From assembly GCA_015485585.1 (NCBI GenBank), contig WFTI01000035.1, positions 1 to 44,587 on the forward strand: a stretch of 44,587 nt of DNA, read 5' to 3'. Of the stretch, positions 1 through 44,587 are shown piece by piece (within the stretch, counting starts at the first letter, position 1; each line of letters starts with the position of its first letter). Position numbers and translations under genes: made by a program. The stretch comes from Candidatus Dojkabacteria bacterium (lineage in GTDB: Bacteria; Patescibacteriota; Dojkabacteria; GCA-002793355). Under the pieces are notes generated by a model, which made no database searches, was not told where the DNA came from, and was given only the letters and a program-made list of their open reading frames with translations.

Positions 1-491
1 GCAACAACTTACCCTGGGAAGATTACCCTTTCCGACTCCTTACACCTACACATACATTCACTATTTACCCTCACGAAAAGGTTGGAGCACTAACCGCAGT
101 AATGCTCAAAAAACCAGAAAACTCTCCCGACCAACATAAGTGGTATTACATCCACTCCTCTCTTCCCAAAAGAGGTATTTGGGAGGAGATAATACAGCGT
201 CAAATCCCTGATGTTATAGCAAAGATATTAAACCATCGTACTATATTGATAGGTTTTTCCCTTGAACCTTTTCGTGTTTTAACGGATGCAATACGATTCG
301 GAAGGAAATATCCTACCTATGAAGAACGCCAAAAGATGAAGATGATTGCACATGTAGCTATGTCTTCTAGGTATGCAAACCGATTACCGGAAGTACTGAA
401 TTTTCCAGGAAGACTTATAGCAGATGGGTTATTCGCACTAGTTAGGGCCGCGCAGACACCAAGCGCAGAGGAAAAGACCAATCTAAAATAG
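1..491 (+). CDS. Hypothetical protein, 5'-truncated by window edge
   Basis: The frame of ORF 102..491 stays open upstream to the window start (…NNLPWEDYPFRLLTPTHTFTIYPHEKVGALTAV-MLKKPEN…), so the listed ATG is probably internal. No family recognised. Confidence 0.55.
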   Translation, partial: NNLPWEDYPFRLLTPTHTFTIYPHEKVGALTAVMLKKPENSPDQHKWYYIHSSLPKRGIWEEIIQRQIPDVIAKILNHRTILIGFSLEPFRVLTDAIRFGRKYPTYEERQKMKMIAHVAMSSRYANRLPEVLNFPGRLIADGLFALVRAAQTPSAEEKTNLK

Positions 492-720
492 GAGTCCCTT
501 CTCCTGTAGATATCTTAGAGCGAATACCTTAATCAGTGGATAGCTCAAGGTTTGCCGTGTTCTTGCGTAAGGAGAAAATCTGAAGCATCTTACGACTTTT
601 TATTCAGTTTGTAGTCATCAAAACCTAATCTCAAGAATATGTAAATATGTGCCTTACTATATTCCTTCAGGAACCTTCTTTACATCCCTGATATTAGTTC
701 CGTTTTAGTCCGTATCTCAA

Positions 721-793
721 AGCGGGCGACGGGGCTCGAACCCGCAACCTTCGCCTTGGAAGGGCGACGCTCTACCAGTTGAGCTACGCCCGC
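721..793 (-). tRNA. tRNA-Gly(TCC)
   Basis: Cloverleaf readable on minus strand; anticodon loop CTTCCAA; GGTTCGAGCCC T-arm. Confidence 0.93.
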
Positions 794-801
794 ATAAAAG
801 G

Positions 802-1128
802 TTACTCCTTCAAAAGTTTCTCTAAATATTCTACCTTCTCTTCTATTTTACGCAACTGTTCTTTTAAACGTTGTAAAAGAGCTACAGCCAACTTTGCAGC
901 ATCAAGCTCTTCTTCTACAAAATAAGATATAGGCTTCTCAAGCTCCTCTGCTAACCTTGCTAACACTTCAACAGGTGGTGTAACTTTTGCTTTTTCATAA
1001 GCACTTATACTTTTATCAGAAAGTCCGGTAAGTAATCCTAGATCTCTTTGACTATACCCTTTCTGTTTGCGAGCAGCCCGCAACCTTTTAGCGATTCTAA
1101 TACGGATAGAATCTGGACTTGGAACCAT
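802..1128 (-). CDS. XRE-family HTH regulator with C-terminal coiled coil
   Basis: IAKRLRAARKQKGYSQRDLGLLTGLSDKSISAYEKAKVTPPVEVLARLAEEL is a classic HTH_3; heptad-like LLQRLKEQLRKIEEKVEYLEKLL tail. Confidence 0.88.
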   Translation of the reverse strand: MVPSPDSIRIRIAKRLRAARKQKGYSQRDLGLLTGLSDKSISAYEKAKVTPPVEVLARLAEELEKPISYFVEEELDAAKLAVALLQRLKEQLRKIEEKVEYLEKLLKE

Positions 1129-1134
1129 ATACGA

Positions 1135-1140
1135 ATTCTA
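1135..1140 (-). promoter_or_regulatory. Putative extended -10 (TGA-TAGAAT), 6 nt before XRE-gene ATG
   Basis: Minus strand: tatgaTAGAATtcgtatATG. Confidence 0.5.
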
Positions 1141-1154
1141 TCATAAATAGAAAA

Positions 1155-1634
1155 CTAAACGGGCTTTGCTTGTTGTCTACGAACCCATTGTACAAACCAC
1201 GCTCTAAGTCTCTTAAGAAAATAGATAGCGCCAACAACCAATAAAAACAGTAAGATCCAGAGTGAAGCTAAGTAAACTTGTTTTAAAACCTTATATTCAG
1301 GAGTAATGGGAACAAGCTCAAGGGTTTCTGAAAATCTCAAAATAGTCTCTTTGTTCACGGCATTTATCGTACCACCGCTATTAGAGATTACAGTAAATCC
1401 TATACGGAACTCTCCAGCCACCTGAGGATCAACCCAGAATTTTGTTATGTAACGCTGCCCTTTCTGCGGCGTATTAATGACATGTTTTGAAGGTTTTATG
1501 AATACCCCCTTTACTCCACTTGCACGTGGGATAACCTCTATTTTATCTACTTCTTCATCAATCCATACAATCACCTCTACTGGCACAACCTTGTTCCAAG
1601 GATACTGGGTGTTTACCTTAATATCGACCTTCAT
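1155..1634 (-). CDS. Hypothetical protein with C-terminal TM anchor, extracytoplasmic beta-rich domain likely
   Basis: C-terminal hydrophobic helix LASLWILLFLLVVGAIYFL followed by basic tail; start overlaps stop of upstream gene. Confidence 0.6.
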   Translation of the reverse strand: MKVDIKVNTQYPWNKVVPVEVIVWIDEEVDKIEVIPRASGVKGVFIKPSKHVINTPQKGQRYITKFWVDPQVAGEFRIGFTVISNSGGTINAVNKETILRFSETLELVPITPEYKVLKQVYLASLWILLFLLVVGAIYFLKRLRAWFVQWVRRQQAKPV

Positions 1635-2443
1635 AGTTGATCTTCGTCTATCTGAAATTCCAGCAATATTTTATCAAAATCCTCAAAAAACTCTTCGCTA
1701 GGTTCAAGTAACCAATTAAAACGCATTCCTCCTCTAAAATACTGCGTAATAAGAGGTGATCTTGGGGTAAGATGATACCTACGACTCACGAATGAAGGGT
1801 CAGCTAATACGAAGTTACTTACATACCTATACGAGGGGTTTTTTACTATCTCTAACTTTTCATTCCGAACAAGAGGAATAAAGGGTGGTAATCTCTTCTT
1901 GGTTTCAATGGTATTCTTGGGTTGTTTCTTGTTATGAATCTCGATAAATACAAGGGGGGTTTCTCCGATATTTACCACACAATACACCCACTCAGGAGGG
2001 ATAACTAACTTGTTTGCCTCATTTAACCTGATCATGAACACACTATCTTCTACACTTTCAAAACTATAAGGATGATCCACTATTTTATAAGGATACAAAA
2101 TAACTAAAGCTTCCCCTTCAACAACCTCCAAGACACGCGCATATTGTTTGTTTACCACCGGCTTTGTACGAGGAAACTCAACCCCCACAAAAAAAGGATT
2201 AATCGCTGAAAGCTTAATACGGATATTATCTTTACCTCGATTCACCGCTCGGGTAAGCCAAGCGGTAAGATACACAATATCAGTAAAGATCATCACCGCA
2301 TTTAAAAAAAACCGTTTTAATTGACTAATTTTATGGACAGTTACATCAGTAATATCATATGTCCAATGAGTCACGGAAACCTGAGGAGAAGAGAGATCAA
2401 TAACCACAGGCAATCTACACCGTTTATAAAGCTCAACCCGCAT
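1631..2443 (-). CDS. Cupin-like hypothetical protein
   Basis: ARVLEVVEGEALVILYPY…LVIPPEWVYCVVNIGETPLVFIEIHN resembles a cupin beta-barrel core. Confidence 0.45.
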   Translation of the reverse strand: MRVELYKRCRLPVVIDLSSPQVSVTHWTYDITDVTVHKISQLKRFFLNAVMIFTDIVYLTAWLTRAVNRGKDNIRIKLSAINPFFVGVEFPRTKPVVNKQYARVLEVVEGEALVILYPYKIVDHPYSFESVEDSVFMIRLNEANKLVIPPEWVYCVVNIGETPLVFIEIHNKKQPKNTIETKKRLPPFIPLVRNEKLEIVKNPSYRYVSNFVLADPSFVSRRYHLTPRSPLITQYFRGGMRFNWLLEPSEEFFEDFDKILLEFQIDEDQL

Positions 2444-2448
2444 ATCGA

Positions 2449-2454
2449 ATTATA
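2449..2454 (-). promoter_or_regulatory. Putative extended -10 (TGC-TATAAT), 5 nt before ATG of 1631..2443
   Basis: Minus strand: catTGCTATAATtcgatATG. Confidence 0.6.
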
Positions 2455-2463
2455 GCAATGCGA

Positions 2464-3498
2464 TCAAACCTCTTCTTCGTTCTGAGTTATCCAAGGCGAA
2501 AAATACACGCGAGTACGAATGTATTTATGATATTCTCCAAAACCGTATTCATCGGGTTTTTTGGTTCGCAGCTCTTTCTGATATTGTTTTACTTTACTTG
2601 ACGCCCCATCAACAACCGATACGATTATAGCCTCAATAGTAGCTGGCCGTAAAGGAGATCCATACTCAAGCTCTCCATGATGCGAAAGAATAATATGGAA
2701 AAGATGTAGTTTATACTCTTCAGGAAAATCTTCACTTAAGAAACGGTTTACTATCTCTATTCCAAGATTAATATGCCCTAAAAGATGGCCCTTTTTGGTT
2801 CGACGTATATTGGTGCGTAAGGTTTCGTATTCTATGATCTTACCGATATCGTGTAACAATATACCTGCTATAACTATATCACGGTTAGCTTCTGGATAAT
2901 GAGGTAAGATCGCTTCAGCCATATGCACCATCTCAAGCGTATGCTCAAGAAGCCCTCCAGGATAATCGTGGTGTACTGTTTCTCCTGCTGCAGAACGTTT
3001 AAAAGCCTCACTAATAATAGGATCTTTAAAGATATTTTCAAGTAACTTCTTAATATGTGGATCTTGTATGGTTCCGATAATATCTAGTAATTCTTTATAA
3101 AGTTTCTCTACATCTTCTTGCAAAAGATTTGCCACAAGCTGGGTAAGTTCAACCTCAAACTCAGTAACCCTTTTAAGTTCTGTAATCCTAATGTATCTTT
3201 TACCATTAAACTCTGTAAGGAGTCCTCCTATCACTACTATATCTCCTTCCTTTAACTCGGTGATATTACACCTTTCAAAATCTTCTTGCCATATACGCGC
3301 TGGAATACGGCCGGTTCGATCCCCTAATTCTAGACGAAGATACGGAGTGCCATCACTTGTACGATGTTGGCGCAGGTTAAAAACAATAAAGGGTTCCTGT
3401 TCAATTACATTACTAAAGTCATCAGTCTGAAACAAGTGTTGAGCCCAATAGTTTTTTACGTACTTACGTGGAGTATTTACGTTGCCTTGCGATGCCAT
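2464..3498 (-). CDS. OB-fold plus HD-domain protein, YhaM-like 3'-5' exoribonuclease family
   Basis: N-terminal OB region (YLRLELGDRTGRIPARIWQ) and HD motifs HHDYPGGLLEHTLEM, LLHDIGKI, HIILSHHGELEYGSP. Confidence 0.85.
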   Translation of the reverse strand: MASQGNVNTPRKYVKNYWAQHLFQTDDFSNVIEQEPFIVFNLRQHRTSDGTPYLRLELGDRTGRIPARIWQEDFERCNITELKEGDIVVIGGLLTEFNGKRYIRITELKRVTEFEVELTQLVANLLQEDVEKLYKELLDIIGTIQDPHIKKLLENIFKDPIISEAFKRSAAGETVHHDYPGGLLEHTLEMVHMAEAILPHYPEANRDIVIAGILLHDIGKIIEYETLRTNIRRTKKGHLLGHINLGIEIVNRFLSEDFPEEYKLHLFHIILSHHGELEYGSPLRPATIEAIIVSVVDGASSKVKQYQKELRTKKPDEYGFGEYHKYIRTRVYFSPWITQNEEEV

Positions 3499-4354
3499 AT
3501 AGCTCTATTATAAACCCTAACAAAATAAGAAATATAAAGAAGCTTTGCCCTGCTGTAAACGGCGTATTAATTACATATCTTTCTAAAATAACAGTCACAA
3601 GGCTCTGAAGATACGTAAACATCATAAGTTCTGAAACCTCAAAATAATTTAAAGCCTTTGTAAAAAGATGATTACCTATAACCCCTGTGACTATAGCTAC
3701 AAAAAGTATACGCCAATCAACGTAAAAACTATATTGTATTAAAGCTGTTGGGTTCGTAAAAAGAATAATAACTAAAAAGCCAATAAAAGATAGCACAATA
3801 GTAAGAGTATTGTACTCTTCAACAAACCTCTCTTTAACATGTTTTTTATAAAGGACAACACCGATAGTGGTGGCCACAATACTAAGCACTGTTAGAATCA
3901 CTCCTAACCATGAGGTCTCTAAGGTTAAATCATAACGTATAAGGGTAAGTGCCAACGAGGCAATAATCACGATGGTTGATCCTATAATTTCAAACCTGCC
4001 CATCTTGTCATGGAAAAATAAGACTCCAACCAAAATAAACAGAAGAGGAGTAAGATTCCCCATAAGGGTAACTAAACCAGCAGGAGCATATGCTAAGGCT
4101 TCATAAAAAAGCCAGAGGGCAATAAAACTATAAAAAAGAGCAGAGATCACAACAGGTAAATTTTTAAGGGTTGCCTTAAATTCAGTGGGTTTTATATAAC
4201 TTCTATTAAGCAGAAGAAGCAGTAACGTACCATAAAAGTAACGGAAATAAAGTAATACTGAGGCACCATATTCTGTCACCACTCCTTCAGCTATGATTGG
4301 GGTAACCCCAAATATGAGTACAAACCCAAGAATATACAAAAAAGCTTTTAACAC
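3464..4354 (-). CDS. EamA/DMT-superfamily transporter
   Basis: About 10 hydrophobic helices; LAYAPAGLVTLMGNLTPLLFILVGVLFFHDKMGRFEIIGSTIVI is typical of EamA repeats. Confidence 0.85.
   Translation of the reverse strand: MLKAFLYILGFVLIFGVTPIIAEGVVTEYGASVLLYFRYFYGTLLLLLLNRSYIKPTEFKATLKNLPVVISALFYSFIALWLFYEALAYAPAGLVTLMGNLTPLLFILVGVLFFHDKMGRFEIIGSTIVIIASLALTLIRYDLTLETSWLGVILTVLSIVATTIGVVLYKKHVKERFVEEYNTLTIVLSFIGFLVIILFTNPTALIQYSFYVDWRILFVAIVTGVIGNHLFTKALNYFEVSELMMFTYLQSLVTVILERYVINTPFTAGQSFFIFLILLGFIIELYGIARQRKYST
3507..3512 (-). promoter_or_regulatory. Putative -10 TATAAT, 8 nt before ATG of the OB-HD gene
   Basis: Minus strand: ttTATAATagagctatATG, located inside the 3' end of the DMT gene. 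Confidence 0.5.
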
Positions 4355-4389
4355 CTCCTTCTTGTTTCAAATATTACCTATCTTTCAAA

Positions 4390-4462
4390 GCTGGAGCCGG
4401 GATTCGAACCCGGGACCCCACCCTTACCATGGGTGTGCTCTGACCAACTGAGCTACTCCAGC
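4390..4462 (-). tRNA. tRNA-Thr(GGT)
   Basis: Cloverleaf on minus strand; anticodon loop ATGGTAA. Confidence 0.93.
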
Positions 4463-4468
4463 CTCCAA

Positions 4469-4539
4469 GCCGGGAGTGGGATTCGAACCCACGACCCGCG
4501 GTTTACAAAACCGCTGCTCTACCGCTGAGCTATCCCGGC
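4469..4539 (-). tRNA. tRNA-Thr(TGT)
   Basis: Cloverleaf on minus strand; anticodon loop TTTGTAA. Confidence 0.93.
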
Positions 4540-4562
4540 TATTACTAGAAATTATACTAGAT

Positions 4563-5153
4563 TCAGCTAATAAACAACAAGCTTAGATTAACCCAAAGTC
4601 TGGTGACAAGCCCAAAAAATGTTTCAGAAAAGAGCAACAAAAACACCAGAAGGGCAATAATTCCATATCTTTCATAGTCAGATAGCCTGTATATGTCTAC
4701 ATATTGACGATTCAACAGCAAAAACAGAGCTTTCCCACCATCTAAAGGTGGAAATGGCAAAAGGTTAAAAAACGCTAAAGCAAAATTAATAAATGAAAAC
4801 TGTAGTAAAAAGACTTTTTCTATATTAAACACTGAAAGTAACACTAAGGCAAGCATGGTAAGTAAAAGGTTTGCTGCTGGGCCTGCTAATAAGGTTGTGA
4901 TAGGCGCAACTGTTCCTTTTAATCTAAGAAGCGAAAAGTCTACCGGCACAGGTTTAGCCCAACCGATTTTGAAGAATATAAATGCCAGGCTACCCCATAT
5001 ATCAAGATGTTTTAAAGGATTCAAAGTCAAACGCCCTGCAAGTTTAGGAGTATTATCACCCCACCAATACGCCACCTTTGCATGGGCATATTCGTGTAAG
5101 ACCACTCCGATTATTAACGAAACTATTAAAGGAAAATCTGTTAGAAATTCCAT
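4563..5153 (-). CDS. M50-family site-2 protease-like membrane metallopeptidase
   Basis: HEYAH zinc motif and NLLPFPPLDGGKALF motif in a polytopic membrane protein. Confidence 0.92.
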   Translation of the reverse strand: MEFLTDFPLIVSLIIGVVLHEYAHAKVAYWWGDNTPKLAGRLTLNPLKHLDIWGSLAFIFFKIGWAKPVPVDFSLLRLKGTVAPITTLLAGPAANLLLTMLALVLLSVFNIEKVFLLQFSFINFALAFFNLLPFPPLDGGKALFLLLNRQYVDIYRLSDYERYGIIALLVFLLLFSETFFGLVTRLWVNLSLLFIS

Positions 5154-5158
5154 TTTTT

Positions 5159-5164
5159 ATTATA
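5159..5164 (-). promoter_or_regulatory. Putative -10 TATAAT, 5 nt before ATG of M50 protease
   Basis: Minus strand: ggTATAATaaaaaATG, 3 nt beyond the tRNA-Arg 3' end. Confidence 0.6.
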
Positions 5165-5167
5165 CCC

Positions 5168-5240
5168 GCGCCCGGCAGGACTCGAACCTGCAACCTCTGG
5201 TTCCGCAAACCAGTGCTCTATCCAATTGAGCTACGGGCGC
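5168..5240 (-). tRNA. tRNA-Arg(GCG)
   Basis: Anticodon stem CTGGT/ACCAG with loop TTGCGGA gives anticodon GCG. Confidence 0.9.
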
Positions 5241-5276
5241 AAAATCGTTAATATATTATATCTGAAGAACCTAAGG

Positions 5277-5624
5277 TTATTGAGTATTTTGTTCCCCATT
5301 ATTGTTTTCTTTTTGATTCTGCTCTCCTTCGCCTCCATCATTCTTTTCTTTCTTTAAAGGAGGCTTATCAGGCCAGATCTTCTTCTTCTCTTCAGGAGGA
5401 AGTACTAGCTTTAAAACAGCTTCAGATGGTTGAGCACCTTTCCGTAACCATTCCTCATACGCTTTCATATCGATCTTGACACCATCTTTCTCAGCCTTTG
5501 GATCATATGTACCTATTAATGCAACATATTTACCTGTATTGCGTTTTCTGCGGGCATCCACAACTACAATACGGTAGAATGGCCTGTGTTTTCGTCCAAT
5601 ACGCATTAATCTGATCCTTAGCAT
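5277..5624 (-). CDS. rpsP: 30S ribosomal protein S16
   Basis: MLRIRLMRIGRKHRPFYRIVVVDARRKRNTGKYVALIGTYDP. Confidence 0.97.
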   Translation of the reverse strand: MLRIRLMRIGRKHRPFYRIVVVDARRKRNTGKYVALIGTYDPKAEKDGVKIDMKAYEEWLRKGAQPSEAVLKLVLPPEEKKKIWPDKPPLKKEKNDGGEGEQNQKENNNGEQNTQ

Positions 5625-6379
5625 TATTCATGATCTTTTATCTTATCTCTCTGTTTATACAATTTATCTAATGCCTTCCAAGCAGCATCTGCTTCAGCCT
5701 CTTTTTTTGAAGCTCCAGTTCCTGAGGCTAAAACGTTACCTTGTATTTTAACATGAACCGTATAAGTCTTTGCATGATCTGCCCCTTCTTCTTTTATAAC
5801 CTCATATTCTGGCAACACATGCCATCTTTGCTGCGTATATTCTTGGAGCCGAGTCTTAGAATCATAATATGACTTGTTTTGAATCACCTCATCAACCCTT
5901 GGAAAGACTGTTTTAGATACCCAACTACGAGCCTCATCAAGTCCGGCATCTATATACAAAGCTCCTAAAATGCTCTCATAAACCGCGGCTAAGATATGAG
6001 GTTTTTTATAACCTTTTGAGGCGTATTCGCTTCTGCTCATGATAATGTATCTGTTAATTCCTGTGTTTTGGATTATCTCGCTTAAGGTTTTTGTATTAAC
6101 AGCCACTGATTTCACCTTACTCATTACTCCTTCATCAAGCTCTTGATAAAACCGATAAAGATACTCACTAACCAGCAGATTTAATACACTGTCACCCAAA
6201 AACTCCAACCGCTCATAAGAGTAAAGGGGACGTTTAAGCTTTTTTAAGATATTTATATACGAACGGTGGGTAAGTGCAGCAAGAAGCAAACTTTTATCTT
6301 TGAAACTATATTCTAAGATCTCCTCTACCTTCTGTATTGATCTTTGCTCCGCTTCTGTTAAATTGAAAGTAAGGACCAT
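5624..6379 (-). CDS. rnc: Ribonuclease III
   Basis: YERLEFLGDSVLNLLVSEYLY signature; C-terminal dsRBD. Confidence 0.97.
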   Translation of the reverse strand: MVLTFNLTEAEQRSIQKVEEILEYSFKDKSLLLAALTHRSYINILKKLKRPLYSYERLEFLGDSVLNLLVSEYLYRFYQELDEGVMSKVKSVAVNTKTLSEIIQNTGINRYIIMSRSEYASKGYKKPHILAAVYESILGALYIDAGLDEARSWVSKTVFPRVDEVIQNKSYYDSKTRLQEYTQQRWHVLPEYEVIKEEGADHAKTYTVHVKIQGNVLASGTGASKKEAEADAAWKALDKLYKQRDKIKDHE

Positions 6380-6384
6380 GATAA

Positions 6385-6390
6385 ATTATA
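6385..6390 (-). promoter_or_regulatory. Putative -10 TATAAT, 5 nt before rnc ATG
   Basis: Minus strand: agTATAATttatcATG, in the 12-bp nusB-rnc gap. Confidence 0.55.
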
Positions 6391-6391
6391 C

Positions 6392-6799
6392 TTATTCTGA
6401 TTCCAGTAGTTCAGGAAACTCATTTCGTAAGATGTTTCCTAGTACACCGTTTACAAATCTATAGCTTTGGTCTGTTCCGAACCTTTTTGCAAGCTCAACA
6501 GCCTCATTAATTCCTACCTTAACAGGCACTGCCTTAGCATAAAAGGTCTCAGCGATCGCTACTCTTAACACCGCATGATCAGGCTTGTTCAAACTTTCAA
6601 GAGGACGTTTGGGAGAATATTTCTGTATTAACTCATCGATCTCATTGCGATGTTTTGCAAGCACCTTTTTAATCGTTCGATATCGCTCTTTATCAAACTC
6701 CTCTACCTCATATTTAAATGAGGGCTCACCTAATAATTCAGCATACTCTTCTTGGATAAGTTTTACACGTGTTTTACGAAACTTATCAATATTCTGCAT
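6392..6799 (-). CDS. nusB: Transcription antitermination factor NusB
   Basis: LRVAIAETFYAKAVPVKVGINEAVELAKRFGTDQSYRFVNGVLGNI. Confidence 0.93.
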   Translation of the reverse strand: MQNIDKFRKTRVKLIQEEYAELLGEPSFKYEVEEFDKERYRTIKKVLAKHRNEIDELIQKYSPKRPLESLNKPDHAVLRVAIAETFYAKAVPVKVGINEAVELAKRFGTDQSYRFVNGVLGNILRNEFPELLESE

Positions 6800-6801
6800 A
6801 T

Positions 6802-6963
6802 TTAATATTTCTTACAGTTAAAACAAACCATGTGTGGAATCTTTAAATGGCCACAGTATTTACAACGCACAGGATTCTGCAGAATATTGATAATCTTACG
6901 CATCTTTTTTTTCATATTAACCCGTTTTTTACGTCGTGATAAACGTCGCTTAGGAACCGCCAT
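6802..6963 (-). CDS. rpmF: 50S ribosomal protein L32 (53 aa; absent from supplied ORF track)
   Basis: My translation: MAVPKRRLSRRKKRVNMKKKMRKIINILQNPVRCKYCGHLKIPHMVCFNCKKY*; paired Cys zinc ribbon. Confidence 0.93.
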   Translation of the reverse strand: MAVPKRRLSRRKKRVNMKKKMRKIINILQNPVRCKYCGHLKIPHMVCFNCKKY

Positions 6964-7018
6964 TTTTCATCTGTATTTATCTTATCTTCTACTCCCTTAG
7001 TATATCACAGAAGCACGG

Positions 7019-7024
7019 TATAAT
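7019..7024 (+). promoter_or_regulatory. Putative -10 TATAAT, 6 nt before mreB ATG
   Basis: ggTATAATtccgctATG. Confidence 0.6.
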
Positions 7025-7030
7025 TCCGCT

Positions 7031-8086
7031 ATGTGGATTAATAAAATAAAACGCTGGTTATCTCCTTTCTCATTTGATGTAGGAATAGACCTAGGAACAG
7101 CTAACACCCGTGTAGGAATAAAAGGTGTAGGGTTAATAAAAATAGAACCTTCAGTAGTCGCAATTAATAAAACAACCCAGGAGGTACTTGCTGTAGGAGA
7201 AAAAGCCAAAGAGATGCTTGGGAAAACACCAGCAAATATTGTAGCAGTGAGACCTCTGCGTGATGGGGTTGTAGTAGATTTTGAAACTACCCTCGCAATG
7301 TTAAGACATTTTATTCAGGTAGCTAAAGAAAGGGCAGCCTCATCTAGTATTCTTGCACGTCCCCGCGTACTTATTGGAGTACCTTTTACTATTACAGATG
7401 TTGAGAAAGAGGCAACTATAGATGCTGCTTTATATGCTGGAGCTAAAGAAGCATATGTGATTGAAGAACCAATAGCAGCAGCAATCGGTATCGGATTACC
7501 TATTCAAGAACCCCAAGGTAATATGATTGTAGATATAGGAGGAGGGACAACAGATATCACCATTATCTCCCTAGGAGGATTAGTTGTGGATAAAACCATC
7601 CCCATAGCAGGTGATGAGATGGACACAGCCATTATTGAATATGTCAAAAACACCTACGGTCTCCTTATAGGTCCTCAAACAGCAGAAGATATCAAAAAGA
7701 CTCTTGGGAACATCTTAGTAGAGAAAAATCCTAAGAAATCTCTAGTCCATGGAACCGATATAAATACCCGTCTTCCGCATAGTATTGAGATCTCTGAGGC
7801 TGATGTTGCTGAAGCACTGTATCCTATAATAGCTCGGATTACCGATGCAATTAAAGAAGCTTTAGAAGAGGCACCTCCTGAGATCAACGCGGATATAAGG
7901 CAAAGAGGAATCTATATTACCGGAGGTGGTAGTCAGATTAAAAACCTAGATAAGTTCTGGCAAAAAGAGTTAGATATTCCTGTAAAACGAGCGACAGAGC
8001 CTCATTTAAGCGTTTTAAAAGGGATCCTTAAAGCCTTTGATAATCTTGAATATATCAAAAAACTACAAGAACGCCCCTTAATTTAA
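7031..8086 (+). CDS. mreB: Rod shape-determining protein MreB
   Basis: VGIDLGTANTRV…EEPIAAAIGIGLPIQEPQGNMIVDIGGGTTDITIISLGG. Confidence 0.97.
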   Translation: MWINKIKRWLSPFSFDVGIDLGTANTRVGIKGVGLIKIEPSVVAINKTTQEVLAVGEKAKEMLGKTPANIVAVRPLRDGVVVDFETTLAMLRHFIQVAKERAASSSILARPRVLIGVPFTITDVEKEATIDAALYAGAKEAYVIEEPIAAAIGIGLPIQEPQGNMIVDIGGGTTDITIISLGGLVVDKTIPIAGDEMDTAIIEYVKNTYGLLIGPQTAEDIKKTLGNILVEKNPKKSLVHGTDINTRLPHSIEISEADVAEALYPIIARITDAIKEALEEAPPEINADIRQRGIYITGGGSQIKNLDKFWQKELDIPVKRATEPHLSVLKGILKAFDNLEYIKKLQERPLI

Positions 8087-8099
8087 CGAAAATTATTAG

Positions 8100-8897
8100 A
8101 TGACTAACCGCAGAAAGATACAGCACTTTATTCTAGTTGGAGGTTTTACCGTTGCATTTAACATCCTCCTTTTCATAGGTGCCTTTTTCAGTGTCTATTC
8201 ACGGATACTCTATCCTTTACAATTCGGGGTGTTGTTTATTAAATCAGAGATTGAATCAAAAAAGATAAAGATACAATCTATCATCGAATCTCTGAAAGAA
8301 AGCACCCGTTTAAAAGAGAAACTCTTAGAACTTCAGGTTGAAAATATCAAATTAAGAGAAAAACTAACAAACCCAACAAATAACACTTTATCCACCCTGA
8401 ACAATAAAAAGGTAATACCAGTAAAAATCGTTGCTATTAATTACCCACAGCAAGGATTAATTATCGGGTTAGTTGATCAGACCTATAGTGAACTACTAAA
8501 AGAGACATTCCAAGATAACACTACCCCACGTTATGTGATCACAAAAGATGGTATCTTTGTAGGAAAAGTAAAAACAGTAATCTCTCCATGGATTATTATT
8601 GAAACCCTATACACTAACGGTTTTGAAGTACCAGTAGTAATTCCATCCACAAAAGAAGTGGGCATCTTAAAAAAGACTCCTGAGGGACTTATTGTCGATG
8701 AGATAACAAAAACAGAAAAGCTAAAATTAAAAGAGATTGTTAAAGTAATAGACCCAAATGGATTATCAAACCTTATACCTGTAGGCATCATAGAAAATAT
8801 AGAACCCAAGCATGCGTCAAACAGCGTTAAACTAAAGATTACTCCCACATGGCAAATAACCAAAACCGAGGATAACATCTTTGTAATAATCCGATGA
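8100..8897 (+). CDS. mreC: Rod shape-determining protein MreC
   Basis: N-terminal TM and coiled coil, beta-domain, position after mreB. Confidence 0.85.
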   Translation: MTNRRKIQHFILVGGFTVAFNILLFIGAFFSVYSRILYPLQFGVLFIKSEIESKKIKIQSIIESLKESTRLKEKLLELQVENIKLREKLTNPTNNTLSTLNNKKVIPVKIVAINYPQQGLIIGLVDQTYSELLKETFQDNTTPRYVITKDGIFVGKVKTVISPWIIIETLYTNGFEVPVVIPSTKEVGILKKTPEGLIVDEITKTEKLKLKEIVKVIDPNGLSNLIPVGIIENIEPKHASNSVKLKITPTWQITKTEDNIFVIIR

Positions 8898-9352
8898 TCA
8901 TAGCCGCTTCGAGTCTAATCATAGGACCCTTTATGTATCCTGCTACTGCCTTGGGGATCTATCTTTTATTTTCAAACTGGCAGAAGAACAAACCGCACGC
9001 CTCTGAATATATTATCAACATTGTACTTCTATCATTAGCATCGTTATTTTATCCAACATTTACAGGAATTTGGGGGATAACATTGGGAGTAATCTTAATA
9101 TTAGGCGGATTCTTAACGTTCCTATACAAAAAACCTGTTATCCCACTATGGTTTTGGATATTCATTTTTTTCCTCTTTCTATTCGTAGAAGAGATAACAA
9201 CAGTCTTGTTCCAAGCAATACTACTCAAAGAAGAGATCAACATGGGGCATTGGTATCCTAACCTAGCTAAGAGTGCGCTTACTGTTTTAGTATTAGCTGT
9301 ACAATTCGTATATGAATACATACGTAATAGAGAACATCCCATTAAAATCTAA
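8894..9352 (+). CDS. MreD-like membrane protein
   Basis: Polytopic small membrane protein between mreC and mrdA; assignment mainly positional. Confidence 0.6.
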   Translation: MIIAASSLIIGPFMYPATALGIYLLFSNWQKNKPHASEYIINIVLLSLASLFYPTFTGIWGITLGVILILGGFLTFLYKKPVIPLWFWIFIFFLFLFVEEITTVLFQAILLKEEINMGHWYPNLAKSALTVLVLAVQFVYEYIRNREHPIKI

Positions 9353-11147
9353 AACTACTAAATCTGTCTCTACCCAAAGCGGTAAGGGCTTTATTTATTC
9401 GATCTTTCTCATATTTCTCGCTATCTTACTGTGGTTTCTTAAAAACCATATAGATGTTTCTTTAGTTGAACATAGTTACTATACTACCCTCGCTCAATAC
9501 AATACTCTAAATAAAGAGGTCGTTTACCCCAATCGTGGGTATATTTATACAAAGGATAACGTGAAACTCGCTGAAAATCGTTTATCATACAATATTTATC
9601 TTACCAAGCCAGTCAGTATAGAGATCCTTTTAAAAGAGGTACCCCAGCTTGAAAAATACAAAAACCAGATCAAGAAACGTCTAGAAGAGGTAGATAAAAC
9701 CCAGACTCCTATATTACTCTTACAAGGAATAGACAAAAATGAAGCTATATTAATTCCTAAAAATGAATATATTACTGTTAGAAAGGAGTTTATTCGAGCT
9801 TATCCTACATCTGAAATTACAGCGCACCTGGTAGGCTATATAGGACCCGTCTCAAAAGAAGATCTAAAATCTGATCAAACCTTAACCTATACCGACAGAA
9901 CAGGTAAAAACGGACTAGAGAAACAATACGATCCAATCTTAAGGGGTAAAAAAGGGTTTATTTTCGTTGAACGTAATGCATTAGGTGAGGAGATCGTAAG
10001 ATATCAATATAACTCACAATCACCGATAGATGGAGCCAACTTATACACGACAATAGAGTACCGCCTTCAAAAAGCCTTGTTTGAAAGTCTCAGAGAGGTG
10101 GTTGAAAAATACAAAATAAAGGCTGGATCGGCTGTTATCTTAAATCCTTACAACGGTGAGGTTCTTGCGTTAGTAAGTTATCCTAGTTATGATAACAACG
10201 CTTTTGTTGATCCTAAACGGATACAAGAGGTTGCGAACTATCTTAAAGACGAAAGGCTTCCTTTATTTAATAGAGTAATCCAAGCTCAACTCCCCCCTGG
10301 ATCAACATTTAAAACAATAGTTTCAGCTGCTGCTCTAGAGGAGAAGATTATAGATCCTTCTACAAGATTAAACAGCCCGGGATATATTGTATTAAGCGGA
10401 GGACTAAAATTTCAGAATTTCCGTCAAAGGTCACACGGATTTATAAACGTAAAGGAAGCCCTAATGGTCTCAAGTAATGTGTTCTTTTGTAAGGTAATGC
10501 TCAAGATGGGTATACGCACCTTTATTCCTTATGCCCAGAAGTTTGGTATTGGAACCAAAACCGGAATAGACCTACCATATGAAAACAGTGGACGACTAGC
10601 CACTCCTGAAAAAAAGATAGAGCTTGCGCAAACAACATCGCCATGGCTTGACCCAATATGGTATCCTGAAGGAGACAGTTGCAACACAGCAATAGGTCAA
10701 GGGATTACGCTTGTTACCCCAATTCAACTTGCTAAAATTGCAAGCGTTTTTGCAAACGGTGGTTATATAATCACCCCGCACCTTGCTGCATATTTTGAGT
10801 ATCCAGACGGAACAATAGTTAGACCAGAATTCCCCAAAAAACAAGGTCCTATTCTGAATCAATCTACCGTAAAAACCGTGCAACAAGGAATGCGGCTTGC
10901 AGTTGCAGGAGATCGAGCCCTTTTACGGATCCTTAATAATGCACCTGTTAAAGTAGCCGCCAAAAGCGGTACAGCAGAGTTTGGTGTCAAGAAAGAATAC
11001 GGCTACGATAATACCCACGGTTGGGTAATGGGGTTTTACCCCTATGAAAACCCCCAATATGCTTTTGCTGTTTTGCTAGAAAATGGTGGATCAGGCTGGA
11101 AAGCAGCTGAGGTAATATATCGATTTCTTAAGAAGACTCAAGAGTAA
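9312..11147 (+). CDS. mrdA: Penicillin-binding protein 2 (elongation-specific transpeptidase)
   Basis: PBP dimer domain plus transpeptidase motifs PPGSTFKT (SxxK), SSNVF (SxN), AKSGTAEF (KSGT). Confidence 0.93.
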   Translation: MNTYVIENIPLKSKTTKSVSTQSGKGFIYSIFLIFLAILLWFLKNHIDVSLVEHSYYTTLAQYNTLNKEVVYPNRGYIYTKDNVKLAENRLSYNIYLTKPVSIEILLKEVPQLEKYKNQIKKRLEEVDKTQTPILLLQGIDKNEAILIPKNEYITVRKEFIRAYPTSEITAHLVGYIGPVSKEDLKSDQTLTYTDRTGKNGLEKQYDPILRGKKGFIFVERNALGEEIVRYQYNSQSPIDGANLYTTIEYRLQKALFESLREVVEKYKIKAGSAVILNPYNGEVLALVSYPSYDNNAFVDPKRIQEVANYLKDERLPLFNRVIQAQLPPGSTFKTIVSAAALEEKIIDPSTRLNSPGYIVLSGGLKFQNFRQRSHGFINVKEALMVSSNVFFCKVMLKMGIRTFIPYAQKFGIGTKTGIDLPYENSGRLATPEKKIELAQTTSPWLDPIWYPEGDSCNTAIGQGITLVTPIQLAKIASVFANGGYIITPHLAAYFEYPDGTIVRPEFPKKQGPILNQSTVKTVQQGMRLAVAGDRALLRILNNAPVKVAAKSGTAEFGVKKEYGYDNTHGWVMGFYPYENPQYAFAVLLENGGSGWKAAEVIYRFLKKTQE

Positions 11148-11397
11148 GAAGTTTTTTATAAACTTTCTTATTCTTACGTTTCAAAAAAGCTTCACCTTCT
11201 TTACGGTAACGGCGATAACACCCCATACACATTTTTACAGTAAGCTCTCCTTTTGCATCAAGCTTAACATCCCTTAGATTAGGAACCCATACCCTCTTAG
11301 TTTTAGGGGCCCTATACTTCCAACCTTTTGAGTGCTTGTGTTTTTTACGGTGTCCGTGCACTACCTTTTTAAGACAAATATCACACCTTCGTGCCAT
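11128..11397 (-). CDS. rpmB: 50S ribosomal protein L28
   Basis: MARRCDICLKKVVHGHRKKHKHSKGWKYRAPKTKRVWVPNLRDVKL. Confidence 0.93.
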   Translation of the reverse strand: MARRCDICLKKVVHGHRKKHKHSKGWKYRAPKTKRVWVPNLRDVKLDAKGELTVKMCMGCYRRYRKEGEAFLKRKNKKVYKKLLTLESS

Positions 11398-11400
11398 GTT

Positions 11401-12099
11401 TTACAACGAACTTAAATTAAGTTTTACAGAAGGTCCCATGGTAGGAGCAAGGTAAGCCTTTTTAAACAATCTGTCTTTTGAACGACCTGTGACACTGATT
11501 AACTCATCTAAAACTACCGATAAATTGGCTTTAAGTTCTTCAAAGGGTTGATTTACTGTCCCGAAAGCAAAGTGAACAACACCTGTCTTATCGGTCTTTA
11601 TTAACTGTTTTCCTCTTTTAAACTCAGCGATCACATTAGCAAGGTTATTGATATCAACAATTGTTCCATTCTTAGTATTAGGCATTAAACCTTTAGGACC
11701 AAGTTCACGCCCATACTTAGCCAACTCAGGCATTACACTAGGAACCGCAAGTAAAACATCAAACTCTATTTTTCCGCTTTCGATCTGTTTTTTAATCTCA
11801 TCAAAGTCATAAAAGTCTGCTCCTGCCTCTTTTGCTTTTTCTTTCATATCGATCGGTACAGCAACAGCTATCTTTACCTCTTGTTGTTTAAAAGGATACG
11901 GAAATGTCACCTGTACCTTAATCGATCGCGGATCGGTATTTTTTGCAAGATTTAAAACCCCATGAAATTCTATGCTTCCTTCAAACTTGGTATACGAAAC
12001 CTTCTTTATGATTTCTAATGCCTCCTCTAAGGTATATTCTCTTTTCTGGACACTCTCTGCTACTTTTCGATATTTCTCACCACGTTTAGGCATTGCCAT
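11401..12099 (-). CDS. rplA: 50S ribosomal protein L1
   Basis: YGRELGPKGLMPNTKNGTI L1 signature; C-terminal APTMGPSVKL. Confidence 0.97.
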   Translation of the reverse strand: MAMPKRGEKYRKVAESVQKREYTLEEALEIIKKVSYTKFEGSIEFHGVLNLAKNTDPRSIKVQVTFPYPFKQQEVKIAVAVPIDMKEKAKEAGADFYDFDEIKKQIESGKIEFDVLLAVPSVMPELAKYGRELGPKGLMPNTKNGTIVDINNLANVIAEFKRGKQLIKTDKTGVVHFAFGTVNQPFEELKANLSVVLDELISVTGRSKDRLFKKAYLAPTMGPSVKLNLSSL

Positions 12100-12100
12100 T

Positions 12101-12526
12101 CTACTCTTCTATCTTAACTCCCATCTGTCGTGCTGTTCCCGCAACGATCTTCATGGCTTTCTCGATATCGCGGGTATTAAGGTCTTCTAACTTCTCTTCA
12201 GCGATCTTACGGAGCTGTTCTTTAGTAAGCACTCCAACCTTCTCAACATTCGGGGCAGAAGCTCCTTTTTTAATTCCTAACTCTTTTTTGATTAACTCTG
12301 AAACAGGGGGTTTTTTGATTTCGAAGCTAAAGCTGCGGTCTTCGTATATCTTTAAAACCACAGTAACCTTCTGCCCCTGATACTGACGCGTTGCCTGATT
12401 AAACTGATCAACAAACTGTTTAATATTCACTCCTGCCTGACTTAGCATAGGTCCTAGAGGGGGACCCATGGTTGCTGCGCCTCCCTGAATGAGAAGTTTA
12501 AGTATCTTTACAACCTTTTTAGCCAT
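12101..12526 (-). CDS. rplK: 50S ribosomal protein L11
   Basis: KLLIQGGAATMGPPLGPMLSQAGVNIKQFVDQFN. Confidence 0.97.
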   Translation of the reverse strand: MAKKVVKILKLLIQGGAATMGPPLGPMLSQAGVNIKQFVDQFNQATRQYQGQKVTVVLKIYEDRSFSFEIKKPPVSELIKKELGIKKGASAPNVEKVGVLTKEQLRKIAEEKLEDLNTRDIEKAMKIVAGTARQMGVKIEE

Positions 12527-12532
12527 AGCGGT

Positions 12533-12538
12533 ATTCTA
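12533..12538 (-). promoter_or_regulatory. Putative -10 TAGAAT, 6 nt before rplK ATG
   Basis: Minus strand: atgTAGAATaccgctATG. Confidence 0.45.
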
Positions 12539-12547
12539 CATCATGTC

Positions 12548-13084
12548 TTATAGTTTTTCTACCTGTGTAATCTCAAGATCATAAGGGATATCGGTTCCTA
12601 ACATACTTATTAGAACCTTTATTCTCCCTTTCTGTTCATCTACCTCCACAACCTTTCCTACCTGTCCTTTGAATATCCCGTCTGTTATTCTTACAGCGTC
12701 ATTGACCATAAATTTGACTTTATACTTAACCTCTTCGGATTTTTCATCACGCATAAACTTATCAATCTCTTGTTGACTTAGGGGAACTACATCTTTTCCA
12801 GATCGCACAAAACCTCTTACTTCTTCAATAGATGTTACCAAAGCTGCGGTTTCTTCGTCATACACCATATAAACCAAAACATATCCAGGAAGCAGTTTTT
12901 TAACCTTAATCACCTTCTTACCCCCTTTTATCTCAACCTGTCGCTGAGTAGGTACAAGTGTCTTTATAATCTTCTTTTCTAGACCGTAAGATTTGGCAGT
13001 ATCAAGAATAAGCCGCGCTACATGATCTTCTTTACCTGTATGGACCTTTACACTATACCACTTGGGCTTACCGTTATTACGCAT
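12548..13084 (-). CDS. nusG: Transcription termination/antitermination protein NusG
   Basis: KWYSVKVHTGKEDHVARLI…VRFMVNDAVRITDGIFKGQVGKVVEVD-type KOW domain. Confidence 0.96.
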   Translation of the reverse strand: MRNNGKPKWYSVKVHTGKEDHVARLILDTAKSYGLEKKIIKTLVPTQRQVEIKGGKKVIKVKKLLPGYVLVYMVYDEETAALVTSIEEVRGFVRSGKDVVPLSQQEIDKFMRDEKSEEVKYKVKFMVNDAVRITDGIFKGQVGKVVEVDEQKGRIKVLISMLGTDIPYDLEITQVEKL

Positions 13085-13096
13085 CTTCTCATAGCT

Positions 13097-13309
13097 TTAT
13101 CTTATACCAGACAACTTTATCTGTAGGGTAATAAACAGTTTATCTAAACCGTAGATGTATGCGGTTATTATAGCAGAAACTATAACAACTGCAATAAGAT
13201 ACCCGATAAGCTCACGCTTTGTAGGCCAAGTAATCTGAGAAATCTCTCCAACACTGGCCTTTAGAAACCTAAAAAGATTATGAATACCACCTGCTTTTAG
13301 CTTAATCAT
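13097..13309 (-). CDS. secE: Preprotein translocase subunit SecE
   Basis: FLKASVGEISQITWPTKRELIGYLIAVVIVSAIITAYIYGLDKLF. Confidence 0.93.
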   Translation of the reverse strand: MIKLKAGGIHNLFRFLKASVGEISQITWPTKRELIGYLIAVVIVSAIITAYIYGLDKLFITLQIKLSGIR

Positions 13310-13345
13310 TCTTAGGTGTCTACTTATATTAATCCCTTTTTACTG

Positions 13346-13417
13346 CAGGCCCGCAGGGACTCGAACCCCGACCAGCGGTTTTGGAGACCGCCGTTCTACC
13401 ACTTAAACTACGGGCCC
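13346..13417 (-). tRNA. tRNA-Trp(CCA)
   Basis: Cloverleaf on minus strand; anticodon loop CTCCAAA. Confidence 0.92.
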
Positions 13418-13447
13418 AGCCTCTTGCGGATTATAGCATCTTACTCA

Positions 13448-13621
13448 TTATTTTTTAGAGACACTGGTTTCTTTATGAAGTGTGTGTTTTTTGCACCATT
13501 TACAGAATTTTCTTAATTCAAGTTTTCCTGAAACTCCACCACTTTTTGTGGTTGTATAGTTAATCCGATTACACTCACTACAATAAAGACGTATCTTTTG
13601 AACTGTTCCCTTCTGAGCCAT
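13448..13621 (-). CDS. rpmG: 50S ribosomal protein L33
   Basis: [57 protein letters not shown]. Strong SD aaaGGAGGcaaatATG supports this start over the ORF-track start at 13696, which runs into the tRNA-Gly. Confidence 0.95.
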
Positions 13622-13655
13622 ATTTGCCTCCTTTATGTTAGTTAGCACATAAAAA

Positions 13656-13726
13656 GCGGGCGACGGGATTCGAACCCGCGACCTGCTGCATGGCAAGCAG
13701 CCGCTCTTCCGCTGAGCTACGCCCGC
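13656..13726 (-). tRNA. tRNA-Gly(GCC)
   Basis: Anticodon stem GCTGC/GCAGC with loop TTGCCAT. Confidence 0.93.
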
Positions 13727-13761
13727 TCAGTATTTTCAAAATATACGTGAAAGATTATACA

Positions 13762-14700
13762 TTATTTAACAATCGGTTGGTTTGAACCGTTAAACAGAAC
13801 CCAGTCAAAAACCTCAGGTACTGCAGGATTTGCCATCACTGCTCTACTTACTGATACCTTTACCTGCTTACTAGGATCTCCAACACTATAAGTAATAACC
13901 TTAAAAACAACCTGCTGAAGCTTCGGTAAGTCAGAATAATCAGAACCAGTAACGCTTAAGTAAAGTGGCTGGGTAGTTTTACTAAGTAAGGTGATACGAT
14001 AGTAGCTTACAACTGATGCACTAAGCCGTACACGTGTGTATCCATAATCGTTTGCCTTATCTTGATCAGGAACAGATAGTACCTGATAATTTACCCCTGA
14101 GGTACAATCTACATTATCGACATTTTTCCCATCGTTTGTATATGCAATTACACAAGAACCTGTGACTCTAATCCTATCAGCTCCGATCGTATATGCGGTC
14201 ACAAGCAACCTATCTCCCCCAGGATTAGGTTTAGCATGAACCTCTATGGTGCCTATACTAACCGCGACACCATCAGTAATATCTACCTGAATCGTCTCAC
14301 CGTTTTTCATTAGATAACCAATAATTTTGTTGTATTTTTCTATCTTAATAACAGATTCATTCTGACACTTTTTGTCAGAAGTAAATGATGTTCCTTCGCC
14401 ACAGATCTGGTATTCATGAAGATATATACGTTGATCAGGATCTGCTAAGATAACCTCAGGGTTTTCTAAATACTCCGTAGTTACTCTGTCAAGGGCAGAA
14501 GCTGCAAACCCTTCAAGCCTTCGTGTCTCTTTTTCAAGAGAAAACTGCAAGAAACCTATGTTTAAGGTTGTAAACAGTAATGTAACGAACAAGGTTGCTA
14601 CAAATACTAGAATTAGAACAAGAATATAGATACTTCCCTCTACTTTTTTATTTAAAACCTTTCTTAAAACACCTCGCATGCTTATGATAAAATATACCAT
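13762..14700 (-). CDS. Membrane-anchored extracytoplasmic protein, PilX/pilin-accessory-like (tentative)
   Basis: N-terminal KKVEGSIYILVLILVFVATLFVTLLFTTLNIGF then long beta-rich ectodomain. The internal Met at residue 8 (MRGVLRK) is a plausible alternative start. Confidence 0.4.
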   Translation of the reverse strand: MVYFIISMRGVLRKVLNKKVEGSIYILVLILVFVATLFVTLLFTTLNIGFLQFSLEKETRRLEGFAASALDRVTTEYLENPEVILADPDQRIYLHEYQICGEGTSFTSDKKCQNESVIKIEKYNKIIGYLMKNGETIQVDITDGVAVSIGTIEVHAKPNPGGDRLLVTAYTIGADRIRVTGSCVIAYTNDGKNVDNVDCTSGVNYQVLSVPDQDKANDYGYTRVRLSASVVSYYRITLLSKTTQPLYLSVTGSDYSDLPKLQQVVFKVITYSVGDPSKQVKVSVSRAVMANPAVPEVFDWVLFNGSNQPIVK

Positions 14701-14720
14701 ACAGATTTTTAATTTGCAAA

Positions 14721-14794
14721 GGGCGGATAGCTCAGGTGGTTAGAGCGTTCCCGTGACATGGGAAAGGTCGCAGGTTCGAGTCCTGCTCCGCCCA
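14721..14794 (+). tRNA. tRNA-Val(GAC)
   Basis: Cloverleaf on plus strand; anticodon loop GTGACAT. Confidence 0.93.
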
Positions 14795-14837
14795 TGGTAA
14801 CGTGACGAAAGAATGCGGATCTTCTTTTAAAGAGAAC

Positions 14838-15719
14838 CTATAAAGAGATATCTACCTTCATAACAGCATGATCAGAGTGTGGTAGAAAGTATATGTTATA
14901 TGAGGTTACTAATAAGTTCTTATAGAAAAGATGATCAATTGTAATTCCTGGCAATATTGATGAGAAGGTGGGTTGTAGCAGTAAGGTACCGGCTTTAATA
15001 TATCCTAATCTTGGTAAATCCCATAGCAGAAGTCTATTAAATGGTTGTGTGTTGAAATCTCCTGCTATGACTATTCTTAAATCTTTAGGTTGCTTTAAAA
15101 GATATCCCAGAAGTTCTTCTTGTTGTAAAGTTCGCAACTTGGTAGGATTGTAACTTCTTCCCCCAGAGCTTTGGGCAGCAAACAGTGGATTCCACAGATG
15201 TAAATTTATAAATCTTATCTTTGTATCTCCCAACACTACGTCTACAACGAAAAATGCTTCATAACGAGCTTTATACACCTCTACAAGAGGATATCTACTT
15301 ACAACGACAAATTCGGCTGCCGAAGCAATATACGGATAAACCTCTTTAGAAGCTGAAAGAAACTCTGTATTTGTAGCTGTTCCTTTAACAAACAACAAAC
15401 CTTTTGCAAGGGGCCAAACCTCTTGTAAAAGAACAACATCACACCCAATCTTTTCTAGCGTTTTCCAATACTTAAGACTTCGATATGCTCTATCGTCTGT
15501 ATTATTAACACACACTGAAAGGGTTTTTTTACGATTCTGAGGTACAACTTCTCTCCTGATTATATGTACTAAGACTGTCAGATCAAAAAAAGGTATAAAA
15601 AATAAAAAACCACCAAGGATTAAAAGCCATTTTTTATGATATTTAAGAAGATAGAGTGCTAAAGCCACTAATCCTAAACTCCAGAAATTCCAAAATTGTG
15701 GTACATCCCACACACTCAT
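14838..15719 (-). CDS. Membrane-anchored endonuclease/exonuclease/phosphatase family protein
   Basis: N-terminal TMs; VVLLQEVWP, IAGDFNTQPFN, and SDHAVMKVDI motifs. Confidence 0.88.
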   Translation of the reverse strand: MSVWDVPQFWNFWSLGLVALALYLLKYHKKWLLILGGFLFFIPFFDLTVLVHIIRREVVPQNRKKTLSVCVNNTDDRAYRSLKYWKTLEKIGCDVVLLQEVWPLAKGLLFVKGTATNTEFLSASKEVYPYIASAAEFVVVSRYPLVEVYKARYEAFFVVDVVLGDTKIRFINLHLWNPLFAAQSSGGRSYNPTKLRTLQQEELLGYLLKQPKDLRIVIAGDFNTQPFNRLLLWDLPRLGYIKAGTLLLQPTFSSILPGITIDHLFYKNLLVTSYNIYFLPHSDHAVMKVDISL

Positions 15720-15721
15720 TT

Positions 15722-16951
15722 TTATGAAGGTGAGATTATTTTACTTGGCTCAAGCTCTTCGTGGACCACTTTGCCTTTTAACCCTTCTATACGTTCCACC
15801 TTACGGTTTATCTGCTCAGTTCTATACATTGCATCTTCTAAGCGTTTACGAGTTTTTTCAAGGTCAGCTATTGCAGACTGCAAAAGCTTTCCGAATTTAG
15901 CAAAATCGTTACGGATCATTGTAATCAACCGCCAGACCTGTTGTGTACTCTGTTGGATCTTTAAGGTCCTAAATCCTAGGTTTAAACTTATAACAAAAGC
16001 TGTAAAAGTATTAGGACCTGTGATCACTACATTGAATCTTCTTTGGATCTCTTCTATTAACCCCGGAATCTTAACAGCTTCAGCATAAAGGCTCTCCAGA
16101 GGAAGATACATTACAGCAAAATTAGTAGTTTTTGGCGGTACGATATATTTTGAGATCTTCGCGGCCTGCTCTTTTAATGTACGAGCTAGAAGCTGTAGAT
16201 TGGCTGAGATTGCCTTTTTATCAGCTACCTGATAAGCATCGATGAGTTTTTGAAAGACATCTAAAGGAAACTTAGCATCAACAGGCAAGAGGATATATTC
16301 TGAATCTGACTCTTTCGAAGGAAGCTTGATCACAAACTCTACCCTTTCACCAAGGGAAGGATTTATAAGCACATTCTTTTCATACTGAACCCCTTCTCTT
16401 AAAAACTCCGAAAGTAACCGTTCAAGTTGAATCTCCCCCCACATTCCTCGGGTACGTATACCCGATAAAACCCGCTTAAGATCTACCATCTCTGAAGAAA
16501 GACTTTTTACCTCTCCAACACTTTTTGAGACCTTATCAAGAAGGTCTTGTAAGGTGGTAAAGTGTTGAGAAAGCCGTTTGTGCAGGGTCTCGTTAAGTTT
16601 CTCATCTACTACTCCCCGTATTTTTTCTAACTGTTCTGTATTCTCACGGCGTATCTTCTCAAGCTTAACCTCTACTTCCTTTAAAACTGCCGAAAGCTGG
16701 TTAGATACTGTCTTTAGATAACCTACCTGCATATCAGAAATCTTTGAAAGTTGGTTTGTAATCTCCTCTCTGATCTCTTTTCCATAACTTCTAAGATCAT
16801 TACTATGGGTACGAGAAAGCTCTAAAAGTACATCTAGCCGTGAACCTATCTGCTCTTGCATCTTACGAGGAAGAATAAAAACCCGCCAAAAAATAAGTAT
16901 CAAAAGTCCTATAACCAACAGTGTCATAACTACAAATAAAACAGCCTGCAT
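15722..16951 (-). CDS. rmuC: DNA recombination protein RmuC homologue
   Basis: N-terminal TM, long coiled coil, then GMWGEIQLERLL…LPVDAKFPLDVFQKL…YIVPPKTTNFAVMYLPLESLYAEA. Confidence 0.95.
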   Translation of the reverse strand: MQAVLFVVMTLLVIGLLILIFWRVFILPRKMQEQIGSRLDVLLELSRTHSNDLRSYGKEIREEITNQLSKISDMQVGYLKTVSNQLSAVLKEVEVKLEKIRRENTEQLEKIRGVVDEKLNETLHKRLSQHFTTLQDLLDKVSKSVGEVKSLSSEMVDLKRVLSGIRTRGMWGEIQLERLLSEFLREGVQYEKNVLINPSLGERVEFVIKLPSKESDSEYILLPVDAKFPLDVFQKLIDAYQVADKKAISANLQLLARTLKEQAAKISKYIVPPKTTNFAVMYLPLESLYAEAVKIPGLIEEIQRRFNVVITGPNTFTAFVISLNLGFRTLKIQQSTQQVWRLITMIRNDFAKFGKLLQSAIADLEKTRKRLEDAMYRTEQINRKVERIEGLKGKVVHEELEPSKIISPS

Positions 16952-16957
16952 TAGTAG

Positions 16958-16963
16958 ATTGTA
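16958..16963 (-). promoter_or_regulatory. Putative extended -10 (TGT-TACAAT), 6 nt before rmuC ATG
   Basis: Minus strand: gTGTTACAATctactaATG. Confidence 0.5.
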
Positions 16964-16975
16964 ACACTTCTTCTT

Positions 16976-16981
16976 TAAAAT
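16976..16981 (+). promoter_or_regulatory. Putative -10 TAAAAT, 6 nt before GTG of 16988..17329
   Basis: ttTAAAATcttaaaGTG. Confidence 0.4.
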
Positions 16982-16987
16982 CTTAAA

Positions 16988-17329
16988 GTGAATCTCGGCG
17001 AGCTTATAGCCAAATATGAACTAGAGAAAAGAGGATACAAAGTCATTAAAACCAATCTGCGTATAGATCACCTAGAGATTGATATTCTAACCTATAAAAA
17101 CGGTAGATTAAAAACCTGGGAAGTAAGAATGCGAACAAGTTATACATATAATAGATCAGATATTCGGAGTTTCTTAACAAATTTAAAAGCCAAACGCCTT
17201 TTAAAAGCTACCTATAAACTAGAATCTAAGATCAAACATCCACTTAGTATCGGTTTAATCTTAATCTCACGTATAAAGCGTAAAGACCGTACTATGTATA
17301 TAATAGACCTCTTGCCTGATCCTTGGTAG
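16988..17329 (+). CDS. UPF0102/YraN-like predicted endonuclease
   Basis: GELIAKYELEKRGYKVIKTNLRIDHLEIDILTYKNGRLKTWEVRMR resembles a YraN-type restriction-endonuclease fold; GTG start. Confidence 0.7.
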   Translation: MNLGELIAKYELEKRGYKVIKTNLRIDHLEIDILTYKNGRLKTWEVRMRTSYTYNRSDIRSFLTNLKAKRLLKATYKLESKIKHPLSIGLILISRIKRKDRTMYIIDLLPDPW

Positions 17330-17371
17330 ATTGATATATAATTCATTATAGCTACACCCTACCTTCTAAAC

Positions 17372-17457
17372 GCCGCGGTGGCGGAATTGGTAGACGCGCT
17401 GCCTTGAGGGGGCAGTGGGCTTTTTAGCCCGTGGAGGTTCGAGTCCTCTCCGCGGCA
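17372..17457 (+). tRNA. tRNA-Leu(GAG)
   Basis: Class II tRNA with variable arm (tgggctttttagcccg); anticodon loop TTGAGGG. Confidence 0.93.
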
Positions 17458-17460
17458 TTT

Positions 17461-17534
17461 CGGGGTGTAGCGCAGTTGGTTAGCGCACACGCTTTGGGAG
17501 CGTGAGGTCGTGGGTTCGAGTCCCACCACCCCGA
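17461..17534 (+). tRNA. tRNA-Pro(TGG)
   Basis: Cloverleaf; anticodon loop TTTGGGA. Confidence 0.93.
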
Positions 17535-17541
17535 TTTGAAT

Positions 17542-19314
17542 CTAAAGCCGTAGAAAGTGCCTATCTATTTCATCCCGCAGAATCTCCCAAATTACAGGCC
17601 TGCCATGAGGACAAACATGAGGATACTTACATTTAAGCAACCTTAATACGAGATCTTCTATCTGCTCTTGCGTCAATGGTTCATTTGCTCTTACTGAGCT
17701 GTGACAAGCCTTTGTGGCGATAGCATATCTAAGAGGTTCATAAAGTTTTCTATTTATGTATTCCTTTAAGTCTAAAACACCTTTTTCTTCTGTAATGATC
17801 TCAAGAAGCTGGTTAATAAAATCCGTTAATTCTTCTGGGGGAATAAAAGAAGGAGCAGTATATACCTTTAAACTTCCCTTACTCTCTTTAAATTCAGCCT
17901 CTATACCTAATTCGTGAAGAAGTAAAAGAAGTTCCTTCCTATCAACCGTATCTTTCTCAACCTTTATGGTCAAAGGACGTAATAGTTTTTGCTTGGCATC
18001 ATCTATTCTTTCTTCACCTCCTAACTCTTCAAAACGTATTCGCTCTGCAGCAGCATGTTGATCAATAATCCAGATACGATCTTGGAATTCTACTAATATA
18101 TAACGGTTCATTAGCTGAATCATCTGAACAATATTTCCTGTTTCTGGGGACTTAATTTCAGAAGATTCTTCTACCTGCCTCAAAGATCGTAATGGTAAAA
18201 AAGAAGAAACAGAAGAAGATATCTTTTGTGAAGATTCTCTAGGTTTGATTATTTCGATTTTATTGATCTTTTCAGCCACAGTGGGCTGTAAACTTGGCTT
18301 TGGAAGATATATAGTACCTCTACCTACTGTATCTTTAACTATACTTCCTAATCTCTCCTTTATTGCCCTTTGAACAAACTGCATAACACGATAGGGATTC
18401 TTAAACTTTACCTCTATTTTACGTGGATGTACATTCACATCCACAAGATACGGGTCGACAAAAACCTTAATAACCCCGGCTATCTGGCTAGATTTTAGTA
18501 CGAAATCTTCAAAAGCAAGATTTACTGCTTTCTGTAAGTATCGGTCTTCTACCACCCGATTATTTACCAAGATCTTAAATACCCGTTTTCCTTCGGTATA
18601 CTTATCAGGTCTCACTATTACCCCTTCTACCTTTATAGCTCCAAAATTTCTTGATATCTCTAGAAGATCTGAAGTTTGATAGCCTGTCACATCTGCATAT
18701 CTAGACAAAAGATCTTTACGTGATACAAGATCATATAAAACTCTATTATTATGCTCTAACTTTAAATGAATCAACGGATTTGCAAATGCTAGGGCTAAGA
18801 AGATATCGATATCATGTTTTAGTTCTGTTTTTACTGTTCTTAAAAACTTACGTCTTGCTGGCACATTATAAAAGAGATCCTCAACAACCACCGTAGTTCC
18901 CACATTACGAGCAAGGGGTACTATCGTATCCTCAAAAACCTTATAAAGATAGCCAACTTTACTATCAGGAGTTCTACTATGGATACTTACTTTTGCAACC
19001 TTACTTATTGCTGCTAAGGCTTCTCCTCTAAAACCAAAGGTTACTAGCCGTTCAAGATCTTCTAATCTGGAGATCTTACTGGTAGTATATGATGCTACTG
19101 CAAGCCTTAAGTCATCCTTAGCTATCCCTACCCCATCATCTGCAACTGTAATCTTGCGTATTCCTCCATCTTCTAATGAAACTGTTATTTTCTGGGCTTG
19201 CGCGTCAAGGGCATTCTCGATTAACTCCTTCAGCACAGAAGCAGGACGCTCTACAACCTCTCCAGCAGCAATCCTTTCTGCTACCTCTTTAGGTAATTTG
19301 CGAATTATGCCCAT
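17542..19314 (-). CDS. mutL: DNA mismatch repair protein MutL
   Basis: IAAGEVVERPASVLKELIENALDAQA…DDGVGI…TFGFRGEALAAIS; C-terminal dimerisation domain with CPHGRPV. Confidence 0.97.
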   Translation of the reverse strand: MGIIRKLPKEVAERIAAGEVVERPASVLKELIENALDAQAQKITVSLEDGGIRKITVADDGVGIAKDDLRLAVASYTTSKISRLEDLERLVTFGFRGEALAAISKVAKVSIHSRTPDSKVGYLYKVFEDTIVPLARNVGTTVVVEDLFYNVPARRKFLRTVKTELKHDIDIFLALAFANPLIHLKLEHNNRVLYDLVSRKDLLSRYADVTGYQTSDLLEISRNFGAIKVEGVIVRPDKYTEGKRVFKILVNNRVVEDRYLQKAVNLAFEDFVLKSSQIAGVIKVFVDPYLVDVNVHPRKIEVKFKNPYRVMQFVQRAIKERLGSIVKDTVGRGTIYLPKPSLQPTVAEKINKIEIIKPRESSQKISSSVSSFLPLRSLRQVEESSEIKSPETGNIVQMIQLMNRYILVEFQDRIWIIDQHAAAERIRFEELGGEERIDDAKQKLLRPLTIKVEKDTVDRKELLLLLHELGIEAEFKESKGSLKVYTAPSFIPPEELTDFINQLLEIITEEKGVLDLKEYINRKLYEPLRYAIATKACHSSVRANEPLTQEQIEDLVLRLLKCKYPHVCPHGRPVIWEILRDEIDRHFLRL

Positions 19315-19319
19315 ACACG

Positions 19320-19327
19320 ATTATAAT
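19320..19327. promoter_or_regulatory. Palindromic shared -10 (ATTATAAT) of divergent mutL/map
   Basis: TATAAT on plus at 19322-19327 and on minus at 19325-19320; each ends exactly 5 nt from its ATG. Confidence 0.6.
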
Positions 19328-19332
19328 TGAGC

Positions 19333-20097
19333 ATGATCGATCTTGATACAAAGATAAAACGTATGAGAAAACTCGGTAAGATTCACGCAACAATACTAGA
19401 AGAACTAAAATCCCGATGTCGCCCGGGAATTAAAAAACTTGAAATAGAGGAATATTTTAAAGAGCTTCTTAATAAATTTCCCGGTATAAGATCAGCATGT
19501 AAAGGATACAAACCCGTCGGATACAGAAATCCCTATCCCACAAATCTCTGTATCGCAAAAAATGAAGAAGCGATCCATATACCTCCAAATAAAAGCGTAA
19601 TACAAGAAGGCGATCTGGTCACAATAGACCTTGTGCTTACAGATAGTCTCGTATATACCGATGCTGCAGTATCGTTTATTGTAGGAGAAACAAGAAAAAG
19701 ATCCCGTATAAAACTGTTACAGACTGCATATAATGCTCTTTATAGTGCAATAAGCAAGCTCAAAGATGGTACAAACGTAGGAAAACTCTCTTTTACAATC
19801 TATTCTATAGTAAAGAAAGCAGGCTTTGATGTCTTAAAGGAATACGGAGGCCATGGTATCGGAACTCAAATGTGGGAAGATCCTTTTATTCCGAATTATG
19901 GCGATCCACATGAAGGGCCTATATTAAGCGAAGGAGATACCTTAGCGATCGAACCATTGGTGTGTGAAGGGGACGATCGGTTAGAGTATCTTGATGAATG
20001 GTCAACACGTACTTTAGACCGAAAAGATTTTGTTCAGGTAGAACATACCGTACTTGTTCTAAAAGATAGGGCCGAAATCCTTACAAGTTTTGATTAG
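19333..20097 (+). CDS. map: Methionine aminopeptidase
   Basis: NEEAIHIPP, DLVTIDLVLTDSLVYTDAAVSF, GGHGIGTQMWEDP, EPLV. The ATG at 19333 is preferred over the TTG at 19327, which overlaps the -10. Confidence 0.93.
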   Translation: MIDLDTKIKRMRKLGKIHATILEELKSRCRPGIKKLEIEEYFKELLNKFPGIRSACKGYKPVGYRNPYPTNLCIAKNEEAIHIPPNKSVIQEGDLVTIDLVLTDSLVYTDAAVSFIVGETRKRSRIKLLQTAYNALYSAISKLKDGTNVGKLSFTIYSIVKKAGFDVLKEYGGHGIGTQMWEDPFIPNYGDPHEGPILSEGDTLAIEPLVCEGDDRLEYLDEWSTRTLDRKDFVQVEHTVLVLKDRAEILTSFD

Positions 20098-20746
20098 GTT
20101 GCTTGGTAAGATACCTTAGTCTATGAATAGGCGTAAGCCCATACAACTGAATAGCACGCTTATGAGTAGGAGTCCCGTACCCTTTATTCTCAGCAAACCT
20201 CCAATAAGGATAGAGCTTATTATAATATCTTCTCATAAGCTCATCCCTTAAAAACTTAGCCACGATAGAAGCAAGTTGAATAGAAAGAAAAAGAGCGTCT
20301 CCGCTTTTACATTTAAGATAAGGAAAGGCTAAGTCAGAAAGGTCTCCTACTGAATTTACTCCATCTATAAAGATAATAAACCTCCTTTTATCGGTTTTTA
20401 TCCTTGTTAGCAGCTTACTAATACTCTCTTTAATGGCAAGAGTCGCTGTTGTTCTAATTCCATACCGATCAATTTTTTGGGCTGGAAAGAAGCTTGCAGT
20501 GACATAATCTGTAGTCTTTAATATACTGCGTGCAATCTTTGCTCTCCATTTTTCATCAACTTTTTTTGAATCATTAACAAAACGCCAATATTCCTTTGGA
20601 AAACGCTGTAATAAAACAGGGTCTATGCAAACAGAAGCCGCTACTACAGGACCAGCAACCGAACCTCGACCGACCTCATCTGCACCGATTAAAAAGAAAC
20701 CTTTTTGAAGAAAATACTTCTCTATATTATGTAGTCTTATCTTCAC
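20081..20746 (-). CDS. rnhB: Ribonuclease HII
   Basis: [55 protein letters not shown]. Confidence 0.95.
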
Positions 20747-21203
20747 GGTATTTTACATACAGCCTCTTCTTACCTTTTCTTTCACGAAGATAATAAAGTT
20801 TCGCTCTTCTTGCTCGCGCAGTACGCACACGTTTAATACTTACAATAACAGGAGCATTAACTGGAAAAACACGTTCTACTCCGATCTCATTTGCACCAAC
20901 CTTTCTGACTCTAATCCGTTTCTGCTTACCCTCCCCATGGATTCCGATGACAACCCCCTTAAATGTTTGAATCTGCATGGCTTGTTCTTCTAACTGCTCT
21001 TTGGTATACCCTGCTTCTAACTTCTGTTTTAATAACTGCTTCTCAGCAGCTGTTAACCTCCGCTCAACTTTAGGTTTTAAAGCTACCTTAAATTTTACCT
21101 CTACCGTATCACCAACTCGGATTTTATTTATAACATCATCTGATGAATCCCCAAATTTACTTTTTAACAGATCATAAACCTTTGCCACATTTACTTTCAG
21201 CAT
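20727..21203 (-). CDS. rplS: 50S ribosomal protein L19 with internal insertion
   Basis: [13 protein letters not shown]…[10 protein letters not shown]…[49 protein letters not shown]. Confidence 0.93.
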
Positions 21204-21210
21204 AGGACTA

Positions 21211-21216
21211 ATTATA
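21211..21216 (-). promoter_or_regulatory. Putative -10 TATAAT, 7 nt before rplS ATG
   Basis: Minus strand: ggtTATAATtagtcctATG. Confidence 0.6.
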
Positions 21217-21224
21217 ACCTATTT

Positions 21225-23561
21225 TTATAAACTTTGATTTTCTGCCTGTTTCTCTTCTTCTGTACCACTGCTTAACTCGTCAAGCTGACTAAGTATCTGG
21301 TTTACATTTTTCTTCAACTGTTGTTTAACCTCGGCTGATACCTGAAGATTATCTACTATCTGCAAGAAGCGCTGATATAGGCGTTTAGCCTCCTCGTAGC
21401 GTTTTACCTTTACTAAGAATGATCCCTTTAAAGTAACCACATCAAGTAGCAACCCGATATTGTTCGCTTTAACCTGCTCCACAGCAGCAAGTTCAAGTAG
21501 ATTCATAACAGCTGCAAACCTTCCTTCATATTGAGAAACATTGTTTTCATCTACTATATCTATTAAAAGCCTTGCATATTCGCGGGAAGAAGTAATATCT
21601 TGAGGGGCAAAGCTCATATATCTTCCATATAAATCTACCGCCTTTTCTAAGAAGAAACGTGAATTAGTAAGACGATACACCGTTGCATACCCTTCAGCGC
21701 CTATACGTAAGAGGTTAGCAGATGATAGACCTTCTGTTAGATATCCCACCCCAACCTGAAGCTGGTATAGATACTCATTTAATGGCAATCCCAATTTTTC
21801 TACCTCATCTTTGTTGTCTTGAGCAAGCTTCTGATAAGTATTAAGAATTGATGTAAGAGTGTCTGTTTTTACTACATAATAAAGTACGCAATTACCACAA
21901 GCATATTTAAGCGTATTTAAGCGTCGTAAGAGAATATTAATCTCTTCTTTTTTATCTTTAAAGTCTTGAACACTATTAATCGTAGAAACCTGCTGTTGCG
22001 AATAAAGAACACTTGTTGCATAGTAGAGGCTTTTTGCCAACTTATATGACTGATAACCGAGTACACTAACTATTACAAAAGCTATAAGCAAGAAAAACCA
22101 ATGGGTATAGTTTTGCATCTTATTCTTTAAGGAAACCCCGTATACTCCAAGTCGCAAAAAGCCCTTGTATTCTACGGCATAAGTTTCAAAAAACAGCATT
22201 GCCACAAGTCCTATCAACGCCCAACCGAACAATGAAGGATAGAAGAATATTAGGAATACCGCTGAAATGACAACAAGGAGTTTAGCTAATATATTCTCTC
22301 TATTAGGATGCTTAATCCACAAATAGGCTATGTATCCTGTGACAATCAACCCTACCAAGATAGGTAAAACTCCAAACTCCGCGATATAGTTTACTATCGG
22401 TAGATAAGAGGTAGTAATCCCTCTTCTTAGAGCCAAAATCGGCAAGAATAAACCTGAATGGAACGCTCCAAGGCCAAAAAGATAGGTTAACACACTAGAA
22501 TTGAGTAAGTTTCCAAAGAGAGAATATAAAAAGCCGTAATTTGTGAACCATTCCGCAAATACTACAAGGGTATTACGGGGCGCTTGAACTAGAAGCTCTT
22601 TCATCCCCTCTAAATACCTTTCAGGAGAAGCAAACGAATATATAGGAACGCCCAACACAAAAACTGACAATATAAAGATAGCTACCTGCTTCCAATACTC
22701 TCTAATATCAGAAGATAAGACTAACACAGCAACAAGGGTCAATGTCAAAAACGCCATAAATATACCTGCCAAAGGCAATAGAAAGACCCCGTAGAGTAAT
22801 GTTCCCATCAACACAAGGTATATCAATCCCTCAAGAGTACCTTTAACATAATCTTTCTCGCCGATGTGTTGAGCTGAAGTAAGAAGGACTATCAGTGCCC
22901 CAAACACATGGAACAAGACAAAAGTACCCACATCTCCCCATACAACTACAGGAAACGAACGGCTTAAGAAAAGTTGTCTTAGTGTATCTCCAACAAAAGA
23001 TACATTAACAATATCCGCTTTGATTAAGAAATAAAGAGCCACTCCTATTAGATCAACCCCCAATACTACAAACGGGATATACCTGAACACACGGTTTAAA
23101 GAGTACGAAAGGCTGTATACCACAAAACTGAAAACCCACACTATTAAAAAAGCTACTACTAACCCCATCAACAGATAAGGAATAAAGACAAAAGCATCAA
23201 TAAACGAGGTTGATTGTCTATAGACTACTGACATTAAAGCATTAATGATAAATAGGGTGAAAAGTACAAGCATCCAGACATGGGGTTTATAGAAAACTAT
23301 ATTTATTCCTTGTTTTCTCCATACTACCACAACCAATAGCAGAACAAGAAGCCACAGAAGTACAACAAACAGCACACTGTAAAATGCCCTTACTAGAGGA
23401 ATATTAAACACGGTGTTAGTAAATGCTATAAATAAAGAGGTAAAAACGATTGTAAGAAGAACAATCGGAACTTTACCAACCTTAAAAGTAGGTAAAGATA
23501 GACGTTTTATAACCTTTTTACTTCTTCCCCGCATGGTCTTGGATCTGATTGTCTTAGACAT
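21225..23561 (-). CDS. Large polytopic membrane protein, O-antigen-ligase-like with C-terminal TPR-like region
   Basis: Many TM helices; C-terminal helical repeats (…FLEKAVDLYGRYMSFAPQ…RYEEAKRLYQRFLQIVDNL). Confidence 0.6.
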   Translation of the reverse strand: MSKTIRSKTMRGRSKKVIKRLSLPTFKVGKVPIVLLTIVFTSLFIAFTNTVFNIPLVRAFYSVLFVVLLWLLVLLLVVVVWRKQGINIVFYKPHVWMLVLFTLFIINALMSVVYRQSTSFIDAFVFIPYLLMGLVVAFLIVWVFSFVVYSLSYSLNRVFRYIPFVVLGVDLIGVALYFLIKADIVNVSFVGDTLRQLFLSRSFPVVVWGDVGTFVLFHVFGALIVLLTSAQHIGEKDYVKGTLEGLIYLVLMGTLLYGVFLLPLAGIFMAFLTLTLVAVLVLSSDIREYWKQVAIFILSVFVLGVPIYSFASPERYLEGMKELLVQAPRNTLVVFAEWFTNYGFLYSLFGNLLNSSVLTYLFGLGAFHSGLFLPILALRRGITTSYLPIVNYIAEFGVLPILVGLIVTGYIAYLWIKHPNRENILAKLLVVISAVFLIFFYPSLFGWALIGLVAMLFFETYAVEYKGFLRLGVYGVSLKNKMQNYTHWFFLLIAFVIVSVLGYQSYKLAKSLYYATSVLYSQQQVSTINSVQDFKDKKEEINILLRRLNTLKYACGNCVLYYVVKTDTLTSILNTYQKLAQDNKDEVEKLGLPLNEYLYQLQVGVGYLTEGLSSANLLRIGAEGYATVYRLTNSRFFLEKAVDLYGRYMSFAPQDITSSREYARLLIDIVDENNVSQYEGRFAAVMNLLELAAVEQVKANNIGLLLDVVTLKGSFLVKVKRYEEAKRLYQRFLQIVDNLQVSAEVKQQLKKNVNQILSQLDELSSGTEEEKQAENQSL

Positions 23562-23569
23562 TACATTCT

Positions 23570-23598
23570 AGTATAAGCAAAGAAGGTTGATTTGTCAA
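23570..23598 (-). promoter_or_regulatory. Consensus sigma70 promoter TTGACA-N17-TATACT, -10 ends 8 nt before ATG of 21225..23561
   Basis: Minus strand: TTGACAaatcaaccttctttgctTATACTagaatgtaATG. Confidence 0.75.
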
Positions 23599-23626
23599 AT
23601 GCATGACGTCTACCGTGAAAATAAAA

Positions 23627-23968
23627 TTATAGTCTATCTAGTTCAACTCTTTTTACATGGGTCGGAGAAAGCTTATCAAGCAAAAAATAAGCTGCCTTTT
23701 TGACCACCTCGGCATCTCCACAATAGTATATGTCTACTGTTGCCTTTCTCTCCTCTGGCCAGGTATGGATAGAGATATGAGATTCTGCCAAAATATAGAA
23801 AGCAGTAACGCCATGAGGAGAAAATTTATGAAAATCTCCTTTTATAATCCGCATACCGCTTTGCTCACAAGCCTCACGTAAGATACTCATTAGTTCTGAT
23901 GGAGAATCTAAAAGTTTACTGTCTACTCCATAAAGATCAAGTAATATGTGGTATCCAGCGCTTGCCAT
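23627..23968 (-). CDS. speD: S-adenosylmethionine decarboxylase proenzyme family (SpeD-like)
   Basis: FHKFSPHGVTAFYILAESHISIHTWPE with the E|S pyruvoyl-forming site and YYCGD. Confidence 0.93.
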   Translation of the reverse strand: MASAGYHILLDLYGVDSKLLDSPSELMSILREACEQSGMRIIKGDFHKFSPHGVTAFYILAESHISIHTWPEERKATVDIYYCGDAEVVKKAAYFLLDKLSPTHVKRVELDRL

Positions 23969-24021
23969 CTTCCATTAAGCAATATTAACACCTTATTTTC
24001 ACCGATTATATAGGAATCTCT

Positions 24022-24090
24022 TGCGGGGCCAGGATTCGAACCTGGACCTACGGCTCCAAAGGCCGCTGTCCTACCATTAGACGACCCCGC
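24022..24090 (-). tRNA. tRNA-Gln(TTG)
   Basis: Cloverleaf on minus strand; anticodon loop CTTTGGA. Confidence 0.92.
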
Positions 24091-24124
24091 AATAAACTAT
24101 GATAAAAGTGTAGTAAATTATACC

Positions 24125-24622
24125 CTATTTATCAAGATGAAAAGCTGTCATAACTGCTACTCCGAGTGCGTCTGCTGTATCATCCACACTAAATGTTACA
24201 CCAATATCTTTTAAGAATTGAGAATATAGGTTTTTAATCATCGTCTTTTTTGAAGCATCCCCGTACCCAGTAATAAACGCCTTAATAGCCTTTGGGGTAA
24301 AAGTATAAAGAAATACGTTTTTTTCGTGACATATTAGATTGAGTACTCCAAATACAGCGTAACTTTTTTTTAATCGTTCTAGGTTCCGTAAACTAATTAC
24401 CTCTTCTACTCCACATATATGAGGAGAAAACTTATTAAAAAGAGTCAAAAGGTCAGCATACAATCTTCCGAGACGTTCTTGAAAAGAAAGACTAGGTGAC
24501 GTAGTTATAACCCCAAGATCTACAATTTTTATCTTTCTAGGAGAAAAGGTGTCAATAATAGCATATCCCAACCTTGCATACCCAAGATCTATCCCTATTA
24601 TGCGTTTTACGTTGGATACCAT
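24125..24622 (-). CDS. ruvC: Holliday junction resolvase RuvC
   Basis: RIIGIDLGYARLGYAII…GVEEVISLRN…DDTADALGVA. Confidence 0.92.
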   Translation of the reverse strand: MVSNVKRIIGIDLGYARLGYAIIDTFSPRKIKIVDLGVITTSPSLSFQERLGRLYADLLTLFNKFSPHICGVEEVISLRNLERLKKSYAVFGVLNLICHEKNVFLYTFTPKAIKAFITGYGDASKKTMIKNLYSQFLKDIGVTFSVDDTADALGVAVMTAFHLDK

Positions 24623-25323
24623 ACCTCTTCAATATCTGTGCACAGATTACGTAGTTCATTAATGAAATTCTCAACTAAAACCTTGTCTACCTGATATTCC
24701 ACATTACCCACGTAGCGGTATATTACACGGGAATCTTTTATTTTGTATCCTTTCTCTTGCAGAAAAGACGTTATCTCACTTATCTTTTCTTTAGCTACAT
24801 AGAGTATTACAGAGTCTTCCTTAAACGTAAAATCATCAACTTCAACAAGATCTAAAAGTTCTAATAACCTGTCTTCTTGTTCTTCGGTAATACCTTCTAT
24901 CTTTAAAGATCCTTTCTCTTCAAATTGCCACAACAAGCTTCCTTTATCTGCCAATCTCCCACCAAGCTTACGTAAGGCTGTTTTTAATTCTGTTAAGGTA
25001 CGGTTAGTATTATCTGTAAATACTTTGAGGATCATCGGAAGATTTGAAGGACCCAGAATCTCATAGATTACAGTTTGATAATCATCTTTAGAATTCTCTC
25101 CACTATATTTATTTAACAGCCGCTCAATATTCTCCTTAGGCATTCTGACGCTTTTTGCATACTCTATCGCAGCCCGAAGAGCGCTGTTGGTGTTAATATC
25201 AGTTCCCCCTTGTCTTATAGCACTAATTATCATCTTAGCCGCTTTTGAATAAGCAAGAGCCTTTTTACGGTCTGCTGCTTCTTTTTTGCGTTTAATATTT
25301 TTCCAATGTGAATGCCCTGCCAT
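24607..25323 (-). CDS. YebC/PmpR family regulatory protein
   Basis: MAGHSHWKNIKRKKEAADRKKALAYSKAAKMI signature. Confidence 0.97.
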   Translation of the reverse strand: MAGHSHWKNIKRKKEAADRKKALAYSKAAKMIISAIRQGGTDINTNSALRAAIEYAKSVRMPKENIERLLNKYSGENSKDDYQTVIYEILGPSNLPMILKVFTDNTNRTLTELKTALRKLGGRLADKGSLLWQFEEKGSLKIEGITEEQEDRLLELLDLVEVDDFTFKEDSVILYVAKEKISEITSFLQEKGYKIKDSRVIYRYVGNVEYQVDKVLVENFINELRNLCTDIEEVWYPT

Positions 25324-25330
25324 ATTAGAG

Positions 25331-25336
25331 ATTTTA
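25331..25336 (-). promoter_or_regulatory. Putative -10 TAAAAT, 7 nt before yebC ATG
   Basis: Minus strand: ggTAAAATctctaatATG. Confidence 0.45.
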
Positions 25337-25342
25337 CCCTTT

Positions 25343-26254
25343 TTATCTAATTAGAATAATGACTATGTCTGCACTTGTTAACAGGAAGGGTGGTCGCTTA
25401 CTGCTCCAATATATGTTTCTTGTTTTATACAACTCTTTTATAACCCTTAAAGTTACTGTTGAATTTGCTTTTTCTTCTGCAAAGATAAAAAGATCATAAC
25501 TGTTATATTGATCGGGTAAAGAGGCGTTTCCCACCCTTATTACGTTGACTCCATACATACGGAGTATCTTAGACCAAAAAGTAGCATAACCCGGCTTAGA
25601 ACTTGCGTTGTAAATCTCAACAAAAAGGCCTTCTTGGACTATCTTATCATTTTTAAACAAGGGCCCCAATGCCTCTAGAAAATCAGTGTAGGCATAAGCC
25701 AAAACCTCTTCTTCGGTCGGAAGGGTAATCTTCTTTGAAGCCTCTATCTTAAGCTCTTTAATGGGAGCAGTTTTTTCTAAAAATCTCCACAAAAGATACT
25801 CTTTAAGGCTCAAAGATGTGGAGATTAAACGATTATCTTTTTTGACTAAAAAACCCGTAAGTGGTACTCCTGTAACCGAAACTGCTAACTTCGAAAAATT
25901 ACACGGATTATAAGGCTCTTTATAAAGTAGCCTTGCTAGAGCTTTAACCTGTATAGCAGGCACATTACTATGGCTTAGAATAATCCATTTTGTAGGATCA
26001 AGTTTTGCCCTATAGATCTCTTTCTCTTTTACGATGTGATACTCTAAGTTTTCCACCCCAAAAGGTGCAATACTATCATCTGTTTCAACTACAAGATACA
26101 CCCGTGGACTTGTAAACGAAAGAAGACTTTCACAGTTTTTTTGATAGGTTTTATTGTAGTACCCTAAGATTCCGACCCATATTAATGTAGGTATTAGAAA
26201 GAGTGTAAACAGTAGAAAACCTACTTTTTTACTGACCTTTTGCGTAATTCTCAC
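25343..26254 (-). CDS. Membrane-anchored protein with LytR_C-like domain
   Basis: N-terminal TM; C-terminal VEIYNASSKPGYATFWSKILRMYGVNVIRVGNA matches the LytR_C 'V.V.NGT…G.A' pattern. GTG start. Confidence 0.65.
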   Translation of the reverse strand: MRITQKVSKKVGFLLFTLFLIPTLIWVGILGYYNKTYQKNCESLLSFTSPRVYLVVETDDSIAPFGVENLEYHIVKEKEIYRAKLDPTKWIILSHSNVPAIQVKALARLLYKEPYNPCNFSKLAVSVTGVPLTGFLVKKDNRLISTSLSLKEYLLWRFLEKTAPIKELKIEASKKITLPTEEEVLAYAYTDFLEALGPLFKNDKIVQEGLFVEIYNASSKPGYATFWSKILRMYGVNVIRVGNASLPDQYNSYDLFIFAEEKANSTVTLRVIKELYKTRNIYWSSKRPPFLLTSADIVIILIR

Positions 26255-26259
26255 TTTTG

Positions 26260-26268
26260 TATTATAAA
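26260..26268. promoter_or_regulatory. Overlapping divergent -10s for the LytR_C gene (TATAAT, minus) and enolase (TATAAA, plus)
   Basis: tATTATAAA: minus TATAAT (26266-26261) ends 6 nt before GTG 26254; plus TATAAA (26263-26268) ends 7 nt before ATG 26276. Confidence 0.5.
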
Positions 26269-26275
26269 TCTTATA

Positions 26276-27517
26276 ATGGATCTGACATTTAAACTTTACC
26301 CGATACTTAACAGTCAGGGGGAGTTTACACTAGAGCTTTCGACAGTAATCGAGAATACACGAATAAGTGCTTCGGTTCCCACTGGAACAAGCGTAGGAAC
26401 AAAAGAGGCTGTCTCGTTCTCTGTGGTTCAATCAATAGATGCTATAAAACGGTACAATCTTTTAAATATACTAAAAAATAAACTAACAGAACTACCTACT
26501 CCCCGAGAGTTTGATGAGATTCTTATAAACCTTGATCCTTCCCCCAACAAACAGGGGATCGGTGGAAATGTAACGCTTCTTTTTAGTGTGTTCTATGCAA
26601 AGGTTTACTCTTTTATGATGAGGATTCCTCTATATAAACTTCTGACTGAGGTCTATTATCCCCCTCTCTTTAATACTCGCTTGGGGGAAACTGTACTCCT
26701 TTTTAATCTTGTCAACGGAGGACGCCACGGAAATAGCCGGTTATTTTTTCAGGAGTTTAAAATAGGGTTTTTAGGTAAAAAAACCTTAATGGAACAGATT
26801 CAGCTTGCTGTACTTCTTAATAAACGGTTCAAACGTTTGTTAAAAGAGAACAATAAAAGCTACGGAATCGGTTTAGAAGGAGGATACATCTTTGAGGCTA
26901 CAGACGAAGAGGTTCTTGAGTTGTTGCAGAGAGGGGCTGAAGGCCTTGGCCTTCAGCCCCTCTCTGACTACGCCATCTTTCTTGACGTAGCCGCTTCAGA
27001 ACATGTCCACACCGAAGATCCTCAAAATTATACTTACTATATTCCTGCTAAAGAAAAGATTGTAGATGTTAATGGTTTAATTGACTGGTATACAGAACTT
27101 GCCAAGAAATTTCCAATTGTAGGTTTTGAAGACCCCTTTGCAGAAAACGACAATCTAGGATGGGAAAAATTCAAAACCGCCCCACGTCCACGACAGTACA
27201 TCATCACAGGAGATGATCTTACTGCAACAAACCCAACCATTATTAAAGAGAGTGCTCAAGCTAAATATATAAACAATGTCATAATTAAACCCAATCAGAT
27301 CGGTACCTTAAAAGAAACCTTCCAAGCTATCCATATCGCAAATAACGAACATATCACTATCACAATATCTCACCGGTCTCGCGAAACTAACGATACATTC
27401 CTCAGTCATATTGTTGCTGCGTGTAATCCAACGTATGCAAAATTGGGAAATATAGTACGCGGTGAACGAACAGAAAAATATAACGAACTTATCCGTATAG
27501 AACGTGAGCTCATCTAA
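26276..27517 (+). CDS. eno: Divergent enolase
   Basis: PTGTSVGTKEAV, NGGRHG, GLEGG, FLDVAASE, GFEDPF, GDDLTATN, IIKPNQIGTLKET, SHRSRETNDTF, KYNELIRIE. ATG at 26276 is preferred to the ORF-track start at 26240, which lies inside the divergent gene. Confidence 0.85.
   Translation: MDLTFKLYPILNSQGEFTLELSTVIENTRISASVPTGTSVGTKEAVSFSVVQSIDAIKRYNLLNILKNKLTELPTPREFDEILINLDPSPNKQGIGGNVTLLFSVFYAKVYSFMMRIPLYKLLTEVYYPPLFNTRLGETVLLFNLVNGGRHGNSRLFFQEFKIGFLGKKTLMEQIQLAVLLNKRFKRLLKENNKSYGIGLEGGYIFEATDEEVLELLQRGAEGLGLQPLSDYAIFLDVAASEHVHTEDPQNYTYYIPAKEKIVDVNGLIDWYTELAKKFPIVGFEDPFAENDNLGWEKFKTAPRPRQYIITGDDLTATNPTIIKESAQAKYINNVIIKPNQIGTLKETFQAIHIANNEHITITISHRSRETNDTFLSHIVAACNPTYAKLGNIVRGERTEKYNELIRIERELI
26927..26966. 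repeat. Perfect inverted repeat, 19-bp arms, 2-nt spacer
   Basis: cagagaggggctgaaggcc-tt-ggccttcagcccctctctg. Confidence 0.97.
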
Positions 27518-29232
27518 TAAACTATCCCAAGATCATCTTTTATCGCCTCAAAGATCTCTACCCATGTGGGAGCAGCAGTAGTAGAACCCGTTGTGTATTT
27601 TTTGGGACGTTCAAATTTAACCAGCATAATAAATCTTGGATCATACGCAGGAGCAAACCCCACAAAAGTAGTATTTACTGCATCCTCAAGATATCCCCCT
27701 CCTTCAGGGTTTGGAATCTGAGCAGTACCAGTTTTTCCGGCTATATCAATTTTCCCTTTATATCTCTTAAAAAGTCCTCTGCGCATAGTAGCAGAAACCA
27801 TAAATGAAACAACGTTTCTTACGGTGTCCTCTGAAAAGACTCTTTCTACAGCATGAGGCGTAAATCTTATACGTTCTTCAGAGTCATAGATCTCCTTAAT
27901 CAGAAAAGGTTGCATCCTTACCCCATTGTTCGCAAGGGTAGAATGAGCCGATATGATCTGAAGAGGTGTAGCTGAAACCATCTGTCCAAACGCCGATACA
28001 GCAAGATCTACCTTATTCCACTTGCTAGGTGGTTTAAGGTAGCTTGTTTCTTCTTCTTGCAAACCTATATTTAGCAATGTACCTATCCCGAGTTTGCGAA
28101 GATAGCCGTACATTATCTCAGGAGTCAGTTTAAGAGCAATCGTTGCACTACACACATTGTTTGAACGATATAGAATATCGGCTAGTCCTAACCAACCGTA
28201 CCTTTTACGTCTAAAGTTATAGATCTTCTTATCAAGCACCTCTAATACCCCGCTATCAAAGCATTTGAAATTAGTATCTATTACTTTCTCTTCTAAAGCC
28301 ATAGCTAAAGTAAGTGGTTTTTGAACCGAACCATATTCATAAGGATCAGTCACGGCCTTGTTTTTGAAAATCGTATAGTCCTCTACCTTATAGTACGTGT
28401 TTGGATCATAGTTAGGATAATTAGCCATCGCCAAAATAGCGCCGGTCTTAGGATCCATTACAATTACTGTCCCTGACAAAGCCTCATACTCTTTTACTTT
28501 CTGTTCTAAAATCTCCTCAACTTTACGCTGTATCTTAGAATTGATGGTAAGTACTATATTCTTCCCTTCACGCATCACATATCTTCTATAATCTGCCGCT
28601 GACAAGATACGTCCTTTGATGTCTCTTTCATGTACGATCTGCCCCATACGCCCACTAAGTTCAGGCCAGAAGTATCCTTCAATACCATATACTCCTCTGT
28701 ACTTTTGATCATCTTCTTTAACAACAAAACCTAAAACATGTGATAAGAACCTTCCCGCAGGATAAAGCCGTCTAATCTCTTCTTTAAAGTAAACCCCAAC
28801 AATCTGATTCTCTTTAAGCTTTGCCTCTAATCGTTCTTTCTCGGTCTCTTCTAATAACTTATCAAAGAGATAATACGAAACCTCATCAAACGGTATAGGA
28901 TCTTCACTAACTTTAATATCAAACTGAGCCAATACCTCTCTTAACACCCCCCATCTCTCTTTTAACTTCTCATATTCTTCTTCATGAACAATAGAGATAA
29001 AAGGACGCCAAAAAATACGATCTGTTGCTACAGTGATGCCATCTGCCGTAAATATATCCCCCCGCTCGTTCTGAATCTTCTGCTCAGCTTCGATATACAC
29101 ACTACCTAATCTTTTAAAACCTCCTGCATCTGCGATCTGCCACCGAAAAAGCTGCACTATAAGCAACAAAAAAGCAATAAACCAAAACCCGATATTTACG
29201 TAATAGAAACCTCTTTTATCTTGAAGCCTCAT
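27514..29232 (-). CDS. ftsI: Division-specific transpeptidase FtsI/PBP3
   Basis: SVQKPLTLA (SxxK; YGSVQKP), SNN, AGKTGTAQIPN (KTGT); dcw context after rsmH. Confidence 0.92.
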   Translation of the reverse strand: MRLQDKRGFYYVNIGFWFIAFLLLIVQLFRWQIADAGGFKRLGSVYIEAEQKIQNERGDIFTADGITVATDRIFWRPFISIVHEEEYEKLKERWGVLREVLAQFDIKVSEDPIPFDEVSYYLFDKLLEETEKERLEAKLKENQIVGVYFKEEIRRLYPAGRFLSHVLGFVVKEDDQKYRGVYGIEGYFWPELSGRMGQIVHERDIKGRILSAADYRRYVMREGKNIVLTINSKIQRKVEEILEQKVKEYEALSGTVIVMDPKTGAILAMANYPNYDPNTYYKVEDYTIFKNKAVTDPYEYGSVQKPLTLAMALEEKVIDTNFKCFDSGVLEVLDKKIYNFRRKRYGWLGLADILYRSNNVCSATIALKLTPEIMYGYLRKLGIGTLLNIGLQEEETSYLKPPSKWNKVDLAVSAFGQMVSATPLQIISAHSTLANNGVRMQPFLIKEIYDSEERIRFTPHAVERVFSEDTVRNVVSFMVSATMRRGLFKRYKGKIDIAGKTGTAQIPNPEGGGYLEDAVNTTFVGFAPAYDPRFIMLVKFERPKKYTTGSTTAAPTWVEIFEAIKDDLGIVY

Positions 29233-29509
29233 AGCTTTCTGTATACTGATGTAACACTACAGTTCTTGCCGGTTTATCTACTAAATCTAATGAGGCACCA
29301 GACAGATCTATGCTCAGGAGGTTGGTATGCGTCTTAAATAAAGAAAGATCACTATTAAAAAGCAGTAACTTAGTATTTACTTCACGGATATTGTAATCAA
29401 CGATCCCAAGCTTACGAATTGCAGGAGTAGCTAATAGTTGAAAAATTAGGTATCCTCCCAAGAATACAAAGGTAATAGCCCATAATAATAGAACAGCTCT
29501 TATCTTCAT
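29216..29509 (-). CDS. Small single-TM protein in the FtsL position
   Basis: One N-terminal TM, about 97 aa, between rsmH and ftsI; assignment positional only. Confidence 0.5.
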   Translation of the reverse strand: MKIRAVLLLWAITFVFLGGYLIFQLLATPAIRKLGIVDYNIREVNTKLLLFNSDLSLFKTHTNLLSIDLSGASLDLVDKPARTVVLHQYTESYEASR

Positions 29510-30495
29510 GTTCTGCTTAACACATACATCTTAGCGCTTCGAGCCTTAGGATTTTCCCGTATCTCTCCTCGTGTGGGCACTACTACCTCATCTATCCCCA
29601 TTCCATGCGGAAGTTTCTCTTCAATTATTCGCCATTCTCCAGAGTGAAAAGCTATAATAAGGGCTGTACCTTTTTCACAAAGTATATGTGGAAGGTTTTC
29701 TAAAAGCTCTCTAAGGTTATCAAGCTCCATATTCACCGCCATACGTAAGGCTAAAAACACCAAGGTAGCTAAATTAAGCCTCCCTAAGGATGATTTTCTT
29801 AAAGGAAGCACTTTATTGGCAATCTTTTGAATCCGTACTACATCATCCTTATCTCCGAAAGGTTTCTTCTCTCTCTCCACTTCTATCTCCCATGCCAATG
29901 AAGCAGCAAACTTTGAAGGCATTCCAACATTTTCTTCAAATAAGCGTTTTAATTCGTTCCGACTCAAGAAATTTAGTAGATCATACGCTTTAACATTATA
30001 AGTATCTGGATCCATACGCATATCTAAACTCGCACTTGATGAAGCAAAAGAAAAACCACGTTTCTTATCCTCAAGCTGAGGAGATGATACCCCAAGATCA
30101 GCCAATACAAGGTCAACGCAATGTTTTTCGTGCTGTAGCTCTTTTATCACTTCACTTAAAATGGTCTGAATATATGCAAAATTGCCATGGACAATGGCCC
30201 AAGCAACATTTTCACCCCCATCACTCTCATATACTTTCTTTAGACCTTCTTGAGGGGTATAAGTAAAATAGAAAGCAACCTCTTCTTTAAAACGGTCAAA
30301 TACATCATCAACTGCCTCTTTGTCCCAGTCAATTGATAAAAGAAACCCACCTGTTCTTTGTTTCAGTAACTCATAAATCTTTGCAGAGTGCCCACCATAA
30401 CCTAAAGTAACATCTACGATCATAGGGAACCTCTCTTTTATCTTTGTTACGTATTCAAGCACCTCATTAAGCATTACAGGTACATGTTTTTTCAT
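29506..30495 (-). CDS. rsmH: 16S rRNA (cytosine(1402)-N4)-methyltransferase RsmH
   Basis: HVPVMLNEVLEYV…VDVTLGYGGHSAKI…LADLGVSSPQLEDKKRGFSF…LDMRMD. Confidence 0.96.
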   Translation of the reverse strand: MKKHVPVMLNEVLEYVTKIKERFPMIVDVTLGYGGHSAKIYELLKQRTGGFLLSIDWDKEAVDDVFDRFKEEVAFYFTYTPQEGLKKVYESDGGENVAWAIVHGNFAYIQTILSEVIKELQHEKHCVDLVLADLGVSSPQLEDKKRGFSFASSSASLDMRMDPDTYNVKAYDLLNFLSRNELKRLFEENVGMPSKFAASLAWEIEVEREKKPFGDKDDVVRIQKIANKVLPLRKSSLGRLNLATLVFLALRMAVNMELDNLRELLENLPHILCEKGTALIIAFHSGEWRIIEEKLPHGMGIDEVVVPTRGEIRENPKARSAKMYVLSRT

Positions 30496-30971
30496 TCTCC
30501 TAGTCCTTGATTATCTAATAGATCTGCAATATCAACTACATCCCGTTTTAATCGCTCCATTGCGTTGTTCCAGTCATCTTTTCGCCAGATCTCAATCCAG
30601 TTATAAAGACCTGCTACAACAAGTTTGTCACCTACTTCTAATGTTTTATTCCCCAGTTCACGTAGCGAGTTAGGAATAACTACCCTTCCTTGGGAATCAA
30701 GATCAAGCAAGAACGCATGGGCAACAAGATACCGTAACATAGCTCTGACATTCCGATTAAGCATCGAACGAGAGGTAAGAGGAGCAATCAAGGTCTGCCA
30801 TCTACTAATCTCAAACACATAGAGGTTGCTATCTATACCCTTTGTAAGCACAATCTGAGATCCAAGCAAGTTGCGAAAACGCGCCGGAAAAACAATACGA
30901 AATCCCGATAATACATTGACTTCATAGTTCCCTATAAAGGCTTTTACTCCCCCCTTCTTTTTATCTGCCAT
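30492..30971 (-). CDS. mraZ: Transcriptional regulator MraZ
   Basis: SGFRIVFPARFRNLL and LDSQGRVVIPNSLREL AbrB/MraZ motifs, directly upstream of rsmH (ATGA overlap). Confidence 0.93.
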   Translation of the reverse strand: MADKKKGGVKAFIGNYEVNVLSGFRIVFPARFRNLLGSQIVLTKGIDSNLYVFEISRWQTLIAPLTSRSMLNRNVRAMLRYLVAHAFLLDLDSQGRVVIPNSLRELGNKTLEVGDKLVVAGLYNWIEIWRKDDWNNAMERLKRDVVDIADLLDNQGLGE

Positions 30972-30979
30972 ATTATGCC

Positions 30980-31007
30980 ATTATACACCATAATCCACCA
31001 TTATCAA
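30980..31007 (-). promoter_or_regulatory. mraZ promoter TTGATA-N16-TATAAT with 10-bp-phased TGG(T/C)(G/A) boxes
   Basis: Minus strand: TTGATAatggtggattatggtgTATAATggcataatATGG; TGG at exact 10-bp intervals. Confidence 0.7.
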
Positions 31008-31090
31008 CATCCTAAAAGACCTTTAATAACACCTGATACTAACACAAAGACTGCAAAATTTACCGATGAACATAAATCACCCAACTAACA

Positions 31091-33790
31091 TTAAGGAGTT
31101 ATTGTGGGAGTTGGTGTAGGAGTAAGGGTAGGAGTAATCGTAGGGGTAACTGTAGGAGTTGGTGTTGGAGTAATAGCAGGAGAAACTACAATCTCTACTC
31201 CTTGACGGTTGCTCAAACCATCTTCACCTACTGCTTCAACGGTTATGGTATACGTGCCCGGTAAAAAGGAAGCAGGCAAAGTATAGACATAGTTAAAACT
31301 CTTAGTATTAGCGAACTCCTTGATCAGGGTATCGTTTATATAGAGTCTAATACTGGTAATAGCCTTAGCATACGATACAGAACCTGAGATCGTGATATTA
31401 CTCTCTACTGGAACGGTCTGACCATCTGTAGGAGAAACGATATTTATCTGCGGAAGCAAGGCAAGATCACATGGTTCTTCAGCTGGTCGTTCTTGCCACA
31501 ATTTATACCCCACCTTCTCTTTGAGATAAGTAAGATAAGTTGCTGTGTGTTGAGGAATCGGTAATGAGTAATCGAAAAACCACTGATCTTCAATAAGACC
31601 AAATGCTCTTGCTTCATCAGCATTTGTTGCAATCTTTCCGGTTGGTTTACAGATCGGTACCTTAATATGCGCGTTATCAGTAGGAATCTTAAGCGAAGCC
31701 GGCGCAACTACCAGTTTTTTCTCACAAGGAACCTCATCTGAAGCTGGTATATACCCTGTATCTTTACATACCGTAACCCGTTTAATACCCGGAGGAGTTT
31801 TAAAGAACTCATATCCAAATTTAGGTACAAGTTTCTTCATTAGATCATTGGCGATAGGGAGTGGTACATTAGCTCCCCATCCTTGTCCCCTTCGGCCATA
31901 AGTCTTTTTACCATTATTATTTCCTGCCCACACCCCGATAACTAAACGAGGATAGTAAAGAATCGCCACGAGGTCTTTAGGACCATTAGTCGTTCCTGTT
32001 TTACCACAAAGCTTCTGTCCAGGAATATAATAGGCCCAGTTTGAAAGGCCGCGATGATTCCCATCAATACGGCAAAGTATCCAGTTAATCATATAAATAT
32101 ATTTTCTATCTACAACCCTCTTGCTGTTCTTATTAGGATCGTATTTGTAGATTACTTTGCCATCTTTATCTTTAACCTCTAAAATAACCGTGGGTTTATG
32201 ATAGATTCCTTCGGCAGCAAAAACCGCATACCCGTTTGTATGCTCAAGTAACTTCATCTCAGCAGAACCTATGGCGATACTTAAACCGTACCTATCAGGG
32301 TCAGTAAGGGTAGTAATTCCTAACCTTCGGGCTATGTTAACGTATGCTTGAGCACCACCAGCAAGTTGAAGAGTATATACAGCAGGAACATTACGTGAGG
32401 CGTTCAATGCCTCTGCCATAACCATTATGCCTTTGTAGCCTTTATCCCAGTTCTGAACATTGTATCGGTAAAACTTAAACGGCACATCAGGAGCAGGGGT
32501 ACCCGGGAAATACCCTTTTTCAAAAGCTGCAAGGTAAGCATAAGGCTTAGCAGTAGACCCCATCTGACGTAAACTTACAGCCACATTTACATTACCGTCT
32601 ATTCGTGGATCATCTGTTTTGTTATAGTCAACTGAACCTATCATAGTAAGTACTTCGCCATTCTTCGGATTAATGATTACTAATGCAGCATTACATGCGC
32701 CATACCAATCACAGAATTTACTCATTTTGGTTTTAATCTCTTCTTCGGCAAGCTGGTATACCTCCATATCAAGGGTAGTTCTTACCTGCAGTCCAGCGGT
32801 TCTTAATGTATCGGCTCCATACATCTCTTCTAGTTGAGAGATCACATAAAACACAAAATGTGGGGCCTTTATATCAAGCTGGGCAGGCTTTAATACTAAA
32901 GGTTCTCGTTTTGCTGCTTCGATCTGTTCTTTGGTGACTCCGGTCAGATCTCGATATTTATACATAAGGTCAAGCACCTGGTTTCTACGTTTTAAAGCCA
33001 CCTCAACATTCCCTGATTTAACCTGGGTAATATAGTAGGATGGCCTATGGATTATTCCAGCCAAGAATGCTGCCTCTGCTAAAGTAAGGTCTTTTGGCTC
33101 TTTATTAAAATAAGATTTTGCAGCAGCCCTAATCCCATAATTTACGCCTCCTAACGGTACCTCATTAAGATAAAGCTCTAAAATCTCATCTTTTGACAGT
33201 TTCTTCTCAAGCTGTAAACTAACGATTATCTCCACTAGTTTACGAGTAATAGTACGCTCATAAGCCTTTTTACGCCCCCATACCCGTTCTAGTATTACGT
33301 TTCTTACTAACTGTTGGGTAATAGTACTAGCTCCCGTAATACGATAGGTTCGCCCTGTTAATCTTCTAAGGATAGACTTTGCGATAGCAACAAAGTCTAC
33401 TCCCTTATGGTAATAAAACTCTATATCTTCAGCAGACATTACTGCCCACTTCACATGGTCAGGAATCTCTTCTAACGGAACAAACTCTCGATACTCGTCT
33501 TTATATAAGACATACAGCAGATTCCAATCACGATCATAGATTTTTGTCGCCAGCTCAGGGGAAACTGACACAAACTTTCCAGGATCAGGTAATCGAGAGT
33601 TAACATATCCTAAATAACCTAAAAGCCAGATGGTTCCTACAACTGCCACTATGAAAGCAAATCCCAAAATACCTAACAATAAAGCCAAAACTCTTTTTTT
33701 ATACTTCCGTTTCTTATGAAATCGTAATGATACCTTTTTGGGGCTTTTTTGCATGACAATAACCCCCCTTTTTCTTATTCTTGGACGCAT
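31091..33790 (-). CDS. Class A penicillin-binding protein (PBP1A-like) with C-terminal Ig-like domain and Thr-Pro tail
   Basis: Transglycosylase SAEDIEFYYHKGVD…GASTITQQLVRN; transpeptidase GSTAKPYAYLAA, SRN, GKTGTT; tail TPTPTPTVTPTITPTLTPTPTPTITP. Start moved from 33847 to the ATG at 33790, which has a TACAAT 7 nt upstream. Confidence 0.93.
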   Translation of the reverse strand: MRPRIRKRGVIVMQKSPKKVSLRFHKKRKYKKRVLALLLGILGFAFIVAVVGTIWLLGYLGYVNSRLPDPGKFVSVSPELATKIYDRDWNLLYVLYKDEYREFVPLEEIPDHVKWAVMSAEDIEFYYHKGVDFVAIAKSILRRLTGRTYRITGASTITQQLVRNVILERVWGRKKAYERTITRKLVEIIVSLQLEKKLSKDEILELYLNEVPLGGVNYGIRAAAKSYFNKEPKDLTLAEAAFLAGIIHRPSYYITQVKSGNVEVALKRRNQVLDLMYKYRDLTGVTKEQIEAAKREPLVLKPAQLDIKAPHFVFYVISQLEEMYGADTLRTAGLQVRTTLDMEVYQLAEEEIKTKMSKFCDWYGACNAALVIINPKNGEVLTMIGSVDYNKTDDPRIDGNVNVAVSLRQMGSTAKPYAYLAAFEKGYFPGTPAPDVPFKFYRYNVQNWDKGYKGIMVMAEALNASRNVPAVYTLQLAGGAQAYVNIARRLGITTLTDPDRYGLSIAIGSAEMKLLEHTNGYAVFAAEGIYHKPTVILEVKDKDGKVIYKYDPNKNSKRVVDRKYIYMINWILCRIDGNHRGLSNWAYYIPGQKLCGKTGTTNGPKDLVAILYYPRLVIGVWAGNNNGKKTYGRRGQGWGANVPLPIANDLMKKLVPKFGYEFFKTPPGIKRVTVCKDTGYIPASDEVPCEKKLVVAPASLKIPTDNAHIKVPICKPTGKIATNADEARAFGLIEDQWFFDYSLPIPQHTATYLTYLKEKVGYKLWQERPAEEPCDLALLPQINIVSPTDGQTVPVESNITISGSVSYAKAITSIRLYINDTLIKEFANTKSFNYVYTLPASFLPGTYTITVEAVGEDGLSNRQGVEIVVSPAITPTPTPTVTPTITPTLTPTPTPTITP

Positions 33791-33797
33791 ATACACG

Positions 33798-33803
33798 ATT
33801 GTA
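33798..33803 (-). promoter_or_regulatory. Putative -10 TACAAT, 7 nt before PBP1A ATG (33790)
   Basis: Minus strand: tagTACAATcgtgtatATGCGT. Confidence 0.4.
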
Positions 33804-33806
33804 CTA

Positions 33807-33812
33807 TATAAT
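33807..33812 (+). promoter_or_regulatory. Putative -10 TATAAT, 6 nt before the micro-ORF ATG (33819)
   Basis: ctaTATAATccagatATG. Confidence 0.5.
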
Positions 33813-33818
33813 CCAGAT

Positions 33819-33923
33819 ATGAAAAAAGCTACAAAGGAGATAATCAAAAAGGTGGTAGTGGTGTTGCTCGTACTCTTTCTAATCTTATCTATGGCGACTA
33901 ATATACTGTTCTTGTTTACGTAA
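33819..33923 (+). CDS. 34-aa single-TM microprotein upstream of recG
   Basis: MKKATKEIIKKVVVVLLVLFLILSMATNILFLFT*: Lys-rich N-terminus, one TM helix, well-placed -10. Confidence 0.5.
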   Translation: MKKATKEIIKKVVVVLLVLFLILSMATNILFLFT

Positions 33924-33932
33924 CTTTAAACG

Positions 33933-36017
33933 ATGTTAACCCTTGACCAACCAGTTACAAACATCAAGTATATAGGGGAAAAGGTTGCAACGTTATTAAA
34001 AAAGAAAGGAATTACTACGATACTTGATCTTCTTAATTATTTTCCTTACAAATATGAGAACACTAAAAATATCTACTCGATCTCAAAGGTATACAACTAC
34101 TTTGACAAATACCTTGTGCTTGCCCCCTCTGGAAAACTTAAGCTTAAACTCGGTACAATAGGAATTGTTGAAGAGACAACATTGATACAACCTAAATACA
34201 AACGGAATATCAAAATAATAAAAAGCGTCATAGTTGATGAGAAAAATCCAAACGATAAGATTTCGGCAATTTGGTTTAATCAGATCCACATTTTAAAAAC
34301 CTTAAAAAAAGGAGAAAAAGTAGTACTGTACGGAGATATCTATAAACGAGGAAGCCATCTTGAAATGATCAACCCCCAGTTTGAAATCTATAAGATTCCT
34401 CTTACCCATCTTGGAAGGCTAACACCAGTATATGAGCGGGTCTCTAAAAAGATAAGTCCCAAAATGATAAGACGGTACATAAATGAGATTAAACCTCTCA
34501 TAGGCTCTATAAAAGAGTTTATTCCTCATACTCTAAGAAAAGAGTTTAATATCCTTAATCTGGCAGACGCTTATTATAAGATCCATTTTCCGAGTGAAAA
34601 ACAAGACATAGTAAAAGCCTACGAACGGCTTGCTATTCAAGAGGTTCTGGAGATGCTTGCCTCATCTAAAAAAGAGGAGGTTAAAACTCCCTCACTCTTT
34701 TCTATTAATCCTCAGTTAGTTGAACAGTTCAAAGAGTATATAGAGGAATATAAAAAGCTCCTTCCTTTTACCTTAACAGAGGATCAAGAGAAAGCCACCT
34801 TACAGATAGTGACTAACTGGGCTCAAAACAAACAGAGCGTTTTCTTGTATGGAGATGTAGGAAGCGGAAAAACTGTGGTGTTCTTCTTGCTTGCCCTTGC
34901 ATTCGGAAAATTGGGGTATTCCTCTATAATTATGGCCCCCACCTCAATCCTTGCAACCCAACACTATAAAACATTTACCGAACTCTTTGCTAGGGGTAAA
35001 GAACTATTTGATATAAACCTGATGTTGGTTACCTCATCGACAAAAAATAAGAAAAAACTTGTTATAGAGCGCCCTAGTATCGTTATAGGAACCCATGCCC
35101 TACTTTTCCGTGATATAGATTTTAAATCTTATCCACCTGCTCTTGTGGCTGTAGATGAAGAGCATAAATTCGGTATTTTCCAACGAGAAAAGCTTAAACA
35201 CCTCAACAAAGAGGGTTTTATGCCTTACCAACTATCGCTCTCAGCCACTCCTATTCCACGCACTCTAGCCCTTAGCCTATATGGATATCAAGAAGCTGTG
35301 TATATCACTACCAAACCTAAAGGTCGAAAAACCGTAAAATCACATCTTGTTCCTCCACATAAATTGGACGATCTATTAAGATGGGTCTCTGAACAGATCA
35401 AAAAGGGAGAACAGGTATTTTTTGTCTTTCCTCGAATAGAAGGAGAAGAGATCGAAAACTTCCCCCTAACCCTTTGGTATGACATGTTAACAGCCCACCC
35501 GGATCTAAAAGAGATAAAAACAGGAGTTCTTCATGGAAAAATGAAGGAAGCCGAGAAAAACCGTATAATCGAAGCTTTCAGTAAGAAAGAGATAAAACTG
35601 CTGTTTACAACTACCATAATCGAGGTAGGAATAGATATTCCTACAGCTAACATAATGGTTATCTTTGGTCCCGAATATATGGGCCTTGCCCAGCTTCATC
35701 AGTTAAGAGGGAGAGTAGGACGTTCAGACAAACAAGCTTATTGTTTCCTTTTTAGTTACAATACCCAACCATCGGTTCAAAACAGACTACACTTCTTTAC
35801 TCGACACAATGATGGTATAAAAATAGCAGAATACGATCTTAAAAACCGCGGTCCTGGAGACATCCTCATAGGGACACAACAACACGGTTGGCGACGCCTT
35901 AAGATCGCAAACCTTAATGACTACCATACATTAAACAAAGCCATCACTATCTTCCAAAGATTAAAAGAAGAAAGGGTTAATGTATTACACTATCTTACTC
36001 CGCCCCCTTTAGAGTAA
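33933..36017 (+). CDS. recG: ATP-dependent DNA helicase RecG
   Basis: LYGDVGSGKTVVFFLLAL, VDEEHKFGIFQREKL, SATPIPRTLAL, QLHQLRGRVGRS, and DLKNRGPGDILIGTQQHG. Confidence 0.97.
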   Translation: MLTLDQPVTNIKYIGEKVATLLKKKGITTILDLLNYFPYKYENTKNIYSISKVYNYFDKYLVLAPSGKLKLKLGTIGIVEETTLIQPKYKRNIKIIKSVIVDEKNPNDKISAIWFNQIHILKTLKKGEKVVLYGDIYKRGSHLEMINPQFEIYKIPLTHLGRLTPVYERVSKKISPKMIRRYINEIKPLIGSIKEFIPHTLRKEFNILNLADAYYKIHFPSEKQDIVKAYERLAIQEVLEMLASSKKEEVKTPSLFSINPQLVEQFKEYIEEYKKLLPFTLTEDQEKATLQIVTNWAQNKQSVFLYGDVGSGKTVVFFLLALAFGKLGYSSIIMAPTSILATQHYKTFTELFARGKELFDINLMLVTSSTKNKKKLVIERPSIVIGTHALLFRDIDFKSYPPALVAVDEEHKFGIFQREKLKHLNKEGFMPYQLSLSATPIPRTLALSLYGYQEAVYITTKPKGRKTVKSHLVPPHKLDDLLRWVSEQIKKGEQVFFVFPRIEGEEIENFPLTLWYDMLTAHPDLKEIKTGVLHGKMKEAEKNRIIEAFSKKEIKLLFTTTIIEVGIDIPTANIMVIFGPEYMGLAQLHQLRGRVGRSDKQAYCFLFSYNTQPSVQNRLHFFTRHNDGIKIAEYDLKNRGPGDILIGTQQHGWRRLKIANLNDYHTLNKAITIFQRLKEERVNVLHYLTPPPLE

Positions 36018-38463
36018 CTCCTTCTAAAGTACACACAGACTCAACAATCCTCTTTCGTATCCTGTTAACCTCCTCTTCTTTGAGTGTACGTTTAAACGAA
36101 GCAAATCGGAACCTAAACGTAAGGTTTCTACTTCCATCTTGGTTGTGGTACACATCAAACAATTCGTAAGAAATCGATATATCGGTATGATCAGACTCTG
36201 CTATAGCCTCCTCTATCTTATCTACAAGCTGTTGATAAAATACACCTTTGGGGGTTACAAAGCAAACATCTTGGTAAACAGGGGGGAAACGTAACGGAGG
36301 CATCACCCCACCTTCTTTTTTTGCTTTCTTTACAAAAGGAGAAAGATTGATCTCCGCTACGAACACAGGATAATTAAGACCAAGATTATAAAGTACTTTA
36401 TGTTTCAATGCACCAATAATACCTACTACAACCTTATTATCAGAAACTACAACTCCTGAGGCATACGGATTAAAAGCATCACGAATATCCGTAAAAATCG
36501 GATCATATATCTTCTTCTCCAGCGGTGTTACACTCAGCTTTTCATTAAGGACCTTTTCAAGCTTCTTGATATAACGGGTTAATACATTAGGTGAGAGTTT
36601 CCGTAAAGTATCATAGATTACCATGCCAAGATGTAACCGTTCGTTAGGAACATTTTCGGAGTTAGTACCAAGCCCTTTTGAAAAAACCGATCCTATTTCA
36701 AAAAGATACATCCGCTGAGTATAAACCTTATTATGAACTAAAGTCTTAATTAAGGATCCAAAGATATTTGATCTCATATACTCTACATCTTCTGAAACCG
36801 CGTTAACTATTCTATAGAGGTTTTTAGTAGGAATTAGAAGATTTGCATACTCTTCTTTACTTACGAACACATAATTTATCGCCTCAATAAAACCTAAAGT
36901 AGAAAGCTGGCTGCGGATCTTAGAAGCAAGAAACAGTTTATCATCGACCCTACTTTCACGATGAGTAATTATAAGAGGATTAAGTCTAACCTCTTTATAT
37001 CCCTTTAACCTGACAATCTCTTCATAGATATCTTCAGGAATTTCTACATCAAACCTATATGTAGGAACCGAAACAGTAATCTTTTTGTCTTTTTGATTAT
37101 TTAGCATAAACCCTAAAGCTGTAAGCTTTGTGATGTCTTTCTGATCTATCTTAACATCTAAAAACTGCTCTGCTTTGTCTAAATCGAAAGTAATATGGCG
37201 TTTTCGTGAAGGTTTCTCATATTTCTGCACCCAACCAAGAGGATCTACATAGTTTATTAAAAACTCTACTACTCCTTCTATCTTTTCAGGATCTTGCTGT
37301 CGTGAAAACACTACTGAAGCATCAGTAAATATACCCGTATTCATTACTGTACGTCGTACGGATGTCTTCTTAAACGTAGCGATCTCAAAGAGTACCTCTT
37401 TAGTTGATTCATCTACTGCTGTCTCTTCACCTCCTATTACTCCTGCGATGGCTACTGGTTTGTTATTACAAAGGATTAAAAGAGCCTCTTTATCAGAGAA
37501 GGTTCGTACTGTTCCATCAAGAGTAGTTAGAGATTCTCCTTCTTTGCTCCATCGTACAGAAAATTCAAGATTGCTAGAACCACTAACCTTTTTAAGTTTC
37601 GTAAGATCAAAGGCGTGAACAGGTTGGCCAGCAAGTAACATAATATAATTAGTGAGATCAACTGCTAAAACTCCATGCACCTTAATTCCATGTTTTTTCA
37701 AGAAAACCCTAATGTCAAACGGAGTACTTTCTGTTTTTAAGGTCGCTTTTACCAAAACATAACGCCAAACATCTTCTTTTTCGGTATGAGCAATCTTTAC
37801 ATCATCTAACCTATCTAACTTAATGCCCTTTTTATACCACCACCTCGGAGGACTAAAGGATAACCCTAGCAAAGCACCCAGCTCTTGGGCCATACCTATT
37901 ATGGAGAAAAGGTCTCCCCGATGGGTAAGCGCTTTATTCTCTATTTCAATAATAACTTCATCTTTTCCAAGTAATGAAGCTAAACTTTCTCCAATTTTAA
38001 AGTTAAAAACCGTATCGGTTATAGGAAATACCATTATGCGGTCATGTTCGTTACCCAGGCCAAGCTCATAAGGACTATTAAGCATCCCTTCAGAGATTAC
38101 ACCTTTGAACTCTTTCTTGCTAATAACTCCATCCCATTTATCTGGGTAAGGATTAACAGGCACTTTACCACCTACCCGGGTGTAGGGTACAAGATCACCT
38201 GGTTTTAAATTACCAGCACCTGTAACTACGGTTTTTTGCCCTTCTTTACCAAGGTCAACCTTCACAACCCATAGTTTATCTAAAGCGGGATGTTTCTTAA
38301 CCTCAAGCACTTTTGCCACCAGCACATCTTCATATTCGTCTCCAAAGGAGCTTACGGTTTCAACCTCTGATAAAGCCTCTTCTATTCGCTCAATAATCTT
38401 TTCTTTCTCTATCTTATCTAAACCCTTCACAAATAAAGCAAGTTCTTGTAAGGCAAACCTCAT
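35995..38463 (-). CDS. pheT: Phenylalanine-tRNA ligase beta subunit
   Basis: N-terminal tRNA-binding domain, B3/B4 and B5 domains, C-terminal anticodon-binding domain; follows pheS. Confidence 0.96.
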   Translation of the reverse strand: MRFALQELALFVKGLDKIEKEKIIERIEEALSEVETVSSFGDEYEDVLVAKVLEVKKHPALDKLWVVKVDLGKEGQKTVVTGAGNLKPGDLVPYTRVGGKVPVNPYPDKWDGVISKKEFKGVISEGMLNSPYELGLGNEHDRIMVFPITDTVFNFKIGESLASLLGKDEVIIEIENKALTHRGDLFSIIGMAQELGALLGLSFSPPRWWYKKGIKLDRLDDVKIAHTEKEDVWRYVLVKATLKTESTPFDIRVFLKKHGIKVHGVLAVDLTNYIMLLAGQPVHAFDLTKLKKVSGSSNLEFSVRWSKEGESLTTLDGTVRTFSDKEALLILCNNKPVAIAGVIGGEETAVDESTKEVLFEIATFKKTSVRRTVMNTGIFTDASVVFSRQQDPEKIEGVVEFLINYVDPLGWVQKYEKPSRKRHITFDLDKAEQFLDVKIDQKDITKLTALGFMLNNQKDKKITVSVPTYRFDVEIPEDIYEEIVRLKGYKEVRLNPLIITHRESRVDDKLFLASKIRSQLSTLGFIEAINYVFVSKEEYANLLIPTKNLYRIVNAVSEDVEYMRSNIFGSLIKTLVHNKVYTQRMYLFEIGSVFSKGLGTNSENVPNERLHLGMVIYDTLRKLSPNVLTRYIKKLEKVLNEKLSVTPLEKKIYDPIFTDIRDAFNPYASGVVVSDNKVVVGIIGALKHKVLYNLGLNYPVFVAEINLSPFVKKAKKEGGVMPPLRFPPVYQDVCFVTPKGVFYQQLVDKIEEAIAESDHTDISISYELFDVYHNQDGSRNLTFRFRFASFKRTLKEEEVNRIRKRIVESVCTLEGVTLKGAE

Positions 38464-39527
38464 CTTGCTGGTGTTAACATGTTAATGTTGTTCTGATATA
38501 AATCACGGATATCGTCGATCTTATGTTTACTCATGACTAATCTGTCGATTCCAAAGCCCCATGCAAATCCTTTATATTTTTTAGGGTCAACTCCTGCATT
38601 TTTTAATACTTGTGGGTGAATCATCCCAGCTCCTACGATCTCTAACCATTTTTTTCCTCCACAAACAGAACAGGTGCTCTCGTGTTCGCAGAAAACACAC
38701 TCTACTGCAAACTCAAGCCCTGGTTCAACAAACGGAAAATGGGCAGGCAAAACCTTATAACGCAACTCCTTTCTGAAATAATAAGAAAGGAATGTTTTCA
38801 AAGTATAGAGTAACTGACCTAAAGAAGCATCTTCTGTCACAACTACCCCCTCCATCTGATAGAATGTGTGGCTATGACGGGCATCAAGCTCTTCGTTTCT
38901 GAAAGTTTTTCCGACTACTATCGCGTATACTTCATTGTGCTTTTTCATCTGATCTCTAATTACCCGTATCTGCATATTAGATGTATGAGTAGTAGGTATA
39001 TACCCCTCTTCTGTATAGAACGTATCCCATGCTTCACGAGCAGGATGATCAGGAGGTATATTCAGATAATCAAACACATACTTGTCTATATCTAACTCTT
39101 TCCCTAAATAAACGTCAAATCCCATCTGGGTAAATATCTCAATCATACGCTCAATCTCGCGAGTGATCGGGTGAAGGGCTCCCTGCTCTAGAGGCAAAGA
39201 ATAACTCTCTAATCCTCCCTTAAACCATGGGGTTGTTATATCAAGCTCTAATTCTTTATCTTTTATATCAAAAACCTTCTCTTGTAACCAAGATGAAACC
39301 TTTTCTGCTTCTTCTTGAACCTGTAAGATTGCATTATTCACAATTTTCCCTAATAAAGCTCTGTCTTCGGGCGCCAACTTCGGAATCTCTGCCAAAAAGG
39401 CCTTAAGGGATCGTATACTACTGTTTCGCAATTTAGACAATTCTTCTAAAGAGTGAACTTTCTTACTCTCTTCAAGAAAGCGTTTGACAACCTCCTCTAT
39501 CTTTCGTCTAATATCGTCAAGTTGCAT
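38460..39527 (-). CDS. pheS: Phenylalanine-tRNA ligase alpha subunit
   Basis: HPITREIERMIEIFTQMGFDV, TTHTSNMQIR, FRNEELDARHSHTFYQMEG; zinc-ribbon-like CVFCEHESTCSVCGGKKWLEIVGAGM. Confidence 0.97.
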   Translation of the reverse strand: MQLDDIRRKIEEVVKRFLEESKKVHSLEELSKLRNSSIRSLKAFLAEIPKLAPEDRALLGKIVNNAILQVQEEAEKVSSWLQEKVFDIKDKELELDITTPWFKGGLESYSLPLEQGALHPITREIERMIEIFTQMGFDVYLGKELDIDKYVFDYLNIPPDHPAREAWDTFYTEEGYIPTTHTSNMQIRVIRDQMKKHNEVYAIVVGKTFRNEELDARHSHTFYQMEGVVVTEDASLGQLLYTLKTFLSYYFRKELRYKVLPAHFPFVEPGLEFAVECVFCEHESTCSVCGGKKWLEIVGAGMIHPQVLKNAGVDPKKYKGFAWGFGIDRLVMSKHKIDDIRDLYQNNINMLTPAR

Positions 39528-39533
39528 GTTTAT

Positions 39534-39539
39534 ATATTA
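39534..39539 (-). promoter_or_regulatory. Putative -10 TAATAT, 6 nt before pheS ATG
   Basis: Minus strand: ggTAATATataaacATG. Confidence 0.35.
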
Positions 39540-39550
39540 CCATAAATTCA

Positions 39551-39898
39551 TTACTCTTTGGCAAAAGCTCGCTTAACAATGGTTCTAAAAAGATCGGGTT
39601 TGTGAATAGCTAACTCAGAGAGCATCTTACGGTTAAGCTCAATCTTTTTCTCCTTTAAACGATACATAAATTCTGAATATTTATAACCCAAAGCCCTCAC
39701 TGCAGCATTTATACGGGTAATCCATAATCTACGGAACTGATGGATTCGTTTTCGCCTATGCTTGTAAGAATACATTCCGGCATGCATATAAGCTTCATGT
39801 GCTCGTTTGTAAGTCTTATGGTATGTATAACGGTAACCTTTTGTGGTTTTAAGTATTTTCTTATGGCGTTTTCGTGTATTTGCTCCTTTTACCCTCAT
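39551..39898 (-). CDS. rplT: 50S ribosomal protein L20
   Basis: MRVKGANTRKRHKKILKTTKGY…RKRIHQFRRLWITRINAAVRALGYKYSEFM. Confidence 0.97.
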   Translation of the reverse strand: MRVKGANTRKRHKKILKTTKGYRYTYHKTYKRAHEAYMHAGMYSYKHRRKRIHQFRRLWITRINAAVRALGYKYSEFMYRLKEKKIELNRKMLSELAIHKPDLFRTIVKRAFAKE

Positions 39899-40089
39899 AT
39901 TCTTAGTTTTTTGATTACTTTAAACGCACTCTCTTGTACCTCTTCAAAAACAGTCTTTTTCTTTCGTCTACGTACAGTGTTTCGATATTTAGAAAGAAGA
40001 TGCGACCCAAAAGCCTTTTGGCGTTTGATTAATCCACGTTTAGTAAGTTTTACCCTCTTTTTAAGGGATTTTAGCACCTTTGAAGACAT
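39895..40089 (-). CDS. rpmI: 50S ribosomal protein L35
   Basis: SLKKRVKLTKRGLIKRQKAFGSHLLSKY; position between infC and rplT. Confidence 0.88.
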   Translation of the reverse strand: MSSKVLKSLKKRVKLTKRGLIKRQKAFGSHLLSKYRNTVRRRKKKTVFEEVQESAFKVIKKLRI

Positions 40090-40094
40090 GGTTT

Positions 40095-40640
40095 CTATTC
40101 TTTCTTTTTAACTAATATATGTATGTTTGATCCTTTATCTTGGATATCCACGATCTTACAATATTCACCGAGAACTGTCAATAGTCGTTCTTTTAACTGA
40201 TTCTGCAACTCCTTACTCACTCTACGTTTCTTTACAATAGTAATCTTAACAGGATGACCCTCTTCCACAAACTCTTTAACCTGATTTACCTTACGCTCAA
40301 AATCTCCTGAATCAATGAGTGGCTTGAACTTTATCTCTTTAAGTTTTGCTTCTTTCTGTTTACGACGAAGCATACGTTCTTTTTTCTGAAGCTGATAACG
40401 AAAATGCTCAAGGTCTACAATACGAGCAACTGGCGGTTTAGCAGATGGAGCCACCAACACTAGATCTAACCCTTTTTCTTGGGCAAGTTTCAAAGCCTCT
40501 TCTTTTTTGAATACCCCTAGATTTTTCCCTTCTTCATCTATTACCCTTACTTCGTCGGCTCTAATGTATTCGTTATAAGGGTGTGTCTTAACTAACGGAT
40601 CAAAAACTCTTACAAATCTTTTTTTACGAAAAGGCCTCAT
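40095..40640 (-). CDS. infC: Translation initiation factor IF-3
   Basis: YIRADEVRVIDEEGKNLGVFKKEEALKLAQEKGLDLVLVAPSAKPPVARIVD. Confidence 0.97.
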   Translation of the reverse strand: MRPFRKKRFVRVFDPLVKTHPYNEYIRADEVRVIDEEGKNLGVFKKEEALKLAQEKGLDLVLVAPSAKPPVARIVDLEHFRYQLQKKERMLRRKQKEAKLKEIKFKPLIDSGDFERKVNQVKEFVEEGHPVKITIVKKRRVSKELQNQLKERLLTVLGEYCKIVDIQDKGSNIHILVKKKE

Positions 40641-42412
40641 TGTAAAAATATACTTCTGTTCATTTTACGCAGAATCTCTTCTTTCAGTCTACCTATAAAT
40701 TCCTCGATATTATAAAGGCCAACGTCACCATGTGATCTTACCCTTACTGCAACCGTTGAAGTGTTAACCTCTTTATCACCAACAACTACAACATACGGAA
40801 TCTTCTCTTCTTCTGCCCTTCTTATACGGTTAGCAAGAGGTTCATCTTTATCATCTACAGTAACAAGCCTTATTCCTTCTGATTCTAAGACCTCTTTTAC
40901 CTGAAAAGCATATTGAGAATGTTTTTCAGAAACAGGAATAATCCTTACCTTTTCATATTCTAGCCAAAGCGGTAGATTCCCAGCAAAGTGTTCAATTAAT
41001 AACGCCATAAAACGATGGAAGGTTCCAAAGATGGCTCGGTGGATCATTACAGGGGTTTTCTTACTACCGTCTTTATCTGTATATGTGAGATTAAACCTCT
41101 GGGGTAGATTAAAATCAAGCTGAATAGTAGCTACCTGCCATCTACGTCCTAATGAATCTTTAAGATGAAAATCAAGTTTCGGGCCATAAAATGCAGCTTC
41201 TCCTTCCATTAGGTTATACGAAACTCCGCTTTGACGCACAGCATTAATAAGCATCTCCTCTGCTTTCTCCCACACGCTATCGTCACCTAGATACTTATCT
41301 TTTTTATCGTTTGAACGTAAACTTACATCCACAGTTAGATCCTTAAACTCAAAGGTTTTATAAACATCAAACGCTAATTCAAGTAATCTTACAAGCTCTT
41401 CTTCGATCATCTCTTCGGCTAAAAATATGTGTCCATCATCTTGGGTTAAGGCTCTTACCCGCGTTAAACCATGGAGTTCTCCTGCCTTCTCATATCGATA
41501 TACTGTAGCCATATCTGTAACCCTGAAAGGTAGATCTCTATAACTTTGCACCATCTGTTTATAGATCTGAATGTGGAGAGGACAGTTCATCGCCTTAAGA
41601 TAATAAACCTCTTCATCATTAACCTTCATTTTAGGAAACATATTTTCCTCATAATAAGGAAGGTGTCCTGAGGTATACCACAATTTATCTTTTGCGATAT
41701 GGGGAGTATAGACTAAATGATGCCCTAAAGCTTTGTATTTTTCTACGATCCAATGCTCAAGCTGTTCACGCACATATGCTCCTCGTGGGAGAAACACCGC
41801 AATACCGCTACCTATGATATCGGGATCTATAAAATAGTACTTCAACCGTTTATTAAGAACGCGGTGATCACGTTTCTTGGACTCCTCACGTTGTTTAAGA
41901 AACTCCTCAAGCTCTTCTTGACTCATAAAGGCAGTACCATATATACGGGTAAGCATCGGATTCTTCTCATCTCCACGCCAATAAGCTCCCGCAATAGAAA
42001 GGAGTTTAAAAGCAACAACCTCTCCTGTACGTGTAAGATGGGGTCCTTTACAAAGATCAACAAAACCTTTCTCTTCATCGCCGATAACATAGAAACTTAC
42101 CTTCTCATCGTCAATCTCTTTTAAAAGTTCACGCTTATAGGGTTGATCCCATTTGCGGTAAAATTTCATGGCCTCTTTTTTGTCCATAAATATCTGTCGC
42201 ACAGGGAGATCTTCTTCTATGATCTTTTTCATCTCGTCTTCTATCTTTTCTAGGTCCTCATGGGTGATAGGAACAGCGAACTCAAAATCATAGTAAAAAC
42301 CATCCTCAATAACAGGTCCGATGCCCAACTTCGTGTCAGGCCATAGACGCAAAACAGCCATAGCTAAAATATGGGCAGTTGTATGTCTTAACCGTTGCAA
42401 ATAATCGTCCAT
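40637..42412 (-). CDS. thrS: Threonine-tRNA ligase (no N-terminal TGS domain)
   Basis: HTTAHILAMAVLRLWPDTKLGIGPVIEDGFYYDF; MNCPLHIQIYK; MIHRAIFGTFHRFMALLIEHFAGNLPLWL. Begins directly at the editing domain. Confidence 0.97.
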   Translation of the reverse strand: MDDYLQRLRHTTAHILAMAVLRLWPDTKLGIGPVIEDGFYYDFEFAVPITHEDLEKIEDEMKKIIEEDLPVRQIFMDKKEAMKFYRKWDQPYKRELLKEIDDEKVSFYVIGDEEKGFVDLCKGPHLTRTGEVVAFKLLSIAGAYWRGDEKNPMLTRIYGTAFMSQEELEEFLKQREESKKRDHRVLNKRLKYYFIDPDIIGSGIAVFLPRGAYVREQLEHWIVEKYKALGHHLVYTPHIAKDKLWYTSGHLPYYEENMFPKMKVNDEEVYYLKAMNCPLHIQIYKQMVQSYRDLPFRVTDMATVYRYEKAGELHGLTRVRALTQDDGHIFLAEEMIEEELVRLLELAFDVYKTFEFKDLTVDVSLRSNDKKDKYLGDDSVWEKAEEMLINAVRQSGVSYNLMEGEAAFYGPKLDFHLKDSLGRRWQVATIQLDFNLPQRFNLTYTDKDGSKKTPVMIHRAIFGTFHRFMALLIEHFAGNLPLWLEYEKVRIIPVSEKHSQYAFQVKEVLESEGIRLVTVDDKDEPLANRIRRAEEEKIPYVVVVGDKEVNTSTVAVRVRSHGDVGLYNIEEFIGRLKEEILRKMNRSIFLQ

Positions 42413-42415
42413 TGA

Positions 42416-43030
42416 CTATTTTGTTTGCAAAATCTTATCAGCTATGCCGTATTGTACCGCACTTTCTGCATCCATCCAAAAATCGCGTTCAACATCTCTT
42501 GCGACCTTCTTGTGGGGTTGTCCTGTAAGGTCAGATAAAATCGCAATTAATCTTTCTTTTAACTTTTTCATAACATCAGCTGTGATCTGAAGTTCTGTAG
42601 CATCAACACTTCCTAGTCCCCCAAGCCATGGCTGATGAATCATTACCCGGGTATTAGGCAATACAAACCGTTTACCCGGGGTACCAGCTGCAAGCAAAAG
42701 AGCTCCGAATGATGCAACGTTCCCTAATCCTATCGTAACCACAGGACATTGAACATATCTTATGGTGTCAAAAATCGCAAACCCTGCATCTACCGCCCCA
42801 CCTGGTGTAGAGATATAAAGCTGAATCTCTTTTTTAGGATTCTCTTTCTCAAGATATAACATCTGAGCTACAACCAGAGTGGCTAACCTTTCATTAATCG
42901 GACCCACAACAAAAATTATACGATCTTTAAGTAATCGTGAGAAAAGATCGTAATATATTTTTACTCCTCCTCTTTCTTCTTCAAAGACCGTTGGTATTAC
43001 AAATGAATCAAACATATCTGCCTGTTTCAT
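42416..43030 (-). CDS. clpP: ATP-dependent Clp protease proteolytic subunit
   Basis: LYISTPGGAVDAGFAIFDTIRYV, GNVASFGALLLAAGTPGKRFVLPNTRVMIHQP. Confidence 0.97.
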   Translation of the reverse strand: MKQADMFDSFVIPTVFEEERGGVKIYYDLFSRLLKDRIIFVVGPINERLATLVVAQMLYLEKENPKKEIQLYISTPGGAVDAGFAIFDTIRYVQCPVVTIGLGNVASFGALLLAAGTPGKRFVLPNTRVMIHQPWLGGLGSVDATELQITADVMKKLKERLIAILSDLTGQPHKKVARDVERDFWMDAESAVQYGIADKILQTK

Positions 43031-43035
43031 GGTAG

Positions 43036-43041
43036 ATTATA
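43036..43041 (-). promoter_or_regulatory. Putative -10 TATAAT, 5 nt before clpP ATG
   Basis: Minus strand: ggtTATAATctaccATG, 8 nt past the tRNA-Arg 3' end. Confidence 0.6.
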
Positions 43042-43049
43042 ACCCATCA

Positions 43050-43122
43050 GCCTCTGGGGGGACTCGAACCCCCAACCTGCTCCTTAGGACGGAGCCGCTC
43101 TATCCAGTTGAGCTACAGAGGC
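43050..43122 (-). tRNA. tRNA-Arg(CCT)
   Basis: Cloverleaf on minus strand; anticodon loop GTCCTAA. Confidence 0.93.
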
Positions 43123-43128
43123 GCTATC

Positions 43129-44298
43129 TTATATTTTAGCATCATCAGGAATAAGAATCTTCGAAGATTCAGGCTTTTTTGCCTCTTTAGTTTCTTCTTT
43201 CTTGTTTTGTTTTATAAAACCTAACTCCCTTAGTAAGCTTTCTTCTGCCTTTACCAATAATGCTCGAGTAAGAAGTTCTATTGAGCTTATCTTAGCCTTT
43301 CCAGCCGAGGCATAATCAAAGGCAGCCCGCTCTAAATACATTCTATCTTTCTGGGGATCTATACTTATGTTTCGGGTTTTTATATAAAGGTTCCAGAATA
43401 CCCTATGCTTTATCTCATCTACAACCTGGTGCGTAATCTGTTCTCTGAACTGTTCTTCGGTTAGGTTGTTAGCCTTGAGATAATCTTGAAATGTTACCCC
43501 TAACCTTTGCATATTTTTCTCTATTTCTTCTTTCGCTTGGTTGTAGCGTTCTTCAATTAAAGAGGTAGGTATCTTTACATCTAAATCATGAATAATCTGG
43601 TGAAAAACCTCTTCATATTTTTGCACTAAGGTGTTCGCCCTCTTGTTGCTTTCTACTATCTTACGAAGATGCTCTTTCAGTTCTTTAAGGTTTGTAATAT
43701 TTGGAAGTTTTAACTCTTTAACCCATTCGTCTGAGGGTTTAGAAAACTCTGATTTTTTTCGTTTATCAACCCTCTTCTGCCAATCTGCAAAAAGGCTCGC
43801 TAAAGCTTCTTCTACCTCTTTCTCAGAGACATCAACTTTTATCTCCTCAGAGAAATAATACTTCTTAAGATCAGGCAATTTAGGAGAAGGTGCCCAATAT
43901 AACCGTACTGTCAACACAATTGGTGCTTCTACCATCTTAAACTGTAGGTCTTCTATATAAGGATCTCCAACTACTATTCTGTCTTCTCCAACAACTTCAG
44001 GTAGTTTCTTGGCAAGCTCTGAGGGGAGTCCCACGATAAGTGTTGATAAGGTTTTCTCAACAAGTTGTTGATAGATCTGAGGTTCTAAGATCTCGCGGGG
44101 TACGTTTCCCTTACGAAAACCTTTCATCTCAGTCTCTTTAGCGTGTTCCTTATAAAGCTGCTCGTAAACCAACCTTTGTAAAGTAGGATTAAGCTGAACC
44201 TCAAGAAGAATACGTTGATTCTTTTTATCATCCTCTTTGACGTTAACCTCTTTAATCAATGGAGGAAGTTTGTCAGGTGTGCTTATTGTTGTACTCAT
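43129..44298 (-). CDS. tig: Trigger factor lacking the central PPIase domain
   Basis: Ribosome-binding motif MKGFRKGNVPREIL; the C-terminal chaperone region follows without FKBP-like sequence. Confidence 0.88.
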   Translation of the reverse strand: MSTTISTPDKLPPLIKEVNVKEDDKKNQRILLEVQLNPTLQRLVYEQLYKEHAKETEMKGFRKGNVPREILEPQIYQQLVEKTLSTLIVGLPSELAKKLPEVVGEDRIVVGDPYIEDLQFKMVEAPIVLTVRLYWAPSPKLPDLKKYYFSEEIKVDVSEKEVEEALASLFADWQKRVDKRKKSEFSKPSDEWVKELKLPNITNLKELKEHLRKIVESNKRANTLVQKYEEVFHQIIHDLDVKIPTSLIEERYNQAKEEIEKNMQRLGVTFQDYLKANNLTEEQFREQITHQVVDEIKHRVFWNLYIKTRNISIDPQKDRMYLERAAFDYASAGKAKISSIELLTRALLVKAEESLLRELGFIKQNKKEETKEAKKPESSKILIPDDAKI

Positions 44299-44388
44299 TT
44301 TTCTTCTTTACTATTTTAGATACTTTGCTATTTTACCTTATATTTAAAACTCTTTGTAAGTAACGATATAATTTAATAATCTTTCTAA

Positions 44389-44476
44389 GGAGGGGTGCCG
44401 GAGCGGCCGAACGGGGCGGTCTCGAAAACCGCTGTACCCTTTATGGGTACCGAGGGTTCGAATCCCTCCCCCTCCG
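44389..44476 (+). tRNA. tRNA-Ser(CGA)
   Basis: Class II tRNA with long variable arm (taccctttatgggta); anticodon loop CTCGAAA. Upstream TATAAT at 44367-44372. Confidence 0.93.
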
Positions 44477-44506
44477 AAGAAAAGGCTAAAAATAAATATT
44501 AAAAAC

Positions 44507-44587
44507 ATGAACAAAACTTGGATTTATAAAGATCTAATCGATATTGTTGTTATATTCCACCGCAAAAGCCTCGTATTAGATATAACC
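44507..44587 (+). CDS. Possible CDS start, truncated by window end
   Basis: ATG followed by 27 open codons (MNKTWIYKDLIDIVVIFHRKSLVLDIT…) running off the window. Confidence 0.3.
   Translation, partial: MNKTWIYKDLIDIVVIFHRKSLVLDIT

Follow-up and report, generated by a model that had tools for sequence, protein, structure and literature searches.

The window analyzed here is a 44,587-nucleotide stretch from the 598-kb genome (38% GC) of a Dojkabacteria-like candidate-phyla bacterium. It encodes a bona fide enolase of 413 amino acids that matches both Pfam enolase domains and aligns over nearly its full length with enolases of solved structure; the enclosing open reading frame spans 26240-27517, and the aligned enolase start is the ATG at 26276. 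The residues H151, E160, E201, D237, E285, D313, K338, S365-H366-R367 and K389, which include the usual catalytic residues, are intact and invariant across the aligned relatives. Inside this gene lies a perfect palindrome of 40 nt. The relevant features of the window are as follows:

26276..27517, + strand: enolase gene (413 aa; Pfam Enolase_N and Enolase_C, aligned to solved enolases) that bears the palindrome
26927..26945, + strand: 5' arm, CAGAGAGGGGCTGAAGGCC, G-rich, with GGGGC inside
26946..26947, no strand assigned: loop TT, 2 nt
26948..26966, + strand: 3' arm, GGCCTTCAGCCCCTCTCTG, the exact reverse complement of the 5' arm, coding for LQPLS(D)
33933..35978, + strand: recG orthologue without a hairpin; site aligned to a hairpin of the sister species, ITTKPKGRKTVK

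The original prediction described the palindrome as flawless and GC-rich within an AT-rich gene, and both statements hold: at 26927-26966 all 19 of the 19 arm positions are complementary across the TT loop, and the GC content is 65% compared to 39% for the enclosing gene. The palindrome is read in frame as Q R G A E G L G L Q P L S D, and no second perfect hairpin of this size is present in the window. From base composition, approximately 7e-5 hairpins with 19-bp arms are expected genome-wide, and only 4 of the 63.7 million synonymous codings of this peptide form the hairpin. The original prediction also called for folding of the mRNA and for a search for further copies. The 131-nt mRNA segment around the palindrome folds with -61.9 kcal/mol (z = -6.7), and a search of the 598-kb genome that tolerated as many as 2 mismatches detected no further copy of the arm. 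The T-tract that follows the stem of an intrinsic terminator was not found at this site, and no Rfam family reached the threshold; the weak matches to microRNA precursors were far below it and are such as any long hairpin would give.

Because the alignment with the enolases of 29 relatives runs through the palindrome free of gaps, and hence without any change in length, the palindrome is, as read from this alignment, an overwriting of conserved residues and not an insertion, in accord with the earlier impression that it did not look like a simple insertion. An aromatic position (Tyr or Phe in all 29 relatives) is replaced by Leu, an Ala found in 24 of the 29 by Gly, and a Gly found in 22 of them by Leu. 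The closest available enolase shows 53% identity, and the enolase of the sister species contains no hairpin. Alignment of the orthologous genes had been proposed as a way to recognize an ancestral arm; the peptide of the 3' arm, LQPLSD, is nearer to other enolases (AGYQPGSD) than the peptide of the 5' arm, a resemblance that weakly hints at the 3' arm as the source of copying and does not polarize the arms with confidence. Most likely, the palindrome has no function of its own, and the enzyme tolerates it.

The enolase palindrome does not stand alone but belongs to a class of perfect hairpins that is spread over the genome and specific to the lineage. In total, 23 perfect hairpins have arms of 12 bp or longer (the longest 23 bp), compared to 0.8 in dinucleotide-preserving shuffles, which served as the null for the arm-length spectrum; for arms of up to 10 bp, the counts match the shuffles. 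The 12-bp cut-off was set after the spectrum had been seen, and the excess does not depend on its exact value. In 18 of the 23 hairpins, the arms are at least 50% GC. A sister species of the same genus (one of its contigs matches WFZN01000053.1, Candidatus Dojkabacteria bacterium isolate S143_152, exactly in reverse complement), for which 454 kb or about three quarters of the genome were available, contains 25 perfect hairpins with arms of up to 20 bp, so that the genus carries one perfect hairpin per approximately 20-25 kb. Within open reading frames of at least 120 codons, there are 9 hairpins in this genome and 11 in the sister species, against 0.4 in each after synonymous codon shuffling. 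No two arms are identical among the hairpins of the two species. Imperfect counterparts that are long and GC-rich hardly occur in either species, and the class is therefore binary, perfect or nothing. The in-gene hairpins of this genome are found in the following proteins, of which the LCP-type, solute-binding-type and seryl-tRNA-synthetase-like ones appear to be such from our own reading of the sequence:

enolase, arm 19 bp
RadC, arm 15 bp; orthologues align gap-free
IF2B-family protein, arm 15 bp; gap-free with the orthologue
alpha/beta hydrolase, arm 13 bp, over the GHSTGG motif; gap-free with the orthologue
LCP-type protein, arm 12 bp, over a motif conserved in the LCP family
solute-binding-type protein, arm 15 bp, in the linker
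two more proteins without a Pfam match
seryl-tRNA-synthetase-like gene, an AT-rich hairpin that may be due to chance

The remaining hairpins are intergenic or located in RNA genes, namely in or near the rRNA genes, 5' of the tRNA genes listed below, and after two genes that we read as probable tuf and rplL:

L049:4897-4950, perfect hairpin directly or nearly directly 5' of tRNA-Val
L071:11042-11075, perfect hairpin directly or nearly directly 5' of tRNA-Arg
L064:15073-15100, perfect hairpin directly or nearly directly 5' of tRNA-Phe; the sister counterpart has a different sequence

Comparison of the two species shows that the positions of hairpins are almost never common to both. There are two exceptions, with different sequences in each species: the groES-fusA spacer, where a hairpin lies upstream of tRNA-Phe in both, and the N-terminus of an orthologous gene (L033:2399-2435 and L099:3268-3294), where a similar inner core, GGGCGC..GCGCCC, is surrounded by different outer arms. 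In most of the testable genes the hairpin has replaced sequence in place: orthologues align without gaps through the hairpins in enolase, the IF2B-like protein, the hydrolase and RadC of this genome and through those in RecG, a CAP-domain protein, a TraG-like ATPase and L149 of the sister species. For example, a 16-bp perfect palindrome is present in the sister recG (L083:276-2348) at a position where the recG of the window, to which it aligns, has no hairpin, and in the TraG-like ATPase one arm encodes PPP, common to the hairpin-free orthologue, whereas the opposite arm encodes WAA against WSL in the orthologue. Three hairpins (L131, L158 and L139) are located at sites that differ in length and carry extra sequence. 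Separately, an AT-rich hairpin occupies the same position in both species (L055:8262-8298 and L156:2922-2956), and its sister copy contains G-T and mismatched pairs; unlike the GC-rich class, this shared hairpin behaves as an ordinary structure.

The GC-rich hairpins possess a strong polarity, which is independent of orientation, since both strands of a palindrome read the same 5' arm. The 5' arms of 41 GC-rich hairpins contain 320 G and 162 C, with G exceeding C in 36 of the 40 unequal cases and C exceeding G in 4. GGGG is present in 28 arms and CCCC in one, and GGGGC is present in 25 arms, compared to 9.3 after shuffling within arms; T exceeds A weakly (74:65). When GGGGC..GCCCC matches were counted against the control polarity, CCCCG..CGGGG, the ratios were 12:3 in this genome, 38:5 in the sister species, and 12:2 and 164:2 in the genomes G004 and G005 from related genera, all of one family. 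In a wider sample of several hundred relatives from the phylum, the control polarity was mostly as common or commoner, and by our reading of the assay a ratio of about 1.7:1 was not exceeded by any genome from beyond the family that had 10 or more matches. Among these several hundred relatives, G-first polarity is thus nearly confined to this family.

In G004 and G005, multi-copy hairpins with recurring cores are found, mostly intergenic in the loci seen, in a manner reminiscent of REP/BIME elements. G004 contains at least 8 copies of an identical hairpin, GGGGCGGCGGCC-TTC-GGCCGCCGCCCC (one of them at L178:1497-1531). G005 contains approximately 164 hairpin nuclei that end in GGGGC and among which two cores, GGGGCAAAATGNG and GGGGCAAAAATCGA, recur; these hairpins have perfect arms of up to 24 bp, are often paired roughly 100-130 bp apart between genes (loci L181 and L195-L208; for example, L197:1492-1542 and 1619-1670), and in part lie inside open reading frames (L208:1500-1533, for instance, falls in a RadA-like linker). 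Two further genera of this family, represented by 300 kb and 100 kb, showed arms of 12-13 bp only, at lower rates, and 150 kb of Escherichia coli K-12 yielded arms of 12 bp at most, none of them in genes. Among 8 genomes of the family, MutS was identified in 7 and RecJ in all 8, and SbcD and XseA (exonuclease VII) were undetected in any. Loss of these nucleases was considered as the sole cause of the hairpins and rejected, because hairpin-poor members of the family also lack detectable SbcD and XseA; the absence of SbcD and exonuclease VII is thus not sufficient and may be permissive.

We consider it probable that the palindromes arise when one arm of a hairpin is copied onto its partner at the DNA level. 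Under this model, a DNA strand would fold back on itself where an inverted repeat, short or imperfect, is present, and the polymerase would briefly take one arm of the resulting hairpin as the template for the other (a template switch, or 'quasipalindrome correction'), whereby the two arms would become fully complementary without leaving their place. Either the process itself or the survival of its products would be frequent enough in this genus to populate the genome, and existing hairpins would be kept perfect. Arm copying would account for perfection without imperfect intermediates, in-place change, different sites in the sister species, unrelated sequences and the cost to conserved residues. 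Of the candidate origins listed in the original prediction, it is the template switch that becomes the leading one, given the perfection of the hairpins, the in-place change and the unshared sites. We infer that template switching, and not selection, both generates the hairpins and preserves them, and that the GC-rich, G-first character of the stems follows from the choice of hairpins that form and from the way in which these are corrected. Several observations argue against it, namely the excess of GGGGC, for which a mechanism blind to sequence gives no reason; the weakness here of the T-over-A excess, another prediction for template switching (PMC8794818); and the three hairpins at sites of different length, which show that not all are in-place replacements. 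A further reading, which we regard as unlikely, is that this lineage possesses an active, sequence-biased system that writes hairpins, either a dedicated enzyme or a selfish hairpin element that would recognize GGGGC-ended stems, act without changing length and keep the palindromes perfect, with the multi-copy GGGGC hairpins of G004 and G005 as another outcome.

The palindromes might instead be functional DNA or RNA elements, such as terminators, signals for processing or stability, or protein-binding sites, that are kept perfect by selection, with codons adjusted where they fall in genes. The non-coding hairpins are denser than the coding ones, several abut tRNA genes or come after rplL and tuf, the spacer between groES and fusA carries a hairpin in both species despite the different sequence, GGGGC is enriched in the arms, and hairpin cores are conserved between genes in G005. 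However, selection on RNA structure should leave G-U pairs, mismatches and shared positions, and in the GC-rich stems the former two are nearly absent while positions are almost never common to the two species; the enolase site, moreover, has neither a T-tract nor an Rfam family at the threshold, and conserved residues of the enzyme are broken there. We therefore regard selection as unlikely, although it is a slightly better candidate than the hairpin-writing system. Somewhat below both we place mobile palindromic elements with GGGGC ends (of the REP, Rickettsia palindromic element or MITE-like kind) that would insert in and between genes. Such elements are suggested by the multi-copy hairpins of the related genera and by the extra length at three in-gene sites, but insertion would add length and leave copies, and neither is seen here: every arm is different in both species, that of enolase is unique, most testable in-gene hairpins add no length, and no Y1 (PF01797)/IS200 transposase was found in any of the 8 family genomes. 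For the enolase palindrome in particular, the lack of a second copy, of a length change against 29 relatives and of such a transposase makes the mobile micro-element of the original prediction unlikely.

The amplification or assembly artefact that had also been listed is very improbable. Both assemblies are fragmented and that of the sister species is labeled as a metagenome-assembled genome, but the same class of hairpins recurs in the separate public assembly of the sister (WFZN01), similar hairpins are present in G005, and reading frames remain open and lengths are preserved through the palindromes. As for chance, or a protein sequence that forces a palindrome, inverted repeats with arms no longer than 10 bp are as frequent as chance predicts; given the genome-wide expectation for 19-bp arms, the rarity of hairpin-forming synonymous versions, and the 0.4 in-gene hairpins in synonymous shuffles against the 9 and 11 observed, we treat this explanation as already refuted. 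On the whole, the earlier interpretation is partly supported: it is right that there is no simple insertion and in naming a template switch as a candidate, the mobile element and the artefact that it also listed are unlikely, and the genome-wide class of hairpins, which is the main finding, lay beyond its view.

A search of the literature on Dojkabacteria and palindromes retrieved nothing relevant. The closest parallel is in the mitochondrial genes of Nematomorpha, where perfect coding palindromes are binary in the same way and have been proposed by the authors to stem from arm conversion or template switching (PMC6649704). As in that case, perfect repeats occur in conserved coding genes beyond chance and without an excess of imperfect ones, are scattered, and are gained or lost between species. 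Unlike the nematomorph repeats, with arms of up to 142 bp, those described here are found in a bacterial chromosome, have arms of 12-20 bp with short loops, involve both genes and spacers, and are GC-rich in an AT-rich genome with a strong G-first polarity. Quasipalindrome template-switch mutations have been reported in E. coli (PMC7202029), in RNA stems (PMC8794818) and in coding genes of yeast (PMC8604942), and intrastrand switching has been predicted to enrich G in the 5' arm along with a T-over-A excess (PMC8794818). The likeness extends to stems made perfect in place, which arm-to-arm copying yields, and to the predicted G-first 5' arm, but those cases are single events or reporter hotspots, whereas here a genome-wide standing population of hairpins exists in one lineage. 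The Rickettsia palindromic elements, as summarized in PMC6649704 from Ogata et al., are insertions of related sequence whose repeat identity is lost with time; they similarly place palindromes in bacterial protein genes and leave the frame open, but, going by that summary, differ from the hairpins studied here, which have unrelated sequences, mostly no added length and perfect arms. REP/BIME elements likewise are hairpins dispersed between genes; in this genome, by contrast, there is no shared hairpin sequence, many hairpins are in genes and no REP-type (Y1) transposase was found.

In the literature searched, genome-wide perfect coding palindromes are described for the mitochondria of hairworms (and, with shorter repeats, some others), with the mechanism left open; here, bacterial chromosomes carry them. 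Since there are many independent cases, along with two species of one genus and hairpin-poor sister genera, the question whether template switching suffices to create and keep in-gene hairpins becomes testable by comparative genomics. A lineage with a raised rate of template switching would represent a special type of natural mutator, and these observations suggest that conserved protein residues are open to overwriting by arm copying, which would be a source of multi-residue protein change.

Among the RNA genes of this genome, the 23S rRNA region (L037:4702-9400) includes open reading frames of the LAGLIDADG type, as read from their sequence, at 7186-7620 and 8437-9150, which suggests the presence of introns in the 23S rRNA gene.
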